This document shows, in pieces, positions 1 to 64,000 of a stretch of DNA of 64,000 nucleotides (position 1 is the first letter of the stretch; the number at the start of each line of letters is the position of its first letter). Both the position numbers and the translations under genes were made by a program. This DNA is from Anaerolineae bacterium (GTDB lineage Bacteria; Chloroflexota; Anaerolineae; Aggregatilineales; Aggregatilineaceae). Where the stretch lies: positions 62,001 to 126,000 of the forward strand of contig JAHDLB010000004.1 in NCBI GenBank assembly GCA_018432315.1, read 5' to 3'. The notes under the pieces are model-generated. The model saw only the letters and a list, made by a program, of their open reading frames with translations, was not told the origin of the DNA and searched no databases.

Positions 1-3000
1 CCCCGGTCGGTGGGGTAGACCATCTGCGCGGGGTCGTCGCGGCGGCCAAACGGGCTGCCGGGCTGGTACCCGTAGGATGCCACGATGCGCAGCTCGCCCT
101 GTTCGCGGTCGAGAATCGCCAGGATGCCGGCTTCGGCGCCGCTCTTGCGCAGCGCCCAGTCCATCGTGATCTCGACCACGCTGGTCAGGTTGAGCGTGCG
201 GTTCAGCTCGTGATCGATGCGCTGCATGGTGTCCAGCTCCTGCACGCGCAGCGCGAGCTGCTGGTCGGTCATGTCGAACAGGCGCGCGTTTTCGATGGCG
301 ACGGCGGCCTGCCCGGCGAAGGTTTCGAGCAGGTCGGCGTCCTCGTCGATGAAGATGCTGCCGTCGGCCTTGTTGATCGTCTGGAGTACGCCAATCGCCC
401 GCCCGCCGATCATCAGCGGCACGGAGAGGATCGCGCGCGACTGGAAGCCGGCGTCGTCCAGCGCGGCATCGTCGCTCGCCAGGTCGTAACGCTCGCCCCG
501 GTCCAGCGCGGCGGCCAGGTCATCCGGCCCGTCGAGATCGCCGTACCAGCGCGCGTCCCGCGAGGGATCGTTGACGATGATCGGCGTGCCGCGCTCCACG
601 GTCGCCCCGGCCAGCCCGCTGCCCGCCGGGATGCGCGTGCCGATCAGGTCCTGCCCGCCGCCGCCCACCACGACGTGAAACTCGAGATGGCCGGTGTCCT
701 CGTCCACCAGCAGCAGGCTGCCCGCTTCGGCGCCCAGAATCTGCACGGCGTTCTCGGTGATCAGGTGGAGCAGGCGGTCCACGTTGCCCATCTCGGACGC
801 CAACTGGTTCGCGATTTCGTTGATCGCGCTGAGCTGGCGCGCGCGCTGCTGCGTCTTGTCGAACAACTGGAGCTTGTCGATCGCGCTCGAAGCCAGGTTA
901 GCGATGTCCCAGAACAGGTCGAGCTGGTCGTCGTTGAAGGTGACGTTCGGCTCGGTCGTGGCGGCGACCATCACGCCCAGCACGCCCCCGCCGGTATCGG
1001 CCAGCAGCGGCACGCCCATCCACGCCTTGAGGTTCGGGTTGTCCAGTTTGACGCGCGGATCGCGCGCCAGCGAGTCGCGGGCAAAGTCGTCGGTGCGCAC
1101 CGTCTGGCGCGTGCGCACGATCTCGCTCATCAGGTCGCGGCCCATGCGCCAGCGCTTGCCCTCCATGGGCGCGATGCGCTCGTCGCCCTCGTTGTAGAAC
1201 ACGTAGATCAGCTCGTCGACGTTCGGGTTGCGCAGCGCGATGTAGAAGTTGGGCACGTCGATCACGCGGATCGTCTGCGCGTAGATCAATTCGAGCAGCG
1301 TGTCGAAGTCGATCGCGAAGTTGAGCGCGCGGCTCACCTGGCTCAGCACGTCCTGCACGCGGACGCGCCGCTCCAGGTCGTCGATGGCCTGGGCGCGCTC
1401 GACGGCCAGCGCCACCTGGTCGCTCAGGCTTTCGATGAAGCGCAGGTCTTCGTGCAGGTAGGGCGCGTTGTTGCGCCGCGGGCCGATGACCATGAAGCCG
1501 TTGAGCACCCGCTGGCCCTGCAACCCCACGATGACCGGCGCGCCCAGCACAGCCAGCCGCGAGCGGTCGCTGACCACGTCCAGCGGCAGGGGCCGGCCTT
1601 CCTCCAGGTAGAGCAGGCTCGATCGCTCGCTGAGGTAATGCACCAGCCCGCTTTCGGGCGCAAACGTGATATCGGTCGGCGGCGCGCCGGTGGCCGGATC
1701 GACCTGGGGCCGGTATTCGTAGGTCACGTTATCGCGCACGAACACGATCACGTGCGTGGGGGCGAGCGTGTCTTCCAGCGAGCGGGCGATCAGGCTGGTC
1801 ACGTCGCCCAGCGAGACGGCGTGCGTCACCTCGCGCGAGAACTGCTCCAGATAGGTCTGGTAGGCGCGGCGCGTCCGGAAATACACGGCGTCGATCACGC
1901 GCTGGAGCGCGGCGCGGACCGGGTAGAACACCATCGCGACCACGAAGATCGAGGCGACGATCAGCGCCGGGCTGAGCGCGGTGTCGCGCGTGCTGCGCCC
2001 GATTAACATCGCGACGCCGGTCACGACCAGCCAGTAACTCAGCGTGAGCAAGCCCAACAGCGCCGCGTACAGCACGCTCTGCGTGATCATGCGGTCGGTG
2101 TCGACCAGGCGGAACTGCGAGACGGCGTAAATCGCGCTCAGCGGGAAGAGGACCGGCAGCACCTGGTTGAACACGATCAGGTTGTTCAGCCCTTCGCCCG
2201 TCACCCCCTGCCAGCCGAACGCGATCAGCATGGGGATGATGGCCGGCAGCAGGCCGATCAGGACGATCGTGCTCTGGTTGCGCACGACCGGCGAGGCGGA
2301 GCGCGTGCGCCGCCAGAGCATGACGCCGCTCACGATCAGCGATCCGAGCAGCAGCACGCCGATCGACAGCGTGAACGAGGCGCGGTTGAGGCTGGCGTCG
2401 GACGAGAAATACAGCCCGGCAGCCGTCCCGCCCACGCCCAGGCCCGCGATCACCGGCGCGAACCGCCAGACGGGCGCCCGCTGGACGGCGGCCAGCCGGT
2501 ACGGGAATTCCAGCGCGAACATGACCAGCAGCCCGGCCAGCAGGTTCGTCGTCACCAGCCAGACCCAGGCGTACCGGTGCGTGGTGAGCGTGTCGAAGCG
2601 CCCGGCCAGGAAGACCGCCACCGCCGCCGCAATCAGCGCGACGGTGTGCACCTGGACGTCGCGCGGGTGGCGCAGCACGAGCACGACGGTCGCCAGCCAC
2701 AGCACCAGCGCCGTGATCCAGCCCACGCCGAAATAGCTGGCGAAGTCGCCGGTGGGCATGCCGCCCAGCGCCAACGAGAGCGTGCAGCGCTGCAAGCCGT
2801 TGGTGTCCGGGAGCGGCGCGCAGGTCGCGCCCTCGGGCGCGGCGTCGCCGTCCCGCAGGAAGGTGACCGCCACCGTATCGCCCTCGCTGCGCGCGCGCAG
2901 CGCGTCCGTGAACGCGCTCACGCGCTCGCCGGGCGCCAGCGCGTCGAGGTCCACCTCGTCGAGCGCGATCAGGCGGTCGCCCTCGGCCAGCCCGGCGTCC

Positions 3001-3215
3001 AGGGCCGGCCAGTCGGCACCGATCAGCGACTCGCTCGAATCGATCTCGAGGTTGCGCAGCGGGAAGAAGCCCAGGAACGGCTGCTGCTGCCAGCGCAGCG
3101 CGGCGCTGCCGTACAGGATCAGCAGCGCGCCCGCCACCGCCAGCGGCAGCAGGGCCAGCAGCAAGCCGGACCATTGGCCCGACAGCCGGTGAAACGGAGA
3201 AGAAGGTGCCTGCAT
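1..3215 (-). CDS. PDZ / 7TM / multi-GAF sensor protein, 3' end cut by window edge
   Basis: Large membrane sensor read on the minus strand; one frame stays open for about 1071 codons from the ATG at 3215 to the window edge, so the C-terminus is missing. The order seen is: an N-terminal transmembrane segment; a PDZ-like stretch (LEIDSSES...LAEGDRLIALDEVDL); a run of hydrophobic helices resembling a 7TM receptor module; then at least three GAF-type domains (for example 'FIESLSDQVALAVERAQAID', 'LDLFWDIANLASSAIDKLQL', 'LLETFAGQAAVAIENARLFD'). A start at 3215 is backed by GGAG eight bases upstream and by the hydrophobic N-terminus. A histidine kinase, GGDEF or phosphatase output domain would lie beyond the window, so the enzymatic role is unknown. 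Domain order suggests signal integration at the membrane. The whole length is overlapped by long opposite-strand open frames that look like GC-bias artefacts. Confidence 0.85.
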   Translation of the reverse strand, partial: MQAPSSPFHRLSGQWSGLLLALLPLAVAGALLILYGSAALRWQQQPFLGFFPLRNLEIDSSESLIGADWPALDAGLAEGDRLIALDEVDLDALAPGERVSAFTDALRARSEGDTVAVTFLRDGDAAPEGATCAPLPDTNGLQRCTLSLALGGMPTGDFASYFGVGWITALVLWLATVVLVLRHPRDVQVHTVALIAAAVAVFLAGRFDTLTTHRYAWVWLVTTNLLAGLLVMFALEFPYRLAAVQRAPVWRFAPVIAGLGVGGTAAGLYFSSDASLNRASFTLSIGVLLLGSLIVSGVMLWRRTRSASPVVRNQSTIVLIGLLPAIIPMLIAFGWQGVTGEGLNNLIVFNQVLPVLFPLSAIYAVSQFRLVDTDRMITQSVLYAALLGLLTLSYWLVVTGVAMLIGRSTRDTALSPALIVASIFVVAMVFYPVRAALQRVIDAVYFRTRRAYQTYLEQFSREVTHAVSLGDVTSLIARSLEDTLAPTHVIVFVRDNVTYEYRPQVDPATGAPPTDITFAPESGLVHYLSERSSLLYLEEGRPLPLDVVSDRSRLAVLGAPVIVGLQGQRVLNGFMVIGPRRNNAPYLHEDLRFIESLSDQVALAVERAQAIDDLERRVRVQDVLSQVSRALNFAIDFDTLLELIYAQTIRVIDVPNFYIALRNPNVDELIYVFYNEGDERIAPMEGKRWRMGRDLMSEIVRTRQTVRTDDFARDSLARDPRVKLDNPNLKAWMGVPLLADTGGGVLGVMVAATTEPNVTFNDDQLDLFWDIANLASSAIDKLQLFDKTQQRARQLSAINEIANQLASEMGNVDRLLHLITENAVQILGAEAGSLLLVDEDTGHLEFHVVVGGGGQDLIGTRIPAGSGLAGATVERGTPIIVNDPSRDARWYGDLDGPDDLAAALDRGERYDLASDDAALDDAGFQSRAILSVPLMIGGRAIGVLQTINKADGSIFIDEDADLLETFAGQAAVAIENARLFDMTDQQLALRVQELDTMQRIDHELNRTLNLTSVVEITMDWALRKSGAEAGILAILDREQGELRIVASYGYQPGSPFGRRDDPAQMVYPTDR

Positions 3216-3370
3216 GAACGTTGCTCCGACCGCGCTCATTTGTCATTTCTTAAGTCACCCTGCATTTTATCACACAAATCGGAGGTGCACCCGCCCGCCC
3301 GGCCCGACCCAAACGGAATCAGAACAATCAGCCTTCCGGGCCGGTCATATCCGCCCGGCGTTGTTTCCGT

Positions 3371-3376
3371 TATAAT
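3371..3376 (+). promoter_or_regulatory. -10 element for the mutase B12 subunit/meaB pair
   Basis: A perfect TATAAT 45 bases before the chosen ATG (3416). No good -35 hexamer lies 16-18 bases upstream. The same isolated TATAAT pattern recurs ahead of several genes in this window. Confidence 0.55.
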
Positions 3377-3415
3377 GGGGAGCGCGAAGTTGGAACGATG
3401 AGCATCGGAGCAGGT

Positions 3416-3820
3416 ATGAGCGAAGAAAAAATCCGCGTTCTGGTCGCCAAGCCCGGCCTGGACGGGCACGACCGGGGCGCCAAAGTGATCGCGCGGGCGC
3501 TGCGCGACGCGGGCATGGAAGTGATCTACACCGGCCTGCGCCAGACGCCGGAGATGATCGTCGAGGCGGCGCTGCAAGAAGACGTCGACGTGATCGGGCT
3601 GTCGATCCTCAGCGGGGCGCACATGGCGCTGGTGCCGCGCGTGCTGGAGCTGCTGCGCGCCGAAGGGCTGGCCGACGTGCTGGTGCTGATCGGCGGCATC
3701 ATCCCCGACGACGACGTGCCCGCGTTGCTGGAGCTGGGGATCAGCGGCGTGTTCGGCCCCGGCACCAACACCGATGACATCGTGCGGCACATCACGGCCA
3801 CGCTGGGCGCCCGGCAGTGA
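3416..3820 (+). CDS. Methylmalonyl-CoA mutase small (B12-binding) subunit
   Basis: A 134-residue stand-alone cobalamin-binding domain. It carries the DxHxxG signature (LDGHDRG, near residue 14-20), in which the histidine is the lower axial ligand of B12, and the later SxL and GG motifs ([15 protein letters not shown]) of the Rossmann-like fold. Split mutases of archaea and Chloroflexota use such a subunit with a separate catalytic subunit to interconvert methylmalonyl-CoA and succinyl-CoA. The catalytic subunit is not in this window. I prefer the ATG at 3416, preceded by GGAG five bases upstream, over an in-frame ATG at 3398. The next gene, three bases downstream, is the mutase chaperone MeaB, which supports the assignment. 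Confidence 0.9.
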
Positions 3821-3823
3821 TCG

Positions 3824-4828
3824 ATGTCACGTATTGAGACGCTCGTCAACGGCGTGCTGGACGGTGACCGCCGCGCCCTGGCACGCCTGATCACCCGCAT
3901 CGAGAACCGCGCGCCGGATGCCCCCGCCGCGCTGGCCGCGCTGTTTCCCCACACCGGGCGGGCCTATATCGTCGGCATCACCGGCGCGCCCGGCACCGGC
4001 AAATCGACCGTGGTCAACGCGCTGGCCCGCACGCTCCGCGCCCAGGATCGCACGGTGGGCATCGTGGCCGTCGACCCGACCAGCCCGTTCAGCGGCGGGG
4101 CCGTGCTCGGCGACCGGATCCGCATGACCGACCTGGCGGGCGACCGGGGCGTGTTCATCCGCAGCATGGCGAACCGGGGCAGCCTGGGCGGGCTGGCCGC
4201 CGCGACCGGCGATGTGGTGCGCGCCCTGGACGCTGCCGGGTTCGACGTCGTGCTGATCGAGACGGTCGGCGCGGGGCAGAGTGAGGTGGACATCGCCCGC
4301 ACGGCCTACACGACGATCGTCGTCGACGCGCCCGGCCTGGGCGACGACGTGCAGGCCATCAAGGCCGGGATCCTCGAAATTGCGGATATCCTGGTGGTCA
4401 ACAAGGCCGACCGCCCCGGCGCGGAGAACACGGTCCGCGCGCTGCGGGCCACGCTCGAATTGGGGCACCGCTTGCGCTCGGCGGGGCATCACGGGCCGCT
4501 GCTGGATCAGGACGACGCGCCGCCCGAACCGGCGCTGGACCTGTGGGACGTGCCGATCCTCAAGACGGTGGCGACCGAGCGATCGGGCCTGGACGAGCTG
4601 GCCGGGGCCATCGAGCGCCACCGCGCCTATTTGAGCGAGTCCGGCCTGTACGAGGAGCGCGCCCGCCAGCGGGTGCAGGCCGAGCTGGCGACGCGCCTGC
4701 GCGAGGAACTGCTGGCCCGCCTGCTGGACGAGCGGTCGCCGGCGGCGGTGGCGGGGGTGATCGAGCGCATCCTGGCGCGGCAGCTCGATCCGGGCAGCGC
4801 CGTGCGCGAGCTGCTCAACGGGACGTGA
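3824..4828 (+). CDS. meaB: MeaB/ArgK-type GTPase, methylmalonyl-CoA mutase chaperone
   Basis: A 334-residue G3E-family GTPase of normal length. The P-loop GAPGTGKS lies at about residues 54-61. Family landmarks follow: AVDPTSPFSGGAVLGDR, the Switch region 'ETVGAGQSEVDIA', and the NKAD guanine-specificity motif. MeaB protects and reloads adenosylcobalamin on methylmalonyl-CoA mutase in a GTP-dependent way. It starts three bases after the B12-binding subunit gene, so the two are almost certainly cotranscribed from the promoter near 3371. The stop is one base from the convergent stop of the next gene. Confidence 0.95.
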   Translation: MSRIETLVNGVLDGDRRALARLITRIENRAPDAPAALAALFPHTGRAYIVGITGAPGTGKSTVVNALARTLRAQDRTVGIVAVDPTSPFSGGAVLGDRIRMTDLAGDRGVFIRSMANRGSLGGLAAATGDVVRALDAAGFDVVLIETVGAGQSEVDIARTAYTTIVVDAPGLGDDVQAIKAGILEIADILVVNKADRPGAENTVRALRATLELGHRLRSAGHHGPLLDQDDAPPEPALDLWDVPILKTVATERSGLDELAGAIERHRAYLSESGLYEERARQRVQAELATRLREELLARLLDERSPAAVAGVIERILARQLDPGSAVRELLNGT

Positions 4829-4829
4829 G

Positions 4830-5267
4830 TCACCGCACGATCAGCCACACGCCGATGAACAGCACGACGATCCCCAGGATGCGCGTGGGATCGAGCGGGC
4901 GCACATCGGTCCCCAGCCAGCCAAAGTGATCGATCAGCGCGCTGATCAGAAGCTGTCCGGCCACGATCAGGAACGTCATGGTCACCACGCCCACGCGCGG
5001 GATCGCGTAGCTCACCGCGCTGATCACCACCACGCCCAGGCCGCCCGCCATCAGCACGTACCAGGGCAGCGAGCGGACCTCATTGAAATGGGACGCGCGC
5101 TGCGTGAGCAGGAACGCCCCGGCGAAGACCGCCCCGCCAATGTGGATGATGAACACGCTCGCCATCGTGCCGACGCGCTGGGACATCATGCTCGCCAGCG
5201 GCGACTGCAGCCCGACAGAGATTCCTCCCAACAACCCGAAAACGACGACGATGAGTAGCGTTGGCAT
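4830..5267 (-). CDS. YdcZ-type (DUF606) DMT-family membrane protein
   Basis: A 145-residue protein made of about five hydrophobic helices. It opens with a glycine-rich helix (VVFGLLGGISVGLQSPL) and has the conserved 'GAVFAGAFLL' and 'GLGVVVISAVSYAIPRVGV' stretches typical of the DUF606/YdcZ half-size drug/metabolite transporters, which probably act as dimers in the cytoplasmic membrane. The substrate is unknown. It lies downstream of guaA on the same strand, but a hairpin at 5331-5347 separates them and a TAGAAT hexamer on the minus strand (about 5311-5316) could serve as its own -10. Confidence 0.75.
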   Translation of the reverse strand: MPTLLIVVVFGLLGGISVGLQSPLASMMSQRVGTMASVFIIHIGGAVFAGAFLLTQRASHFNEVRSLPWYVLMAGGLGVVVISAVSYAIPRVGVVTMTFLIVAGQLLISALIDHFGWLGTDVRPLDPTRILGIVVLFIGVWLIVR

Positions 5268-5330
5268 GTGGTGTTCCTCCGGACAGGCAAGAATCGAAAA
5301 GCGGACCGTATTCTAGCGCGAAACAGATCG

Positions 5331-5347
5331 GTGCAGCCGGGCTGCAC
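5331..5347 (-). terminator. Hairpin after guaA
   Basis: A perfect 7-bp stem (GTGCAGC/GCTGCAC) with a three-base loop just past the guaA stop. Only a short T-rich run follows on the minus strand, so it is a weak terminator candidate. Confidence 0.35.
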
Positions 5348-5349
5348 GC

Positions 5350-6906
5350 TCATTCCCACTCGATGGTGGCGGGGGGCTTGCTGCTGATGTCGTACAGCAC
5401 GCGGTTGACGCCGTTCACCTCGTTCACGATGCGGCTGCTGATGTGAGCCAGCAGCGCCGGGTCGAGGCGCGCCCAGTCGGCGGTCATGAAATCGCTGGTC
5501 GTCACGGCGCGCAGCGCGATCACTTCCTCGTACGTGCGGTTATCGCCCATCACGCCCACGCTGCGCACCGGCAGCAGCACGGCGAACGCCTGCGCCGTCC
5601 CTTCGCGCAGCAGGCCCGCCGCGTCCAGCTCGGACGTGAAGATGTGATCGGCGGCGCGCAGCATCTCCAGCCGCTCCCAGGTGACCTCGCCCACGCAGCG
5701 CACGCCCAGCCCTGGGCCGGGGAACGGCTGGCGCCACACGATGGCCTCGGGGATGCCGAGCAGCGCGCCGATGCGGCGAACCTCGTCCTTGAACAGGTCG
5801 CGCAGCGGCTCGACCAGCCGGCCCTTGAGGTGCTCCGGCAGGCCGCCGACGTTGTGGTGCGACTTGATGCGCTTCGCGCCGGGCCGCCCGGTGCCGGCGC
5901 TCTCGATCACGTCGGGGTAGATCGTGCCCTGGGCCAGCCAGTCGAGCGCGCCCAGCCGGGACGCCTCGCGCTCGAACACGTCGGCGAAGGTCTGGCCGAT
6001 GATCATGCGCTTGTCTTCGGGGTCGGTCACGCCTTGCAGTGCGCCGAGGAAGTCCTCAGTCGCGTCGACGGCGGTCATGTTGCGCCAGTTCAACTGCCGC
6101 CCCAGCTCGATCACCTGGTCCGCCTCGCCCTGGCGCAGCATCCCGTGGTTGACGAACACCGGCACGAGCTGGTCGCCCACGGCGCGGTGGATCAGCTCGC
6201 CGGCCACCGACGAATCGACGCCGCCGCTCATGCCGAGCAGCACGCGCCCCGCGCCGACCTTCCGGCGGGTGGCCTCGATGGTGACCTCGACCAGGTTTTC
6301 GGGTGTCCACGTGGCGGACGCGCCGCACACGTCGATCACGAAGTTGCGCAGCATGGCCGCGCCGTGCTCGGTATGCGACACTTCAGGGTGAAACTGCACG
6401 CCGAACAGGCCGCGCTCCGGGTCGGCGATGGCGGCATGCGGCGCGTTGCCGGTCGCGGCCAGCACGACGAATCCGTCCGGCGGGCGCGCGATGTGGTCGC
6501 TGTGACTCATCCACACCGCCTGCGCCGCGTCCAGGCCGCCGAACAATCCCCCGTCGCGCTCGACGCGCACCGTCGCCAGCCCGTACTCGCGCCGCGCCGC
6601 CGGGGCGACCTCGCCGCCCAACCGGTGGGTGAGAAGCTGCATCCCGTAGCAGATGCCCAACACCGGCACGCGGGACGCCAGCACCCAGTCCGGCAGGGGC
6701 GGCGCGTCCGCTTCATACACGCTGGTCGGCCCGCCGGAGAGGATGATCCCGCGAAAGCCGGGCGCGGCCTCGCGCGCTTCGTCGAGCGTGTAGATGTAGG
6801 GCACCAGTGCCGCGAACACGTTCAGCTCGCGCACCCGCCGCGCGATGAGCTGGGCTGTCTGGGAACCGTAATCGAGGATGACGATTCCGCCGTCTTTCAG
6901 CGCCAC
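5350..6906 (-). CDS. guaA: GMP synthase (glutamine-hydrolysing)
   Basis: Converts XMP, ATP and glutamine to GMP. The 518 residues match the family length. The N-terminal class I amidotransferase has the nucleophile loop [10 protein letters not shown] and the His/Glu pair [10 protein letters not shown]. The ATP pyrophosphatase domain has the SGGVDSS P-loop. The C-terminal dimerisation domain ends in the usual [10 protein letters not shown] chose the GTG at 6906, one base after the xpt stop and preceded by GGAG inside the end of xpt; the open frame extends further upstream but that part has no homology-like content. It is translationally close-coupled to xpt, completing a xanthine to XMP to GMP salvage route. 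Confidence 0.97.
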
Positions 6907-6907
6907 G

Positions 6908-7507
6908 CTAGATCTCCACGCCGCGCGGCGGATCGTCGGCGAACTCGATGCGGTTCTCGTCCAGGTAGGTGATCGTCGCCAGCGCCTCGACCGGGACGTT
7001 ATATGTCTTCTGGAGCTTCTCGCGTCCGCCCTCGAACAGCTTTTCGACCACGACCACGATCCCGACCAGCGTGCACCGCGCCTCGCCGACCATGCGCGCC
7101 AGCGAATAGAGCGTCTTGCCCGATGCCAGGAAATCATCGACGATCAGCACGCGCTCGCCCGGCGGCAGGTATTCCGCCGCGACCAGCAAATTGATCTCGC
7201 CGCCGTGGGTGTGGCTGGGCGCCGTCTCCAGGAAGACCGGACCGTACATGGTCAGCGGCTTGTGTTTGCGCGCGTAGACGACCGGCACATCGAGCGCCAG
7301 CGCGGCCATCAGCGCCGGCGCGATGCCAGACACCTCGGCGGTCAGGATGCGCGTGGGATGGGTGTCGCGGAAGCGGTGCGCGATTTCTTCGCCCATCTGC
7401 TTGACGAGCTGGGGGTCCATCTGGTGGTTGAGGATACCGTCGATCTTGAGGATGCCCTCACCTAAATACTTGCCTTCAGACCGGATCTTGTCTTTGAGCG
7501 CCTGCAT
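6908..7507 (-). CDS. xpt: Xanthine phosphoribosyltransferase
   Basis: A 199-residue type I phosphoribosyltransferase. The PRPP-binding loop is [15 protein letters not shown], and the N-terminus ([20 protein letters not shown]) and '[21 protein letters not shown]' closely resemble Xpt of Firmicutes. It converts xanthine plus PRPP to XMP, which guaA, starting one base after its stop, turns into GMP. The ATG at 7507 has AAGGGG upstream. It is separated from the importer operon by a strong terminator, so it probably has its own promoter. I see no purine riboswitch in the 67-base leader. Confidence 0.95.
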
Positions 7508-7574
7508 GGTGTTGCCCCTTGTGGAGTTCTTTTAGCTGCCTGCGGTAGAGTTTACCATGAGGGGCGGGGGAAGA

Positions 7575-7609
7575 TAAAAAATCAGGTGCGAGCGGGGGGC
7601 TCGCACCTG
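7575..7609 (-). terminator. Rho-independent terminator of the nucleoside importer operon
   Basis: A 10-bp perfect stem (CAGGTGCGAG/CTCGCACCTG, 7583-7609) followed on the minus strand by A then six T. It directly follows the last permease gene and precedes xpt. Confidence 0.85.
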
Positions 7610-7616
7610 GGCGGGT

Positions 7617-8585
7617 CTAGTGCTTCTCGAACGTGGTGCCGAGCGCGCGCGGCGGCGCCGCCCGCAGGAAGCGCCGGACGGTCGGTTTGAAGCGGTCCGG
7701 CGTGAAGCGCACCAGCCGTTCGAGCACGCCGCTGGTCGCAAACAGCAGCGTGACGATCATCAGGAACCAGGGCAGCATGTTGACGATCTGGGCGGGCAGG
7801 TCGATCACGTCGTTGTCTTGCAGGTCGATCGCCACCGAGCGCAGGCCCACGATCAGGTAGGCGCCGAGCGCCACGCGACCGGGCACCCACAGCCCGAAGA
7901 TCACGATCGCCAGCGCGATCCAGCCCTCGCCGCTGAGGTCTTCCTTCCAGCCGAGCTTGACCGACAGCGAATAGGTCGCCCCCGCCAGCCCGACCAGCGC
8001 GCCGCCCAGCACGGTGTACGCGTAGCGCAGCGCCTGCACGGGCGTCCCGCGCACGAAGGCCGCTTCGGGCTGCTCGCCGATGCTGCGCAGCGTCAGGCCG
8101 GGCCGCGTGCGGTAGATGTAGAACCACACCAGCCCGATCAGGATCAGGCTGAAATAGATCAACACGTTGTGGTCGAACAGCACCCGCCCGATCAGCGGGA
8201 TGTCGCTCAGGATCGGGATCGGGGTGTGCGGCACCTGCTTGCCCGGCTGGTTGAAGTGGGGCTTGCCCAGGAAGATGGCGAGATCGGCGCACAGGATCGT
8301 CAGGATGAAGCCGACGGCCACCTGGTTGAGCTTGAGCGCGATGCTCGAAAAGACGACGATGAACGCCACCGCCGCGCCCACCGCCATCGCCGCCAGCACA
8401 GCCTGCGTCAGGCTGCCCGTGTTGCGCACGACGGCATGTGCCGTCATGGCCGACAGCATGATCGTCCCGTTCAGCGACAGGTTGATCACGCCGGCGCGCT
8501 CGGTGAGCAGCTCGCCCTGCCCGGCGATCACGATGGGGGCGGCGGCGCGGACGATGCCGCGTAACGTGCTCTCTAATCCGGTCAT
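7617..8585 (-). CDS. Nucleoside/BMP-type ABC transporter permease (NupQ-like)
   Basis: A 322-residue inner-membrane permease of the branched-chain/ribose-like superfamily, with about eight hydrophobic helices. The conserved opening (IVIAGQGELLTERAGVINLSLNG) and the 'PGLTLRSIGEQPEAA' loop, which contacts the ATPase, fit the second permease of BMP-family nucleoside importers. It pairs with the larger permease at 9292-10500. Two unrelated small genes lie between them, but all run in the same direction with short gaps, so one transcript is likely. A strong terminator follows the stop. Confidence 0.9.
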   Translation of the reverse strand: MTGLESTLRGIVRAAAPIVIAGQGELLTERAGVINLSLNGTIMLSAMTAHAVVRNTGSLTQAVLAAMAVGAAVAFIVVFSSIALKLNQVAVGFILTILCADLAIFLGKPHFNQPGKQVPHTPIPILSDIPLIGRVLFDHNVLIYFSLILIGLVWFYIYRTRPGLTLRSIGEQPEAAFVRGTPVQALRYAYTVLGGALVGLAGATYSLSVKLGWKEDLSGEGWIALAIVIFGLWVPGRVALGAYLIVGLRSVAIDLQDNDVIDLPAQIVNMLPWFLMIVTLLFATSGVLERLVRFTPDRFKPTVRRFLRAAPPRALGTTFEKH

Positions 8586-8611
8586 AACTGCGTCCTAGAA
8601 TCGGTCATGCA

Positions 8612-9052
8612 TCAAAATTCCAGTTTCACCACGATCTCGCCATATTCCACGCGCCCGGTGCGCCTGAACCCCAGGCTGGTGTAGAGGCGGTCGGCGCCGG
8701 TGTTGTCCGGCTCGAAGCTCAAAAACACGGCATCCACGCCCGGCTGGGCCCGCAGGTGATCCAGCGCCGCCTGCATCGCCGCCCGGCCATAGCCGTTGCC
8801 CTGGTGCTCCGCGGCGATCATGAAGCGCCAGATCCACATTTCGGGCGGGTTGTGTACCGGGTCGGGTCCCCACATGATGAAGCCGACCAGGGTTTCCCCG
8901 GCATGGATGGCCTTGATCTCCACGCCGGGATAGAACTTCGACTCGGCGATGGAGTACACGTTCGGCGCGACGAACGATTGCTGGTCGCCGGCCACTTTCA
9001 GATTGGCGACGGCTTCCCAGTTGTCAGCCGTGATGTCGCGTAGCTCAATCAT
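8612..9052 (-). CDS. GNAT N-acetyltransferase
   Basis: A 146-residue GCN5-related acetyltransferase. The acetyl-CoA motif A (AAEHQGNGYGRAAMQAALDH) follows the Q-x-x-G-x-G/A pattern, and motif B (LYTSLGFRRTG) lies near the C-terminus. N-terminal residues (MIELRDITADNWEAVANLKV) resemble diamine/spermidine-acetyltransferase-like members, but the substrate cannot be read from the sequence. Its first eight bases overlap the end of the DUF4177-like gene upstream, so translation is coupled inside the importer operon. Confidence 0.85.
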   Translation of the reverse strand: MIELRDITADNWEAVANLKVAGDQQSFVAPNVYSIAESKFYPGVEIKAIHAGETLVGFIMWGPDPVHNPPEMWIWRFMIAAEHQGNGYGRAAMQAALDHLRAQPGVDAVFLSFEPDNTGADRLYTSLGFRRTGRVEYGEIVVKLEF

Positions 9053-9284
9053 TGTGCTGCCTTTTCTTTGGTGTGCGCGCTGCGACGTGGCGTTTGAACA
9101 CGACCATCAGGTCGGTGTCCGACAGCCAGCGCAGATCGATGATCTCCCACCCCTGCTGGGCGCGCTCGTTCAGTTGCTGCGTGATCGACTTCCCGGCCCA
9201 GGCCAGCGTTTCGGCCCGGTCGACTGTCTCCGGAAAATCGAGCGCGCCCGACACGAAAACGGTCAGGTATTCCCACTGCTGCAT
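9045..9284 (-). CDS. DUF4177-like small protein
   Basis: A 79-residue protein, using the ATG at 9284, which lies seven bases after the permease stop; an in-frame ATG at 9317 would overlap that permease and adds a poorly structured extension. The pattern QQWEYLTV...LNERAQQGWEIIDL...VVFKR is typical of the DUF4177 fold, a small cytoplasmic domain of unknown role. It sits inside the importer operon with coupled translation on both sides. Confidence 0.7.
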   Translation of the reverse strand: MQQWEYLTVFVSGALDFPETVDRAETLAWAGKSITQQLNERAQQGWEIIDLRWLSDTDLMVVFKRHVAARTPKKRQHND

Positions 9285-9291
9285 AGGCCGT

Positions 9292-10500
9292 TCAGGTCCG
9301 GGCGACCTCATCTTCATCGACGACGGGCAGGGTGCTGCGCGGCGGGAAATACCGGTTGCGCACGCCGAACGCCAGCACCACCATCAACACCACCGTGCTC
9401 TGCAGCACGCGCACCAGCGACCGGTCGAGCGTCAGGCCATAGTCCCACTGATAGCCGCTTTCCAGGCGCTGGCCGCCCTTGGACAGCACGGCGAACACGA
9501 ACGAGACGAACGGCGTCAGGATGGCCGACGTCGAGGCGAGCAGCACGACCAGGATCGCCAGGAAGCCCATGCCGCCGGACGGTGTCGCGGTCAGCTTGGT
9601 CACGTCCGGCGCCAGCACGCGGAACGCGCCCGCCAGCCCGGCCAGGCTCCCGCACAACGCCATCGACAGGATGATGTTCCGCTCGGTGTGCACGCCCAGC
9701 AAAAACGCCGACCGCTGGTTCTTGCCCATCGCGCGGAGCTGCAAGCCCCACCGCGACACGTACATGATCAGCAGGATCAGCACGAACGCGCCGATGGTAA
9801 TGTAAATCGTCGTGGGGCTCAGCCGCCGGAACTCGGCGTGGGTGGGCAGGCGCGCGATTTCCGGGAAGCGGGCGGTTTCGGTGGCGCGGCTGCCGACCGG
9901 CTGCCACGGGCCCCCGTTGGAGATCAGGTACATGTTGAACGTCTGCGCGATGAAGTTGAGCGCGACGCCGCCGAAGATCTCGTTGACGCCGCCGCGCGTC
10001 TTCAGCACGGCGGCCACCACAGCCCACAGCGCCCCGGCTGCCGCGGCGAACACGAAACACAGGATCAGCACGCCGTCGCGGCCCAGGCCCAGGTCCAGCG
10101 CCGGGCCTTTGCCCGCTTCGTACTCGGTGAACAGCCGGACCGCCCACGTGCCGCCGATGGCGCCCATGACGAGCTGGCCCTCGACGCCGATGTTCCACAG
10201 CCCGGCGGTGAAGGTGAGCACCAGCCCGAACGCGGTGATCGCCAGCGGCATCCAGAACGCCATCAGGTCGGCCCGGTTGGCCGCGGTTTTCAACGTGCCT
10301 TCATAAACGTAGTCCCAGGCCACCTGGGGATCGGCGCCCTGCCATTCGAGGATCAGGATGATGATGCCCAGCGCCGCCACGATCCCGAACACCGGCGCGA
10401 GGATCGCGGGCAGCATGTCGATCACCGCGTTCAGGAACATACTGCGCGGCGGGCCCGCCGGTCGGGGCGCTGGCGCGAGTGGTTCTTGTGTCGATGCCAT
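9292..10500 (-). CDS. Nucleoside/BMP-type ABC transporter permease (NupP-like)
   Basis: A 402-residue polytopic permease, first of the pair. It has a short Pro-rich cytoplasmic N-terminus and about ten membrane segments, with the family stretch 'AAGLWNIGVEGQLVMGAIGG' and 'VGSRATETARFP' in the periplasmic-type loop. The coupling loop 'LRAMGKNQRSAFLLGV' should bind the ATPase encoded immediately upstream; that ATPase gene's stop codon directly abuts this start. In the family it forms a heterodimeric channel with the second permease to import nucleosides or nucleobases. Confidence 0.92.
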   Translation of the reverse strand: MASTQEPLAPAPRPAGPPRSMFLNAVIDMLPAILAPVFGIVAALGIIILILEWQGADPQVAWDYVYEGTLKTAANRADLMAFWMPLAITAFGLVLTFTAGLWNIGVEGQLVMGAIGGTWAVRLFTEYEAGKGPALDLGLGRDGVLILCFVFAAAAGALWAVVAAVLKTRGGVNEIFGGVALNFIAQTFNMYLISNGGPWQPVGSRATETARFPEIARLPTHAEFRRLSPTTIYITIGAFVLILLIMYVSRWGLQLRAMGKNQRSAFLLGVHTERNIILSMALCGSLAGLAGAFRVLAPDVTKLTATPSGGMGFLAILVVLLASTSAILTPFVSFVFAVLSKGGQRLESGYQWDYGLTLDRSLVRVLQSTVVLMVVLAFGVRNRYFPPRSTLPVVDEDEVART

Positions 10501-11964
10501 CTACAGTCTTCCCCCGATCAGTTCCCCCAACCGGTTGGCGGTCATGTCCTCCGGATCGTCGACGAGCGTCACGCGCCCGCCGAAGAAGACCAGGATCCGG
10601 TCGCTGTAGGCGACGATCTCGTCCAGCTCAGCCGAGATGAACACGATCGCCGTGCCCCCGCGGCGCCGCTCCAGCAGTTGTTCCCAGATGTAATTCGCGC
10701 TCTCCACGTCCAGGCCGCGCGTCGGATGTTCGAGCAGCAGCAGGCGCAGGTTTTGCGGCAGCAGCGACAGCGCAAACCGCTGCTGGTTGCCACCGGAAAG
10801 CGTCCGCACGGGGCTGCCGGGCCGCCCTTTGACGTTGAAGTGCGTGATCCGCGCCTGGGCGGTGTGCCGGGCGCGCGGCCAGTTGACCCACGGCGCGCGG
10901 CTGGGCAGCGTGAGCGCGAAGTGGTCGGTCACCGTCATCTCGCCGATCAACCCTTCCTCGATGCGCCCCGCCGGCAGAAACGCCACACCCGCGCGCGCGA
11001 ACTGGTGGTAGGTCAGGCCGATCATGGGGCGCCCGTCGATCAGGATGCGCCCGTCTTCCGGCTTGATCAGCCCGGCGCACGACCGCACGAACTCCCCTTG
11101 CCCGCTGCCGTCCAGGCCGGCCAGCCCGATCACCTCGCCCGCATGGACTTCCAGCGAGACGTTCTCGACTGTCAGGCGGCGGCTGGTGATGCACAGGCGA
11201 TCCACGACCAGCGTCGGGTCGCCCACCTCCACCGGGGGCCGCGCCTGGCGCTCGATGACCTTGCCGAACATCAGCTCGACCAGCGCCGAGATCGGGCAGG
11301 GGATCGACTGCTGGCCGACGAATTTACCGCGCCGGAGCACGTACGCCTCGTCGCACAGCTCGATCACGTCTTCCAGCTTGTGCGACACCAGGATGACGGT
11401 CATCGCCTCGTCGCGGGCCAACGCCTTGAGCACGTTGAACAGCGCCGTTTTTTGCTCGGCAGAGATCCCCGTCGTCGGTTCGTCCAGGATCAGGGCGCGT
11501 ACGTTCAGCGAGAGCAGCCGCAGGATTTCGAGCTGTTGCCGCTCGCCGATGGTCAGCGCGTCAACGTAGGCGTCGGGGTCCAGGTCGAATTCGAAGCGCT
11601 CGATCAGCGCCATGAACTGGTGCCGGGCCTCGTCCATGTCCGGGAGGAAGCCGCCGGCGCGCCCGGCGATGAAGTTTTCGAGCACGGTGAAAGGGGGAAA
11701 ATCGAGCGGGTCCTGGTACAACATGCCGATGCCGCTGGCGATGGCATCAGTCGGCGCGTTGAAGGTGAGCGCCTGCCCGTCCACCACGACTTCGCCGCTG
11801 TCCGCCGACTGGTAGCCGGACATGATTTTCATCAGCGTGCTTTTGCCGGCGCCGTTCTCGCCCAGGATGGCGTAGATGCGCCCCGCCTCGAAGGTCAGCG
11901 AGATGTCCTGGTTGGCGCGGACGGGTCCAAATGTTTTTGAAATGTGCTTTAGTTCAACTTTCAT
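10501..11964 (-). CDS. Nucleoside/BMP-type ABC transporter ATPase (two ABC domains)
   Basis: A 487-residue fused double ATPase, as in sugar and nucleoside importers. The first domain has Walker A GENGAGKST and the signature-like 'LTIGERQQLEIL' with Walker B ALILDEPT. The second domain has a degenerate Walker A (GLDGSGQGEF) but a full LSGGNQQR signature and LLLLEHPTRGLD. That asymmetry is normal for this family. The gene lies between the binding-protein gene and the first permease, with a stem-loop upstream that may tune its expression. Confidence 0.93.
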   Translation of the reverse strand: MKVELKHISKTFGPVRANQDISLTFEAGRIYAILGENGAGKSTLMKIMSGYQSADSGEVVVDGQALTFNAPTDAIASGIGMLYQDPLDFPPFTVLENFIAGRAGGFLPDMDEARHQFMALIERFEFDLDPDAYVDALTIGERQQLEILRLLSLNVRALILDEPTTGISAEQKTALFNVLKALARDEAMTVILVSHKLEDVIELCDEAYVLRRGKFVGQQSIPCPISALVELMFGKVIERQARPPVEVGDPTLVVDRLCITSRRLTVENVSLEVHAGEVIGLAGLDGSGQGEFVRSCAGLIKPEDGRILIDGRPMIGLTYHQFARAGVAFLPAGRIEEGLIGEMTVTDHFALTLPSRAPWVNWPRARHTAQARITHFNVKGRPGSPVRTLSGGNQQRFALSLLPQNLRLLLLEHPTRGLDVESANYIWEQLLERRRGGTAIVFISAELDEIVAYSDRILVFFGGRVTLVDDPEDMTANRLGELIGGRL

Positions 11965-11989
11965 ACAGGGCCTGTACCATCGAAAAGTA

Positions 11990-12015
11990 AGGGAGAGGGG
12001 AATGACCCTCTCCCT
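11990..12015 (-). terminator. Intra-operon hairpin between binding-protein and ATPase genes
   Basis: A perfect 10-bp stem (AGGGAGAGGG/CCCTCTCCCT) with a six-base loop. On the minus strand it is followed by TACTTTTCG, a weak U-run. Placement after the binding-protein gene is typical of a partial terminator or RNA-stabilising stem that keeps the binding protein in excess. Confidence 0.6.
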
Positions 12016-12036
12016 GAAAACCCAATACGGTTGGCG

Positions 12037-13284
12037 TTACTGGCTGGCGCCCTGAATGCCTTCCAGAAGCTGCGGCGGGCTGATCTCGTCGGGGCTGGTG
12101 GCCTCGTCGGCGTTCGCCGCCATGTACCAGATCTGCTTCTCGGTTGCGACTTCGCCTTCCTCCAGGAACACGGTGCCATCCTGCAGGTTCAGCGGGCCGA
12201 CGAACAGGTTCAGGCCGCCTTCTTCGCCCAGGGCGCCCGCGGCCAGGCCGGCGATGAACTCATCCAGCGTCGCCTTCTCGTCGTCCGTCAGGCCATCGCC
12301 ATAGACGTAACCCACGGCGGTCGTCTCAGGATTGTTGATGTCCGACCAATCCGGCCCATTCCAATCCCACGACGGCTCGTAGGTGCCCTCTTTCACCTGG
12401 GTGACCAGCTCGACATAGGCCGGGCCCCAGTGGAAGTACGGCACGCCCAGGCAGATGTCGGGCGATTCTTCGCAGGCGCCTTCGTAGTCGTAGGGGATCG
12501 CCCACACGGCGTTGCCTTCAGCCGCGCGCTGCCCGGCCACGACGATCGCCTCGGTGGTGTCGATGCCGGAGATCAGCACGTCAACGCCGCTGTCGAGCAT
12601 CGAGTTCGAGACTTCGGTCGGGTCCAGCGTGACGCCGGGGATATTGAACCAGAAGCCGATCCAGGTCACCTGGAACTGGAGCGTATCGGGGTCCATGCCG
12701 CGATAGTTCTCGTAGCAGTAGCGCGCGCCCAGGTACACCGAGTTGGTCAGGCGGGTGGTTTCGGGGTCGATCAGCGGGCCGACGTAGCCGAGCTTGCCGG
12801 TTTCGGTCTTCAGCGCCGCGGCACAGCCGGCGATCATCTTGCCGTATTCCATCTTGCCCATGATGTTGCCGAGGTTGTCCGGCGCGATGCCCCACAGGGC
12901 GTCATCGCCGGAGATGTTGACGAACGTCACATCCGGGTAGAATTCGGCGACGACCGTCGTGTCAACTTCGAAGTCCGCCGAGGTGGTGAGGATCAACTGG
13001 GCGCCCTGCGCGACCATGTCCTCGACGACCTGGTCGAGCGTGGTCTCGGGGCGGTCGGCGGAGTTCAGGCTCTCCAGCTCGATCATGCGCGCGCCGGGCA
13101 CGTTTTCCTGGACGTACAGGCCGGCATCGTAGTGCGCCTGGCTCCAGCCGCGATCATCCTTGGGGCCGACCAGGATCACGCCGAAGATGAACTCGTCATC
13201 CTGGGCGCTGGCGCGCGGGCTGACCGCCACGCCGCCCAGCACGACGGCGACTAAAACGAACAACACGCCGAGTTTCTTGAACAT
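12037..13284 (-). CDS. BMP-family ABC transporter substrate-binding protein
   Basis: A 415-residue exported binding protein for purine nucleosides or related ligands. It has a signal peptide (MFKKLGVLFVLVAVVLGG...ASAQDDE) without a lipobox cysteine. The mature part begins 'FIFGVILVGPKDDRGWSQAHYDAG', the hallmark of BMP/PnrA-type proteins, and later has 'WAIPYDYEG' and 'GVPYFHWGPAYVE'. The ATG at 13284 is chosen for the strong GAGGAGAAG upstream; the open frame reaches back to 13401 but has no signal there. Without the lipid anchor it may be held otherwise, or be freely secreted. First gene of the importer operon. Confidence 0.92.
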   Translation of the reverse strand: MFKKLGVLFVLVAVVLGGVAVSPRASAQDDEFIFGVILVGPKDDRGWSQAHYDAGLYVQENVPGARMIELESLNSADRPETTLDQVVEDMVAQGAQLILTTSADFEVDTTVVAEFYPDVTFVNISGDDALWGIAPDNLGNIMGKMEYGKMIAGCAAALKTETGKLGYVGPLIDPETTRLTNSVYLGARYCYENYRGMDPDTLQFQVTWIGFWFNIPGVTLDPTEVSNSMLDSGVDVLISGIDTTEAIVVAGQRAAEGNAVWAIPYDYEGACEESPDICLGVPYFHWGPAYVELVTQVKEGTYEPSWDWNGPDWSDINNPETTAVGYVYGDGLTDDEKATLDEFIAGLAAGALGEEGGLNLFVGPLNLQDGTVFLEEGEVATEKQIWYMAANADEATSPDEISPPQLLEGIQGASQ

Positions 13285-13349
13285 AGAACGCTTCTCCTCA
13301 ATAACGTAAATGATCTTGATAGTGGACCACAATCCTCCCAACAGTTTAG

Positions 13350-13378
13350 TGTAAAATCGGCCAAAAGCAAAGCTACAA
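13350..13378 (-). promoter_or_regulatory. Candidate promoter of the nucleoside importer operon
   Basis: On the minus strand TTGTAG (13373-13378) and TTTACA (13350-13355) are 17 bases apart, about 65 bases before the binding-protein start. Matches are moderate. Confidence 0.4.
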
Positions 13379-13486
13379 AGGGCACAAAATCCGCTGCGCA
13401 CCGGCTATACCGACCGCCCAATGCCCACCTCCGGCAGGGGCGATTCGCTGGAAAAGCCGCCCGGTTTGTGCCCTGGGTTGGTCAAC

Positions 13487-15199
13487 CTACACAAACAAAT
13501 CCACCACCTCGAACTTGTCCACGTCCACCAGGCCGACATCCGTCAGCTTGAGGCTGGGGATCACCTCCAGCGCCATGAAGCTCATCGCCATGAACGGATC
13601 GTGCAGCGGCGAGCCCAGCTCGCGGCCCGCCACGTCCAGCAGGCGGTCGAGCGCGGCGCGCACCTCGTTGATCGGCCTGTCGCTCATCAGCCCGCCGACC
13701 GGCAGCGGCAGCTCGGCCAGCACGCGCTCGCCGTCCACCGCGACCAGCCCGCCGCCCATGCGCTCGACAGCCCGCGCGGCGGCCAGCATGCTGGCGTCGT
13801 CGGCGCCGATCACGACCAGGTTGTGATGATCGTGGGCGACGGTGCCGGCAATCGCGCCGCGCCGCAGGCCAATCCCGTGAATGAAGCCCTTGCCCAGCTT
13901 GCCGGTGGCATTGTGGCGCTCGATGACGGCCATCTTCAGGATGTCGCGGGCCACGTCGGCCACGGACTGCCCGTTCTCGATGCGCGCGTCCTCGACGCGG
14001 TGATCGGTGACGAGCTGGTTGGGGATGCTGCCGATCACGCGGATGCGCTCGCCGCGCGCGGGGATCGCCAGGTCGATCGCGTCCCAGTCGATGTTGACCG
14101 AGCGCGGCAGCGGCTGCACGCGGGGCGGCGCGAGGTCCACGGTCAGCGCGCCGTCCTGGGCGACCAGCGCCCCGCCACAGTAGACCTGTTCGGCGCGGGG
14201 CGCGCGCAGGTCCGAAAAGACGATCAGGTCGGCGCGGCGGCCCGGCGCGATGGCGCCCCGGTCGTCCAGCCGGAAATATTCCGCCGTGTTGAGCGTCGCC
14301 ATGCGGATCGCGGTCACCGGGTCCAGACCGCCTTCGGCAATCGCCACGCGAATCATGTGATCGATAGACCCGTCATCCAGCAGATCGGCGGGCTGGCGGT
14401 CGTCGGTGCAGAAGCAAATCCGGCGGCTGTTCTCCGGCGTGACCAGCGGCAGCAGCGGGCGCAGGTTGCGGGCGTTGGTTGCCTCGCGGATGAAGATCAC
14501 CATGCCCTTTTGCAGCTTCTCGTGGGCTTCCTCCACCGTGGTGCATTCGTGATCGCTGGCGATCCCGGCGGCGATGTAGGCGTTGAGGTCGTTCCCGCGC
14601 AGCCCCGGACAGTGCCCGTCCAGCACGCGCCCGGCGAAGGCGTCGATCTTGCCGAGCACGTCCGGGTCGCCGAAGACCACGCCCGGATAGTTCATCATCT
14701 CGGCCAGGCCCAGCACCCAGGGGTTGCCCAGCAGGGTTTGCAGATCGGCGGCGCTGAGGGTGGCGCCGGCGGTTTCCATGTGCGTCGCCGGGACGCAGCT
14801 CGAGGCCATCACGTACATGCTCAGCACGCCGCCCGCCGCCGAGTCCAGCATGAAGTGGATGCCGTCCAGCCCGTGGACGTTGGCGATCTCGTGCGGGTCG
14901 GTGATCACGCTGGTCACGCCGTGAGTCAGCGCAGCGTGGCTGAAGGCGGGCGGGGTGCACATGCTGCTCTCGATGTGCACGTGCGCGTCGATCAGGCCCG
15001 GCGCGACGTAGCGCCCGCCCAGGTCGACGACGTTCGCGGCGGTGTAGCCCTCGCCCACGCCCACGATGATCGAGTCCTTAATCGCGATCTGGGTGGGATA
15101 GACTTCGCCGGAAAAGACGTTGACGAGCTGCAAATTGGTCAGCAGCAGGTCGGCGGCGGCCTGGCCGCGCGCGGCGGCGATGCGTTCGGATAAGCTCAT
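13487..15199 (-). CDS. ade: Adenine deaminase
   Basis: A 570-residue amidohydrolase that converts adenine to hypoxanthine and ammonia. Metal-binding motif GLIDAHVHIESSM lies near residue 70-80, followed by the family-specific TDPHEIANVHG, a histidine-containing 'CTDDRQPADLLDDGSIDHMI' region, and the C-terminal 'GTVAHDHHNLVVIG' of the Ade family. The ATG at 15199 has GAGGAG upstream and gives the standard N-terminus; an earlier in-frame ATG at 15238 is less likely. It stands beside the purine importer and xpt-guaA, so it probably feeds imported adenine into the hypoxanthine/xanthine pool. Confidence 0.95.
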   Translation of the reverse strand: MSLSERIAAARGQAAADLLLTNLQLVNVFSGEVYPTQIAIKDSIIVGVGEGYTAANVVDLGGRYVAPGLIDAHVHIESSMCTPPAFSHAALTHGVTSVITDPHEIANVHGLDGIHFMLDSAAGGVLSMYVMASSCVPATHMETAGATLSAADLQTLLGNPWVLGLAEMMNYPGVVFGDPDVLGKIDAFAGRVLDGHCPGLRGNDLNAYIAAGIASDHECTTVEEAHEKLQKGMVIFIREATNARNLRPLLPLVTPENSRRICFCTDDRQPADLLDDGSIDHMIRVAIAEGGLDPVTAIRMATLNTAEYFRLDDRGAIAPGRRADLIVFSDLRAPRAEQVYCGGALVAQDGALTVDLAPPRVQPLPRSVNIDWDAIDLAIPARGERIRVIGSIPNQLVTDHRVEDARIENGQSVADVARDILKMAVIERHNATGKLGKGFIHGIGLRRGAIAGTVAHDHHNLVVIGADDASMLAAARAVERMGGGLVAVDGERVLAELPLPVGGLMSDRPINEVRAALDRLLDVAGRELGSPLHDPFMAMSFMALEVIPSLKLTDVGLVDVDKFEVVDLFV

Positions 15200-15246
15200 C
15201 GGACGGCGCTCCTCTCGAAAAGGTCCGGGTATCGTCATTGTCCCTG

Positions 15247-15252
15247 ATTATA
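15247..15252 (-). promoter_or_regulatory. -10 element for adenine deaminase
   Basis: Perfect TATAAT on the minus strand, 48 bases before the ade ATG. A T-rich TTTTGT 17 bases upstream is a weak -35. Confidence 0.5.
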
Positions 15253-15270
15253 GTGCCGGGCGCCGGACAA

Positions 15271-15299
15271 CAAAAAACCGGCCTGAAGGCTCAGGCCGG
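15271..15299 (-). terminator. Terminator of tRNA-Gln
   Basis: Nine-bp stem (CCGGCCTGA/TCAGGCCGG) with a four-base loop and six T on the minus strand, 13 bases past the tRNA 3' end. It also separates the tRNA from ade. Confidence 0.85.
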
Positions 15300-15311
15300 C
15301 GGGTGATCGTG

Positions 15312-15385
15312 CTGGGGAGGCAGGATTCGAACCTGCGTATGGCGGCTCCAAAGGCCGCTGCCTTAGGCCACTTGGCGACTCCCCA
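15312..15385 (-). tRNA. tRNA-Gln(TTG)
   Basis: The minus strand folds into a full cloverleaf of 74 bases. Acceptor TGGGGAG pairs with CTCCCCA; the D arm is GCC/GGC; the anticodon stem GCGGC/GCCGC encloses CTTTGGA, giving anticodon TTG (reads CAA/CAG); the T arm is GCAGG-TTCGAAT-CCTGC. The discriminator base is G and the terminal CCA is not encoded. The acceptor beginning with T and the TTG anticodon fit glutamine. Confidence 0.95.
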
Positions 15386-15396
15386 CTGCGCGGCGC

Positions 15397-15426
15397 ATTA
15401 TAGCACAGCGCGCCGGGCGCGGGCAA
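15397..15426 (-). promoter_or_regulatory. Promoter of tRNA-Gln
   Basis: On the minus strand TTGCCC (15421-15426) is 18 bases upstream of TATAAT (15397-15402), which is preceded by TGC, an extended -10. The tRNA 5' end follows 11 bases after the -10. Confidence 0.7.
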
Positions 15427-15513
15427 GGATATTTTAAGATTGACATGTGGCAGACTCGCCCTGCCCGTTGTAGACTCAGCGCCGAGATTTAATCCACAAG
15501 GGGACAACAACGC

Positions 15514-16536
<1,023 letters not shown>

Positions 16537-16544
16537 CGCCACGG

Positions 16545-16580
16545 AAAAAAATAGGGCCGGGGACGCCGACCCCCGGCTCT
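16545..16580 (-). terminator. Terminator between convergent recA and TauE genes
   Basis: A 10-bp stem with one mismatch (AGAGCCGGGG/CCCCGGCCCT), followed on the minus strand by A and seven T. Orientation fits the TauE transcript; the plus side has no T-run. The 16581-16739 remainder holds nothing I recognise. Confidence 0.75.
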
Positions 16581-16739
16581 AAAAGGAGGAGAAGAAGAGA
16601 TTTCACCCTTCGCTGCCTCTATCATACGGCCCAATTCCTTGCTATTCCCTTATGGGATAGCTACGGTTGGCCTACGCAAACCCTACGCCCTCAATGCATC
16701 GTTACTTTTTAATATGCGCGCCTATAGGTTCCTCAAGAT

Positions 16740-17534
16740 TCAGACCTGGAAAATGAAGCGCAGGCTGACCGCGATCAGAAACGCGCCGTACAGGCGTTTG
16801 ACGGTCGCGGATGGCAGGCCGAGCGCGATCCGCGCCCCCAGGAACGCGCCGAAGATGAGGCCCAGCGCCACAAAAACCGACGCCGCCAGGTCGATCTCGT
16901 CCGCCTCGTAGTACGACAGCACGGCCCCGATGCCCACCGGCGGCAGCAGCGCCCCCAGCGACGTGCCGACCGCCCGCTTTTGATCGAAGCGCAGCAGCGC
17001 GATCAGCGCCGGGACGATCACCAGCCCGCCGCCGATCCCGAACAGGCCCGACGCGACTCCCGCGCCCAGCCCCACGCCCAGCAGCACGTACCAGGGAACT
17101 TCCGGAGGCGCCCCCGTGTTCGGGTTGGGCGCGGGGCGCGGCCCGCTGGCGCGGCGGGCGGCCCACAGCTTGCGCGGCTCGATGAACCGCCAGCCGGTGT
17201 AAATCAGGAAAATGCCGTAGACGCGCTGCAAGGTGGCGCCGGGCAGGTTGAGCGCGATCTGCGCGCCGACGACTCCACCGCCGACCAGCCCGATCGCGAT
17301 CAGGGCCGCCGGGGCGACGTTGAGCAGCCGGGCGCGGTAGTAGGCCAGCACGGCGAAGAAGCTGACCGGCCAGATCAGCACCGCCAGCGAGGTCCCGATC
17401 GCAACTTGCAGCTCGAAGCCCAGCAGCACGGTCAGCGCGGGGACGATGATCACGCCGCCGCCGATCCCAAACATGCCGGACAGCATCCCGGCCAACAGCC
17501 CCAGAATGACCAGCGCCCACGCGTGCTCTGGCAT
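16740..17534 (-). CDS. TauE/SafE-family membrane transporter
   Basis: A 264-residue protein with about eight hydrophobic helices in two similar halves. Each half contains the family glycine motif: 'GLLAGMLSGMFGIGGGVIIVPAL' early and 'GLGAGVASGLFGIGGGLVIVPAL' in the second half. Such proteins export sulfite, sulfoacetate or other small anions, or import them; the substrate here is unknown. The internal duplication is clear by eye. It follows the TIR-like gene on the same strand by about 110 bases, with no evident functional link. Confidence 0.88.
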   Translation of the reverse strand: MPEHAWALVILGLLAGMLSGMFGIGGGVIIVPALTVLLGFELQVAIGTSLAVLIWPVSFFAVLAYYRARLLNVAPAALIAIGLVGGGVVGAQIALNLPGATLQRVYGIFLIYTGWRFIEPRKLWAARRASGPRPAPNPNTGAPPEVPWYVLLGVGLGAGVASGLFGIGGGLVIVPALIALLRFDQKRAVGTSLGALLPPVGIGAVLSYYEADEIDLAASVFVALGLIFGAFLGARIALGLPSATVKRLYGAFLIAVSLRFIFQV

Positions 17535-17643
17535 AACGTCCTCCCCCCCGGTTGCGGATATGGTGGTGACACACTGCCGCGAGCATTGTACACGACCGGG
17601 GCGCGGCGCGACAACCGCCGCCCCCGGATCGGGGAGGGCGCGC

Positions 17644-18543
17644 TTAGGTGGCGATCAGGTAGATCACCACGGCGAGCACCAGGATCGCCCCGATCAGCGT
17701 GCCCCACGACACGACCAGGGCGCGCCGGGCCTGGCGCTGGACCGGTTTGAGCAGGTTGTCGAGGTTCTCCATCGCCAGGTAGCGGTAGAGCGCCGCCGCC
17801 TCGCGGTCGAGCACGTGATAGTGAGCGGGGAACCAGTGCCGGACCTGCGTGCGGGCCATCTGGTAATGGGCCAACAGCATCCCTTCGCGCGGCTCGATGG
17901 TCAGCGTGTGATCGACGCGGCGCGGGTCGAACCAGGGAAACCCGCCCTTGCGCGCGGCGTGGATGGTGGGCGGCGGGCTGTCGGCCAGCGTGAACCCGGT
18001 CTTGACCAGGAAGGCGGGCAGCCGCAGCGCGACGTCCTCGTCGGAGATCACCATGGGCAGGACGTAGTTGATGCGCATCCGGTCGTCGCGCCAACAGCGC
18101 TCGGCGGGCAGCGCGATCGGCAGCAGGCCGGGCTTGACCACCGGCGGCGGGTGCTCGACGGTTAGCGGGCGGATGGGCGCGTGCGCCCGGGTGAGGTGCG
18201 CGACCAGTTGCTCGACCGCCACCAGGAACGGCGCCTGGAAATCCACCGAGGGGCAGCCGGCCAGCGCCGGGGGGACGCTGCGGCCTGGGCGCAGCACCGT
18301 GATGACGTGCCTGCCGGTCGCCAGCGCATCGTCGAAGGGGAGATCCGCGCCGCCCTCCGCCGCCACGATCAGGAAATGGCTGGCGTCCTCGAAGCCGTCG
18401 TCCTGGCCTGTCGGCTCCGCTGCGGGCGCGGTGTCCGGATCGGGCACCGGCCAGACGTTCAGGCCGCGCTGCTGGAGCTGGGTGGCGAGTTGGAGCGCGA
18501 ACCGCTGGTCCGAGGGCTGGTAGACCAGAAAGATGTGAGCCAT
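17644..18543 (-). CDS. TIR-like domain protein with C-terminal membrane anchor
   Basis: A 299-residue protein. The first 115 residues have the TIR/SEFIR-like pattern: a hydrophobic strand then S/D (HIFLVYQPSDQRFALQLATQL), 'RGLNVWPV', a second strand (SHFLIVAAE) and 'HVITVLRPGRSVP'. At the place where TIR NADases usually carry the catalytic Glu ('E-L/x-x-A'), I read 'PFDDAL', an aspartate, so catalysis is doubtful. Residues about 130-265 form a soluble domain I do not recognise. A single membrane helix (about 275-297) ends the protein with only a few residues after it, so most of it would face the cytoplasm. Signalling or scaffold role is inferred only. Confidence 0.6.
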   Translation of the reverse strand: MAHIFLVYQPSDQRFALQLATQLQQRGLNVWPVPDPDTAPAAEPTGQDDGFEDASHFLIVAAEGGADLPFDDALATGRHVITVLRPGRSVPPALAGCPSVDFQAPFLVAVEQLVAHLTRAHAPIRPLTVEHPPPVVKPGLLPIALPAERCWRDDRMRINYVLPMVISDEDVALRLPAFLVKTGFTLADSPPPTIHAARKGGFPWFDPRRVDHTLTIEPREGMLLAHYQMARTQVRHWFPAHYHVLDREAAALYRYLAMENLDNLLKPVQRQARRALVVSWGTLIGAILVLAVVIYLIAT

Positions 18544-18630
18544 AACGGCCCCTTTCTAGCGCCTGTGTGCGATGCCCTCCTATTATCCGGCACCGTTTGC
18601 GATAGGACAAGCCATCCGGCGCGTAGGGCC

Positions 18631-19314
18631 TTACTCCCGCCGCCCTTCGTAGACGGCCAGGTTGTCGAACGTCACGGTGACGGTGCTCTCGCGCTTGACG
18701 CCCGCGATCAGCCCGACCTGCCCCGGCCCGCTGAGCGCCGAGTCGGTCACGTCGCCCAGGAAGTGCCCGTTGGCGTACACGGCGAGGTAATCGTCCACGC
18801 ACACGGCGCGGATCGTGTTGCTCGCCTGGCCCTGGTGGATGGCGTCGGACTGGTGCCATTCGAGCAGGAACGACAGCGCGCCTCGCTCGAAGGTGGCGAT
18901 CCCGTAGTGGCCGTCGCCGCTGATCAACAGCGCGTAGCCGCGCGTCGCGCCGGAGTCGTCCGTCTGGACGCGGCACAGCACGCCGTAGAGGTTGTCGTCT
19001 TCCGCGCTGGTCTGCGCCGCTTCCACCTCGACGATCACGTTGCCGGCGGGCTCGCCCCCCACCCCCCACGTGAACGAGCTGCTGCGCGCGGCGCGGTGCT
19101 CGATGCGGTAGCGCCCATCCGCCACGGCCAGCGTGGAATCCGGCGGGCTGCTCTCGACCGGGTACGCGCCCTCTTCCCAGGCGCCCGGCTCGTCGAACGA
19201 GACAGTGAACAGCGTGTCCCCCTGGGTGACCTTGCGGGACGGGTCATCGCTCCCGCATGCGCCCAACACCAGAGCGCCCAGCAACAGCAGGGGGACCAGC
19301 GACCGAATGCGCAT
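18631..19314 (-). CDS. Lipoprotein with a jelly-roll (laminin-G/DUF1080-like) domain
   Basis: A 227-residue lipoprotein: the signal peptide ends in LVLGACGSD, a good lipobox. The rest has the alternating-strand pattern of concanavalin-like domains, with 'TLAVADGRYRIEH', 'NLYGVLCRVQ', 'YALLISGDGHYGI', 'NTIRAVCVDDYLAVYANG' and 'VGLIAGVKRESTVTVTFDNLAVYE', close to the 3-keto-disaccharide-hydrolase-like/laminin-G pattern found in surface proteins. The ATG at 19314 has AGGAGA upstream. Probably binds a ligand on the outer face of the membrane; no catalytic residues recognised. Confidence 0.75.
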   Translation of the reverse strand: MRIRSLVPLLLLGALVLGACGSDDPSRKVTQGDTLFTVSFDEPGAWEEGAYPVESSPPDSTLAVADGRYRIEHRAARSSSFTWGVGGEPAGNVIVEVEAAQTSAEDDNLYGVLCRVQTDDSGATRGYALLISGDGHYGIATFERGALSFLLEWHQSDAIHQGQASNTIRAVCVDDYLAVYANGHFLGDVTDSALSGPGQVGLIAGVKRESTVTVTFDNLAVYEGRRE

Positions 19315-19365
19315 GGTGATTCTCCTGAAAAACGTGTGGTTCAAGCCGCGCAATTCTCCGCGCAG

Positions 19366-19371
19366 ATTATA
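19366..19371 (-). promoter_or_regulatory. -10 element for the jelly-roll lipoprotein
   Basis: Perfect TATAAT preceded by GCCG, 51 bases before the ATG at 19314. TGGTCA, a weak -35, lies 17 bases upstream. Confidence 0.5.
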
Positions 19372-19401
19372 CGGCGCGGCCCGGCGAGTGACCACCGGCG
19401 C

Positions 19402-20385
19402 TCAGAACAGGCTTTCGATCAGCGCGTAGATCAGCGCGCCCATCGCGCCCGCCGCCGGGATGGTCAGGAACCAGGATAATACGATGTTGTTGACCACGCC
19501 CCACCGCACTTTCTTGACCCGGTCGGCGGTGCCCGCGCCCACGATCGCGGAGCTGACGACGTGCGTGGTGCTGACCGGGCCGCCGAGCATGGCCGCGCCC
19601 AGGATCACCGCGCTGGAGGCGGTCTGCGCGCCGAAGCCGTGCACGGGCCGCACGCGGTAGAATTTGCCGCCGAGCGTTTTAATCAGGCTCCAGCCGCCGA
19701 ACAGCGTCCCGGCGCCCATCGCCACCGCGCTGGCGAGGATCACCCAGGTGGGGATGCTGAAGGTTTCCAGCGTGCCGGTGGCGACCAGCCCCAGGGCAAT
19801 GATGCCCATCGTCTTTTGCGCGTCGTTGGTGCCGTGCGAGAGCGCCAGCGTCGTGGCGGTGAGCAGTTGGCCGCGCTTGAACCAGATGTTGACGTGGGGG
19901 GTGGCACCGCGCGCCAGGAAGTACGACAGCCGGACGATGTAGTACCCGGCGATCATGCCCAGGATGGGCGAGAGGAACAGCGCCAGCAGAATCTTGGTGA
20001 GGCCGCCCATCAGGATCGAGCTGAAGCCGAAACCGGCCCACACCGCGCCCATGATCCCGCCGATGAGCGCGTGTGAGGTGCTCGACGGGATGCCGAACAG
20101 GAGCGTGACCACGTTCCACGCGATGGCCGCCAGCAGCGAGGCATAGACGACCGGCAGCGTGACCGCGTCTTCGGCGACCACTTCGTGCCCGATCGTCGTC
20201 GCCACCGCCACGCCGAAGATCAGCGGGCCGACGCCGTTGGCGATGGCGGCCAGCCACAACGCCCGGCGCGGGCTGAGCGCGCGGGTCGAGATGACCGTCG
20301 CCACGACATTCGACGAGTCGTGCAGCCCGTTGAAGAATCCAAAAGCCAGCGCAATCGTCACCAAAACGAACGCGTTTAACGACAT
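19402..20385 (-). CDS. pit: Low-affinity inorganic phosphate transporter, PiT family
   Basis: A 327-residue polytopic protein with the two inverted PiT signatures: 'GFFNGLHDSSNVVATVISTR' near the N-terminus and 'ALSHGTNDAQKTMGIIALG' in the second half. It carries phosphate, probably as a metal-phosphate complex, with cation symport. I use the ATG at 20385, which begins a classic first helix; the open frame runs further upstream to 20484 without structure. Its usual DUF47 partner is here too but divergently transcribed across about 170 bases, which is uncommon since the pair is usually in one operon. Confidence 0.93.
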   Translation of the reverse strand: MSLNAFVLVTIALAFGFFNGLHDSSNVVATVISTRALSPRRALWLAAIANGVGPLIFGVAVATTIGHEVVAEDAVTLPVVYASLLAAIAWNVVTLLFGIPSSTSHALIGGIMGAVWAGFGFSSILMGGLTKILLALFLSPILGMIAGYYIVRLSYFLARGATPHVNIWFKRGQLLTATTLALSHGTNDAQKTMGIIALGLVATGTLETFSIPTWVILASAVAMGAGTLFGGWSLIKTLGGKFYRVRPVHGFGAQTASSAVILGAAMLGGPVSTTHVVSSAIVGAGTADRVKKVRWGVVNNIVLSWFLTIPAAGAMGALIYALIESLF

Positions 20386-20558
20386 AAAGCCCGCTATCCT
20401 TCCTGAAAATGCCTGCATCACTGGCGCGTGCGGGATCGAACGTTTTCCCGGTGGGTGGGGCCGAGAAAAATCGCCTATAGCCAAAAGCCCGCAAAATCGT
20501 TAAAATTATTTTACCTTGCCAGCGATGAATGTGCATATTCAAACATTTTGAGGATGAT

Positions 20559-21227
20559 ATGATTATCGACCGGATTCTACAAGCGTTAAAGCGATTCCCG
20601 GAGCGGGTGCGCCAGCAGTTCCAGCGCAAGCCGGACCGGTTTCTCAACCGCATCCAACAGCAGTGCGAGCTGGGCATCGAAGCGACCCAGGCCCTGCTCG
20701 ATTATCTGGGTAAGCCGAACAAGAAAAACGCCCAGCGCGTTCGCCAGCTTGAGAAGAACGGCGACGAGATCCACCGCATCCTGGTGGACGAGCTGAACCG
20801 CACGTTCGTCACGCCGATCGATCGCGAGGACATTCACGCCCTGTCGCGGACCATCGACGACATACTCGACGATACGTGGTTCACCATCAACGAGATGGAC
20901 ATCCTGGAAGTGGAGCCGAACAGCTTCCTCAAGGATATGGCCGAGCTGTTGGGCCACGGCGCCGAGGAGATCAAGCTGGCGATGGACCGGCTCGAACGGC
21001 ATCCGGGCGTCGCCAGCACGCACGCCATCCGCGCCAAGTCCATCAAGAACGACATGGAGACGCTCTACGCCAAGGCGCTGGCCGACCTGTTCCGCAAGCC
21101 GAAGGATCTCGACACGGTGATCACCATGCTCAAGCTGCGCGAGATCTACCGGCACCTGTTCCACGCGGGCGGGCGCATCGGCGACGCGGCCAACACGATC
21201 GATGACATCGTGGTGAAATTCTTCTAA
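20559..21227 (+). CDS. DUF47 (PhoU-like) phosphate-transport accessory protein
   Basis: A 222-residue all-helical protein of the DUF47/TIGR00153 family, related to PhoU. Characteristic segments are 'VRQLEKNGDEIHRILVDELNRTFVTPIDREDIHALS', 'IDDILDDTWF', and the C-terminal 'KLREIYRHLFHAGGRIGDAANTIDDIV', whose E/D-x-x-D positions bind metals in PhoU. It is thought to regulate or assist PiT transporters at the membrane. The start at 20559 follows GAGGA by a few bases. It is divergent from pit, so the shared 170-base region probably controls both. Confidence 0.9.
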   Translation: MIIDRILQALKRFPERVRQQFQRKPDRFLNRIQQQCELGIEATQALLDYLGKPNKKNAQRVRQLEKNGDEIHRILVDELNRTFVTPIDREDIHALSRTIDDILDDTWFTINEMDILEVEPNSFLKDMAELLGHGAEEIKLAMDRLERHPGVASTHAIRAKSIKNDMETLYAKALADLFRKPKDLDTVITMLKLREIYRHLFHAGGRIGDAANTIDDIVVKFF

Positions 21228-21256
21228 AGGCCGCGTGCGATCCCCAAAATAAGAGA

Positions 21257-21284
21257 GAGCGCCCCGCCGGGCGCTCGTTTGTTT
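21257..21284 (+). terminator. Bidirectional terminator between DUF47 and ABC-2 permease genes
   Basis: Eight-bp perfect stem (GAGCGCCC/GGGCGCTC), loop CGCC, then GTTTGTTT on the plus strand; the minus strand reads TCTCTTATTTTG after the stem. It sits between convergent genes. Confidence 0.75.
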
Positions 21285-22051
21285 CAGTCGATTTCCTGCC
21301 GCCGCAGGATGATGCAGCTCGCGCCCACCGCCAGCGCCGTGACCACCACCGTGACCGCCAGCGCGCCCCAGCGCGCCGGGCTCCCGGCCTTGATCGCGAT
21401 GCTGCGCCCCCATTCGAGCAGCGCGCCCGGCGCCAGGTTGGTGAAGCTGCCGGCCAGCAGCAGCGCGACGATGAGCACGAACGCCAGCCCGCCGGCGCTG
21501 CCCATCGAGCGGCCCAATGTGCTCGCCAGCAGCGAGAGCGCGATCAGGCTCAGCAGCCAGACGTAGATCAGGCCGGTCAGCGCCAGGTAGCGGCCCGCGG
21601 GCGGCGCGTCGAACAGGATCACGGTGTAGATGTACGCGCCCAGCGCCCCCAGGGCCAGCCCCGCCGCGAACATGATCGCCTGGGCGGCGAATTTGGCCGC
21701 CACGAACACCTCGCGCGGCAGCGGGTGGGCGAACACCAGCGCCGCCTGCCCGCGCTCGCGCTCCCCGACGACGGTCCCGAAGCTCATCAGCACGGCCAGC
21801 AGCAGCCCGAACTGCGAGACGTTCCTCACCAACTGGTCGATCGCGTCCTTCTGGGTCGGCTCGGGGATGGTGATGATGATGCCCTCCATCTGGCCCTCGC
21901 CCATCGATTCAAGCAGGTCGGGCGTGATCTTCGCCAGGATGGGCGACATCAGCCCGAACGCGATGAGCACCACCAGCACGATGATCAGCTTGCGGGTGCG
22001 CCACAGTTCGGTGATCTCTTTGCGCAGTTGCACGCCGAATATCCGCATCAT
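21284..22051 (-). CDS. ABC-2 type transporter permease (YxlG-like)
   Basis: A 255-residue permease with six hydrophobic helices and the pattern of ABC-2 exporters: cytoplasmic amphipathic start 'RIFGVQLRKEITELWRTRKLII', a large first external loop, and 'GERERGQAALVFAHPLPREVFVAAK', the conserved E-x-G coupling region. The ATG overlaps the ATPase stop by four bases (ATGA), so the two are translationally coupled. The substrate is unknown; such pairs export peptides, antibiotics or act on envelope signalling. Confidence 0.88.
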   Translation of the reverse strand: MMRIFGVQLRKEITELWRTRKLIIVLVVLIAFGLMSPILAKITPDLLESMGEGQMEGIIITIPEPTQKDAIDQLVRNVSQFGLLLAVLMSFGTVVGERERGQAALVFAHPLPREVFVAAKFAAQAIMFAAGLALGALGAYIYTVILFDAPPAGRYLALTGLIYVWLLSLIALSLLASTLGRSMGSAGGLAFVLIVALLLAGSFTNLAPGALLEWGRSIAIKAGSPARWGALAVTVVVTALAVGASCIILRRQEID

Positions 22052-22980
22052 GACGCCACCTCCGGTCGGGAGTTCGCCGGGTCGGTCAGGTTCAGGAAGA
22101 TGTCTTCCAGCGTCGCGCCGAGCATCTCGAAGCGCACCAGCGACCGGTCGGCCAGCATCGGCAGCACCTCGCGCCGGGCGCGGTCCAGGTCGCGTGCCGT
22201 CACGCGCAGCCGCACGCCGTCGAGCGCGGCGCGCTCGATCAGGCCGGTCGTCTCCAGCCGTTCGGCCAGCGCGGCGAGCTGTGGGGCATCGTCCGGCGCG
22301 ACCTCGATCTCGAAGACGGGGCGGGCAAAGCGGGCCAGCAGGTCGTCGCGCCGGGCCTGGATCACCAGCCGCCCCTGGTCGATGATCCCGATCTCGTCAC
22401 AGATCCGCTCGGCGTCGTTGAGGATGTGCGTCGAGAAGAAGATGGTCATCTCGCCGCGCAGGTCGCCCATGATGTCGAGCATGGCCTTGCGCCCCGCCGG
22501 GTCCAGCGCGGAAACCGGCTCGTCGAGCAGCAGGACGCGCGGCTGCGGCAGCAGCGCCTGGGCCAGCCCCAGCCGCTGTTTCATCCCACGCGAAAAGCCG
22601 CCCACGCGCTTCTTGTTCGCGTTCGCCAGCCCCACGCGCTCCAGCGTGGCATCGATCGGCGGATCGCTCAGCTCGTGCAGCCGGGCGATGTAGGTCAGGA
22701 ACTCGCGGGCGGTCATCCAGCTATAGAAGCTCGGCGTGTCGGGCAGATACCCGATCGGGGGGCGCGCGCCGCGCCCGACTTCGACGCCCTCGATCGTGAC
22801 GCTGCCCGCCGTGGCGCGGGCCAGCCCGGTCATGATGCGCAGAGTCGTGGTCTTGCCGGCGCCGTTTGGCCCCAGGAACCCGAAGATCGAGCCGCGCGGC
22901 ACGCTGAGGTCGAAGCCCGCCAGCGCGGTGACCGTCCCGAAGCGCTTGGTCAGGTTCCGGATTTCGATCGCTGGCGTCAT
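22048..22980 (-). CDS. ABC transporter ATPase (YxlF/BcrA-like)
   Basis: A 310-residue ATPase. Walker A is GPNGAGKTT, the signature FSRGMKQRLGLAQAL, Walker B VLLLDEP with SALDPAGR, and the switch histidine is in 'FFSTHILNDAERI'. A C-terminal DUF4162-like domain (about residues 220-300) is typical of bacitracin/lantibiotic-type exporters. Start at 22980 overlaps the upstream small gene by four bases; an upstream open frame extends further but is not needed. The three-gene order matches yxlE-yxlF-yxlG of Bacillus. Confidence 0.92.
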   Translation of the reverse strand: MTPAIEIRNLTKRFGTVTALAGFDLSVPRGSIFGFLGPNGAGKTTTLRIMTGLARATAGSVTIEGVEVGRGARPPIGYLPDTPSFYSWMTAREFLTYIARLHELSDPPIDATLERVGLANANKKRVGGFSRGMKQRLGLAQALLPQPRVLLLDEPVSALDPAGRKAMLDIMGDLRGEMTIFFSTHILNDAERICDEIGIIDQGRLVIQARRDDLLARFARPVFEIEVAPDDAPQLAALAERLETTGLIERAALDGVRLRVTARDLDRARREVLPMLADRSLVRFEMLGATLEDIFLNLTDPANSRPEVAS

Positions 22981-23183
22981 GCGACGTCTTCCCTGCGCCC
23001 CAGCACGAAATACAGGATCGGGCCGATCAGGTTGATCACCAGCACGATGATCACCCACGCCCAGGTGGGCAGCGGCGGGCGCGCCCCTTTGCGTTGGTAC
23101 ATGTCGTACAGCGCGAAAAGCGCCAGCCCGACCTGGATCACCACCAGGGGGATTACAGCCAGCATCAGGGTCGTATCGTCCAT
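22977..23183 (-). CDS. PLDc_N-domain small membrane protein (YxlE-like)
   Basis: A 68-residue protein with two membrane helices. The second ends in 'VIIVLVINLIGPILYFVLGRR', the signature of the phospholipase D N-terminal (PLDc_N) domain, which occurs alone in small membrane proteins. In Bacillus YxlE, such a protein precedes an ATPase and permease and restrains sigma-Y. Here no sigma factor gene is adjacent. Overlap of four bases with the ATPase gene shows coupled translation. Confidence 0.85.
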   Translation of the reverse strand: MDDTTLMLAVIPLVVIQVGLALFALYDMYQRKGARPPLPTWAWVIIVLVINLIGPILYFVLGRREDVA

Positions 23184-23279
23184 CAGTCCTCCTCAAGCAT
23201 TCGATCATGTGTGAGCCGCGCAATGGCTGCACAACCGGGTGTCGAGTATACCCGAACGCGCACCGGGCATTCAACACAA

Positions 23280-23310
23280 CGCGCGCCAGAACGGGCTGCT
23301 CCGGCGCGCG
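23280..23310 (-). terminator. Possible terminator after the acidic repeat protein
   Basis: Eight-bp stem (CGCGCGCC/GGCGCGCG) with a 15-base loop and TTGTGTTG following on the minus strand. Weak U-run. Confidence 0.35.
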
Positions 23311-23355
23311 GGGAATAGGGGGGTGGGTGGTGAGTGGCGCTGCCTGGGCCGGGGA

Positions 23356-23985
23356 TCAGCCTTCCGGATCGACCGGCTTTTCGGACTCCACGGCGGGCGG
23401 GGCACCGGCGTCCGGCGCGTCGTCGCTCTCGATCTCGATCTTGGTCGAGCGCGGGGCGTCCGCGTCGCCCTTCTTCTCGGACTTCGCAACTTTGTCGAAC
23501 GCCTGGCGCACCTGGTCGAACAGCCTATCACCGATGGCCTGCCAGTCGGCGTCTTTTTCCGTGCCCACCAGCGACGCCATCCAGCCGCGCACATCGCGCT
23601 CGACCTTCGTGCCGATGTCCGTCCAGCTCGCGTCGCCTTCTTCGTGCGGGGCGCGGACCAGCCGGGCGACGTTGTAGCGCACGCGGTTGTCGATGCGCGC
23701 CGTGATCCGTGCCCAGTCGGCGTCTTCTTCGACGCCGACCCACTTGCCGATCGCGCTGCGCGTTTTGGCGTCCATCCGCTCGCCGATAGTCTTCCAGTCG
23801 GCGTCTTCCGGCGCGCCCACCCAGCCGGCGACCGTGCGGCGCAGCTTCTCGTCGATCTTCTCGTCCAGGTCGTCGTAGTCGGTCCCTTCGGGGTTGTTCG
23901 CCCAGTCGTGGACCGTTTCCTTGATTTCTTCGTCCAGGTGATCGCCCATGTCTTCAGGGTTGGGCGGGGTGTGATTGTCCTGCAT
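23356..23985 (-). CDS. Acidic soluble protein built from ~27-residue repeats
   Basis: A 209-residue, strongly acidic protein with no signal peptide or membrane helix. Residues 36-175 contain five units of 27-30 residues, each beginning D-W/Y or S-W and built on the pattern DWxxIGxRhDxxhRxxhxxWVGxxEDA (starts near 36, 63, 90, 120, 147); a sixth, decayed unit precedes them (13-35). The tail (176-209) is disordered and Ala/Pro/Asp-rich. Each unit looks like one amphipathic helix plus a turn, suggesting a helical array or a polar filament. I recognise no family. Monocistronic by spacing. A TACAGT hexamer about 50 bases upstream may be its -10. Confidence 0.8.
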   Translation of the reverse strand: MQDNHTPPNPEDMGDHLDEEIKETVHDWANNPEGTDYDDLDEKIDEKLRRTVAGWVGAPEDADWKTIGERMDAKTRSAIGKWVGVEEDADWARITARIDNRVRYNVARLVRAPHEEGDASWTDIGTKVERDVRGWMASLVGTEKDADWQAIGDRLFDQVRQAFDKVAKSEKKGDADAPRSTKIEIESDDAPDAGAPPAVESEKPVDPEG

Positions 23986-24078
23986 CGTCTATCCCTCTCT
24001 CAACTCAGCGTCCGTCGCAATCGTTCCTACCATACTGTACGCGCCAGCGCGCGCGGCGTTGCGTCTCTTACGCAAGAT

Positions 24079-24564
24079 TTACGTTTGCTCCGTGTCCCCG
24101 GTTTGCACCCATTTGCGCAGGTCTTCGACGTGGCTGCGCAGGTGCACGTTGTAGTTGAACCACAGAATCTCCAGCGCCGTCGTCTCGCCGCCCTGCGGAT
24201 ACGGCGACGTGCGGCCCAGGTCGGCCTCGTCCGCCGTCTCGACCAGCAGCACCGTCCCGATGTGCGCGGCATAGAGCATGGCGCGGAAGCTGGCGATGGT
24301 CGCCGTGGCGTAGATCTGGCGCCAGTACGGGTCGCCGATCACACCTTCGATGATGCCGCCATCACGCGGCTGCATCAGGTAGTACGGATTCGACTGCATC
24401 GAGCCGAGCAGGTGGCCGAGGAACTGGCGGCCCGTCCAGGCGGGCCCCTGGATCGGCATCCGGGTGTCGAGTTTGTCGCCGAACCGGTCGAGCAGCGCGT
24501 CCATCTCGTTCCAGATGGCGTCCATTTCGGCCAGCAACGCGGCCTTGTCGGGGGGAGTCGTCAT
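24079..24564 (-). CDS. DinB-like four-helix-bundle protein
   Basis: A 161-residue cytoplasmic protein with the length and helix pattern of the DinB/YfiT superfamily: a first helix 'ALLAEMDAIWNEMDALLDRF', the 'WTGRQFLGHLLGSMQSNPYYL' second helix with a histidine at the usual metal position, and a last helix 'WFNYNVHLRSHVEDLRKWV' with two more histidines. Family members bind a divalent metal and some are thiol-dependent transferases; the substrate is unknown. The fold assignment is by pattern only. Confidence 0.6.
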   Translation of the reverse strand: MTTPPDKAALLAEMDAIWNEMDALLDRFGDKLDTRMPIQGPAWTGRQFLGHLLGSMQSNPYYLMQPRDGGIIEGVIGDPYWRQIYATATIASFRAMLYAAHIGTVLLVETADEADLGRTSPYPQGGETTALEILWFNYNVHLRSHVEDLRKWVQTGDTEQT

Positions 24565-24725
24565 AGCTTTTCGCTCCTGTTCTCATCTCGTCTGGCGGGG
24601 GGCAGGGCGTGCCGGGCACAAGTAATATCGTTCACAATGTTTCACCTTCGGCCACAGTTTTTATAGACTCTGTTGTGAGCTTGATCGTATCGTTAGCACC
24701 TGACGTAAAAAGGAGTGATTAAAGT

Positions 24726-25808
24726 ATGAACCGAAAACCGTTTTTGCGCTTGTGGATGGGGATCGTCTTGATCGCTGCCCTGGCCGGCGTGCCGCTGGCC
24801 CTGGCCCAGGATGGCGCGCTCCCCGACCGGATCGACGTCGCCCGCGAGGGCTTCTTCCCGGAAGGCATCGAATATGACGCGGCGGGCGAGCGCTTCCTGC
24901 TCGGCTCGCTGGCGGAAGGCACGATCTTCGCCGTGACCGACGACGGGACGATCGCGCCGTTCATCGAAGACACCGACCTGCTCTCGACGGTCGGGATTCA
25001 CATCGACGTGGCGGGTGGGCGGCTGTTGGTCCCGAACGTGGATCGCGGCGTGCTGTCCGGCGCGGAGCCGCAAGGCCCGGCGATCTCGCTGCTGGCCTAC
25101 GATATCGAGAGCGGCGAGCGCCTGTTCTTCACCGACCTGTCGACCTTCGACCCCGAAGCGGGGCACTTCGCCAACGATGTGACGGTCGATCCCGACGGCA
25201 ACGCCTACGTCACCGACAGCTTTTCCCCGGTGATCTACAAGGTCGATCCCGAGGGCGAGGCGTCGATCTTCCTGCAAAATGACGCGTTCGCCAGCGAGCA
25301 GTTCGGCCTGAACGGGATCGACTATCACCCGGACGGCTACCTGCTGGTTGCCAAGGCCGACGAAGGCGCGCTGTTCAAGGTGCCGCTCGACGATCCGGAA
25401 GCGTTCAGCCGGGTCGAGTTGGACGCGCCCGTGTCCGGCGCGGATGGGATCGTGCTGCGGCCTGATGGCGCGCTGGCGGTCGTCGGGCAGCCGCAGTCGG
25501 TGTTCCTGGTGCGCAGCGAGGACGATTGGGCGACGGCGTCGATCGTCGAGACCGCGTCGCTGGAGCAGCCCGCCACCACGGCGGCGATCCGCGAGGGCGA
25601 GGTCTACGCGATCTTCGCCCAACTCAGCGCCATGGGCAGCGACGATCCGCCGGACGTGTTCCCGATCGTGCGCGTGCCGTTCGAGGATAGCGGCGCGGCG
25701 GCCAGCATGGACGCGGGCACGGCTGACGCAGCCGAGGCCGAAGCGGATGATCCGGCAGAGGCCGGGGAGAGTTCGGGCAGCGATACCGGCTCCAAGCTGG
25801 GCTACTAG
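24726..25808 (+). CDS. Secreted SMP-30/gluconolactonase-like beta-propeller
   Basis: A 360-residue exported protein: signal peptide (to about residue 27, 'GVPLALAQDG'), then repeated propeller-type strands such as 'FPEGIEYDAAGERFLLGSL', 'TVDPDGNAYVTDSFSPVIYKVDPEG', 'NGIDYHPDGYLLVAKADEGALFKVPLDD' and 'DGIVLRPDGALAVVGQP'. The N-D-V-T-V-D-x-D-G-N-A-Y-V-T-D core is typical of SMP-30/gluconolactonase and NHL-like proteins. The last 40 residues are Ala/Asp/Glu-rich and unstructured. Hydrolase activity is possible but not provable. RBS AAAGGAG precedes the ATG. Confidence 0.8.
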   Translation: MNRKPFLRLWMGIVLIAALAGVPLALAQDGALPDRIDVAREGFFPEGIEYDAAGERFLLGSLAEGTIFAVTDDGTIAPFIEDTDLLSTVGIHIDVAGGRLLVPNVDRGVLSGAEPQGPAISLLAYDIESGERLFFTDLSTFDPEAGHFANDVTVDPDGNAYVTDSFSPVIYKVDPEGEASIFLQNDAFASEQFGLNGIDYHPDGYLLVAKADEGALFKVPLDDPEAFSRVELDAPVSGADGIVLRPDGALAVVGQPQSVFLVRSEDDWATASIVETASLEQPATTAAIREGEVYAIFAQLSAMGSDDPPDVFPIVRVPFEDSGAAASMDAGTADAAEAEADDPAEAGESSGSDTGSKLGY

Positions 25809-25857
25809 CAGCCCGATCGGGCGCGGGCGGAGTGAGTCGCTCGCGCCCTGGTTCCTG

Positions 25858-26433
25858 TCACGTCCGCCACACGTCGGGCGTGAAGGGCCAGCCAAGCTGG
25901 GCGCAGATCGCTCGCCAGCGCGCGTTCATGTCCGGCGCGGCGAGATACGGGATGTAGCCCAGCTTGAGGTAGGTCTTCAGCGCCGGGAGCCGCCAGTCCT
26001 CGGTGTAGAGGTGGATGTTGCGGTACCCGGCGCCGATCAGCCGCGCCGTCACGGCGGCGCTGACGGCCATCCCCAGCCCCTGGCCGCGGTGATCCGGGTC
26101 GCTGGCGACCCAACCCAGCTCGCCGCCAAACGGGTGCTCGTCACTGTGGCTGTGCAGGGCCATCGCCGTCGCGACGATCATCCCGCTCGCCTCGTGCACC
26201 GCCATGAACCAGCCACCGGGCAGGATGCGATTCAGCCACGGCTTGAGCGTGTCGCCGTCCCAGCCGGGCCACCCGGCCAGCGCCATGACCTCGTAGAAGC
26301 GCGGCTCGTCGCCCGGCTGGTAGGCCCGCAGCGTGTAACCGGGCGCCAGCCGGACTGAGGGCGGCGCGTCCAGCAGGTAATCCGGCCAGACCATCTGGAT
26401 CTGGGACTGTGCTGGGGGCGGTTGGTCGCGCAT
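25858..26433 (-). CDS. GNAT N-acetyltransferase
   Basis: A 191-residue acetyltransferase. The acetyl-CoA-binding motif is 'VASDPDHRGQGLGMAVSAAVTARL', followed by 'NIHLYTEDWRLPALKTYLKLGYIP'. The architecture resembles the mycothiol-synthase-like or general GNATs; substrate unknown. It starts nine bases downstream of the aminotransferase stop, so the two genes likely share a transcript. Confidence 0.82.
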   Translation of the reverse strand: MRDQPPPAQSQIQMVWPDYLLDAPPSVRLAPGYTLRAYQPGDEPRFYEVMALAGWPGWDGDTLKPWLNRILPGGWFMAVHEASGMIVATAMALHSHSDEHPFGGELGWVASDPDHRGQGLGMAVSAAVTARLIGAGYRNIHLYTEDWRLPALKTYLKLGYIPYLAAPDMNARWRAICAQLGWPFTPDVWRT

Positions 26434-26442
26434 GGCCGGGCG

Positions 26443-27573
26443 CTACAGCAGCTTGCCCAGCGCAGCCAGCAGCAGCTCGACGTTCTCGCGGCGCGCCGAA
26501 TAGCCCATCAGGCCGATGCGCCAGGCGCGGCCCTTCAGCTCGCCCAGGCCGCCCGCGATCTCGATGTTGTATTCGCTCAGCAGCACTTTGCGGACCGCCG
26601 CCTCGTCCACACCTTCCGGCACGCGGACCGTGGTCAGCGACGGCAGGCGGTGCGGCGCAGCCACGTGAAGCGCCAGCCCCAGGCGCTCCAGCCCGGCCCA
26701 CAGCATCTCGGCCAGCGCGCGGTGCCGCCCCCAGCGCGCTTCGAGTCCCTCTTCGGCCACCAGCCGCAGCGCCTCGTAGAGCGCGTAGAAGGACGAGATC
26801 GGCGCGGTGTGGTGGTAGATGCGCGCCTCGCCCCAGTACTGCCGCAGCAGCGTGACGTCCAGGTACCAGTTGGCGACGGGCGTCTTCCGCCCGTCGATCT
26901 TGGCGACGGCGCGCGGCCCAAACGTGATCGGCGCGCTGCCGGGCGGGCAGCTCAGGCATTTCTGCGAGCCGGTGTAGCAGATGTCGATGTCGAGCGCGTC
27001 CACGCTCAGCGGGACGCCGCCCAGCGAGGCCACCGTGTCCACGATCACGATCGCGCCGCCGTCGTGTGCCGCGCGGACGATGTCCGCCAGCGGCTGCTCG
27101 GCGCCGGTCGAGGTTTCGCCGTGGACGATGGCGACCACTTTCGCCGGGCGCTGCTCCAGCGCGGCGCGCACCTCCTCGCCGGTGAAGACCTCGCCCCACG
27201 GGCGCGAGATAGTCTGCACCTCGCCGCCGTAGCGCCGCGCCATCTCCGCGATCCGTGCGCCGAAGTAGCCGTTGACGCAGACCAGCACCGCGTCGCCCGG
27301 CTCGACGGCGTTGGCGACCGCGGCTTCCATGGCGGCGGTGCCCGTGCCGGAGATCGGGATCGTCAGCGGGTTGGCGGTCTGGAAGACGTAGCGCAGCAGG
27401 TCCTGAATGCGGTCCATCAGCCGGACGAACGTCGGGTCCAGGTGGCCGACGACCGGCGTGACCATCGCCCGCATGACGCGCGGATCGACCATGCTGGGGC
27501 CGGGGCCGAGCAGAATGCGCTCCGGCGCGGACAGTTCGGGAAAACGGGACATATCCGGGGCTGACGCGTTCAT
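26443..27573 (-). CDS. Class V aminotransferase (alanine-glyoxylate / serine-glyoxylate type)
   Basis: A 376-residue PLP enzyme of fold type I. Landmarks: 'LLGPGPSMVDPRVMRAM' at the N-terminus, 'ISGTGTAAMEAAVANAVEPGD', 'VDTVASLGGVPLSVDALDIDICYTGSQKCLSCPPG' with the Schiff-base lysine in GSQKC, and 'YHHTAPISSFYALYEALRL'. It moves amino groups between alanine or serine and glyoxylate or pyruvate, in glycine/serine metabolism or photorespiration-like routes. The ATG at 27573 is chosen for the strong GGAGGTGGG upstream. Confidence 0.92.
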   Translation of the reverse strand: MNASAPDMSRFPELSAPERILLGPGPSMVDPRVMRAMVTPVVGHLDPTFVRLMDRIQDLLRYVFQTANPLTIPISGTGTAAMEAAVANAVEPGDAVLVCVNGYFGARIAEMARRYGGEVQTISRPWGEVFTGEEVRAALEQRPAKVVAIVHGETSTGAEQPLADIVRAAHDGGAIVIVDTVASLGGVPLSVDALDIDICYTGSQKCLSCPPGSAPITFGPRAVAKIDGRKTPVANWYLDVTLLRQYWGEARIYHHTAPISSFYALYEALRLVAEEGLEARWGRHRALAEMLWAGLERLGLALHVAAPHRLPSLTTVRVPEGVDEAAVRKVLLSEYNIEIAGGLGELKGRAWRIGLMGYSARRENVELLLAALGKLL

Positions 27574-27608
27574 GGTTCCCACCTCCGTCGCAGCGCTCGG
27601 CTGCAACT

Positions 27609-28643
27609 CTACAACTCCAATACGATCTTGCCGAAATGCTGCCCGTTCTCCATCGCGCGCTGGGCATCGGCGGCGGCTTCCAGCGGGTAGCGCGCGCCGA
27701 TCACGGCGCGGAGCCGGCCCTTGAACAGCAGGTTCATGACCGTCACGTAATCCTGGTGCGGGCCCATCGTGCTGCCGATGATGCTCAGGTGCTTGCCGAA
27801 CAGCAGGCGGTTGTCCAGGGCGACCTGCGCGCCGCTGGTGTTGCCGACCGTCAGCAGGCGCCCGCCGCGAGCCAGCGCCCGCAGGCTGTGCGTGTACGTC
27901 GCCTCGCCCACGTTATCGACCACCGCGTCGACGCCGCGCTTGGCGGTGAGCTGGTAGACCGCCCGCGACCAGCCGCCTTCCGTATCGCGCGGGATGGTCA
28001 CGTCCGCGCCCATCTCGCGCGCCTGGGCGAGCTTGTCTTCCGTGCTGCCGACCACGTAGACGGTACAGCCGGCCAGCTTGGCGATCTGGATGCTGGCGGA
28101 ATTCACGCCGCCGCCCGCCCCTACGACCAGTACCGTTTCGCCGGGGCGCAGCCCGCCGCGCGTGATCAGGCTGTGCCACGCCGTCACGAAGACCAGCGAT
28201 GCCGCCGCCGATTCGGCGAACGAGACGTGCTCCGGCAGGCCGATCAGGTTGCGCGCCGGGATGGTGAGGTAGTCGCGGTAGGTGCCGGGCGCGTGCTCGC
28301 CCAGGATGCCGAACCGGACGCAGCGATTCTGCCAGCCGGACCGGCAGAAGGCACACTCGCCACAGCTCAGCGTGGGATCGATGCCTACCCGGTCGCCCGC
28401 GCTCCAGCCGGTGACGCCCTCGCCCACCGCGTCGATGATGCCCGCGGCGTCCGCGCCGGGGATGTGCGGATAGGTGAGCCGGATGCCCGGCCAGCCGTTG
28501 CGCACCCAGATATCCATGTAGTTCAGGGCGGCGGCCTTGACGTTGATGCGCACTTCGCCGGGGCCCGGCTCCGGGATCGGGTAATCGGTCACCAGTTGGA
28601 GGGTGTCGGCGGGACCGTGCTCGTGAAACAATATGGCTCTCAT
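27609..28643 (-). CDS. Zinc-binding medium-chain alcohol dehydrogenase
   Basis: A 344-residue MDR-family oxidoreductase. It keeps the structural zinc cluster CGECAFCRSGWQNRC, the catalytic-type 'HIPGADAAGIIDAVGEGV', and the NAD(P) Rossmann motif 'VLVVGAGGGVNSASIQIAKLAG'. The N-terminal 'MRAILFHEHGPADTLQLVTDYPIPEPGPGEV' resembles quinone oxidoreductase/zinc-alcohol dehydrogenases of uncertain substrate. It precedes the aminotransferase by 35 bases on the same strand. Confidence 0.9.
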   Translation of the reverse strand: MRAILFHEHGPADTLQLVTDYPIPEPGPGEVRINVKAAALNYMDIWVRNGWPGIRLTYPHIPGADAAGIIDAVGEGVTGWSAGDRVGIDPTLSCGECAFCRSGWQNRCVRFGILGEHAPGTYRDYLTIPARNLIGLPEHVSFAESAAASLVFVTAWHSLITRGGLRPGETVLVVGAGGGVNSASIQIAKLAGCTVYVVGSTEDKLAQAREMGADVTIPRDTEGGWSRAVYQLTAKRGVDAVVDNVGEATYTHSLRALARGGRLLTVGNTSGAQVALDNRLLFGKHLSIIGSTMGPHQDYVTVMNLLFKGRLRAVIGARYPLEAAADAQRAMENGQHFGKIVLEL

Positions 28644-28666
28644 GGATGCATCCTTTCAGGTCAATA

Positions 28667-29851
28667 CTATTCGGCCAGCGATTCGCCGGCGGTCAGAAAG
28701 CCCAGGTCGCGCTGGAAAACCAGCTCGGACCAGCTTATTGACACCCTGGCGGGCGGCTGGTCAGGCTCTGCCGGGGCCGGGTCGTCGACGCGCATGACAG
28801 CCAGCGCGACCGGCCACCCGTCGATCTCGGTGGCGGCGGTCCGCTCGAACGTCCAGTGGTCCGCGAGCGGCTGGCCCGTCACCAGGCTGGTGTAGTTTTG
28901 CAGCCGGTCGGCCAGGATATCCGCCGCCGCTGCCGCGTCGGCATCCGGCAGGAACACGACGGCCAGCACCAGGTACGACGCGCCCTCGGTGTGGCGCGTG
29001 CCAAAGGCCAGCAGGCTGTAGGCCGGCAGGGGATCGGCAGCGAACAACCCGGACTGCTCGTCCGGCGGAGTAATCATCGTGAACGGGTCGCCGGTGATGA
29101 TGGTCTGCCACAGCATCGCCGCCACCAGATCGCCGGTGCCGTCCAACGCGGGATCGTCGAGCGCCTTCGCCCCGGCGGCCCACGCCGGCAGGTCGGCGAG
29201 CGACAGCGTCTCGTCCTGGGCCGCGGCCAGCGCGCCGGTCACGGGGCCGGTGGCCCGCCCGGTGATCAGGTAGTTGTCGGCCAGGGCGATCCGGTTCAAC
29301 TGGCCGAACTGGCCCACGCGCGGCAGTTGATCGAGGCTGATCTCGTAATCGTCCAGAATGCTGTACAGGGTGCCCCCGTCCACGTCGCTGGCCTCGTAGC
29401 CCGACGCGATCAGCGCCTTCCCGATGGCGGCGGGATCGAGGCGGTGCTCGACGATCGTCACGTCATCCGGGCGCGCCTCGGCATAGATGAAGCGGTCGAC
29501 TCCGAAGATGTCGAAGCCATAGAACGGGCGCTGCTCGTCCATGAGCAAGTACTGCATGCCCAACGTTTCGGGCGGCACGAGCTGCCGGGGCATGGTGAAC
29601 ATCCAGGCCGTGCGTGATTCCCGGTCGAGGAAATCCACCTGGGCCCATGTGCGCACCCTGGGCACGTCCCAACTGGCGTGCCACGCGTCCAGGTCGCCGA
29701 AATAGACGAGGTTCTCCACGTATTCGGGCGTTGCCGGGACGAAGGCCAGCCAATCGAGCAGGGCGCTGTCATCGCCCTGGCCCGAAGCGGCTCCAACCGG
29801 CGCCCACAGCAGCGCGATGATGCCGAGAAGCAGGGGCAGGCGTATCCGCAT
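28667..29851 (-). CDS. Secreted protein of unknown function
   Basis: A 394-residue exported protein with a signal peptide (RLPLLLGIIALLWAPVGAASGQG). The body is soluble and rich in Asp/Ala, with 'LLDWLAFVPATPEYVENLVYFGDLDAW', two large domains and no motif I recognise. It is the second gene after a small lipoprotein (20-base gap) and both carry good RBSs (AGGAGG here), so a two-gene operon is likely. Function unknown; the many aromatic and acidic residues are consistent with a ligand-binding surface protein. Confidence 0.75.
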   Translation of the reverse strand: MRIRLPLLLGIIALLWAPVGAASGQGDDSALLDWLAFVPATPEYVENLVYFGDLDAWHASWDVPRVRTWAQVDFLDRESRTAWMFTMPRQLVPPETLGMQYLLMDEQRPFYGFDIFGVDRFIYAEARPDDVTIVEHRLDPAAIGKALIASGYEASDVDGGTLYSILDDYEISLDQLPRVGQFGQLNRIALADNYLITGRATGPVTGALAAAQDETLSLADLPAWAAGAKALDDPALDGTGDLVAAMLWQTIITGDPFTMITPPDEQSGLFAADPLPAYSLLAFGTRHTEGASYLVLAVVFLPDADAAAAADILADRLQNYTSLVTGQPLADHWTFERTAATEIDGWPVALAVMRVDDPAPAEPDQPPARVSISWSELVFQRDLGFLTAGESLAE

Positions 29852-29871
29852 GGTGATCCTCCTGTGCACTC

Positions 29872-30279
29872 TCACCCCACCTGGAAGGGAATCGTGTCGG
29901 TTTTTCTGCCGTTCAGGTACAGCTCGACCCGGTAGTTGCCGCGCGGCCAGCCGCCGTCCGGCGGGGCGGCTTCGAAGGTGATCGTGCCGCTGCCGCTGGT
30001 GACCTCCGTCTCGCCGATGACCGTATCCGGCGCCTGGCCTGCCGCCTCCACCGCGCGCCAGATGGCTTTGGCGCGGGTATCGTCGGGCGCGTCCTTGAGC
30101 GTGACCACGCAGTAGAACGTCTCGCCGGGCGCGTACGCGCGCGCTCGTTCCTCGCCCTGCGGATCTTTGGCGACGACCGGATCGGCGAAGTGGGCGGTGC
30201 TGATGTCGATGCTGCACGCCAGGACGGACGCCGCGATCAGGACCAGTACCAGCCAGCCGGGGTTTCGGAACGTGTGCAT
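29872..30279 (-). CDS. Small lipoprotein with an immunoglobulin-like beta domain
   Basis: A 135-residue lipoprotein: signal peptide with lipobox 'SVLACS'. The mature part has two Cys including one in 'GETFYCVVTLKDAPDDTRAKAIWRAV', and ends 'YRVELYLNGRKTDTIPFQV', the strand pattern of periplasmic/extracellular Ig-like domains that bind modified ligands. The ATG at 30279 is preceded by CAGGAGAAG; the frame is open further upstream but without a signal peptide. Partner of the secreted protein downstream. Confidence 0.75.
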   Translation of the reverse strand: MHTFRNPGWLVLVLIAASVLACSIDISTAHFADPVVAKDPQGEERARAYAPGETFYCVVTLKDAPDDTRAKAIWRAVEAAGQAPDTVIGETEVTSGSGTITFEAAPPDGGWPRGNYRVELYLNGRKTDTIPFQVG

Positions 30280-30414
30280 CGTGCGCTTCTCCTGTGGAGG
30301 TCCAACCAGACATAGCATACCCATTGACCGCGCATGTACCAAGTCGTCAGCGGCGCATCGTCTACCCGTAGCCCAGGCGTTGCCGTGATCGCGCCGGAAC
30401 GTGTTATGATCGGG

Positions 30415-30420
30415 CCGCAA
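30415..30420 (+). promoter_or_regulatory. -10-like element before the SH3/propeller protein
   Basis: TATGAT followed by CGGGCCGC, 17 bases before the RBS-bearing start at 30437. The downstream flank is nearly the same as that of the TATAAT at 40298. No -35 seen. Confidence 0.35.
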
Positions 30421-30436
30421 CAGGAGGGGTTCGAAT

Positions 30437-32032
30437 ATGACGCGCGTGTTTGGGCGACGATGGGTGTGGCTGGTGGTGATCGCGGTCCTGGTCGCGGAGG
30501 CGGCGCTGCCGGGGCGCGGGCCGCTGCCGGCGGCGGGGCAGGATCCGTGTGACGGGCTGGTGACGCCGCGCCTGGCGGTCGGCGAGCCGGCGCGGGTGAT
30601 CGCGTCGTTCGGCGTGAGCATGAAGAACGATCCGCGCACCGGGGCCGCCGGCGCGACTGAGGTGGCCCAACTGCCATACGGCACGGTGGTCTCCGTGCTG
30701 GAGGGCTACCGCTGCAATCTCGGTTACGTGTGGTGGCGGGTGCTGCTGGACGATGGCCGGACGGGCTGGGCAGCCGAAGGCGACAGCGCCGATTACTACC
30801 TGGAGCCGGTCATGCTCGGCCTGCACGCGTTCTGGCGCCGCCCCGACAGCCGAGTCATCATGCATTATTTCGTGACGCCGGATGCCTCGGCCCAGCCGCG
30901 CGCCCAGTTCACGGTCGCGCCGATCGAAGCCACCCCCCAGGACGCGTGGCAGCAGGTGGAGATCGACCGGTTGGAGGCCGCGCTCGACACGCTGCACGCC
31001 GAGTGCCCGGACCGCCTGAACGGGACCGTGTGGCAGGGCGCGGACACGCTCGACGCGGCGCTTCAGGTCCCGCTGCCGCCGCTGGCCTACGACTATTACC
31101 CCGCGCCGGACGGCGAGCGGCTGCTGCTGGCCCGCCACCTGACGCTGCCCGTCCCGCGCTGCGATACCGTCGTGCCGGAGCCGGTCGGCATCACCCAGGT
31201 GAGCCTGCTCGACCCCGACGGGACCGAAACGCCTCTCTTCCCCTTCCCGCAGCACGGATCGGTGCCGCGCTCCGAGGACCGCTACGCGCCGAGCGATCCC
31301 ACCGATGCCCGGAACGTGTACCTGGACGAGGTTGTGTGGTCGCCGCACGGGCGCTACATCGCGTTCGTGGTCGCCTACCGCGACGCGTGCGACGGCGAAA
31401 CGTGCTATCGCTTTCACCTGTACGTGTGGAACGTCGAAACCGGGCAGTTGTACGTCCCCGGCGAGGGGCGGCACGTCGGGTGGACGAACGCCGGCGAGGC
31501 GCTCAACGTCTTCCGGCTGGTTGGCGGCGAGGACGGGAGCCGGGCCGCGCGGCTGTTCGTCATGAATCCCGACGGGTCGAACCGGAACGAGATCTGGCTG
31601 CCCGGCGGCGCGGTGTACCTGTCCGCCGAGCAGCGATCGCTGGGCCTGCCGTGGAACGAGAGCGGCACGCGGGTGATGGTCGCCAACGCGGGCATGGCCG
31701 AGGTGATGGTCTTCACGCTGGGCAACCGCGAATTCACGCCGCCGGTCGCGCTGCCCGACATGATGGACCCCCTCAACCGGCTGGCCGTTCACCTGATCCG
31801 CACGGACTCACAGTATTTGTGGACGACGATTCGCGGCGATTTCGTGACGCAGAGCGTCCACACCGGCGATTGGCAGGTGCTGGACAGCAGCCTGGGCCCG
31901 ACCGGCAGCGCGCCGGTGCGCGTGCGGCCCTTCGGCAGCCAGTCGATGGCCCTGATCGAGATGGCGAACGGCACGGCTTACGTGCTCGATGCCGAGGCCG
32001 ACCGCCTGACGCCGGTGACCTATGGGGATTAG
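30437..32032 (+). CDS. Secreted SH3-like / WD40-like beta-propeller protein
   Basis: A 531-residue exported protein. After a signal peptide (to about residue 35) comes an SH3b-like domain ('ARVIASFGVSMKNDPRTGAAG...GTVVSVLEGYRC...WWRVLLDDGRTGWAAEGD') and then a propeller-like region with TolB-type blades: 'VVWSPHGRYIAFVVAYRDAC', 'LYVWNVETGQLYV', 'LFVMNPDGSNRNEI'. Bacterial SH3 domains bind cell-wall polymers, and the propeller may bind ligands. Similar proteins are numerous in Chloroflexota. AGGAGGGG precedes the ATG. Confidence 0.75.
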   Translation: MTRVFGRRWVWLVVIAVLVAEAALPGRGPLPAAGQDPCDGLVTPRLAVGEPARVIASFGVSMKNDPRTGAAGATEVAQLPYGTVVSVLEGYRCNLGYVWWRVLLDDGRTGWAAEGDSADYYLEPVMLGLHAFWRRPDSRVIMHYFVTPDASAQPRAQFTVAPIEATPQDAWQQVEIDRLEAALDTLHAECPDRLNGTVWQGADTLDAALQVPLPPLAYDYYPAPDGERLLLARHLTLPVPRCDTVVPEPVGITQVSLLDPDGTETPLFPFPQHGSVPRSEDRYAPSDPTDARNVYLDEVVWSPHGRYIAFVVAYRDACDGETCYRFHLYVWNVETGQLYVPGEGRHVGWTNAGEALNVFRLVGGEDGSRAARLFVMNPDGSNRNEIWLPGGAVYLSAEQRSLGLPWNESGTRVMVANAGMAEVMVFTLGNREFTPPVALPDMMDPLNRLAVHLIRTDSQYLWTTIRGDFVTQSVHTGDWQVLDSSLGPTGSAPVRVRPFGSQSMALIEMANGTAYVLDAEADRLTPVTYGD

Positions 32033-32037
32033 CCCGT

Positions 32038-32090
32038 GTGCTCCGTGGTTCAATAATTCGCCCCGAATTGAAAGCACCCCGGCGTTTTTT
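32038..32090 (+). terminator. Likely terminator upstream of radA
   Basis: Nested inverted repeats (TTCAAT...ATTGAA within GTGCT...AGCAC) followed by CCCCGGCG and six T at 32085-32090. Imperfect stem, so moderate support. Confidence 0.4.
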
Positions 32091-32095
32091 GCGCG

Positions 32096-32124
32096 TTGCA
32101 CAGAACACCTGTTCGCGTTACACT
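32096..32124 (+). promoter_or_regulatory. radA promoter with embedded LexA-type operator
   Basis: TTGCAC (32096-32101) and TACACT (32119-32124) are 17 bases apart, a good sigma-A promoter. Between them lies GAACACCTGTTC (32103-32114), an exact match to the GAAC-N4-GTTC LexA/DinR operator of Gram-positive bacteria. Binding there would block RNA polymerase. Confidence 0.7.
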
Positions 32125-32160
32125 TGTGATACCAAATCATCCCCCACGGAGCGCAAACCG

Positions 32161-33531
32161 ATGGCGAAGACCCACGTGTATTACGAATGCCAGAACTGCG
32201 GGCGGCGCTCGCCGCGCTATATGGGCAAGTGTCCCAACTGCGGCGAGTTCAACACCATGATCGAGATGATCGAGGAGCCGGAACCGAAGACCGCCGGCCC
32301 CGTCGCCGCGCCGCGCTCCGCGCCACAGCGCCTGGGGGACGTCTCGGCGGATGCGGGCGACCGCTACCCCGTGCCGGTCGAGGAGCTGTCGCGTGTGTTG
32401 GGCGGGGGACTGGTGCCGGGCAGCGTGGTCCTGGTCGGCGGCGATCCGGGCATCGGCAAGAGCACGCTGCTGCTGCAGCTCGCCGTGCTGATGGACCAGG
32501 TCGCCGGGCCGGTGCTGTACATCAGCGGCGAGGAGAGCGAGCGCCAGATCAAGATGCGGGCCGACCGGCTGGAGCTGGCAGCAAACAACCTGTACCTGGT
32601 GACCGAAACCGAGGTCAACGCGATCCTGGCGCACATCGAGACAATCAAGCCGCGCCTGGTAATCGTCGACTCGATCCAGACGACGTACATGGAGAGCAAA
32701 GCGTCCGCGGCGGGCAGCGTGAGCCAGGTTCGCGAGTGCGCCAGCCAGTTCCGCGAGCTGGCGAAGAACTCCGGGATCGCGATCTTCCTGGTGGGGCACG
32801 TCACCAAAGAGGGCGTCATTGCCGGGCCGCGCGTGTTGGAGCACATCGTCGATACCGTGCTCTACCTGGAGGGCGACCGCTTCCAGGCGTATCGCCTGCT
32901 GCGCAGCGTCAAGAACCGGTTCGGCCCTACCAGCGAGGTGGGCGTGTTCGAGATGCGCGACCGGGGGCTGGTCGAAATCACGAACCCGTCCGAGGTGTTC
33001 ATCGCCGAGCGCGTGGTCAACGCGCCGGGCAGCGCCATCGCCGTCACGCTCGAGGGCACGCGCCCGCTGCTGGTGGAAGTCCAGGCGCTCGCCAGCCAGA
33101 CGGTCTACCCCAACCCGCGCCGGACCGCCAACGGCATCGACTTCAACCGGATGCTGCTCACGACGGCGGTGCTCACCCGGCGGGTGGGGATCAAGCTGTA
33201 CGAGAAAGACATCTTCATCAACGTCATCAGCGGCCTGAAGATCGACGAGCCGGCGGCGGACCTCGCGATCGCGGTCGCCATCGCGTCGAGCGCGTGGGAC
33301 GTGCCCGTCCCGGCGGACATGGCCTTCATCGGCGAGATCGGCCTCAGCGGCGAGCTGCGCGCCGTCAGCCAGACGGCGATCCGCGTCCGCGAGGCGGCCA
33401 AGCTGGGCTTCAAGAAGCTGATGGTGCCGCGCACCTTCCGCCACGACGATCTGCCGTCCAACGGCGTGGAGGTGATCAAGGTGCGCAGCATCACCGACGC
33501 GCTCGACATCGCGCTGCCGCGCCCGCGCTGA
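32161..33531 (+). CDS. radA: DNA repair protein RadA
   Basis: A 456-residue RadA (Sms), the usual length. The N-terminal zinc finger has CxxC at residues 10/13 and 24/27. The RecA-like core follows with Walker A GGDPGIGKST at about 93-102, the RadA-specific KNRFG motif near 251, and a C-terminal Lon-like domain ('LPSNGVEVIKVRSI', 'GEIGLSGELRAVSQTAIR'). It drives branch migration of recombination intermediates. GGAG precedes the ATG at 32161. The promoter contains a LexA-type site, so it is probably SOS-induced. Confidence 0.97.
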   Translation: MAKTHVYYECQNCGRRSPRYMGKCPNCGEFNTMIEMIEEPEPKTAGPVAAPRSAPQRLGDVSADAGDRYPVPVEELSRVLGGGLVPGSVVLVGGDPGIGKSTLLLQLAVLMDQVAGPVLYISGEESERQIKMRADRLELAANNLYLVTETEVNAILAHIETIKPRLVIVDSIQTTYMESKASAAGSVSQVRECASQFRELAKNSGIAIFLVGHVTKEGVIAGPRVLEHIVDTVLYLEGDRFQAYRLLRSVKNRFGPTSEVGVFEMRDRGLVEITNPSEVFIAERVVNAPGSAIAVTLEGTRPLLVEVQALASQTVYPNPRRTANGIDFNRMLLTTAVLTRRVGIKLYEKDIFINVISGLKIDEPAADLAIAVAIASSAWDVPVPADMAFIGEIGLSGELRAVSQTAIRVREAAKLGFKKLMVPRTFRHDDLPSNGVEVIKVRSITDALDIALPRPR

Positions 33532-33561
33532 CCGGCGCCGGACTCAAAAGAGCGGGCGGCG

Positions 33562-34605
33562 CTATTCGGTGATCGTCACCTTGTTCAGCCCGCGCGGCGC
33601 GTCGACGTCGATCCCCTTCGTTTCGGACAACCCCATCGCCAGCAATTGCCCCGGCAGCACGCCGACGATCGGCGACAGCCATTCCGGCACATCCGCCGGG
33701 ACGGGCATCGCCAGCCGCGCGCGCTCCAGCAGGGCGGTCACGTTGGAGATGATCGCCAGGTCCGCGCCCCGTTCGGCGAACGCATTGATCGACTCGGTCA
33801 TCGTGTCCAGCGCCTTGCCGCGCGGCGCGATGGCAATCAACGGGAAGCCCGGATCGACGATGGCCTTCGGCCCGTGATGAAAATCGGCGGAGCTGTACGC
33901 CTCGGCGGCGACGTACGTCAGCTCTTTGAGCTTGAGCGCGATCTCGAAGCCGGTGCAGTAGTTGAAGCCGCGCGCCAGCGTGACGCAGTGCTCCATGAAG
34001 GTGTAGCGCGCCGCCGCCGCGCGCGTCGCTTCGTTCAGTTCCAGCGTCTGCGCGACCCACTCCGGCACGCGCTGGAGCAGGGCTTCCCAGCCGGGGACCT
34101 CGCCCAGATGGCCGACCAGCATGGCAATTGCCAGGAGCTGCGCGGTGTAGGTTTTGGTGGCGGCCAGGCTTCGCTCCTCACCGGCGTGCAGCGCGATATG
34201 GTGATCGGCCACCTCGGCCAGCGGCGAGCCGGCGTCGTTGGTGATCGACAGCGTGAGCGCCGCGCCGCGGTCGTGGGCGCGCTCCAGGACGTGCGCCGGC
34301 TCCAGCGACCGGCCCGACTGCGAAATGCCGATCACCAGCGCGCCGTCGAAGTGCGGCGTGGCGTCGTAAATAGTCGTCAGCGAGGGCGTCGCCAGCCCGA
34401 CGAACAGCCCGGCCAGCCCGCCCAGCGTGTACTGGGCATAGCGCGCCGCGTTGTCGGACGTGCCGCGCGCCACGATCAGCGCGTAGCGCGGTTGGGCCTG
34501 CCGGATCGCCTGCGCGATTTGCGCCACGTGCGCGCTCTCCGCGTCCAGCAGCCGCTGCAAGGACTGCGGCTGTTCAAAAATTTCGTGTTCGAGTCGTGTG
34601 CTCAT
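33562..34605 (-). CDS. SIS-domain sugar isomerase/deaminase (GlmS C-half-like)
   Basis: A 347-residue protein with two SIS domains and no glutaminase domain. The first domain has 'ALIVARGTSDNAARYAQYTL' and 'VIGISQSGRSLEPAHVLERAH'; the second 'FNYCTGFEIALKLKELTYVAAEAYSSADFHHGPKAIV', as in GlmS isomerase halves. Stand-alone versions are glucosamine-6-phosphate deaminases (NagB-II) or AgaS-type ketose isomerases. The opening 'MSTRLEHEIFEQPQSL' fits that class. It lies divergent to the NlpC/P60-murQ operon across 263 bases, so a role in amino-sugar recycling is likely. Confidence 0.85.
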   Translation of the reverse strand: MSTRLEHEIFEQPQSLQRLLDAESAHVAQIAQAIRQAQPRYALIVARGTSDNAARYAQYTLGGLAGLFVGLATPSLTTIYDATPHFDGALVIGISQSGRSLEPAHVLERAHDRGAALTLSITNDAGSPLAEVADHHIALHAGEERSLAATKTYTAQLLAIAMLVGHLGEVPGWEALLQRVPEWVAQTLELNEATRAAAARYTFMEHCVTLARGFNYCTGFEIALKLKELTYVAAEAYSSADFHHGPKAIVDPGFPLIAIAPRGKALDTMTESINAFAERGADLAIISNVTALLERARLAMPVPADVPEWLSPIVGVLPGQLLAMGLSETKGIDVDAPRGLNKVTITE

Positions 34606-34737
34606 GACCGTTTTCCTGACTATCCCGGCGCACCATCACCCGGTGCGGCCCGCCCAAAAGAGTTACCCGTATTCTAGATCAGCGGCCCCGGCTCCACCAC
34701 AGCGCGCTCGACTGCGCTGTTCCCAGGGCCCTGAAAA

Positions 34738-34766
34738 TTGACTTTATGCCGGACTCATGCTATACA
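34738..34766 (+). promoter_or_regulatory. Promoter of the NlpC/P60-murQ operon
   Basis: TTGACT (34738-34743), 17-base spacer, TATACA (34761-34766): one of the best sigma-A promoters in the window. It gives a leader of about 95 bases to the chosen start at 34869. Confidence 0.7.
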
Positions 34767-34868
34767 CGAGTGAGCGCAGTGGATTATGCCACTCTACGCC
34801 ACATTCGCCAAGCAAGTGATCGCTTGTGGCGCGCTGGAGGCCGTGCGCAGCGTCCAGCCCGAAAAGTG

Positions 34869-36113
34869 ATGTCGATGCCCGATCTGCCAACTGCCCTGTT
34901 GGATGCCGGTTTCTGGCTGGCGCGCGCCGATCACCCCGACGCGGCCCTGATGCCCCCCGCCGCGATCCCGGTTTTCAACGCCCGTGTCTACGACCTGATC
35001 GACATTCCGCCCGTGCTCGCCCTGCCGGATGCGCTGGACGCGGACGCCGTGCGCGACATCATCGGGCGCATCGCCCCCCCCGCCGGGCCACACTACGACG
35101 GCGCGGGCCAGTTGGTGGGCGCGGCCTATTTCGACGCGCTGAGAGCCAACGCCAGCCCCCCGCTCAGCGACCCGGTCCCGGTGCGGTTCGGGCTGGCGAT
35201 CCGCCGGACGGACGTGCGCACCTTCCCGACCGCCGACGTGTTCACCTCCGCGCCGTTCGAGTTCGCGCTGGACCGCTTCCAGGAGACGACGATCGACGTT
35301 GGGTGGCCGGTGGCCGCGCTGGCGACCAGCCGTGATGGGCGCTGGCTGTTCTGCCTGACGCCCCATTACTGGGGCTGGGTGCGGGCGGCGCACGTCGCCC
35401 TGGGGACGCGCGCGGCGGTGGCCGCGTTCGTCCAGGCGGAGCCGTCCGGCGTGATCACGGCGTCGCGTGGGCTGGTGGCGTTCGCGGCAGGCGGCGGCGT
35501 GACGCCCCAGATGGGCACCCGGCTGCCGCTGGTCGAGGAGCGCGAGCGGGCCTTTTGCGTGAGCGTGCCGGTCCGGGCGGACGGGGGCGGGTTGGCCCTG
35601 ACCGAGGGATTCATCGCGCGCGGCGGTGGCGCGTTCACCGCCGGGTACCTGCCGTGCACGCTGCGCACGCTGTTCACCCACGCCTTCAAACTGCTGGGCG
35701 AGCCGTACGCCTGGGGCGGGTCGCGCCTGGGGATGTTCGGGCGCGACTGCTCGCGCTTCATCCGCGATGTGACCGCCGTCACCGGCGTGGTCCTGCCGCG
35801 TAACGGGTCGCAGCAGGCCGTGGTCGGCGCGCTGCAGGCGACGTTTGCGCCCGGCATGTCGCCCGCCGAACGCCGGGCCCTGCTCGTCGAACAGGCGCCC
35901 CCCGGCGCGATCCTGGTCATGCCGGGGCACGTGATGCTCTACCTCGGCCACGTCGACGGCGAGCCGTACGCCATCCACGCGACGTTCTCCCACGGCTGGT
36001 CGCAGGTGGTCGTGTCCGACCTGACGCCCGGCGCCGGGACGCCAACCGGCTCGCTGCTGGAACGCCTGACGCGGGCCGTCACCCTTAGCGATCTCACTCA
36101 CACGAAGGAATAG
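34869..36113 (+). CDS. NlpC/P60 family cell-wall peptidase with SH3-like domains
   Basis: A 414-residue cysteine peptidase. The N-terminal half (about 1-255) has SH3b-like segments ('RWLFCLTPHYWGWVRAAHV'), as in YkfC-type enzymes. The C-terminal NlpC/P60 domain carries the catalytic Cys in 'GRDCSRFIRDV', with the upstream 'GEPYAWGGSRLGMFG' and the His in 'GHVMLYLGHVDGEPYAIHA'. Such enzymes cut gamma-D-Glu-diaminopimelate bonds of muropeptides. No signal peptide is seen with this start, so it may act in the cytoplasm on recycled fragments. The start is uncertain (another ATG at 34875); there is no strong RBS. murQ follows four bases after the stop. Confidence 0.85.
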   Translation: MSMPDLPTALLDAGFWLARADHPDAALMPPAAIPVFNARVYDLIDIPPVLALPDALDADAVRDIIGRIAPPAGPHYDGAGQLVGAAYFDALRANASPPLSDPVPVRFGLAIRRTDVRTFPTADVFTSAPFEFALDRFQETTIDVGWPVAALATSRDGRWLFCLTPHYWGWVRAAHVALGTRAAVAAFVQAEPSGVITASRGLVAFAAGGGVTPQMGTRLPLVEERERAFCVSVPVRADGGGLALTEGFIARGGGAFTAGYLPCTLRTLFTHAFKLLGEPYAWGGSRLGMFGRDCSRFIRDVTAVTGVVLPRNGSQQAVVGALQATFAPGMSPAERRALLVEQAPPGAILVMPGHVMLYLGHVDGEPYAIHATFSHGWSQVVVSDLTPGAGTPTGSLLERLTRAVTLSDLTHTKE

Positions 36114-36117
36114 CGCG

Positions 36118-37002
36118 ATGCTCACCGAACAACGCAATCCGCGAACCACGCACATCGACCAGCTCTCATCCCTGGAGATCGTCCAGCTCATCAACGACGA
36201 GGATGCGACCGTGGCTGCTGCCGTCCGCGAGGCGCTGCCCCAGGTCGCGCAGGCCGTCGACGCGATCGTCGAGGGGATGCGTCACGGCGGGCGCCTGCTG
36301 TACGTCGGCGCGGGAACCAGCGGGCGGCTGGGCGTGTTGGACGCGGTCGAGTGCGTCCCCACCTTCAGCACCGAGCCGGAGATGGTGCAGGGAATCGTGG
36401 CCGGCGGCGACCGGGCGATCACCCGCTCGATCGAAGGCGCCGAGGACGACCGCGAAGCGGGCCGGGCGGCCATCCGCGACCGGGCAGTGACGCGCCACGA
36501 TTCTGTGGTCGGCATCGCAGCCAGCGGCCACACGCCCTACGTCATCGGCGCGCTGGAAGAGGCCAACGCGCGCGGCGCGGCGACCGTCGCCGTGGCCTGC
36601 AACGCCCCGGCCCCGCTGTTCGACGTCGCGCAGATCGGGATCGCGGCGCTGGTCGGCCCGGAAGTGATCACCGGCTCCACGCGCATGAAAGCGGGCACCG
36701 CGCAGAAGATGATCCTCAACATGCTGAGCACGGCGTCCATGATCCGGCTGGGCAAGGTGTACGGCAACCTGATGGTCGATGTGCGGGTGAGCAACCAGAA
36801 GCTCGCCGCCCGCGCCCGGCGCATCGTGTCCGCAGTGACCGGGGCGAGCGAAGACGAAGCGGCGCGGCTGTTGGCCCTGGCCGGGGACGAGGTCAAGACG
36901 GCGATCGTCGTCGCGCTGCTCGGCCTCTCGCCGGAAGACGCGCGCGCCCGGCTGGCCGAGGCGCAGGGCATGCTGCACCGCGTCATCGCGCCCCGCGCCT
37001 GA
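36118..37002 (+). CDS. murQ: N-acetylmuramic acid 6-phosphate etherase
   Basis: A 294-residue SIS-domain lyase that splits MurNAc-6-phosphate into GlcNAc-6-phosphate and D-lactate. Landmarks include 'LYVGAGTSGRLGVLDAVECVPTF', the conserved acid/base region 'EDDREAGRAAI', 'VGIAASGHTPYVIGAL', and 'GSTRMKAGTAQKMILNMLSTASMI', a MurQ signature. The last 50 residues form the UBA-like C-terminal helix. It starts four bases after the NlpC/P60 gene, with GAAGGA overlapping that gene's end, so the two are coupled. The kinase or PTS supplying the substrate is not here. Confidence 0.95.
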   Translation: MLTEQRNPRTTHIDQLSSLEIVQLINDEDATVAAAVREALPQVAQAVDAIVEGMRHGGRLLYVGAGTSGRLGVLDAVECVPTFSTEPEMVQGIVAGGDRAITRSIEGAEDDREAGRAAIRDRAVTRHDSVVGIAASGHTPYVIGALEEANARGAATVAVACNAPAPLFDVAQIGIAALVGPEVITGSTRMKAGTAQKMILNMLSTASMIRLGKVYGNLMVDVRVSNQKLAARARRIVSAVTGASEDEAARLLALAGDEVKTAIVVALLGLSPEDARARLAEAQGMLHRVIAPRA

Positions 37003-37024
37003 CGCCGGGCACCGCTTGCGGCAC

Positions 37025-38197
37025 TCACCCGCCCGCCAGCAAATCCCCGTAGAGTTTCTCGTGCATCTCGATGACGTGGCGCACGTCGAACGCCGCCACG
37101 CGCGCGCGGCCCCGCTCGCCCATCGCGCGGGCTTCGTCCGGGTGTTCGAGCATCCAGTCCATCGCCTGGGCCAGGGCTTCCATATCCCCGACGGCGACCA
37201 GACGCCCACACCCATCCGCGATCAGATCGCGCACGCCGCGAATGTCGCTGCCGATCACCGGCACGCCCAGCGCCAGCGATTCCAGGACACTCCGCGGCAG
37301 CCCTTCCCGGTCGGAGGGCAGCAGCGTTGCCGTCGACGCGCGAACCAGGACCGGTATGTCCTGGCGAAATCCGAGGAAGTGCGTCCGGTCGCTCACGCCC
37401 AACTGCGCCGCCAGCGCTTTGATCTCCGGCATCAGCGGGCCTAATCCGGCAAAGGCCAGGTGCGCGCCCCGGTTTTTCATCCGGGCAAATGCGATCAGCG
37501 CGTCGTAGTGGCGCTTGCCGGGGTTGAACTCTGCGATCATCAGGAATAACTCCTCGCCCGGCCCCAGCCCCAGCTCGTCGCGCAGACGGTCCAGCGCGCC
37601 CGCGTCGACGGTGTCCGCCCGGTAGACGCTCGTGTCGACGCCGATCCCCGGCATGTAGTGCACGCGGTCCTCGCGGACGATGCGATACCGCCGCGCGGCT
37701 TGCTCGTCCTCGCGGTTGATCACGATCAGCGCGTCGGTCCACCGCCCGGCGACCCGCTCCAGCGTGCGGTAGACGAGGTTCCTGGTGGCGGGCGCGCCCC
37801 GGTAGAAGTGGAAGCCGTGCGCGGTGTAGACCAGGCGCGGTTTTGCGCCCCGGTTCCGCAGGGCATACCGCGTGACGAACGCCGCCACCGGGGTATGCAC
37901 GTGGACGAGATCGTAACCTTCGCGCGCCACCAGCTCGCGGATGCGGCGCGGCGTCTCGCGGAAGTTCCGCACGTCCAGCGGGTTGCGCGACCAGTCGATG
38001 TCCCACACGCGATCGAAGGCGTCCACACAGTCCGGCGCCGCCGTGATGTTGGTGGAGAGCGCGTCCACGCGCCAGCCCTGCCGGCGAAAATAGTGGCCGA
38101 AGGGCAGCAGAAACGCCGAGACGGTCGGCGCGATGGTGGCGGCGATCAACAGCTTCGGGGCGCTCGACTCACGGATGTCGGGTTGCAGGTTGCTCAT
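37025..38197 (-). CDS. Family 4-type glycosyltransferase
   Basis: A 390-residue GT-B enzyme. The N-terminal half has the acceptor-domain signature 'PTVSAFLLPFGHYFRRQGWRV', 'DLVHVHTPVAAFVTRYALR' and 'LVYTAHGFHFYRG', as in EpsD/CapM-like polysaccharide glycosyltransferases; the C-terminal half has 'LFLMIAEFNPGKRHYDALIAF' and the E-x7-E pair in 'LPSDREGLPRSVLESLALGVPVIGSD'. The ATG at 38197 has GGAG eight bases upstream; ATGs at 38221 and 38227 are alternatives. It lies 89 bases downstream of lysA on the same strand. The sugar donor is unknown. Confidence 0.88.
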   Translation of the reverse strand: MSNLQPDIRESSAPKLLIAATIAPTVSAFLLPFGHYFRRQGWRVDALSTNITAAPDCVDAFDRVWDIDWSRNPLDVRNFRETPRRIRELVAREGYDLVHVHTPVAAFVTRYALRNRGAKPRLVYTAHGFHFYRGAPATRNLVYRTLERVAGRWTDALIVINREDEQAARRYRIVREDRVHYMPGIGVDTSVYRADTVDAGALDRLRDELGLGPGEELFLMIAEFNPGKRHYDALIAFARMKNRGAHLAFAGLGPLMPEIKALAAQLGVSDRTHFLGFRQDIPVLVRASTATLLPSDREGLPRSVLESLALGVPVIGSDIRGVRDLIADGCGRLVAVGDMEALAQAMDWMLEHPDEARAMGERGRARVAAFDVRHVIEMHEKLYGDLLAGG

Positions 38198-38252
38198 TGG
38201 CAAGCTCCAGGGTTCACTCATCGGCATTGAGGCAATCACGTTATTCAGCGCG

Positions 38253-38280
38253 CCGCCGGCATCCCCACGAACGCCGGCGG
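38253..38280 (-). terminator. Hairpin between lysA and the glycosyltransferase gene
   Basis: Perfect 8-bp stem (CCGCCGGC/GCCGGCGG) with a 12-base loop and no U-run. Probably a processing or attenuation stem rather than a full terminator. Confidence 0.35.
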
Positions 38281-38286
38281 GGGAGT

Positions 38287-39513
38287 CTACTGCTCCAGGC
38301 GCAGCAGGTCGTCCAGCGTCTCGCGGCGGCGGACCACCCGCCACTGGCGGCCCTCGACCAGCACTTCGGGCGGGCGCAGGCGCATATTGTAATTCGACGC
38401 CATCACCATGCCATACGCGCCCACGTCCAGCACGGCCATGCGATCTCCCGCGGCCAGCCGGGGCAGCCGCGCCGACGGGCTCAACACGTCGGTCGATTCG
38501 CACACCGGCCCGACCACCGTCGCCGGGACCAGCTTGCTCTCCGGCTCGCGCAGCGGGATGATGGGGTGCTCCGCGCCGTACAGCGCCGGGCGCAGCAGCT
38601 CGGTCATGCTGCCGTCGACGATCACGAACCGGCGCCCGTACTGCTCCTTGACGTACAACACGGACACCAGCAGCAGCCCGGCATCGGCCACGACCGCGCG
38701 CCCCGGCTCGATCATGATGTGCCAGCCGTCCAGCACGGGCTGGAGCGCCTCGGCAAACTCGGCGGGCTCGGGCAGCGTCTCGGCGTCGTCGTAGCGCACC
38801 GGGAAGCCGCCGCCAATGTTCAGGGTGCGCACGTCCGAGTGCGGGTCGGCCAGTTCTTGCGCCAGCCGCACCGCGTCCAGCGTGGCATCGACGCGCGTCA
38901 ACTGGCTGCCGATGTGCACGTGAATCCCGGCGATGAACAGGTGCGGGTACGCCGCGCGGTTGTCGAGAATATCGGCCAGCACCTCCGGCTCGATCCCGAA
39001 CTTGGCCCCGGCGTGCCCGGTCGCGATGTGGCGGTGCGTGGCGGCCTCGACGCCGGGATTCAGGCGCAGCGCGACGGTGACGATCTGGCGGCGGTCGGCG
39101 GCCAGCGTTTCGAGCAGGGCCATCTCCGCCTGGCTCTCGACGTTGATCCAGCCGACGCCGGTATCGAGCGCGTATTCCAGCTCGGCGCGGGTCTTGCCCA
39201 CGCCCGCGAAGACGATCCGGCTGGGCGGGATTCCGGCGAGGCGCGCGCGGGCGATCTCCCCGGCGCTCACCGCGTCCACGCCCACCCCAGCCTCGTTGAT
39301 CACGCCCAGCAGGGCCAGGTTGGCGTTGGCCTTCAGGCTGTAGTGGATCGACGCCCCCAACGGGCCAAAAGCGGTCTGGAGCCTGCGGATGTTGCGCAAC
39401 ACCCGCGCCACGCTGTACACGTACACCGGAGTCCCGACCGGCTCGGCGATGGCCTCCAGCGGCACGCCTTCGCACCACAAGGTTCCGCCGCGATAGAAAA
39501 ACGACTCGTTCAT
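38287..39513 (-). CDS. lysA: Diaminopimelate decarboxylase
   Basis: A 408-residue fold-III PLP decarboxylase that makes L-lysine from meso-diaminopimelate. The PLP lysine is in 'IHYSLKANANLALL', the HIGS motif in 'AGIHVHIGSQLT', the glycine-rich phosphate loop 'LNIGGGFPVRY', the 'EPGRAVVADAG' motif, and the substrate-binding cysteine in 'VVGPVCESTDVL'. C-terminal 'DRMAVLDVGAYGMVMASNYNMRLRPPEVLV' is diagnostic of LysA rather than ornithine decarboxylase. It starts 27 bases after the acetyltransferase stop on the same strand. Confidence 0.96.
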   Translation of the reverse strand: MNESFFYRGGTLWCEGVPLEAIAEPVGTPVYVYSVARVLRNIRRLQTAFGPLGASIHYSLKANANLALLGVINEAGVGVDAVSAGEIARARLAGIPPSRIVFAGVGKTRAELEYALDTGVGWINVESQAEMALLETLAADRRQIVTVALRLNPGVEAATHRHIATGHAGAKFGIEPEVLADILDNRAAYPHLFIAGIHVHIGSQLTRVDATLDAVRLAQELADPHSDVRTLNIGGGFPVRYDDAETLPEPAEFAEALQPVLDGWHIMIEPGRAVVADAGLLLVSVLYVKEQYGRRFVIVDGSMTELLRPALYGAEHPIIPLREPESKLVPATVVGPVCESTDVLSPSARLPRLAAGDRMAVLDVGAYGMVMASNYNMRLRPPEVLVEGRQWRVVRRRETLDDLLRLEQ

Positions 39514-39540
39514 GGTGTGTCTCCGCGATTCGCCAACGAT

Positions 39541-40215
39541 TCAGGCCAGACGCAGGCCCATGATCAACGCTTCGACCGCCTGGCGGTTGACCGTGCTCAG
39601 GTACGGCGCCGGGTACCGGTGCAGCACGTCGAACCCCAGTGAACGATACAACCTCACCGCCGCCGCGTTGCGCTCCGACGTGCTGAGATGCACCCCCGGC
39701 ACCCCCGCCGCGCGGCACTGATCGAGGTAAGCCAGCATGAGCCGCCGCCCGATCCCCTGCCCGCGAAACAGCGCGCTCAGGTTGATGTGCAGGTGCGCCG
39801 GGTAGGCGGCGAGGTCGGCCCGCGGATGGCGGCTCGCCAGCTCGCGCAGATAGCCGAACCCCGCGCGCAGCGTTCGCCGCCCGACGCGATACCGCCCGGC
39901 CAACAGCCGCCCGGCAGCGCGCAACAGCCCCCGCCGGAACAGCGGATCGAAAGCCGCCGTGTCCAGGCAGCCGGTCAGATAGCCGGCCACCTGCCCCTCG
40001 ACCTCGGCCACCCAGCAGGTCGCCGGGCAGTGAGTCGTGTAGGGGCGCATGAACACGTCGATGAACACCTGCCGGTCGTCGATGATCGCCTCGACCGGGT
40101 CGCCAAAGTGCGCCGTATCCGCGCCAATGCGGTGCACGGCGGCAGCATCGCGCGGCTCGAAACCGCGTATCGTCCCGTGCGGCGCCGGACGACCTCCGGC
40201 CTGGTGCATACGCAT
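39541..40215 (-). CDS. GNAT N-acetyltransferase
   Basis: A 224-residue acetyltransferase. Motif A is seen in 'LHINLSALFRGQGIGRRLMLAYLDQCRAAGV' and motif B in 'NAAAVRLYRSLGFDVLHRY'. The N-terminal part has 'GTIRGFEPRDAAAVHRIGADTAHFGDPVEA', which resembles acetyltransferases of unknown target in Chloroflexota and Actinobacteria. The ATG at 40215 is preceded by GGAAAG. It probably shares a transcript with lysA downstream. Confidence 0.8.
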   Translation of the reverse strand: MRMHQAGGRPAPHGTIRGFEPRDAAAVHRIGADTAHFGDPVEAIIDDRQVFIDVFMRPYTTHCPATCWVAEVEGQVAGYLTGCLDTAAFDPLFRRGLLRAAGRLLAGRYRVGRRTLRAGFGYLRELASRHPRADLAAYPAHLHINLSALFRGQGIGRRLMLAYLDQCRAAGVPGVHLSTSERNAAAVRLYRSLGFDVLHRYPAPYLSTVNRQAVEALIMGLRLA

Positions 40216-40297
40216 CGCTCTTTCCACATGCTGTAGTGTACATGAAATCGGCGCGGGCTGCAGTCCGGCGCACTTTCGGATTCCGGCCCGCCTGCCG

Positions 40298-40303
40298 TAT
40301 AAT
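40298..40303 (+). promoter_or_regulatory. -10 element for the gene at 40351
   Basis: Perfect TATAAT preceded by GCCG, 53 bases before the ATG. TTCGGA 17 bases upstream is a poor -35. Confidence 0.5.
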
Positions 40304-40350
40304 CGGGCCAGCACGATCTCGGCAATCGCACCCGGAGACGAAGCGCGGCT

Positions 40351-41187
40351 ATGTCCGACTCAGCAGAAGATACGCGGCCCTCCCCTGGCGCCCAGGACGA
40401 TATCCCGGTTGACGATCTGATCCGCCTCACGCGCGAGTTCACGCGGCGGATCACCAACCAGGACCGCCAGCGGCTCGCGCTCGATCTGCGCGCCTCCGGC
40501 CACCAGCGCAGCATCCAGACCGCGGCACCGATCCCGCTCCAGCAGTTTTTCTCCGGCGAGATCGACCTCGACTCCGAGCTGGCCGATCGGTTTTTGCACG
40601 CGCCGCTCATGGCGCACGTCCGCTTCACGGCCCGGCCCGGCGCGCCGCTGCGCCACCAGGCGACCGCCGTCTTTAGCTGCCAGGACGACTCGATGCTGAT
40701 GAGCATCGACGCGCCCCCCGCCCAGGGGCAGGATGCCTCGCTCGAGATCACCTTCTCGCTGCTCAGCGCGCTGGCGCTGCGGTTCCGGCTCAGCCCGCTG
40801 CTGGAGACGGATCGCCGCCGCTGGCTCGACTTGATGCGGCGCGAGAGCGGGATCGCCTTTCTGTGGACGCGCGAGCGGTGGGAGGCGCCCTACGTGATCT
40901 TCGTCGTGCGCGAAGGCTTCGCCCGCGTCTACGCCTTTTCGCCCCACGGTTTCGAGGCCGCCGCCCGGATGACTCCGGACATGGTGCAGGTCATGGTGAA
41001 CTGGCTGGGGAGCCTGTGGTTCCCCGATGTGCAGGCCGAGCGAGACACCGCGCCCCAACGGCCATCCCCCGACTGGGAACGCCCTCCCGCCAGTCCCCGC
41101 CGCGCGCCGCCCGCGCACCCCGACGCGCCCGAAGATCAATGGGACGACGATGGCAGCGAGCCGCCCTCCGACAACCTGGAATGGTAG
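40351..41187 (+). CDS. Conserved-looking cytoplasmic protein of unknown function
   Basis: A 278-residue soluble protein. The first 25 residues are acidic and unstructured, the middle (about 30-220) contains alternating strands and helices ('MAHVRFTARPGAPLRHQATAVFSCQDDSMLMSID', 'YVIFVVREGFARVYAFSPHGF', 'MVQVMVNWLGSLWFPD'), and the last 50 are Pro/Asp-rich. No motif I recognise. Monocistronic: it is divergent from the acetyltransferase, and the next gene has its own leader. Confidence 0.65.
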   Translation: MSDSAEDTRPSPGAQDDIPVDDLIRLTREFTRRITNQDRQRLALDLRASGHQRSIQTAAPIPLQQFFSGEIDLDSELADRFLHAPLMAHVRFTARPGAPLRHQATAVFSCQDDSMLMSIDAPPAQGQDASLEITFSLLSALALRFRLSPLLETDRRRWLDLMRRESGIAFLWTRERWEAPYVIFVVREGFARVYAFSPHGFEAAARMTPDMVQVMVNWLGSLWFPDVQAERDTAPQRPSPDWERPPASPRRAPPAHPDAPEDQWDDDGSEPPSDNLEW

Positions 41188-41344
41188 ACAGATTGCACAA
41201 ATGCGGATTATCGCCAACTCAGTCCCTTCAGGTTAGAATGGGACCACGTACCGAACCGTAACCGGCCTATCACCGTCCGGACGCGGGCGGATGCCGCTCA
41301 CCTGGAGAACGGCGCGCCCGCACAAGGCGAATAGAGAAGGAACC

Positions 41345-42565
41345 ATGAAAGATATCTTTGACAAGACGCGCTCGTTCACTCGCGCCAAGGAAGCGATGGC
41401 GCTGGGGTTGTATCCGTTCTTCCAGCCGCTCGCCGATTCTGACGCCACGACGGCCATCTTCAAGGGTAAACAAGTCGTGATGATCGGCTCGAACAACTAT
41501 CTCGGCCTGACGACCCATCCCAAGGTCAAGCAGGCCTCGATCGAGGCCGTCGAGAAGTTCGGCACGAGCTGCACCGGCAGCCGTTTCCTGAACGGGACGC
41601 TCGAATTTCACCTCGAGCTGGACCGGCGCCTGGCCCGGTTCGTCGGCAAAGAAGCGGCCATCGTCTTTTCCACCGGCTACCAGACCAACGTCGGCACGAT
41701 CTCGGCGCTGGTCCAGCGCGGCGATTTCGCCATCCTGGACAAGGACGATCACGCCAGCATCGTCGACGGGTGCTTCCTGGCGCGCGGCATGAGCCAGGCC
41801 GACATGCGGCGCTTCAACCACAACGATCTCGACAGCCTGGAGGCCGCGCTCAGCCGCCTGCCGGAAGACTCCGGCAAGCTGGTGATCGTCGATGGCGTGT
41901 ACAGCATGGCCGGGGATATCGCCCCGCTGCCGGAGATCGTCGAAATCAGCAAGAAGTACGGCGCGCGGATCATGGTCGACGATGCCCACAGCATCGGCGT
42001 GCTGGCCGACGGTCACGGGACCGCGGCGCACTTCGGCCTCACCGACGAAGTCGACCTGATCATGGGCACGTTCAGCAAGTCATTGGCGTCCATCGGGGGC
42101 TTCATCGCCGGCGATGCCGACACGATCCACTACATCCAGCACCACGCGCGCTCGTTCGCGTTCAGCGCCAGCCTGCCCGCGGGCAACGCCGCCGCCGTGC
42201 TGGCCGCGCTGGACATCATCGAAAGCGAGCCGGAGCACGTCCAGCGCCTGTGGGACAACGCCGAATACATGCGTGCCGGGCTCAAGCGCCTGGGGTACGA
42301 TACCGGCACCAGCAACACGCCGGTCATCCCGCTGTTCATCCGCGACGACTACCGGACGGTGCTGGCCTGGCACGCGCTGATCGAAGAGGGCGTGTACACC
42401 AACCCGGTCGTGGCGCCGGGCGTGCCGCCCAACAGCGCCCTGCTGCGCACCAGCTACATGGCGACGCACACCACCGATCACCTGGACCGCGCGCTGCGGG
42501 CGTTGGAAGTTGTCGGCCACAACCTGGACCTGATCCCCGAGACGGCTTCGCTCGAAACGGCCTGA
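41345..42565 (+). CDS. Alpha-oxoamine synthase (KBL/BioF/serine palmitoyltransferase-like)
   Basis: A 406-residue PLP enzyme of the alpha-oxoamine synthase subfamily, which joins an amino acid and an acyl-CoA with loss of CO2. Landmarks: 'GSNNYLGLTTHPKVKQASIEA', 'GTSCTGSRFLNGTLEFHLELDRRLARFVGKEAA', 'VDDAHSIGVLADGHGTA', and the lysine in 'GTFSKSLASIGGFIAG'. The 'GSRFLNG' and 'DDAHS' variants are nearer serine palmitoyltransferase-like members than BioF, but the substrate cannot be fixed by eye. GAGAAGGAA precedes the ATG at 41345. No partner biotin or sphingolipid genes are adjacent. Confidence 0.85.
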   Translation: MKDIFDKTRSFTRAKEAMALGLYPFFQPLADSDATTAIFKGKQVVMIGSNNYLGLTTHPKVKQASIEAVEKFGTSCTGSRFLNGTLEFHLELDRRLARFVGKEAAIVFSTGYQTNVGTISALVQRGDFAILDKDDHASIVDGCFLARGMSQADMRRFNHNDLDSLEAALSRLPEDSGKLVIVDGVYSMAGDIAPLPEIVEISKKYGARIMVDDAHSIGVLADGHGTAAHFGLTDEVDLIMGTFSKSLASIGGFIAGDADTIHYIQHHARSFAFSASLPAGNAAAVLAALDIIESEPEHVQRLWDNAEYMRAGLKRLGYDTGTSNTPVIPLFIRDDYRTVLAWHALIEEGVYTNPVVAPGVPPNSALLRTSYMATHTTDHLDRALRALEVVGHNLDLIPETASLETA

Positions 42566-42599
42566 GCCGCCGCGCGGTAACCGCACACCCGAACGCACG

Positions 42600-42633
42600 C
42601 CGGGGCAGTGAAAATCACCTGCCCCGGTTTTTT
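42600..42633 (+). terminator. Rho-independent terminator after the oxoamine synthase
   Basis: Stem CCGGGGCAG/CTGCCCCGG, extended inward with one unpaired base, followed by six T (42628-42633). Confidence 0.85.
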
Positions 42634-42685
42634 CACCAGCCGCGGCCAATAGAGCCGCACCAGGGCGGCTCACCGCTACCAATAT

Positions 42686-43165
42686 TCATTCGACAAGTTG
42701 CGCCAGCTTGCGCAGCGATTGGAGCGACCCCGCTTCGTTGTCTTCGGGGCGTATTCCAATTGGAACATGATCATAGACAAGGGAAACCTCGGTTCCACCT
42801 TCGACATCCGCCAGCAGCGCCGTCATTGTCATTTCTCCTGCGAAGGCCGGGTCCTGTGTCTCAAACTCGATGACCTCCACAATGCGCTCGTCATCGACCA
42901 GTTCAACAAACCGCCCGTGATACGTGTCGGTATCTCCGGTTGTCTTTCCGTGCTGTGAATCCGCCGGATTCTGGTACGTCAGTGACATGCGGAACGTGCC
43001 GCCTTCACGCGGGTCGAAGGTATGTACTTGAAGTCGCATATTGTCCGGCGCAAGCCACGAAGCCACCGCCTTCGGGTCAAGGAAGGCTTGGTAAACTGCT
43101 TTCCGCGGCGCCCTGATGATTCTCGAAACCCGCGTACTGCCTCCGCGGGGAGCTTCCTCAGTCAT
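42686..43165 (-). CDS. SRPBCC/AHSA1-family protein
   Basis: A 159-residue START-like (AHSA1) protein. It begins with the usual strand 'TRVSRIIRAPRKAVYQAFLDPKAVASWLAP', then 'FDPREGGTFRMSLTYQNP', 'YHGRFVELVDDERIVEVIEFE', and ends with a long helix 'GSLQSLRKLAQLVE'. These bind hydrophobic small molecules or partner proteins; role unknown. The stretch is clearly less GC-rich than its neighbours: four 60-base lines counted by hand (42721-42960) give 131 of 240 G+C, about 55%. That suggests recent acquisition. AGGAGG precedes the ATG. Confidence 0.88.
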   Translation of the reverse strand: MTEEAPRGGSTRVSRIIRAPRKAVYQAFLDPKAVASWLAPDNMRLQVHTFDPREGGTFRMSLTYQNPADSQHGKTTGDTDTYHGRFVELVDDERIVEVIEFETQDPAFAGEMTMTALLADVEGGTEVSLVYDHVPIGIRPEDNEAGSLQSLRKLAQLVE

Positions 43166-43298
43166 AGGGACAAACCTCCTTTATCAATCGCCCGGGCCAG
43201 TTTCCGACTGGGCCACAACGTGAAGTCGACGCTGTCGAATATGGTTTGAATGCCGCATTTACCGAGAGAGTTTTGATCCCGCGAACCCAGCAGCGTGC

Positions 43299-44105
43299 TC
43301 ACTCCTGCCGGAAATACACCCGCGCCACCAGGTGGCCGAAGCGGACCTCGTCGCCGTCATGCAGCACGCGGACCTCGTGCGCGTGAAGCTGCTGGCCGTT
43401 GATGTAGGTGTGATTCAGGCTGCCCAGGTCGGTCAGCACCAGGGTATCGCCGTGGCGGCGCAGCCCGGCGTGCAGGCGCGACACGCCCATCGTGTCCGCC
43501 TGGAAGGGCGCCAGGTCCACGTCCGGGATCATCACGCTGTCGGTCGAGGTGCGCCCGATCACCATCTCGTCCCGGCGCGGCACAATCCGGATCATCTGCT
43601 GGCCGCTGCCCACCCGCAGATACAGCACCATGCCCTCGCCAAAGTAGGCGTCCTGGCGTTCGGGTGATTCGACCGGCTGCGTCTCGCCGGACTTGGGCGA
43701 CGGGCCCACGCGCAGCGGCGCGCCGCAGGCATAACAATAGGTCGCGTCGGGGGCGTTCATTTTCTGGCAGTCCGGGCAGAGCATGCCAAGCGCCGGGGTG
43801 CGCGGCGGCAGGCGGCGGATCACGCTTTTCCGCGGCGCGCCATTTGCGGGCGAGCCGCCTGCCGCGCCCGCATTCTCGCCGGATTGGTAGTGCGTCTCGA
43901 AAATGTCTGCCTTGCCCGATGGCCGGTAATTGTGCCCCTCGGCGGCCTCCCAGTCGCGCAGCATCTTCAACAGCCGCGTGTGCTCGCGCGCGGGCAGCTT
44001 CTGGGCAGCCGCTTCGATTCCCTCCCAGGCTTCGTCGCGTGTGCGGCCCTTCTGCCGCAGGCGCGTGAATTCCAGGAACAAGCGCCGGATCTTGTCGGTG
44101 GACAT
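43299..44105 (-). CDS. FHA-domain protein with zinc ribbon
   Basis: A 268-residue cytoplasmic protein. Residues 1-65 are helical ('IRRLFLEFTRLRQKGRTRDEAWEGI'), followed by a disordered linker, a zinc ribbon (CPDCQ...CYACG, two CxxC pairs about 12 apart) near residue 110-130, and a C-terminal FHA domain: 'VIGRTSTDSVMIPDVDL', 'GVSRLHAGLRRHGDTLVLTDLGSLNHTYINGQQL'. All key FHA residues (G-R, S-R-x-H, N-x-T-x-x-N-G) are present, so it should bind phosphothreonine and act in a Ser/Thr kinase pathway. GGAAGGAG precedes the ATG. Confidence 0.9.
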   Translation of the reverse strand: MSTDKIRRLFLEFTRLRQKGRTRDEAWEGIEAAAQKLPAREHTRLLKMLRDWEAAEGHNYRPSGKADIFETHYQSGENAGAAGGSPANGAPRKSVIRRLPPRTPALGMLCPDCQKMNAPDATYCYACGAPLRVGPSPKSGETQPVESPERQDAYFGEGMVLYLRVGSGQQMIRIVPRRDEMVIGRTSTDSVMIPDVDLAPFQADTMGVSRLHAGLRRHGDTLVLTDLGSLNHTYINGQQLHAHEVRVLHDGDEVRFGHLVARVYFRQE

Positions 44106-44280
44106 GCTGCTCCTTCCTCATCTCCGCGCCGCGCGCCCCGCCGGCAGGCACGGCGAACGAACACTCGCAGCGCGGCTCAGGACCAGTGTAATCGCTGACA
44201 ATCAAGGCAGGCTTTAAATACTATCAAAAAGGGCTTAAAACGGCATATTTGCGGATCGGACCTGCCCGGCGACCGGCACG

Positions 44281-44314
44281 AAAAGCCCCCTCGCACCGGG
44301 CCGGGCGAGAGGGC
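44281..44314 (-). terminator. Terminator after the acidic secreted protein
   Basis: Ten-base arms (GCCCTCTCGC/GCGAGGGGGC, one mismatch) followed by TTTTCG on the minus strand, about 30 bases after the stop. Confidence 0.7.
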
Positions 44315-44344
44315 TTGCCAGGCTCAATCGCGAGCCGGTCGGGT

Positions 44345-45325
44345 TTACAACTCCAGCTCTAGCTCTTCCAACTCTCCCAGGTCGAGGTCTTCCAGCGACT
44401 TGTAGGATTCCGGCACGGCGACTTCGAACGTCTCGTTGAAATCGGCCATGTCCGACTCAAGGACCATGTTACCCGTCACCACGCCCAGTTCCGGCGCGAT
44501 GAAGCTCAGATCGACGTCGATCACCACGTTCAGGACGATCTTGTGAATCAGCGAATCGTCCAGGCCGACCCACTGCTCGAAGCTGATGGTCGACTTGGAC
44601 AGCATCGGCCCCAACATCGCGCCGAGCAGTTGCAGGTCCTCTGGCCTGAGTTCCTGCGCGCCGAGGTCCGCCTCGCCGAGCGCCATGCCGAGCATGCCCC
44701 CGATCGACGGGTCCATCAACAGCGCGGACAGCGCCCTGGCCGGATCGAGCGTGGTGGTGAAGGTCGCCATCGACTGGTCCGCCATCGCGACGTCTTCGCC
44801 GCGCACGGTGCTGATCGCGCCGCTCAGATCGACGTCCAGGTCGAGCTCACCGAGCGTCTCCAGGTCACCGAGTTCGGGCATCTCGCCCACGTCGCCCAGC
44901 GCCTCGTCGTCGGCAGCGCCGCCGTACCACTCACCCTCGACCTTGACGAAGATCATGTTGTCCTGAGTGATGAACTCCAGCCCGCCGGACTCGCTGCCAT
45001 CCGGCGTGGTGAGGACAGCATCTTCAATGACGAAGTGCACAGTCGGCGGTTCGGCAAAATCGAGCGCCGGGGCGCTCCCGCTGGCCTGCAGGTCGATCCC
45101 TTCGCCCTGGACCATCAGCGTCAGCGCCAGCGACCAGGCGGGGATGCTGAGCGAATCCACGCCGTCCATCGCGTCGCCCGCCGCTGTCAACAGTTCGCAA
45201 TCAGCCGCGGTCAGGCCGTTGCAGATCGGATCGCCGCCCGTCTGGGCGAAAGCTGGCACGGCAAGACTCAACGCCAACAGCGTGACCAGAATCACCATCG
45301 CAGACACACGTGTAAACCGGCTCAT
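44345..45325 (-). CDS. Acidic secreted protein, LolA/LppX-like pattern
   Basis: A 326-residue exported protein with a signal peptide (MVILVTLLALSLAVPAFAQTGG). The mature part starts 'PICNGLTAADCELL', a Cys pair likely to form a disulfide, then a strongly acidic, strand-rich body ('ALTLMVQGEGIDLQASGSA', 'NMIFVKVEGEWYGGAADDE', 'SKSTISFEQWVGLDDSLIHKIVLNVVIDVDLSFI'). The pattern resembles LppX/LprG/LolA half-barrel lipid-binding proteins, but this is by look only. It resembles the next protein (45516-46559) in layout, so they may be paralogues. GAGGAGA precedes the ATG. Confidence 0.7.
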   Translation of the reverse strand: MSRFTRVSAMVILVTLLALSLAVPAFAQTGGDPICNGLTAADCELLTAAGDAMDGVDSLSIPAWSLALTLMVQGEGIDLQASGSAPALDFAEPPTVHFVIEDAVLTTPDGSESGGLEFITQDNMIFVKVEGEWYGGAADDEALGDVGEMPELGDLETLGELDLDVDLSGAISTVRGEDVAMADQSMATFTTTLDPARALSALLMDPSIGGMLGMALGEADLGAQELRPEDLQLLGAMLGPMLSKSTISFEQWVGLDDSLIHKIVLNVVIDVDLSFIAPELGVVTGNMVLESDMADFNETFEVAVPESYKSLEDLDLGELEELELEL

Positions 45326-45515
45326 CGAACTCTCTCCTCATTCAGATAACGATTGCGAGCCTGGGCGGGCCAGGCTGCCAGTATGCAATTACGATCTTAC
45401 CGGGAGAACGTCGCAAAGGGCAACTTGTCGTCGGGTACGCAACAGGTCGCCCGCGCCAGCAGACGACCTGCATCAATCAACCTATTCGATTGAGCGATCG
45501 AGAAACGGGCGCGGC

Positions 45516-46559
45516 TTATTCGCCGAACAGCCCGCCGCCGATCTCGCCCGTGCTGCCAAACAGGCCGCCCTCACCGAACAGGCCCTCGCCCTCGGTCGCG
45601 CCCGCCGGCGCTTCAATCGCGATCGCGCCGTTGTGGTTGACGATCCGGCCCGACAGCGTATAGCTCATGGTCATGGCGCCCGTTTCAGGATCGAACGCGC
45701 TCATGTCCATTGCGAAGACGTAGTTGTCCTCGACCGCGTGAATGTAGCCGTCATCCGCGCCGATGTACAGGGTCGTGCTGAACGACGTGCCCTGCAGGAA
45801 CGGCAGCAGCATCCCGGCCATCATCGCCATCTCCGCCGGATCGCCGCCCAGGTCTTCCTCGCTCATGCCCAGGGACTCGCCACCGGCAGCCATGCTGCCT
45901 TCCAACAGGCCGCCCAGCGCTTCCGCGTTGAGGAACAGCTCGTTGAGGTCGACTGTCAGCGTCTGGACCTGCATCATCTGGCCGTTCATCTCGACCGGCT
46001 CGCCAACCGTCACGGCGAAGGTCGTCGGATCGTTGAACATGTCCATCGAAGCGCCTTCGACACCACCCAGGCCCAGAACGAAGCCCAGGCCGGTCAGCGT
46101 CTCCTCATCGAGCGCCGTCATCTGCCAGCTCGCGCCGCCATCTTCGGAGCTGTAGCCTTCATTCCCCACGACGATGAATTCCACGCCCGAGATCGACTCG
46201 GTGCCGTCTTCGTCGGTAATCATGCCATCATCCAACCGCGCGTGGACGCTGGCGCCCAGGCCATCCGCCGTTTCGTTGGCGACGTAATCGAACGAGCCTT
46301 GTATGTTGATCTCAGTCGTCGTTTCGCCATCGTCGACGAGCATCGACATTTGCAGGTCTTCCACAGAAGCCGACTGAAGTTGGCCCATCAACTGGTAAGC
46401 GTCCTGGCGCGCCTGGCACGTTTCGGCGGCTTCTGTCTCGGCACACACGGCCTTTTCGACGGCCATGGTCTGCGTGCCGGCAGGCAGGGGGAAGCCGCAG
46501 GCCAGCATCGGGGCAGCCAGCATGACGGCCAACATCAGGAATAATGACCACTTCTTCAT
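45516..46559 (-). CDS. Acidic lipoprotein, LolA/LppX-like pattern, Gly-rich tail
   Basis: A 347-residue lipoprotein: signal peptide with lipobox 'APMLACG'. Mature region begins with a Cys pair (VCAETEAAETCQ) and continues with 'QMSMLVDDGETTTEINIQGSFDY', 'VEFIVVGNEGYSSEDGGASWQMT', 'GTSFSTTLYIGADDGYIHAV', 'MTMSYTLSGRIVNHNGAIAIEAP'. The C-terminus repeats 'GLFGE/GGLFG'. The alternating strands and the phrase about a residue being bound after 'W' fit LppX/LprG-type lipid carriers. The ATG at 46559 is preceded by AAAGGATG; the open frame extends upstream without a signal. Confidence 0.75.
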   Translation of the reverse strand: MKKWSLFLMLAVMLAAPMLACGFPLPAGTQTMAVEKAVCAETEAAETCQARQDAYQLMGQLQSASVEDLQMSMLVDDGETTTEINIQGSFDYVANETADGLGASVHARLDDGMITDEDGTESISGVEFIVVGNEGYSSEDGGASWQMTALDEETLTGLGFVLGLGGVEGASMDMFNDPTTFAVTVGEPVEMNGQMMQVQTLTVDLNELFLNAEALGGLLEGSMAAGGESLGMSEEDLGGDPAEMAMMAGMLLPFLQGTSFSTTLYIGADDGYIHAVEDNYVFAMDMSAFDPETGAMTMSYTLSGRIVNHNGAIAIEAPAGATEGEGLFGEGGLFGSTGEIGGGLFGE

Positions 46560-46662
46560 GTGAGATTCATCCTTTGCTCTAAAAACTGAAAATCGATGAC
46601 CGGCTGGAACTGTGGATAGATCGGTCGTTATCGCTGCTCGCAACCGCGCCATGTGATTTTAG

Positions 46663-46691
46663 ATTATATGCGTTTTGCAAACCCCACACAA
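46663..46691 (-). promoter_or_regulatory. Promoter of the acidic lipoprotein
   Basis: On the minus strand TTGTGT (46686-46691), a 17-base spacer, and TATAAT (46663-46668), about 104 bases before the ATG. Confidence 0.65.
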
Positions 46692-46779
46692 CAAGCTTAA
46701 GCGAGATTTTACACGTTTTTAAAGGTGCGGGAATCGGGTAAGATCACGCTATACGCACTCGATGCATCCAGGTGAGATC

Positions 46780-47619
46780 ATGGCGGCTGAACTTCTGTTC
46801 CTCATTCTGGCCGGCGCCGGCATCAGCGGGCTCGGCGGGGCGCTGTGGGCCAGACGCGCGCAACAAGCCCACGTGGGCCGCGTGCGCACGGACTGGGTCC
46901 GTGCCGGGCGGATCATCCGCTATGGGCCGGTGGGCGCGATCAGCTTCGGCACCCGCCCGCGCGGGACCTATACCGGCGGCGCGTTCGGCGCGCTGGGCAT
47001 CACCGACAAGACGCTGGTCTTCGACGGCCACCGTACCAACCGGCACGACGTCACCATCCGCCTGGACGCGCTGCGCTGGGTGGGACTGACGACCATCTCC
47101 GTCTGGGCGGGGCGCGTGGCCGCCCGCCGGCGCGCGCTCGCGCTCCACTACGAAGGCCCGGACGAGTGGCGCGTGGCGACCTTCGTGACCGACGCGCCGG
47201 AGGACATCGCCCAGGCGTTGGGCCGCGAAACCGGCCTCCTCGTGCGCGATACCGGCTCCGAGCGCGCCGATTACGGCCCGGCGCGGGCCACGCGCCTGAT
47301 CCAGGACGTCTACGGCGAGTGGTCGACCGATCGCGAGGACGAGCTGTACCTGGCGCCGGACCGGCTGCTGTTCGCGTGGCGCAGCGCGATCGTCCTGGAC
47401 GACATCCAGCGGCTGGACGTGATCGACGCGGGCGGGCTGGACGCGCTCAACCCGCTGTCTGCCGGCCTGCTGCGAGTCGAGTACCGGGCGGCGGATGGCG
47501 CGATCGACACCGTCGGGTTCAGGGTGCGGCGCGCGGCGGGGTGGGCGGACGCCATCGCGGAGCGCAGCGCGAGCGGGCTGCCGGTCGTGCAGGGGCGCAA
47601 GAAAAAAAACGAGTGGTAA
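46780..47619 (+). CDS. Membrane-anchored protein of unknown function
   Basis: A 279-residue protein. An N-terminal helix (LLFLILAGAGISGLGGALWA) is followed by a soluble domain of repeated beta-strand segments ('WVRAGRIIRYGPVGAISFGTRPRGTYTGGAFGALGIT', 'LVFDGHRTNRHDVTIRLDALRWV', 'LYLAPDRLLFAWRSAIVLDDIQRLDVIDAGG'), reminiscent of PH-like/bacterial Pleckstrin folds. No recognised family. The ATG at 46780 follows AGGTGA; an in-frame ATG at 46762 is less likely. Divergent from the acidic lipoprotein. Confidence 0.65.
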   Translation: MAAELLFLILAGAGISGLGGALWARRAQQAHVGRVRTDWVRAGRIIRYGPVGAISFGTRPRGTYTGGAFGALGITDKTLVFDGHRTNRHDVTIRLDALRWVGLTTISVWAGRVAARRRALALHYEGPDEWRVATFVTDAPEDIAQALGRETGLLVRDTGSERADYGPARATRLIQDVYGEWSTDREDELYLAPDRLLFAWRSAIVLDDIQRLDVIDAGGLDALNPLSAGLLRVEYRAADGAIDTVGFRVRRAAGWADAIAERSASGLPVVQGRKKKNEW

Positions 47620-47657
47620 AAATTTGGGAAAAATTCCCTAAAAATTGGGACAATTGG

Positions 47658-47686
47658 TTGAAATTTCCGCCGAGTCGGGTCACAAT
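47658..47686 (+). promoter_or_regulatory. Candidate promoter of the disordered-protein gene
   Basis: TTGAAA (47658-47663) and CACAAT (47681-47686), 17 bases apart, about 48 bases before the GTG start. Confidence 0.4.
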
Positions 47687-47733
47687 CAGAGTACCGAGGA
47701 CACGACTGGTCAGCGAGCTTGAAGGAGAAGGTT

Positions 47734-48096
47734 GTGACCAATCGACCTGATAAACCGGAACCAGGCGAGCATGCCGGCCCGCAGAATCTTCCTGCCGAGT
47801 CGCGGATCGATGCCATTCCCGATGGCGAGATACCGGGCATCGATCCCGGTCACGATCCGCGCCGCCGCGCAGTCGAGATGATGCCGGTCCGCGCTCGCGA
47901 AGCTGACGAACGGCCCGAAGAGGATCGCCGGAGCACGCTCCACCGGACGGGCGTCGATCACGACAACCTCCGCCCGGTGCGCCTCACCGACACCGCGCCC
48001 GAACAGCGGCTCGATGGCAGCGCCCACGATGGCGAGCGCGAAGCCCGCTTCGACACTGTGCCCGACGACGCTGACCCGCTCACCGACCAGGGCTGA
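47734..48096 (+). CDS. Small hydrophilic, probably disordered protein
   Basis: A 120-residue protein with a GTG start at 47734, chosen because GAAGGAGAAG lies just upstream. The sequence is rich in Asp, Glu, Arg and Pro, has no hydrophobic stretch and no motif I recognise ('NRPDKPEPGEHAGPQNLP', 'RLTDTAPEQRLDGSAHDGE'). A terminator follows. The promoter, RBS and terminator are the main evidence that it is real; a longer opposite-strand frame covers the same bases and has no RBS. Function unknown. Confidence 0.55.
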   Translation: MTNRPDKPEPGEHAGPQNLPAESRIDAIPDGEIPGIDPGHDPRRRAVEMMPVRAREADERPEEDRRSTLHRTGVDHDNLRPVRLTDTAPEQRLDGSAHDGEREARFDTVPDDADPLTDQG

Positions 48097-48124
48097 CGCG
48101 CCCCACTCACCGCACAACGAGCAG

Positions 48125-48159
48125 CACCACCGTGCCCGGCTGGGGCGGTGGTGTTTTTT
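48125..48159 (+). terminator. Rho-independent terminator after the disordered-protein gene
   Basis: Eight-bp stem (CACCACCG/CGGTGGTG) with a 13-base loop and six T (48154-48159). It is also in position to separate this gene from the convergent lipoprotein gene. Confidence 0.85.
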
Positions 48160-48175
48160 GTGCGCAGCGGCGCGC

Positions 48176-48973
48176 TCAGGGCAGCGGCGCGTAGCCCGCT
48201 GCGGCGATGCGCACCTCGCGCACCTGGGCGATGTCGCCCAGCACGAAATCGAACCGGGCATCGAACGAGATGCTCTCGCCCGCCGGCCACACGCCATCCT
48301 GCACGCCGCCGGTGACGACGCCGTGCGCCATGCCGATCAGGTTGTCATCGGGGCCGATCAGCACGACATCCACCACGGGGAAGGTCAAATCGACGCCGGT
48401 GGTGTTCTCCGCCGTACCCTGCACCAGGTATGCCGCCGCCGGGTCGCTGCCGTTCGCCTCGACCGTCCCCGGCAGGTCGAAATATCCTTGCAGCATCGGG
48501 TCGCCGGATTCGTAGCGGACCCACACCTGGGCATCGACGATCGTCTCCCCCGCGGGGAAGGTGCGCGACAGGTAGACCGTCTGGCCGGGGGGAATGTCGG
48601 CCAGCAGCGAGTCGGCCTGCACTTGCTCGAGCGGGTAATTTTCGCCGTCGAGAGGGTAGAGCGTCGCGTAGACCTGGCGCAGAGACTCGCCGGTATCGTT
48701 GCGGACCTCTCCGAAGAAATACGCCGTGCCCTCCTCCACGCCCACGCTGTAGGTGAGGAGCGTCAGGCCGGACTGCACGTTGATCCCCGGCTCGCGCTGG
48801 ACCAGCTCAAGCGGGGGGTTCGCCTCCTCGGTGGCGTCCGTATCCGGCCCCTCGGCGGTCGGCGCGCCGCCGTCTGGGGGATTGGCGTCGTCCTGCTCGT
48901 CATCGCCGCCGCACGCCGCCACGGCCAGCACCAGCACCAGCGCGATCCCCAACAGCGCCCATCGTCGCATCAT
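48176..48973 (-). CDS. FxLYD-type lipoprotein
   Basis: A 265-residue lipoprotein: signal peptide with lipobox 'VAACGGDD', then an acidic linker to about residue 55. The remainder has two FxLYD/DUF3426-like beta domains: 'TAYFFGEVRNDTGESLRQVYATLYPLDGENY' and 'AYLVQGTAENTTGVDLTFPVVDVVLIGPDDNLIGMAHGV', with 'PPGQTVYLSRTFPA' and 'PAGESISFDARFDF' as the matching second halves. This family sits outside the membrane; roles are unknown. The ATG at 48973 is followed by a second in-frame ATG; GGAGAGGGA is upstream. Confidence 0.82.
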   Translation of the reverse strand: MMRRWALLGIALVLVLAVAACGGDDEQDDANPPDGGAPTAEGPDTDATEEANPPLELVQREPGINVQSGLTLLTYSVGVEEGTAYFFGEVRNDTGESLRQVYATLYPLDGENYPLEQVQADSLLADIPPGQTVYLSRTFPAGETIVDAQVWVRYESGDPMLQGYFDLPGTVEANGSDPAAAYLVQGTAENTTGVDLTFPVVDVVLIGPDDNLIGMAHGVVTGGVQDGVWPAGESISFDARFDFVLGDIAQVREVRIAAAGYAPLP

Positions 48974-49005
48974 GTCCCTCTCCACTCTCGCCATTCCGTG
49001 CGTTC

Positions 49006-49011
49006 ATTATA
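49006..49011 (-). promoter_or_regulatory. -10 element for the FxLYD lipoprotein
   Basis: Perfect TATAAT preceded by GCCG on the minus strand, 32 bases before the ATG. No -35 recognised. Confidence 0.5.
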
Positions 49012-49055
49012 CGGCACCCGCGCCCCGGATGGTTGTTGGCGTTTTGTCCAGGCGC

Positions 49056-49541
49056 TCATTTGCGATCCGGCCCTCCCCGCTGCCACAGGCCGCGCACGTG
49101 GTGCGGCGAGGCCGTGTCGCCCAGCGTCAGCAGCAGGCGCGCCGCCACCAGCCCCGCCGAGATCGCGCTCACCAGCAGGCCGGTCAGCACGGCGCTCTCC
49201 AGCCCGGTCGGGATGTCGTCGCGCATGAAAAAGACGACCGTCTCGAAGGCGGGCACGCCCGGCACCATCGGGATGATCCCGGTCACGGTGAAGATCAGGC
49301 GCGGCACGTGGAAAAATCGCGCCTGCGAATAGCCCAGCAGCCCGACGATCAGCGCCCCGACGAACGTCGCCGCGACGGGATGCGCCCCGCCCGCCAGCAG
49401 CGCCTGCCGCCACATGTGGCCCATCGCCCCGGTGAAGCCGCACACCGGCAGCATCGCCAGCGGGACGTTGAACAGCACGCCGAAGCCCGCCGTCGCCAGG
49501 AAGCCCCACACGCCCTGTTCGAGCAAATCGACCCCGCTCAT
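49056..49541 (-). CDS. ThrE_2/YjjB-type small subunit of bipartite exporter
   Basis: A 161-residue membrane protein with about four helices, matching the YjjB/DUF3815 half of split ThrE-type transporters: 'GFGVLFNVPLAMLPVCGFTGAMGHMWRQALLAGG' and 'HVPRLIFTVTGIIPMVPGVPAFETVVFF', including the conserved PG(V/I)P. It works with the larger YjjP half encoded just upstream and overlapping by four bases. In E. coli YjjP-YjjB exports succinate; the actinobacterial fused ThrE exports threonine and serine. Substrate here unknown. Confidence 0.88.
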   Translation of the reverse strand: MSGVDLLEQGVWGFLATAGFGVLFNVPLAMLPVCGFTGAMGHMWRQALLAGGAHPVAATFVGALIVGLLGYSQARFFHVPRLIFTVTGIIPMVPGVPAFETVVFFMRDDIPTGLESAVLTGLLVSAISAGLVAARLLLTLGDTASPHHVRGLWQRGGPDRK

Positions 49542-50380
49542 GGCAGAATGCGCAGCCCCGTGATCCACAGCGTCAGCACCACGCCCACGCCGATCGCCAG
49601 CGCGAGCATGAGCGCCAGCGTCCCCCGCGTGACGCCCGACACCAGGTCGTTGTTCGACAGGTCGATCACCGACGTGACCAGCGGCACGCCCGGCACCAGC
49701 AGCAGCACCGACGCGATCACGGCCAGCTCCGGGTGCTGGCTGTCCGCCAGCCGGGTCACGCCCCACGCCGCCAGCGACCCGGCCAGCGCGCAGATCACGG
49801 TGAGCGCCACCGCCGTCACGCGCGCGCGGTGCAGGGCCATCCGCAGCCACTGGGCCAGCGCCGCGCCGACCGCCGCCGCGACGAACTCGATCGCGTCGCC
49901 GCCGAGAATCTGCGCGAACGCGCCGCAGGCCACGCCCACCGCGGGGATCGTGATCCAGTCCGGCAGCTCGCGCGGGGACTGTTCGATGACCTCCACCTGG
50001 CGCCGGACGGCGGGCAGCGTGCCGCCGACCAGACTCATCGTGCGCGAGAGGCGGTTGAGCTCGATGGCGCGCGCCATGTTCACGCCCAGCGGGCCCACCC
50101 GGCCTACGCGCGTGCGCTGCTCGCCGCCGCTGACCGCCGTGGCGATGATCCCGGTCGGCGTGACGTACAGTTCCAGCCGGTCGGCGCCCAGGCCCAGGCC
50201 GATGCGGGCCATCGTCTCCTCGGTGCGGAAGCTCGACGCGCCCGCTTGCAGCATCGCCTGCCCGACGTGCAGCACGACGTCCACCAGCTCGCTCAGCTCC
50301 TCGCGCGAGAGATGGCGGACAGGCTCGGAGGGCGGCAGCTCGCCGGGGCCGCCTCGCTGCGCCGCGTCCATCGCCGTCAC
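49538..50380 (-). CDS. ThrE/YjjP-type large subunit of bipartite exporter
   Basis: A 280-residue protein with a cytoplasmic N-terminal domain ('RHLSREELSELVDVVLHVGQAMLQAGASSFRTEETMARIGLGLG', typical DUF1212) followed by about five membrane helices containing 'GGDAIEFVAAAVGAALAQWLRMALH' and 'LVPGVPLVTSVIDLSNNDLVSGVTR'. It should pair with the small YjjB-type protein. Its ATG overlaps the mgsA stop by four bases, and its stop overlaps the small subunit's ATG, so all three are translationally coupled. Confidence 0.9.
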   Translation of the reverse strand: MTAMDAAQRGGPGELPPSEPVRHLSREELSELVDVVLHVGQAMLQAGASSFRTEETMARIGLGLGADRLELYVTPTGIIATAVSGGEQRTRVGRVGPLGVNMARAIELNRLSRTMSLVGGTLPAVRRQVEVIEQSPRELPDWITIPAVGVACGAFAQILGGDAIEFVAAAVGAALAQWLRMALHRARVTAVALTVICALAGSLAAWGVTRLADSQHPELAVIASVLLLVPGVPLVTSVIDLSNNDLVSGVTRGTLALMLALAIGVGVVLTLWITGLRILP

Positions 50381-50859
50381 TCGCCGTCCTGCAGCGAGTC
50401 GATCAGGCGGCCCCGTTTGAGGCGCGACGCGTAATCGTACACGTAGCGCTCGTAAGCCGAGTCCATCAGCGGCGACGAGAAAATGAAATCCGCCGTGGCG
50501 CGGTTGGTCGCCACCGGGATGTTTTTCAGCACGGCCACGCGCAGCAGCGCCCGCACGTCCGGATCGTGGGGATGCGACTCCAGCGGATCCCAGAAGAAGA
50601 TCAGGAAATCGATCTCGCCCTGGGCGATTTTCGCGCCGATCTGCTGGTCGCCCCCCAGCGGCCCGGTCATGAACGACACGACCGGGATGCCCAGCCGCTT
50701 TTCGAGCAGGGTACCCGTCGTGCCGGTCGCGTAGAGCAGGTGCCGGCGCAGGGAGTCTTTGTTATACTCCGCCCATTCCAACAGGTCCTGCTTACGGTCG
50801 TCGTGCGCGATCAGCGCGATTCGTTTGCGCCTGGGGATGGCGGCGGTTTCTTGGGGCAT
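50377..50859 (-). CDS. mgsA: Methylglyoxal synthase
   Basis: A 160-residue MgsA of usual size, converting dihydroxyacetone phosphate to methylglyoxal and phosphate. Landmarks: 'RIALIAHDDRKQDLLEWA' with the catalytic-type His/Asp, 'LYATGTTGTLLEKRLGIPV' phosphate-binding segment, 'SFMTGPLGGDQQIGAKIAQGEIDFLIFFWDPLESHPHDPDVRALLRVAVLKNIPVATNRATADF'-type core (conserved GGDxQ, DPL, HPHDPD, R and NxA). GGAGGGA precedes the ATG. It is the first gene of an operon with the YjjP-YjjB-type exporter genes. Confidence 0.96.
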   Translation of the reverse strand: MPQETAAIPRRKRIALIAHDDRKQDLLEWAEYNKDSLRRHLLYATGTTGTLLEKRLGIPVVSFMTGPLGGDQQIGAKIAQGEIDFLIFFWDPLESHPHDPDVRALLRVAVLKNIPVATNRATADFIFSSPLMDSAYERYVYDYASRLKRGRLIDSLQDGE

Positions 50860-51010
50860 GAAATGGGTCCCTCCGGTTCGCTGAGTCCTACCCGCAACTG
50901 TAGCGAGATTCTGGGAAATGACAACTGTTCCCGGCGCCGCACAACCAAACCGCCGCTTCGACGTAGAATCAATAGAGAAGCCGTCATATCCAACTCGTTA
51001 CGGGTGAACC

Positions 51011-51541
51011 ATGTTCGACGATCCTGATGCTTTGAAGCAACGGCTGGTAGCGTTCAGCGGCGCGATCTTCCTGTTCGGGTTCGCGTTCCTCGTGTTGATC
51101 AATTTCATCTGGCCGGGACTCCTGCTCCTGATCTGGTTCGTGTCGATTCCGCTGCTGCTGGCCGAGAAAGGGTTTTTGTACGGCCTGTGGCTGATCGCGC
51201 AGGCGACGATCTGGATGATTGGGCTGCCGTTCTTCCTGTTCACCAGGATGATCTGGCCGGGCATCCTGGTCCTGTCGGGGATGAGCGCGCTGCTGATCGC
51301 CATCGCGCCGCCGGACAAGCTCGACGAGCGCCACCAACGGCTGGTGGTCGAGCGCCGGTTGGGCCGCCAGATGATGCAGAAGCGCAAGCGCGGCCTGCCC
51401 GTCCCGCCGGACACCGACCGGCTGGTGCTGCGCGACGACCACGATTTTCCGGGCAACGGCTGGGATCACACCGATGATATTTGGGACAGTGAGTACGAAG
51501 AAGACGAGACCGGGAGATTATCGCATGACAGCCAAGACTAA
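51011..51541 (+). CDS. Small membrane protein with FWPGIL-like motif (1 of 3)
   Basis: A 176-residue protein: four hydrophobic stretches up to about residue 100 ('FLFGFAFLVLINFIWPGLLLLIWFVSIPLLL', 'GLWLIAQATIWMIGLPFFLF', 'MIWPGILVLSGMSALLIAI') followed by a charged, disordered C-tail. The I/F-W-P-G-I/L-L motif is that of LiaF/DUF5668-type membrane modules. Its last 17 bases overlap the next gene. Possibly an envelope stress sensor component; no partner kinase nearby. Confidence 0.7.
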   Translation: MFDDPDALKQRLVAFSGAIFLFGFAFLVLINFIWPGLLLLIWFVSIPLLLAEKGFLYGLWLIAQATIWMIGLPFFLFTRMIWPGILVLSGMSALLIAIAPPDKLDERHQRLVVERRLGRQMMQKRKRGLPVPPDTDRLVLRDDHDFPGNGWDHTDDIWDSEYEEDETGRLSHDSQD

Positions 51542-51926
51542 AATGAGAATTGAAACCAAAGTCTGCAACGCGGGAACGCTCGACGGCATGAGCGGCGGCA
51601 TTCTGCTGATCGGCCTGGGCGTGCTGTTCCTGTTCGATTCGATCCCGTTCTTCCCGTGGATTCTGCTGGTGGCCGGCCTGTCGAGCCTGCCCAGCAGCAT
51701 CGCCCGGAAGGGACTGTGGGGCGGCCTGGAACCTTTCATCTGGATGGGTGGGCTGGCGGTGCTGTTCGCGACCGGCCACTTCTGGCCGGGCATCCTGATC
51801 CTGGTCGGGTTGAACATCCTGGCGGAAGCGCTCGCCCGCCCCGAATCGGCCCGCAAATCGAAAGCCAAACGCGGCCTGCCGCCCGACACATATAACGAAG
51901 AGTACTTCGGCGACGACTGGGCATAG
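51525..51926 (+). CDS. Small membrane protein with FWPGIL motif (2 of 3)
   Basis: A 133-residue protein with about three to four helices: 'GMSGGILLIGLGVLFLFDSIPFFPWILLVAGLSSL' and 'IWMGGLAVLFATGHFWPGILILVGLNIL', then a hydrophilic tail. The 'GxFFPWILLVAGLSSLP' and 'FWPGILILVGL' repeats recur in the neighbours. Start at 51525 has GGGAGA upstream and overlaps the first gene by 17 bases. Confidence 0.75.
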   Translation: MTAKTKMRIETKVCNAGTLDGMSGGILLIGLGVLFLFDSIPFFPWILLVAGLSSLPSSIARKGLWGGLEPFIWMGGLAVLFATGHFWPGILILVGLNILAEALARPESARKSKAKRGLPPDTYNEEYFGDDWA

Positions 51927-51951
51927 GGACTCGCTCAACGGGGGGTGACAC

Positions 51952-52242
51952 ATGGAACGACGCGATCCGCTCGCCGCAGCCAGCGGGATGATCATGCTGA
52001 TCGGCATCGTCATCTTGCTGGTATGGGATGCGGTGGACTTCTGGCCGTGGCTCCTGGCCGTCGTCGGCCTGTCGACGCTGCCGGCGGGGGTGGCGCGCGG
52101 CGGGGTTCCGGCGGGGCTGCTGCCGGCAGCGTGGCTCATCGGGCTGGCGGCCCTCTTCGCCGCGGGCCTGTTCTGGCCGGGCATCCTGGTCCTGATCGGG
52201 CTGACCATCATGGCCGGGGCGGTCGTCCGCCGGGGCCGCTGA
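51952..52242 (+). CDS. Small membrane protein with FWPGIL motif (3 of 3)
   Basis: A 96-residue protein, almost only membrane helix: 'MIMLIGIVILLVWDAVDFWPWLLAVVGLSTLPAGVARGG' and 'LIGLAALFAAGLFWPGILVLIGLTIM'. Compared with the second member, the halves align almost segment by segment, so the two look like paralogues; this one lacks the hydrophilic tail. It ends the three-gene run; a promoter for the next gene lies 10 bases downstream. Confidence 0.75.
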   Translation: MERRDPLAAASGMIMLIGIVILLVWDAVDFWPWLLAVVGLSTLPAGVARGGVPAGLLPAAWLIGLAALFAAGLFWPGILVLIGLTIMAGAVVRRGR

Positions 52243-52252
52243 CCGGGTGAAC

Positions 52253-52281
52253 TTGCCCATTCACGCCGGGCGACTTACACT
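52253..52281 (+). promoter_or_regulatory. Promoter of the FnIII/SH3 membrane protein
   Basis: TTGCCC (52253-52258), 17-base spacer, TACACT (52276-52281), nearly the same boxes as radA. It lies about 39 bases before the ATG at 52320. Confidence 0.6.
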
Positions 52282-52319
52282 ACCTCTGTGTCATTCACAC
52301 GCACGCAACGGAAACTGCC

Positions 52320-54584
52320 ATGAGCAGTGTTCAACGACTCCAGCTCGGCCCTGACGCCGCGCCGATCCAGCAGGGCCGCAGCTCACACGGTCGCTGGCGG
52401 GCGGCGGTCCAGCCCGCGGGGCAGGCACCATCCGCGCCCGGCGCGTCGGACGTCACGCTGAACATGATCCAGGACGCGGACCGGCTGGCGTTCGCCCTGG
52501 CCGAAGGCCCCGCCGCCGCGTTGGTCGGCGAGCGGCTGGCCGATCTGCTGTGGACGCGCGCGCCGGACGGCGACGACTGGCCCGCGCCGGTGCACGGCTG
52601 GCTCACCGACGGCGACACCTTCGCGGGCGCGCCGGACGGCCTGACCGGGTTCGTCGCGGGCCGGTTGGAGCGCAACATCGCGGGCGGGCGCATTTACCTG
52701 GCCTGGCTGGGCATGACCGGCGTGCGCCTGATCGACCGCACCCGCTCGCTGGTCGACCTGGACCTGGCCGTGCTGCCGGACGAAGGCTGGACGCCCGCCG
52801 GGCAGATCGAGCCGCCCGTCGCCACGCTGCACGCCCATCACGGCGCGCTGTACGGCCTGGAACGCCTGTTTGTGTTCAGCACCGGGGCCCGGCCTATTGG
52901 CAGCGACCTGCCCGACCTGCCTCAAGCCGAGCTTCAGCACGCGCTCGAAGACTGGGCCGCCGAAGCCGGGCGCGGGCTGGCGATCTTCGACCTGCAGCTG
53001 AACCCGCTGTTGATCGAGCCGGACAGGGTCGCCGTGCGCTACCGCTGGACCTCGCCCGATACGTGCACGCTCACCTGGGACCCGGTCGAACACGCGACCG
53101 GCTACCGCGTCGAAGAATCGCCCACGCCGGCCTTCGACGAGATCGCGCTGCTGGCCGAGCTGACCGACCAGCGCCAGGTGCAGTATCGCCTGTCCCCGCC
53201 GGTCAACAGCCAGCGCTATTACCGCGTCGTGCCGATCAACCGGGGCGTGGCGGGCACCCCCGGCGAGCCGCTGGCGGTCACGCCGCTGGGGCTCAGCGCG
53301 CCCGTAATGGAGCCGGTCCGCTGGGCGGTGGATGGCGGCTATACGCTGCGCTGGTCGCCGGTGGCCCAGGCGACGGGTTACGAGATCGAAACCGCGCCAT
53401 CGGCAGCCTTCGAGCCGCACGAGAGCGCGATCGTGTACCGGGGCGAGGTCTCGGAAGCGCACCTGCCGCCCGACACCCCGCCGCAGAGCTTCTTCCGCGT
53501 GCGCGCGATCAACGCTTTGTATGCCCCACACGCGCCGTCCGATTGGAGCCGCCCCCAGCAAGCGCCCGCGCGTCTCGATACGCCGGTCTTCACCCAGGTT
53601 TCGGGCCGCAAACTGGCCTGGACGCCGGTGCCCGGCGCGCGGCAGTACGCGGTCCACGTGACTCCCAGGGACCAGGACGAGGGCCAGGGCGACGATTATT
53701 TCACGCCGGAGACGTCCTGCGGGGTGGCCGGCCAGCCGGCGATCTACCGCGTTCGCGCGCTGCGCACTCCGGACGACGCGCGCACTGCTAGCGAGTGGAG
53801 CGAGGCGGTCACCATCTCGCCGCCCGGCCACGCCGCGCCCACCGGCGAGAGCCGCTTTCTGGCGCCGTTGATGGCGGGCGCGGCCCTCGTCGCGCTGATC
53901 CTGGGCGCGGCCCTGGGCGCCGCCGGTTTGAACGTCTACCGGGACCACAAGGCCACTGCTCCGCCCACCCTGATCCCGCAGGCCCGGCTCGACGAGACGG
54001 CGACGGCTGCCGCCCGCGGCGTCGAGCATGCGACCGCCGTGGTGCAGCTTGGCGCGCAAAACACGGCCCTATCCGGCACGCTGCAAGCGGCCATCGACGC
54101 GGAAGAAACGCGCGCCCACATTCCCACCCTCACGCCGTCATACACGCCGGACGCGACCGGGACACTCGCTGCCGCCTTCGACGCCGGGCTAACCGCTACC
54201 GCCGCCCGCTGGACCGAGACGCCCACGCCGTCGATCACGCCGGACGCGACCGAAACGCTCGCTGCCGCCTTCGACGCCGGGCTAACCGCTACCGCCGCCC
54301 GCTGGACCGATACGCCCACGCCATCGATTACGCCGCCGCCCGGCGCGTGCATCGCCCGCGTGCGGGACGACCGGATCGCAATCGTGCGCAGCGCGCCCGG
54401 CCCGGCTGGCGTCGCGCTGGCCCGGCTGGCGGAGCCGCTGGTGGTGCTGGAACAGGCAACTGCTGGGAGCGATACCTGGCTGCGCGTCTGGCTGGGCGAG
54501 CAGGAACGCGACGGCTGGATTCTGGCGCGGGTCGTGTCGCTCGCGCCGCCCGGCTGCCTGCGCGATCTGGCGGGCGGGGATTAG
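52320..54584 (+). CDS. Large membrane protein: N-domain, FnIII-like repeats, TM helix, 31-aa repeat, SH3
   Basis: A 754-residue protein. Residues 1-230 form a soluble domain with motifs ('AFALAEGPAAALVGERLADLLW', 'GGRIYLAWLGMTGVRLIDRTRSLVD') that remind me of a degenerate PP2C-type phosphatase, unproven. Residues about 235-510 hold three FnIII-like units ('YRVEESPTPAFDEIALL', 'YEIETAPSAAFEPHESA'). One membrane helix follows (about 519-543, 'MAGAALVALILGAALGAAGLNVY'). The outer part has two almost identical 31-residue units (TPDAT...PTPSI; 93-base DNA period starting about 54147), and a C-terminal SH3-like domain ('RIAIVRSAPGPAGVALARLAEPLVVLEQ...WILARVVSL'). An inside-out wiring is suggested. 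Confidence 0.75.
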   Translation: MSSVQRLQLGPDAAPIQQGRSSHGRWRAAVQPAGQAPSAPGASDVTLNMIQDADRLAFALAEGPAAALVGERLADLLWTRAPDGDDWPAPVHGWLTDGDTFAGAPDGLTGFVAGRLERNIAGGRIYLAWLGMTGVRLIDRTRSLVDLDLAVLPDEGWTPAGQIEPPVATLHAHHGALYGLERLFVFSTGARPIGSDLPDLPQAELQHALEDWAAEAGRGLAIFDLQLNPLLIEPDRVAVRYRWTSPDTCTLTWDPVEHATGYRVEESPTPAFDEIALLAELTDQRQVQYRLSPPVNSQRYYRVVPINRGVAGTPGEPLAVTPLGLSAPVMEPVRWAVDGGYTLRWSPVAQATGYEIETAPSAAFEPHESAIVYRGEVSEAHLPPDTPPQSFFRVRAINALYAPHAPSDWSRPQQAPARLDTPVFTQVSGRKLAWTPVPGARQYAVHVTPRDQDEGQGDDYFTPETSCGVAGQPAIYRVRALRTPDDARTASEWSEAVTISPPGHAAPTGESRFLAPLMAGAALVALILGAALGAAGLNVYRDHKATAPPTLIPQARLDETATAAARGVEHATAVVQLGAQNTALSGTLQAAIDAEETRAHIPTLTPSYTPDATGTLAAAFDAGLTATAARWTETPTPSITPDATETLAAAFDAGLTATAARWTDTPTPSITPPPGACIARVRDDRIAIVRSAPGPAGVALARLAEPLVVLEQATAGSDTWLRVWLGEQERDGWILARVVSLAPPGCLRDLAGGD

Positions 54585-54611
54585 GACAGGCACATACAGG
54601 GAGAAAATGGC

Positions 54612-55349
54612 ATGACGAAAGCGCGACTGTGGCTCGTTCTGGCGCTGGTGGTGCTCATCGCTGCCGGGTGCGGCGAAGAGGCCGATCCCACGCCCGACCC
54701 GGATTTCGCCGTCCCCACCCAGGGACCCACCGCGACCCCCGCCGTGCCCATCCTGACCGCTACGCCGTTCGTCCCGTCGCCACTGCCACCCACCTGGACG
54801 CCCGGCGCCACCAACACGCCCGCGCCCGACCGCCCGACGATCGCGTACACTTACGAGCGCCCGACCGCGACCGACATCGATTACCCGACCTACACCCCCT
54901 CGCCGGAGCCGCCGACGCCCACGCCGCCCGGCCCGCGGGTGACGATCACCGCCAACCAGATCAACCAGGTGCTCGCCCAGGAGCTGGCCGAAGGCGCGGG
55001 CGGCTTCTTCCTGGAGCCGCCGCAGGTCGAGCTGCTCGACGGGCTGGCGCGGGTGTCGGTCGATGTGCTGACGACGCCCGGCAACGCGAGCACCGCGCGC
55101 CCCGCAACGCTCCAGTTCACGCTGCTGGCGCAGGAGGGGCGGCTGGCGCTCAAGAAACTGCGCACCTTCTTCGACGACGACAACGCCGTGTTCGACGAGG
55201 AACTGGTCGACAACATGCTGGCCACCGTCGAGGAGACGATCATCGACCTGCTGTTCGAGCAGGCGGGCGGCGCCGATGCGCGGTTCTCCATAGCCGACGT
55301 CACCATCGCGCCCGGCGGAATCGCGATCCAGGTCGTGACGATTCCCTAG
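54612..55349 (+). CDS. Lipoprotein with Thr/Pro-rich linker
   Basis: A 245-residue lipoprotein: lipobox 'LIAAGCGEE', a linker of about 85 residues dominated by Thr and Pro, then a C-terminal globular domain (from about 110: 'VTITANQINQVLAQELAEGAGGFFLEPPQVELLDGLARVSVDVL', 'ARFSIADVTIAPGGIAIQV'), with the strand layout of LmeA/DUF2993-like lipid-binding domains. That assignment is by pattern only. It follows the FnIII protein by 27 bases and has its own AGGGAGA, so they are likely cotranscribed. Confidence 0.75.
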   Translation: MTKARLWLVLALVVLIAAGCGEEADPTPDPDFAVPTQGPTATPAVPILTATPFVPSPLPPTWTPGATNTPAPDRPTIAYTYERPTATDIDYPTYTPSPEPPTPTPPGPRVTITANQINQVLAQELAEGAGGFFLEPPQVELLDGLARVSVDVLTTPGNASTARPATLQFTLLAQEGRLALKKLRTFFDDDNAVFDEELVDNMLATVEETIIDLLFEQAGGADARFSIADVTIAPGGIAIQVVTIP

Positions 55350-55421
55350 CGCGCTCGCCGCGCCCCTTTCGCGCCCGGTTTTCCGGTCCTCGTTCGGGGC
55401 ATTTTTCCCCTCAACCGGCTG

Positions 55422-55459
55422 TCAAAAGCTATCAAGGTCGAGTCTTTGATAGCTTTTGA
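55422..55459. promoter_or_regulatory. 14-bp perfect inverted repeat, candidate operator
   Basis: TCAAAAGCTATCAA (55422-55435) and its exact reverse complement (55446-55459), 10-base spacer. No T-run follows. A TATAAA hexamer begins 15 bases downstream (55474), so the right arm falls on the -35 region of the promoter for the 55557 gene. It is unusually AT-rich for this window. Operator binding is inferred. Confidence 0.6.
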
Positions 55460-55556
55460 GAGGTCCCCGCGTGTATAAAGTGTGACAAATGGCGCAAAGG
55501 CCGCACAGGTAGAGATGAGTGCCGGCGCCGATCATTATCGATGAGAGAGGTAGGAC

Positions 55557-55751
55557 ATGGATATCACGCGTAACTGGCGACTGAAGACGAGCCGAAGCCA
55601 ACTCCTCGCGACGCGCTGCCCGGAAACCGGCGCGGTGCTGCTGCCTCAGCAGACCGGCACCACCAACGGCGCGACCAGGGTCTACACGTTCGACGTCGAG
55701 ACGGCGACCGCCCCCCAGGCTGAGGTCGATTACGCCCAGGCTGCCCGGTAA
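55557..55751 (+). CDS. Small DUF35-like zinc-ribbon relative lacking most Cys
   Basis: A 64-residue protein: 'RNWRLKTSRSQLLATRCPETGAVLLPQQTGTTNGATRVYTFDVE'. The order (W-R-L...T-R-C-P...G...L-P-x-Q...) follows the N-terminal rubredoxin-like ribbon of DUF35 proteins, but only one Cys (in RCPETG) remains of the usual four, so zinc binding looks lost. It starts 14 bases or so after a purine-rich RBS and ends eight bases before the OB-fold gene. Function unknown; a degenerate partner is likely. Confidence 0.6.
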   Translation: MDITRNWRLKTSRSQLLATRCPETGAVLLPQQTGTTNGATRVYTFDVETATAPQAEVDYAQAAR

Positions 55752-55759
55752 CGACTGGC

Positions 55760-56140
55760 ATGAGCACGCAAGAATCGAACGCCCACCAGGGGCGCCTGGA
55801 TCACCAACTGGCCTATTGGGACCAGTTTCGCCGGGCGCAGCCGCTCGACGACGCGCGCGACGTGGAGTTGTTCCCGCTCTCCGGCAAGGGGACGGTCTAC
55901 AGTTTCACCACCGTGACCACGCCCGCCGAAGCGTTCGAGCCGTTCGCGCCGTACCTGCTGGCCCTGGTGCAGCTCGACGAAGGGCCGGTCGTCACCGCCC
56001 AGCTCACGGACGTCGACGGCCCGGTCGAGATCGGGATGCGCGTCGAGATGGTGATCCGCAAGCTGCGCACCGATGGCAGCCGCGGGATCATCGTCTACGG
56101 GCCCAAGTTCCGGCCCCTCATGCGCCCCGCGACCGGCTAG
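55760..56140 (+). CDS. DUF35-type OB-fold protein
   Basis: A 126-residue protein whose core is the OB-fold half of DUF35: 'ELFPLSGKGTVYSFTTVTTPAEAFEPFAPYLLALVQLDEGPVVTAQLTDV', then 'VEIGMRVEMVIRKLRTDGSRGIIVYGPKFRP'. 'GKGTVYSFTTV...PYLLALVQLDEG' is the family's signature. DUF35 proteins partner thiolases or acyl-CoA/polyketide enzymes; no thiolase is in the window. The zinc ribbon usually fused to the N-terminus appears here as the separate upstream gene. A terminator follows. Confidence 0.85.
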   Translation: MSTQESNAHQGRLDHQLAYWDQFRRAQPLDDARDVELFPLSGKGTVYSFTTVTTPAEAFEPFAPYLLALVQLDEGPVVTAQLTDVDGPVEIGMRVEMVIRKLRTDGSRGIIVYGPKFRPLMRPATG

Positions 56141-56175
56141 CACCGCCGGGCTTGCGCCTCCACCAATATACCCTG

Positions 56176-56204
56176 CTGGCCGCCGCTGCGCGGCCAGTTT
56201 TGTT
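56176..56204 (+). terminator. Terminator after the OB-fold gene
   Basis: Eight-bp perfect stem (CTGGCCGC/GCGGCCAG) with a six-base loop and TTTTGTT following. Confidence 0.75.
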
Positions 56205-56236
56205 GAGCGCCGGTGTTCCCAACGGCCCGCCTGCTG

Positions 56237-56242
56237 TATAAT
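56237..56242 (+). promoter_or_regulatory. -10 element of the Crp/Fnr regulator
   Basis: Perfect TATAAT 37 bases before the ATG, just after the OB-fold terminator. No -35 of note. Confidence 0.5.
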
Positions 56243-56273
56243 CCGCCTCAACGGACACCAGCAGGACGGACTT

Positions 56274-56963
56274 ATGTGCATGGCCTCATCCGACCCCGGA
56301 TTCTCGCTCGCCGACCGGCTCGGACACCTGCCGTACTTCAGGGCGCTCTCGCCCGCGCGGGTGGACGCGCTGGCCCGTCACGCCGCGTGCCGCCACTTCG
56401 CCGCCCAGGAGACGATCCTGGTGCAGGGCGAGCACCACACCGGCCTGTGGGTGATCGAATCGGGACAGGTCAAGGTCTTCCGGCTGAGCGCCGATGGCCG
56501 CGAGCACATCGTCCACCTGCTCGGCTCCGGCGAGTCGTTCAACGACATCCCCGCGCTCGATGGCGGCCCGGCGGCGGCGCACGCCGTCGCGCTCACCCCG
56601 GTGATCGCCTGGATGCTGCCGCCCGACGCGCTGGTCGACGCGCTGCGCGCCGACCCCGACCTGGCCGTCGCGGTGATCGAAATCCTCACCGGGCGCATGC
56701 GCGAGCTGGTCCAGCAGATCGAAGACCTGGCGCTGTGCTCGGTCACGGCGCGGCTGGCGCGCTACCTGCTCAAGCAGAGCGACAGCCAGGCGCCCAACAG
56801 CCCCGCCGTCACGCGCGCGACGCTGGCCGCTCACCTCGCCACCACGCCCGAAACGGTCAGCCGGGCGCTGCGCACGCTGGAGCAGATCGACGCGATCCGG
56901 TTCGACCGGCACGAGATCGCCATCCTGCGGCCCGACCTGCTGCACGCCGTCGCCATGGATTGA
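56274..56963 (+). CDS. Crp/Fnr-family transcription regulator
   Basis: A 229-residue regulator. Residues about 20-130 form the cyclic-nucleotide-type beta barrel ('LGHLPYFRALSPARVDALARHA', 'ETILVQGEHHTGLWVIESGQVKVFRLSADG'), then the dimer helix, and a C-terminal winged helix with the recognition helix 'TTPETVSRALRTLEQ'. The E-x-x-S-R pattern there is that of FNR/DNR/NnrR, which read TTGAT. The FNR N-terminal Cys cluster is absent; only scattered Cys remain, so it probably senses heme/NO or another ligand, not iron-sulfur. RBS AGGACGGA precedes the ATG at 56274. A perfect FNR box lies just downstream. Confidence 0.9.
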   Translation: MCMASSDPGFSLADRLGHLPYFRALSPARVDALARHAACRHFAAQETILVQGEHHTGLWVIESGQVKVFRLSADGREHIVHLLGSGESFNDIPALDGGPAAAHAVALTPVIAWMLPPDALVDALRADPDLAVAVIEILTGRMRELVQQIEDLALCSVTARLARYLLKQSDSQAPNSPAVTRATLAAHLATTPETVSRALRTLEQIDAIRFDRHEIAILRPDLLHAVAMD

Positions 56964-56977
56964 CCGGCGGCCCTCTC

Positions 56978-56991
56978 TTGATCCAGATCAA
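56978..56991. promoter_or_regulatory. Perfect FNR-type operator
   Basis: TTGATCCAGATCAA matches TTGAT-N4-ATCAA exactly. Centred at 56984.5. TACGCT at 57014-57019 would be a fitting -10 for class II activation (site centred at about -41.5), giving a start near 57026, upstream of ferredoxin at 57054. The regulator gene ends 14 bases before it. Confidence 0.75.
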
Positions 56992-57053
56992 TGCTCTGTC
57001 AGCCGTTTTCGATTACGCTGGTCATACGGTTATCTAGTGGCAGGTGAAGCCTG

Positions 57054-57290
57054 GTGGATCGCGCCTGGATCCCCCAAATCGACCGGCGGAAGTGCACCGC
57101 GTGCGGAGACTGCATCGAGCGGTGCCCGACCGGGGCGCTCGGAATGGTCGCCGGCAAAGCGGCGGTGATCCGTCCGGACGCCTGCACCTATTCGGCCATC
57201 TGCGAGGCCGTCTGCCCGGTGGGGGCCATCGAGCTGCCTTACCTGATCCGGTGGGACGACGGCGATTCCGATCCCCAGGACGGCAGTTAG
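57054..57290 (+). CDS. Small ferredoxin, second iron-sulfur motif altered
   Basis: A 78-residue ferredoxin. The first motif is complete: CTACGDCIERCP (C-x2-C-x2-C-x3-CP). The second reads CTYSAICEAVCP, so the second of four Cys is Ser; this suggests one [4Fe-4S] plus a [3Fe-4S] or a labile cluster. GTG start at 57054, chosen since it directly precedes the conserved 'IDRRKCTACGDC'. It leads the apparent redox operon and sits just after the FNR box. Confidence 0.88.
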   Translation: MDRAWIPQIDRRKCTACGDCIERCPTGALGMVAGKAAVIRPDACTYSAICEAVCPVGAIELPYLIRWDDGDSDPQDGS

Positions 57291-57355
57291 CCGGGCGCAG
57301 CACCCGCGCCAGAAAGGAGCTGTCCGATCGCGTTTCGACACCAGAGCGTCATCCC

Positions 57356-57376
57356 GCAGACGCCGCCCCATCCCGG
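57356..57376 (+). terminator. Weak hairpin between ferredoxin and cupin
   Basis: Short stem CCCC/GGGG around ATCC, followed by five T. The 125-base interval holds nothing else I can support; partial readthrough is likely if the genes form an operon. Confidence 0.3.
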
Positions 57377-57416
57377 GGTTTTTGTGCTTGGGATCTGAGA
57401 ACGGTAAAGGGAGGTT

Positions 57417-57758
57417 ATGACGTCGTACACCTATTTCGACAGCATCATCGAGTCCGTGCCGGAAATCCTGGACGACAGCATCATCAGCCGGACGCTGCAC
57501 GCTGACGATCACATCAAGGTCGTGGTCTTCGGGTTTGCGACCGGCCAGGAACTTTCGGAGCACACATCGTCGCAGCCGGCGATCATCGAGTTCGTTCAGG
57601 GCGAAGCGACCGTCACCCTGGGGGATGACGTCCATCACGCTCGCCCCGGAACGTGGATTCACATGCCGCCCAAGATGCCGCACAAAATCACGGCGACATC
57701 GCCCGTGATCATGCTGTTGACCCTGCTGCGGTCGGGCGCGGTGGATCCGAGCGACTAA
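57417..57758 (+). CDS. Cupin-fold protein
   Basis: A 113-residue single cupin. Motif 1 is read in 'FATGQELSEHTSSQPAIIEFVQGEATVTLGDDVHHA' (with H and E at the metal positions, though the usual second His is absent), motif 2 in 'PGTWIHMPPKMPHKI'. Probably a small metal- or ligand-binding protein. AAGGGAGG precedes the ATG; the octaheme cytochrome gene starts 22 bases after its stop. A sensory or accessory role in the same operon is inferred. Confidence 0.82.
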   Translation: MTSYTYFDSIIESVPEILDDSIISRTLHADDHIKVVVFGFATGQELSEHTSSQPAIIEFVQGEATVTLGDDVHHARPGTWIHMPPKMPHKITATSPVIMLLTLLRSGAVDPSD

Positions 57759-57780
57759 TTACACGCGTGAAGGGGGAAAC

Positions 57781-59172
57781 ATGACCGAACAACCACAATC
57801 GACCGCCTCGAACGGTTGGCGGAGCTGGATCACCGCCGGGCGCGTGTTGATCATCGGCCTGGTGGGTGTGATCATCGTCCTCGGCCTGATCCTGATCATC
57901 ACCGCCGTCGAAGAAGCGGACAAGGCCGCCGAAGGGCGCGAGCGGGTCGACGCGCTCGCCAACAGCGACGACTCCTGCGTGCAGTGTCACCGCCGCACCA
58001 CGCCGGGGATCGTCCAGCAGTACGGCTTCAGCACCATGGCCGCGGCGAACGTCGCGTGCGTGGACTGCCACGAAGTAGACTCGAATTATGCCGGCGCGGT
58101 CGAACACGAGGGCACCTACGTGCTGGCCTCGCCCACGACCGCCATGTGTGAGACCTGCCACCAAAAAGAGGTTCGAGAATTTTACGCCAGCCGCCACTCC
58201 ATCCCCGCCTACGTGGCGATGGTGGGCCTGGAGGGTATCTCGGAGGACCTGCTCGCCCGGTACGAAGCGATCCCCGAAGCCGCCGTCAAGCCCAACGAGA
58301 TGCGCAACTCGCTGCACGCCATCGAAGGGCCGGCGGTGACGCGCTTCGCCTGCGAGAGCTGCCATAACATCGGCAAGCCCGCCGAGGACGGATCGATCGG
58401 CCAGTGCCAGAAATGCCACCTGCGCCACGAGTTCAGCCTGGAGCAGGTGCGCAAGCCCGAAACGTGCAACGCCTGCCACATCGGCCCCGACCATCCGCAG
58501 TGGGAGATCTACGTCGAGTCGCCGCACGGCATCGCGTATCACACCGGCGGCGAATACTGGAACTGGGACGCCGAAGCGGGCACCCTGACCGTCGAGGACT
58601 TCCCCGCGCCAACCTGCGCGATCTGCCACATGAGCGGCTTTGGTTCCACCGGCACGACGCACGACATCGGCGACCGCCTGACGTGGTACCTGTTCCAGCC
58701 GATCAGCGAGCGCCGCCCAAGCTGGCAGGACAACCTGGTGCGCATGCAGAACGTGTGCCTGGAATGCCACAACACCAACTTCATCGAAGGCTTCTACGCC
58801 GATTTCGACGACCTGGTGGGCGCGATCAACAACTGGGTCGAGGTCAGCGACGAGATGATCGCCCCGCTCAAGGAGCAGGGCCTGATGTCGCCGGAGCCGT
58901 TCGACGAGCCGATCGACTTCGTGTACTTCGAGCTGTGGCACCACTGGGGCCGCACGGCCAAGTTCGGCGCGTCGATGCAGGGGCCGGACTATACGCAGTG
59001 GCACGGCGCCTATGAAATGCTCAAGGAACTGGAAGAGCTCGAAGAACTGGTGAACGGCAAGCTCTCTGGCGAGATTCCGGCGGTCAGCCCGCGCGTGGTG
59101 AACGATGGCGTCGCCAGCCCGCCGCCGCTGGAAGAAGCGCCGGAAGAAGCCGAAGCGCCCGCATCCGAGTGA
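57781..59172 (+). CDS. Membrane-anchored octaheme cytochrome c, hydroxylamine oxidoreductase (HAO) family-like
   Basis: A 463-residue protein. An N-terminal membrane helix (about 21-43) anchors it outside the cytoplasm. Eight CxxCH heme motifs start at residues 66, 93, 123, 191, 209, 229, 279 and 326 (CVQCH, CVDCH, CETCH, CESCH, CQKCH, CNACH, CAICH, CLECH). The number, spacing and the C-terminal 'FGASMQGPDYTQWHGAYEMLKELEEL' helix-rich region fit the octaheme HAO family (Multi-haem_cyto), which includes oxidative HAO and reductive nitrite/hydroxylamine reductases. Whether a Tyr cross-links the catalytic heme cannot be judged by eye. It follows the cupin by 22 bases, with AAGGGGGAAAC before the ATG. 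Confidence 0.9.
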   Translation: MTEQPQSTASNGWRSWITAGRVLIIGLVGVIIVLGLILIITAVEEADKAAEGRERVDALANSDDSCVQCHRRTTPGIVQQYGFSTMAAANVACVDCHEVDSNYAGAVEHEGTYVLASPTTAMCETCHQKEVREFYASRHSIPAYVAMVGLEGISEDLLARYEAIPEAAVKPNEMRNSLHAIEGPAVTRFACESCHNIGKPAEDGSIGQCQKCHLRHEFSLEQVRKPETCNACHIGPDHPQWEIYVESPHGIAYHTGGEYWNWDAEAGTLTVEDFPAPTCAICHMSGFGSTGTTHDIGDRLTWYLFQPISERRPSWQDNLVRMQNVCLECHNTNFIEGFYADFDDLVGAINNWVEVSDEMIAPLKEQGLMSPEPFDEPIDFVYFELWHHWGRTAKFGASMQGPDYTQWHGAYEMLKELEELEELVNGKLSGEIPAVSPRVVNDGVASPPPLEEAPEEAEAPASE

Positions 59173-59183
59173 GTGAGGTGGCT

Positions 59184-60098
59184 ATGTACCACCTGGCAAC
59201 CATGGCGCCGCCCATCCAGCGCATCAAGATCCCGTTCTCGCGCGATCAGGTCATGCTGTTGATGGCGGCCATCAACGAGATTTTTCTGGGCATCGACATC
59301 TACCTGGCCCACAGCATCAGCGGCACGATTGTGCCCTACGAATGGATCCCGATCATCTTCGGGCCCGTCGCGGGGGCGGTGCTGCTGGTCGCCGGGCTGA
59401 TCGCGATCAAACAGCGCGAGACGGCCACTGTGCTGGCGACGCTGGTCCTGCTGGGCAGCATCATCGTCGGCGTGCTGGGCGCCTACTTCCACCTGGAACG
59501 CGCCGCCCTGCCCGCCGGCCCCGAAGGCGAGAGCCTGACGGTGCGGCTGCTGGTGTGGGGGCCGCCCGTGCTCGGCCCGCTCATGTTCGCGATGACGGGC
59601 CTGCTGGGCATCAGCGCGGCCTGGGTCGAAGATCCGCCGGACAGCGGGCGGCTGCGGCTGTTGTTTGGCCGGACCCTGCGGCTGCCGCTGCCCAAGACGC
59701 GCGCCTACTTCCTGATCGTCTCGCTCGGCTCGCTCGCCACCGTGTTGAGCGCCGTGCTGGACCACGCGCGCACCGGGTACGAAAACGGCTGGCTGTGGAT
59801 CCCAACCGTGGTCGGCGTGTTCGCCACCGTCGTCGCCGCGACGATGGGCGCCATCGAGCGGCCCACGCGCAGCGACCTGTGGACCTACACGGTCGCGATG
59901 CTGCTCATGATCCTCACAGGCGTGGTGGGCGCCGCCCTGCACGTGGACGACAACCTGACCTCGCGCGGCGCGTTCGTCGCCGAGCGGTTCATCCGGGGCG
60001 CGCCGTTCCTGGCGCCGCTGTTGTTCGCGAATCTCGGCTCGCTGGGCCTGTTCGTGCTGCTCGATCCGCGCTCGGAAACGCTGCGCGACGAGTCCTGA
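59184..60098 (+). CDS. Polytopic membrane protein downstream of octaheme cytochrome
   Basis: A 304-residue integral membrane protein with about eight helices ('LMAAINEIFLGIDIYLAHSISG', 'WIPIIFGPVAGAVLLVAGLIAI', 'LLGSIIVGVLGAYFHLERAALP', 'FLIVSLGSLATVLSAVLDHART', 'MLLMILTGVVGAALHVDDNL'). It has His residues inside or at the edge of helices (H in LAHS, FHLE, LDHA, LHVD), which could be heme or quinone sites. I do not recognise the family. ATG at 59184 follows GAGGTGG; the gene starts 11 bases after the cytochrome stop, so it likely anchors or feeds electrons to it. Confidence 0.7.
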   Translation: MYHLATMAPPIQRIKIPFSRDQVMLLMAAINEIFLGIDIYLAHSISGTIVPYEWIPIIFGPVAGAVLLVAGLIAIKQRETATVLATLVLLGSIIVGVLGAYFHLERAALPAGPEGESLTVRLLVWGPPVLGPLMFAMTGLLGISAAWVEDPPDSGRLRLLFGRTLRLPLPKTRAYFLIVSLGSLATVLSAVLDHARTGYENGWLWIPTVVGVFATVVAATMGAIERPTRSDLWTYTVAMLLMILTGVVGAALHVDDNLTSRGAFVAERFIRGAPFLAPLLFANLGSLGLFVLLDPRSETLRDES

Positions 60099-60104
60099 CC
60101 GTCG

Positions 60105-60140
60105 GCGCCTCCCCCGGTCTGTTCAGGCCGGGGGAGGCGC
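60105..60140 (+). terminator. Long GC hairpin before DUF166
   Basis: Perfect 13-bp stem (GCGCCTCCCCCGG/CCGGGGGAGGCGC) with a 10-base loop and no U-run. It lies between the membrane protein and the DUF166 gene; an RNA end or attenuator is possible. Confidence 0.5.
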
Positions 60141-60163
60141 TCACTCTGGAGCAAAGATAAACT

Positions 60164-60940
60164 ATGCGCCTGCTGGTCCTGGTGACCGGAGAATATGGCT
60201 GGCGTCACGTCGATAACATCCGCCGCCACGCCCCGCCGGGCTGGGAGGTCGCGACGTGGCAGACGCCCAAAGTCCTGCCGCCCGTGCTGGACTATCCCGA
60301 AGACCACCTGCCGGACGCGCTGCCGCCGTGCGACCTGATCCTCTCGCTGGCCGAGGTCAAGGGCGTCGCGGAGATGATCCCCGAGATCGCGCAGATGACC
60401 GGCGCGCAGGCCGTCATCGCCCCGATCGACAACGTGGCGTGGCTGCCGGTGGGGCTGGCCCGCCAGCTTGGCGAATGGCTGGCGCGGATCGAGGTGGCGT
60501 GCGTGACGCCCAAGCCGTTCTGCTCGCTCACCGCCACCCACACCAACGCGCTGCGCCAGCGCGTGCCGTACCGGGCGCACCCGCTGATCGCGGCGTTCGC
60601 GGAGCACTTCGGCCAGCCCGCGTTTCGCGCCACCGTGGACGAGCGCACCCGGCAGATCGTCGCGCTGGACGTGGTCCGCGATGCGGGCTGCGGCTGCGCG
60701 CGCTACGTGGCCGAACGGCTGGCCGGCACCCCGGTGGACGAGGCGATCGAGGCGGGCGGCCTGCACCACCACCATTACCCTTGCCAGGCCAGCATGGGCA
60801 TCGATCCGCAGTACGGCGACACGCTGATGCACGTCTCCGGCAACATCATGAAAGACGCGCTCCGCGAGGCGCTGGAGCCGCACCTGCAAACGCGCTACGT
60901 CCGGCCCACCGGGTACAGCGAGGCGGACGATCCCGCCTGA
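60164..60940 (+). CDS. DUF166-family protein (thymidylate synthase-like fold)
   Basis: A 258-residue cytoplasmic protein. The start 'MRLLVLVTGEYGWRHVDNIRRHAPPGWEV', 'CDLILSLAEVKGVAEMIPEIAQMTGAQAVIAPIDNVAWLP' and the Cys-rich end ('KPFCSLTA', 'DAGCGCARYVAERL', 'HHHHYPCQASMGID') match DUF166, a family best known in methanogens and other anaerobes. The four or more Cys and the HHHHYP cluster suggest metal or iron-sulfur binding. Function unknown. GGAG precedes the ATG. A 65-base gap with a hairpin separates it from the membrane protein gene. Confidence 0.8.
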   Translation: MRLLVLVTGEYGWRHVDNIRRHAPPGWEVATWQTPKVLPPVLDYPEDHLPDALPPCDLILSLAEVKGVAEMIPEIAQMTGAQAVIAPIDNVAWLPVGLARQLGEWLARIEVACVTPKPFCSLTATHTNALRQRVPYRAHPLIAAFAEHFGQPAFRATVDERTRQIVALDVVRDAGCGCARYVAERLAGTPVDEAIEAGGLHHHHYPCQASMGIDPQYGDTLMHVSGNIMKDALREALEPHLQTRYVRPTGYSEADDPA

Positions 60941-60960
60941 CGCGTCCGGGAGCGGGCAGC

Positions 60961-60993
60961 AAAAACGGGCGCCTGCGGCCTGCAAACGCCCGT
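60961..60993 (-). terminator. Terminator of the ferritin-like gene
   Basis: Seven-bp stem (ACGGGCG/CGCCCGT) with a 15-base loop, followed by TTTTGC on the minus strand. Confidence 0.65.
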
Positions 60994-61019
60994 CGTGCTG
61001 CGTGCTTGTGGCGCGGAGC

Positions 61020-61442
61020 CTATTCCCAGTTCTTGAGCAGCTTGGCGGTTTCTTCGGCATGGCCCGTTTCGTCGCGGACCATGTCCTCAAGCTGGACCGC
61101 CAGCCCTTTGTCGCCGTACTCGTCGGCCTGCTTGGCCCGCTCGGTGTAGTCCTTACCGGCCTGAAGCTCGGCTTCGAGGATGGCCTTCAGCATGTCGCGC
61201 GGGTGTTCCGCCTGGGGGACGGGGCGCGGCGTGGTCGTCGGCTCGCCACCGAGCGCGGCGATCTTGTCGGCCAGGAACTGGGCATGCATCAGCTCGTCCT
61301 GGACCTCGGTCTGCATGAAGGTCACCAACTGGGGACGCCAGGGGCCGGTCACTCTGGCCGAATAGGTCAGGTACTGGATCACGGCCTGCAATTCACCGGC
61401 CAGGTCTTCGTTCAACGCTTCGATCAATGTCTTCTTGTCCAT
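61020..61442 (-). CDS. Ferritin-like / bacterioferritin-family protein
   Basis: A 140-residue four-helix protein: 'TLIEALNEDLAGELQAVIQYLTYSARV', 'TFMQTEVQDELMHAQFLADKIAALGG', 'AILEAELQAGKDYTERAKQA', 'LEDMVRDETGHAEETAKLL'. The E...E-x-x-H (E-L-M-H), and later E-x-x-H (ETGHAEE), give the di-iron site of ferritin-like proteins of the bacterioferritin/DUF2202-like type. It likely stores iron or handles peroxide. AGGAGG precedes the ATG; its gene follows DUF166 convergently. Confidence 0.9.
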   Translation of the reverse strand: MDKKTLIEALNEDLAGELQAVIQYLTYSARVTGPWRPQLVTFMQTEVQDELMHAQFLADKIAALGGEPTTTPRPVPQAEHPRDMLKAILEAELQAGKDYTERAKQADEYGDKGLAVQLEDMVRDETGHAEETAKLLKNWE

Positions 61443-61620
61443 GGAAAATCAAAACCTCCTGAAGAGTGGGTTGCATAAGCCGGGCGCGAACCCGATCAGC
61501 AGAGGCTGGCATGCAGGGAGCAGGCGCTGTCGCTTCGGCCCGGTCGAATGAGGATGTTATACCGCTCGGCTACAGTTCAATTTTAGGGGAAACGCGGGCC
61601 AAACGGCAACCCGTCCCCGC

Positions 61621-62592
61621 TCACGAGCTGCGCCCCTCCACCGCAGGCCGGACCTCCGGCTGGGGCTGCGAGGCCGGCAGGCGCAGAAACGTGTTGCGCC
61701 GGACGACCGTCACGCCCCACAGGGTGAGCGCGCCGCCCACCACCAGCCCGACCGTCAGCGGATCGCCCAGGACCGCCACCCCGGCGAAGGCCGCGATGAT
61801 CGGCGTGAAGTTGTAGTAGGTCGCGGTGCGGGCCGGGCCCAGGCGGTGCAGCGCGAAATTCTCGGTCAGGAAGCCGAACGCGCACGACAGAATCCCGCTG
61901 TAGAGCAGGTTGGGCACCACGCGCGCCGTCAGGCTGTCGCCGCCGAGCGTCGCCAGGTCGGGCAGCGAGGCCACGATCAGGCCAACGGTGGTCAGGCAGT
62001 AGGTCCAGAACGCGATCACCGTCCCGCCGTAACGGTCGACCAGCGGCTTGATGCTGATGTTGTACACCGCGGTCACCATCGCCGCGGCCAGCGCCAGGCT
62101 GCTGCCCAGGGCATCCGCGCGGGAGAGCGAGATCCCGCCCTCGGACTGGCCGACCACGACCAGCGCCACCCCCACCAGCGACAGCGCCACGCCGACCAGC
62201 ATCTGCCGCCGGATGACGATGATCCCCAGGACGATGGTCAGCAGCGCGGTCCAGGTGGGCATGGTGGCCGTCAGCAGCGCCGTGTTGGTGGACGTGGTGC
62301 GCTCCAGCCCCAGGATGAAGAAGATCTGGTAGCCGAACGGGCCGATCAGCCCCAACAGCACCAGGCGGGGAATATCGCGCCGGGCGACGCGCAGCGCGGC
62401 GGGGCGCTGCATCCCGGCCAGCAGAATCACCGGCAGCCCGATCGAGAAGCGGATCGCGTTGAACGTCAGCGGCGCCAGATCGGAGAGCGCATCCTTGACG
62501 ACGATGTAGTGCACGCCCCAGACGAGCGCCATCAGCGCCATGCCGATATCGGCTCCATACTGGCGCACGAAAGTCTTCGATTGTCCCAACAC
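61621..62592 (-). CDS. EamA-family (DMT superfamily) transporter
   Basis: A 323-residue membrane protein with ten helices in two EamA repeats: 'DIGMALMALVWGVHYIVVKDALSDLAPLTFNAIRF' and 'SLALAAAMVTAVYNISIKPLVDRYGG', each followed by the family glutamate/arginine pattern ('ENFALHRLGPARTATYYNFTPIIAAFAGVAVLGDPLT'). These export amino acids or metabolites. GTG start at 62592 (read as Met). A TATAAT on the minus strand lies 54 bases upstream. Confidence 0.9.
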   Translation of the reverse strand: MLGQSKTFVRQYGADIGMALMALVWGVHYIVVKDALSDLAPLTFNAIRFSIGLPVILLAGMQRPAALRVARRDIPRLVLLGLIGPFGYQIFFILGLERTTSTNTALLTATMPTWTALLTIVLGIIVIRRQMLVGVALSLVGVALVVVGQSEGGISLSRADALGSSLALAAAMVTAVYNISIKPLVDRYGGTVIAFWTYCLTTVGLIVASLPDLATLGGDSLTARVVPNLLYSGILSCAFGFLTENFALHRLGPARTATYYNFTPIIAAFAGVAVLGDPLTVGLVVGGALTLWGVTVVRRNTFLRLPASQPQPEVRPAVEGRSS

Positions 62593-62645
62593 GTTGTCTG
62601 CCTGGCCTCACCGTAACAACCCCGGAAAACGAGCGAGATGGCGTT

Positions 62646-62651
62646 ATTATA
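62646..62651 (-). promoter_or_regulatory. -10 element of the EamA transporter
   Basis: Perfect TATAAT 54 bases before the GTG start; weak CATACA 17 bases upstream. Confidence 0.5.
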
Positions 62652-62725
62652 CGCGGCATCGCGCGTTTTGTATGCCCCCAGTTGCGGCGGCGCGATCGCC
62701 TGGCGGGGTGGGGCGAGACAGGCAC

Positions 62726-62752
62726 AAAAAAACCCCGGCGCAAGCGCCAGGG
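62726..62752 (-). terminator. Terminator of the small secreted protein
   Basis: Stem of about 9 bp (CCCTGGCGC/GCGCCGGGG, one mismatch) with a two-base loop followed by seven T on the minus strand. Confidence 0.75.
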
Positions 62753-62778
62753 CCAGGGATTGGCAGATGATCGGGGGA

Positions 62779-63114
62779 TCAGAATTTGGGCGGCGCGGGC
62801 AGCACCCCGCCGGTGACCTGCATGGTGTAAACGTCCGCCGCATGGCCGCCCGCCGCGCTGGCCTGAATGTCGGTCACGCACAGCGGCGCGCTGCCGTTGG
62901 CGACGGTGTGGATGGCCTCGCCGCCGGGCGCGCCATACACATACACCACCAGCTCGTACAGGATCTGGCGGGGGGTGCAGTCCTGCTGATCGTTGCCATC
63001 CGGCCCGCCGGACGGCGCGACCTGCATCGACGCGGAAACCGTCGGCAGCATCATCGCCAGCAGCAGGCCACAGAACGCCAGCGCGACGATGAGTTTACGA
63101 AGTTTCGGTATCAT
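62779..63114 (-). CDS. Small secreted protein of unknown function
   Basis: A 111-residue exported protein: signal peptide (LIVALAFCGLLLAMMLPTVSAS), then a compact domain with two Cys ('QQDCTPRQILYELVVYVYG' and 'APLCVTDIQASAAGG') that could form a disulfide. The RBS GGGGGAA is next to the ATG. Terminator follows the stop. A TATCAT hexamer about 50 bases upstream could be its -10. No family recognised. Confidence 0.7.
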   Translation of the reverse strand: MIPKLRKLIVALAFCGLLLAMMLPTVSASMQVAPSGGPDGNDQQDCTPRQILYELVVYVYGAPGGEAIHTVANGSAPLCVTDIQASAAGGHAADVYTMQVTGGVLPAPPKF

Positions 63115-63250
63115 AGTTCCCCCAAGCCATGCCCGGCGGGTCCTGTCAATAGCCCCCGGGTACTACTATGATACGCGATTTTCGACCGGCGCGCTATAAA
63201 AAACGCGTAAATTCGGCAGGCGAGCGCGCTACGCCCGGCACACGCTCCGC

Positions 63251-64000
63251 CTACGTTTCCAACGCCGGGATGATCGTGTCTTCCACGAAGTTGAACTCGC
63301 ACAACATGCGGTTGCTGCGGAACTGCTCCGGCGGCGAGCTGGCGTCGCCGGTCATGACCACCACCAGGTCGCGCTCCGGGATCACGTAGATGTACTGCCC
63401 GCCAAAGCCCACTGCCATCGCGCTGGCGAATTCCCCCTGCGGGCGCAGCCACCACAACAACCCATAGCCGATCGGGGGACAGTCGCGCGCGCCGGGCGGC
63501 ACGACCAGCGCCTGCTGCCGGGTCGACTCCGTGATCCACGCGGCAGGGACGATCGCGCTGTCTTCCCACCGGCCTTCGTTCAACACCAGGTAGCCGATCT
63601 TCGCCATGTCGCGCGGGGTGAGCGACAGCTCCGCGCCGCCCACCGTCACCTCCTGCGGGTCGGCGGGCCACGTCCGGCGCTCGATGCCCAGCGGGCCGAA
63701 CAGGTACAGGTCCGCGAAGGCCAGCGCCGTCATGCCGGTCGCGCGGGCCAGCATGGCCGAGAGAAGCTGCGAGTCGCCGGTGCTGTAGTTGTAGCGCTCG
63801 CCGGGTTCGTGTTCCAGCGGCAGGTCGAGCACGTAACGCACCCAGTTTTTGCTGGACGTCATCTCGACCACGCTGGGGCCGTATTCTTCCCACGCCAGCC
63901 CGGAGCGCATGCTCAGCAGGTCGCGCACGGTGATCGCCCGCTTGCGCGCGTCGCTGCTCGACGTGAAATAGTCCGGCAGCAGGTCACCGAGGGATTCGTC
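63251..64000 (-). CDS. Beta-lactamase-fold serine hydrolase, 5' end missing
   Basis: The 250 codons visible run from the window edge to the stop. Typical class C/peptidase S12 features: 'ITVRDLLSMRSGLAWEEYG' (usual 'LLxHxSGL'), the Y-x-N motif in 'GERYNYSTGDSQLLSAML', 'LSLTPRDMAKIGYLVLNEGRWED', 'YGLLWWL', 'GGQYIYVIPERDLVVVMTG' with the HxG/KTG-equivalent region as G-G-Q. The catalytic SxxK lies before the window end and is not seen. Probably a DD-peptidase/esterase-like extracellular enzyme. Confidence 0.88.
   Translation of the reverse strand, partial: DESLGDLLPDYFTSSSDARKRAITVRDLLSMRSGLAWEEYGPSVVEMTSSKNWVRYVLDLPLEHEPGERYNYSTGDSQLLSAMLARATGMTALAFADLYLFGPLGIERRTWPADPQEVTVGGAELSLTPRDMAKIGYLVLNEGRWEDSAIVPAAWITESTRQQALVVPPGARDCPPIGYGLLWWLRPQGEFASAMAVGFGGQYIYVIPERDLVVVMTGDASSPPEQFRSNRMLCEFNFVEDTIIPALET

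Follow-up and report, generated by a model that had tools for sequence, protein, structure and literature searches.

A conserved gene pair of an octaheme cytochrome and an eight-helix membrane protein, a candidate quinol-fed nitrite reductase in Anaerolineae

In a stretch of 64,000 nucleotides from an Anaerolineae bacterium (contig JAHDLB010000004.1; this whole stretch is referred to as the window), an HAO-type octaheme cytochrome gene is followed by a gene for a membrane protein with eight transmembrane (TM) helices, and these two genes alone form the conserved unit of the locus. The cytochrome is probably a reductase for nitrite or similar nitrogen compounds. With moderate confidence, we propose that the two proteins form a membrane-bound respiratory reductase that takes the place of NrfHA and is fed by quinol, with nitrite (or NO or hydroxylamine) as its substrate. 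The 8-TM protein would take electrons from the quinol pool, with b-type hemes probably held by a pair of histidines in each 4-TM repeat, and would pass them to the extracytoplasmic cytochrome. At heme 4, the cytochrome would reduce nitrite, and probably NO and hydroxylamine as well, towards ammonium. A DNR-like Crp/Fnr regulator that does not sense O2 would act at a TTGAT-N4-ATCAA box and turn on the operon along with nirK and a YwiC-like gene.

The pair and its neighbours all lie on the + strand within positions 56274-60940 (Table 1), where every gene that the original prediction had named in one direction was found. The perfect FNR box that it had described is the sole perfect match in the window. 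The ferredoxin is altered as described, with a serine replacing the second cysteine of the second cluster motif, whereas the first motif is intact.

Table 1. Features of the octaheme cytochrome locus, in window coordinates.
Feature	Position	Strand	Remark
Regulator, Crp/Fnr superfamily, 227 aa	56280..56963	+	ATG at 56274 is an alternative start
FNR/DNR-type palindrome TTGATCCAGATCAA	56978..56991	.	14 bp past the regulator, 62 bp ahead of the ferredoxin start
2[4Fe-4S]-like small ferredoxin, accessory	57054..57290	+	Fer4 family matches
Cupin, single-domain, accessory	57417..57758	+	PF07883 3.8e-8
Octaheme HAO-type cytochrome c, 463 aa	57781..59172	+	Pfam Multi-haem_cyto PF13447 1.3e-26
Heme 4 motif CESCH, residues 191-195	58351..58365	+	Aligned to NeHAO 229-233
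Asp237-His238 of the cytochrome	58489..58494	+	Aligned to the HAO Asp-His pair
8-TM membrane partner	59169..60098	+	Start overlaps the cytochrome gene end
Membrane protein, invariant His48 codon	59310..59312	+	Alignment
Membrane protein, invariant His108 codon	59490..59492	+	Alignment
Membrane protein, invariant His199 codon	59763..59765	+	Alignment
Membrane protein, invariant His258 codon	59940..59942	+	Alignment
DUF166	60164..60940	+	Pfam

The membrane gene adjoins the cytochrome gene in 28/28 loci of order-level relatives, and the pair is present in 75 of the 99 distinct loci that were left after removal of 10 duplicates, reaching Desulfosporosinus, Bacteroidota and Planctomycetota. In a tree of 59 cytochromes, one clade has the membrane gene in 37 of its 39 rows and the sister clade in none of its 20 (alignments A4 and A3 comprised 58 and 44 of 80 loci, respectively, plus the window). 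The gene order proposed originally thus recurs for these two genes but not for the regulator, ferredoxin and cupin. Of the 99 loci, some of which end short upstream, 11 have a regulator homologue in the vicinity of the cytochrome gene (in 8 cases on its strand), 11 have a cupin there and two a ferredoxin, and on this variability a six-gene operon was rejected as the conserved unit. A cupin is also found in Desulfosporosinus acididurans and in one Acidobacteriota locus that lacks the membrane partner, and in L036 the ferredoxin is fused to the cupin and has a threonine at the position of the window's serine. DUF166 does follow the pair, as predicted, but looks like a passenger: where it and the ferritin downstream of it were found in relatives (L036, L038 and L039), they lie at least 3.8 kb from the cytochrome start, and they were rejected as operon members. 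The orthologous membrane gene occurred in only 3 of 400 genomes drawn evenly from the phylum, which makes the pair a common feature among close relatives of the window's genome and not a phylum-wide one; two Dehalococcoidia lack the membrane gene.

Similarity ranking and fold match place the cytochrome inside the HAO family, which bears out its earlier description as HAO-like. Neither of the two outcomes named beforehand as refuting, a neighbourhood not shared by relatives or a cytochrome outside the octaheme HAO family, was seen in these sequence, fold and gene-order comparisons. It carries eight CxxCH motifs in HAO order on an HAO fold, and eight hemes were counted in 28 of 29 orthologues, the remaining one being truncated by a contig end. 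Together with an N-terminal anchor helix predicted at about residues 13-50, this agrees with the membrane-anchored eight-heme protein that had been proposed. The closest solved structure is the Ignicoccus octaheme cytochrome 4qo5 (Z 30.2, rmsd 2.7, 357 residues), and the comparison with anammox HAOr 6h5l gave Z 24.9. A cytochrome of NrfA or ONR type was rejected, with Z scores of at most 11.1 compared to 22.7-30.2 for HAO-type enzymes, and a Pfam search of the cytochrome gave no PF02335 (NrfA) match. The CESCH motif of heme 4 aligns with that of the P460 heme, the active, catalytic heme in HAO. Asp237-His238, invariant in 59/59 cytochromes, aligns with the Asp-His pair at the active heme of HAO. 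The alignments to NeHAO end ahead of the cross-linking tyrosine; Tyr404 lies nearby and is found in 57/59 cytochromes (Phe in L104 and L116), and 4qo5 has a tryptophan at the position in the Tyr404 region. Octaheme nitrite reductases such as epsilon-HAO and anammox HAOr 6h5l are said to be without the cross-linking tyrosine. PMC5317091 describes a Caldithrix octaheme enzyme without this tyrosine and reports that no NrfAH was found.

The distribution of the cytochrome points to a nitrogen-oxide role. Across 61 Chloroflexota genomes, the cytochrome was found in 29 (after leaving out G038, where the match was 31% across 91 residues, and the second, weak match in G014) and NrfA in 15, with an overlap of 0 (P = 8e-6), and in Desulfosporosinus, the genus of D. 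metallidurans, 16 of 29 genomes have the cytochrome (one counted from a fragment), 12 have NrfA and two have both (P = 7e-4); these and the following P-values ignore phylogeny, as many of the genomes are incomplete and related. Both enzymes are present within five of the eight families in the set of 61. All seven genomes with narG (six over the curated cut-off) carry the cytochrome (P = 0.0036), while 22 of the 29 cytochrome genomes gave no narG in the same search, and nirK is not associated with it (8/15, P = 0.77). In the window's own genome, there were 0 NrfA (PF02335) matches at E <= 1e-20, and a PF00115 search for an NO reductase matched one full-length member of the oxidase family, along with two short fragments on contig C17. 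According to PMC10949509, D. acididurans reduces nitrite without NrfA, and the authors name AsrABC, a NirB-like protein and Hcp as other candidate enzymes in Desulfosporosinus.

Regulation points in the same direction. The FNR-type label of the original prediction stands as far as the superfamily is concerned: the regulator has the Crp/Fnr domains (cNMP_binding 3.9e-21, HTH_Crp_2 3.3e-13) and an ExxSR-type recognition helix, PETVSR. Its only cysteines are 37 and 153 (in the 227-aa reading from 56280), which, judged by the cluster ligand positions of E. coli FNR, leaves it without the iron-sulfur cysteines of FNR. An Fe-S FNR that senses O2 is therefore rejected for this protein, and the earlier suggestion that its signal is low oxygen is not upheld; the NCBIfam Fnr score is 28.6 bits against a cut-off of 228. 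The box occurs above chance. The window holds three matches with at most one mismatch, one of them perfect, against 0.40 expected, and the 5.69-Mb genome has six perfect boxes compared to 0 for the reversed pattern. In the 99 distinct loci, there were 15 perfect boxes in the 216 kb upstream of the cytochrome and 5 in the other 1,125 kb, whereas five scrambled motifs together gave two and three, respectively. Only 14 of the 99 loci have the box in the 2.6 kb upstream of the cytochrome. An identical 14-mer is found at the operon, upstream of nirK (contig C29) and upstream of a YwiC-like gene (C9). At the nirK site, the order of regulator, box and target is the same, and the regulator there is 49% identical to that of the window. 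In other genomes, nirK and/or ywiC also lie near the pair, with nirK near it in L037 and L070.

The box shared with nirK, a regulator of the same kind and the proximity of nirK in L037 and L070 would also suit a complex for detoxification that scavenges NO, hydroxylamine or nitrite from NarG or NirK and plays no large role in growth, and PMC5276818 ascribes a broad substrate specificity to octaheme cytochromes. We consider such a role unlikely, as the mutual exclusion with NrfA suits functional replacement of an ammonifying reductase, and a membrane quinol module suits respiration better than scavenging. The idea of a nitrogen-compound system, put forward with its direction open, finds support as far as nitrogen oxides are concerned, with reduction favoured over oxidation.

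In the proposed reductase, the membrane partner would be the electron carrier. This protein matched no NCBIfam entry, nor any Pfam family above threshold. A PDB sequence search with it alone gave 0 matches, a PDB profile search gave only receptor or hydrolase matches at E 0.02 or worse, and Foldseek with its model gave nothing at E <= 0.001. Its eight TM helices arise from two consecutive copies of a 4-TM unit (internal repeat with probability 99.5, E 3e-22), and the model has pLDDT 88.4 and pTM 0.88. Among the listed families, the best VIA match was 3dby, an uncharacterised Bacillus protein (Z 15.5, rmsd 3.6, 223 residues; next 9.4), a resemblance that Foldseek did not return at E <= 0.001. 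H48, H108, H199 and H258 are invariant in 55/55 sequences (L141, with a broken frame, was left out). The model places two of these histidines in each repeat, on predicted helices 1, 3, 5 and 7, a predicted pattern like the paired TM histidines of a di-heme b quinol oxidase-type subunit. The positive-inside signal that would put them on the outer side is weak.

Members of this membrane protein family accompany quite different redox enzymes. Distant matches were found in 31 genomes, and in 11/11 Chloroflexota loci fetched from these (two checked with Pfam) the order is membrane gene, gluconate 2-dehydrogenase subunit 3, GMC dehydrogenase. The same order was seen on 7 of 8 opened plasmid stretches from Acidobacteriota, Deinococcota and Pseudomonadota. 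The distant homologue in L136 matched 27 plasmid records, and the window protein gave no match among plasmids; seven plasmid records annotate the single-gene homologue as 'hypothetical protein' or 'putative membrane protein'. D. acididurans, with two octaheme pairs, also has a homologue beside a monoheme cytochrome c. The polytopic histidine-containing protein was already listed in the original prediction, where the width of its family went unremarked. Conversely, the sister-clade cytochromes have other partners: a NapC/NirT-like cytochrome adjoins 8 of the 20 (three checked with Pfam), and others sit beside a longer NNT protein (L131), Rieske and cytochrome b (L119) or a 9-heme protein with a cytochrome b561 domain (L128). 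Because of this partner swapping, with NapC/NirT often in its stead, the 8-TM protein seems, by gene context, to fill the quinol-dehydrogenase slot. Since its family serves quite different redox enzymes elsewhere, it is probably an overlooked route that feeds electrons from the membrane to redox enzymes.

Partner diversity also bears on whether the membrane protein could be an assembly or heme-delivery factor rather than an electron carrier. Four invariant histidines could handle heme, and the gene adjoins those of c-type cytochromes, but it also partners a flavin-dependent GMC dehydrogenase, the plasmid stretches (with incomplete gene tables) list no cytochrome c, and NapC/NirT or bc-type modules often take its place in the sister clade; this makes an assembly role improbable. 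An oxidative enzyme, which would oxidise hydroxylamine or hydrazine and reduce quinone through the membrane protein, would draw on the fold that HAO and HDH share with the cytochrome, and on the GMC operons, in which electrons should enter the membrane protein from a dehydrogenase. However, the closest match is the Ignicoccus cytochrome and not HAO or HDH, assignment to hydrazine dehydrogenase fails with an NF052343 equivalog score of 78.8 bits against a cut-off of 900, and the nirK-shared box, the NrfA exclusion and the narG association all speak against oxidation, so that we hold this reading to be very unlikely. Multiheme cytochromes are promiscuous, the Desulfosporosinus hosts are sulfate reducers and most cytochrome genomes are without narG, but the box shared with nirK and ywiC, the clustering of these genes near the pair and the NrfA exclusion in two phyla leave little room for sulfite, tetrathionate or an extracellular acceptor as the substrate.

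A proposal broader than the quinol-fed reductase, on which we are evenly divided, sees in the 8-TM protein the founder of a class of membrane quinone oxidoreductase subunits that has gone unrecognised. Such a subunit would consist of two copies of a 4-TM bundle, each with one histidine pair (and probably one heme b). Across six phyla or more, it would serve interchangeably an octaheme N-oxide reductase, flavin-dependent GMC dehydrogenases and a small cytochrome c, and it would provide a route to ammonification for the 29 of 61 Chloroflexota genomes and for NrfA-less Desulfosporosinus. In the accessible parts of the open-access journal literature, among the matches listed, neither the gene pair nor the membrane family is described. 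If true, bacteria without NrfA gain a candidate nitrite reductase, and a membrane module that passes electrons to or from enzymes of quite different redox chemistry gets a name. Ammonification would also become visible in genomes that nrfA/onr surveys leave uncounted; these are the two genes screened by PMC10716430. Both claims are open to test in cultured strains.

Compared with known systems, the pair resembles NrfHA in its proposed role, from quinol to nitrite, and in its niche, the two catalytic proteins mostly excluding each other. It differs in its catalytic subunit, which is HAO-type by the Z scores given above, and in its membrane subunit, which has neither a NapC/NirT match nor a CxxCH motif, in line with the original prediction that no NrfH adjoins. 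With Ignicoccus 4qo5, epsilon-HAO and HAOr 6h5l, the cytochrome shares the register of eight CxxCH motifs, the HAO fold, the heme 4 motif and the Asp-His pair, and with 4qo5 also a C-terminal G-x-D-aromatic loop. Unlike these enzymes, it is shorter, has a predicted N-terminal anchor helix and, in place of a cytochrome of the NapC/NrfH type, has the 8-TM protein as its partner. The regulatory arrangement resembles that of DNR/NnrR-type regulons, with a Crp/Fnr protein carrying an ExxSR helix, a TTGAT-N4-ATCAA box and nirK with the same box, except that the putative targets here include an octaheme operon. In gluconate 2-dehydrogenase-type complexes, the electron-accepting subunit is usually a c-type (multiheme) cytochrome. 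Homologues of the 8-TM protein stand beside GMC and PF13618 genes of this type, where a membrane protein with four histidines would replace the multiheme cytochrome c, whereas the enzyme that it accompanies in the window is itself a cytochrome and not a flavoprotein.

The original observation in this region is real, and the genes that it named were found at the places where it had put them. The features discussed here are collected in the table.

Features of the octaheme operon and of loci compared with it (window, C35:62001-126000; G000, source genome; C, its contigs; L, fetched loci of related genomes or plasmids)
Feature	Coordinates	Strand	Basis
ChsH2-type OB-fold protein, upstream	window 55760-56137		
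Crp/Fnr regulator	window 56280-56963		Pfam + NCBIfam
FNR/DNR-type box	window 56978-56991		
Ferredoxin	window 57054-57290		Pfam + NCBIfam
Cupin	window 57417-57758		Pfam + NCBIfam
Octaheme HAO-type cytochrome, 463 aa	window 57781-59172	+	Pfam + NCBIfam
Eight-TM membrane protein	window 59169-60098	+	
DUF166	window 60164-60940		Pfam + NCBIfam
FNR-type box before YwiC-like membrane protein gene	G000:C9:8879-8892 (L149:1501)		
Two short COX1-family fragments, order reversed	G000:C17:60146-60850		
Single fused ferredoxin-cupin protein	L036:13285-13878		
Rieske and cytochrome b genes, then directly octaheme cytochrome	L119:6416-9425		
Monoheme cytochrome c beside membrane-protein paralogue	L178:6584-7918		
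Decayed cytochrome/membrane pair	L179:3242-4517		

The source genome (5.69 Mb) is 99% complete, and the nearest named relatives of the cytochrome are from MAGs of Anaerolineae and other Chloroflexota. The ChsH2-type gene also occurs near the cytochrome in L031, L034 and L035 (same strand) and in L038 (opposite strand), and this recurrence with mixed strand points to a local neighbour rather than a clear member of the system. In the fused protein of L036, the second cluster motif likewise lacks its second Cys (Thr there, Ser in the window), so the altered motif of the window ferredoxin is not a one-off.

The cytochrome was present in 29 of 61 genomes (the source genome and 60 relatives), a count that leaves out one weak match, and 28 of these orthologues contain eight CxxCH motifs, the remaining one being cut. 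The membrane-protein gene is found directly 3' of the cytochrome in all 28 loci from the relatives, and it adjoins the cytochrome in 75 of 99 distinct loci that take in a named set of cytochrome relatives. Homologues of the regulator (11 loci, 8 on the same strand), the cupin (11) and the ferredoxin (2) were found near the cytochrome among these 99, some of which have little upstream sequence. The membrane gene is missing from 24 loci: contig ends truncate L063 and L114, L094 and L096 come from Dehalococcoidia, and the other 20 form a separate branch of the cytochrome tree. In the cytochrome tree of 59 rows, built with a quick method and SH-aLRT support only and with L118 on a long branch, the membrane partner occurs in 37 of the 39 rows of one clade and in none of the 20 rows of its sister clade; two changes of partner label suffice. 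The pair ranges across Chloroflexota, Bacillota (Desulfosporosinus), Bacteroidota and Planctomycetota, and was also found in one MAG each under the labels Sumerlaeota and Gemmatimonadota, where binning errors are possible. Only three of 400 evenly drawn genomes of the phylum have an orthologous membrane gene, so the pair is uncommon at this scale. The L179 locus, in a Desulfosporosinus genome, holds a decayed pair, and its contig also carries a Crp/Fnr gene.

The predicted structure of the membrane protein (pLDDT 88.4, pTM 0.88) consists of eight long helices. The protein is made of two homologous 4-TM units (hhalign probability 99.5, E 3e-22), and in each unit the first and the third helix have a His near their ends. 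These residues (His48, His108, His199 and His258) show no variation among 45 octaheme cytochrome partners; with ten distant homologues added, they are conserved in 55 of 55 sequences. The charge distribution leans weakly towards a cytoplasmic N-terminus, which would place the His at the outer face. The protein had no match in NCBIfam or among PDB sequences, none above threshold in Pfam and none that was significant in Foldseek; its distant homologues had no Pfam or NCBIfam match. The only outlier in a second structure comparison (VIA) was 3dby, an uncharacterised tandem-bundle protein.

Other members of this family have other partners. Matches were found in 34 of the 400 genomes, the three orthologues and 31 weaker ones, and all 11 weaker-match loci fetched (L136-L145, L147; two run off contig ends) have the order membrane protein, gluconate 2-dehydrogenase subunit 3, GMC oxidoreductase; in L136 and L139 Pfam bore out the family names. 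A plasmid search with a distant homologue returned 27 records, and this trio occurs in seven of the eight opened (L169, L171-L176), from Granulicella, Deinococcus peraridilitoris, Paraburkholderia, Burkholderia, Bradyrhizobium, Komagataeibacter and Lichenicola, where the homologue is annotated as 'hypothetical protein' or 'putative membrane protein'. The Granulicella trio holds an extra small gene, and in Komagataeibacter subunit 3 and the oxidoreductase are annotated only as hypothetical and putative. In the eighth record, a plasmid of Deinococcus AJ005, a GMC gene is listed along with two short pieces. Genes for a TPP enzyme and an enolase-like protein precede the homologue in plasmid records, and no cytochrome c subunit is among the genes listed for the plasmid stretches. 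Desulfosporosinus acididurans has three copies of the membrane protein, two beside octaheme cytochromes and one beside a monoheme cytochrome c, possibly a third kind of partner.

In the sister clade, a NapC/NirT-type cytochrome adjoins the octaheme cytochrome in eight of 20 loci (family confirmed for three), and the Rieske and cytochrome b genes of L119, a Nitrospinaceae MAG, directly precede one. In L131 the neighbour is a longer NNT protein, and in L128 it carries a cytochrome b561 domain. The membrane protein thus alternates with known quinol-linked modules, and its family serves redox enzymes of unrelated kinds. We therefore read it as an electron-transfer module, which may bind heme b and oxidise quinol.

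The source genome contains six perfect TTGAT-N4-ATCAA sites. Three share an identical 14-mer and lie before the octaheme operon, before the YwiC-like gene, and between nirK and a paralogous regulator that is 49% identical to that of the operon. Among other genomes, L037 and L070 have nirK close to the pair, and in L044, L046 and L100 the gene directly 3' of the membrane gene is YwiC-like. Within the 99 loci, the density of perfect boxes is about 15 times higher upstream of the cytochrome than in the remaining sequence, although only 14 loci have one there. DNR-type proteins sense NO or nitrite. As the regulator lacks the FNR cluster cysteines, it is more likely to sense these, as such proteins do, than O2.

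NrfA was found in 15 of the 61 genomes, none of which has the cytochrome (hypergeometric P = 8e-6, genomes treated as independent), and within five of eight families both occur, in different genomes. Among 29 genomes of the D. metallidurans genus, 16 have the cytochrome (one a fragment), 12 NrfA and two both (P = 7e-4 for exclusion, genomes again treated as independent). All seven genomes with narG (six over the cut-off) carry the cytochrome; nirK showed no association (8 of 15). In a table of PMC10949509, a paper that considers other enzymes, D. acididurans appears as a nitrite reducer that lacks NrfA; D. metallidurans and strain BG are likewise NrfA-negative there, and their nitrite reduction is given as not determined. 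The pair was found in each of the three. Electrons would pass from quinol to the four-His membrane protein, from there to the octaheme cytochrome, and finally to nitrite, NO or hydroxylamine, a route that we consider, as a whole, moderately probable.

The family of the membrane protein is unnamed in the libraries searched, and this partner makes the system a new variant. The cytochrome itself adds a new member to the HAO-type family. Its heme-4 motif and the Asp-His pair that follows align with HAO and are invariant in 59 sequences, and its predicted structure (pLDDT 88.0) includes an N-terminal helix (13-50) that is probably the membrane anchor. The best structural match to this model is the Ignicoccus octaheme cytochrome (Z 30.2, rmsd 2.7, 357 residues), followed by the HAO-type enzymes of Kuenenia, Nitrosomonas and Brocadia (Z 22.7-25.0), and then by ONR and NrfA (Z 11.1 or less).
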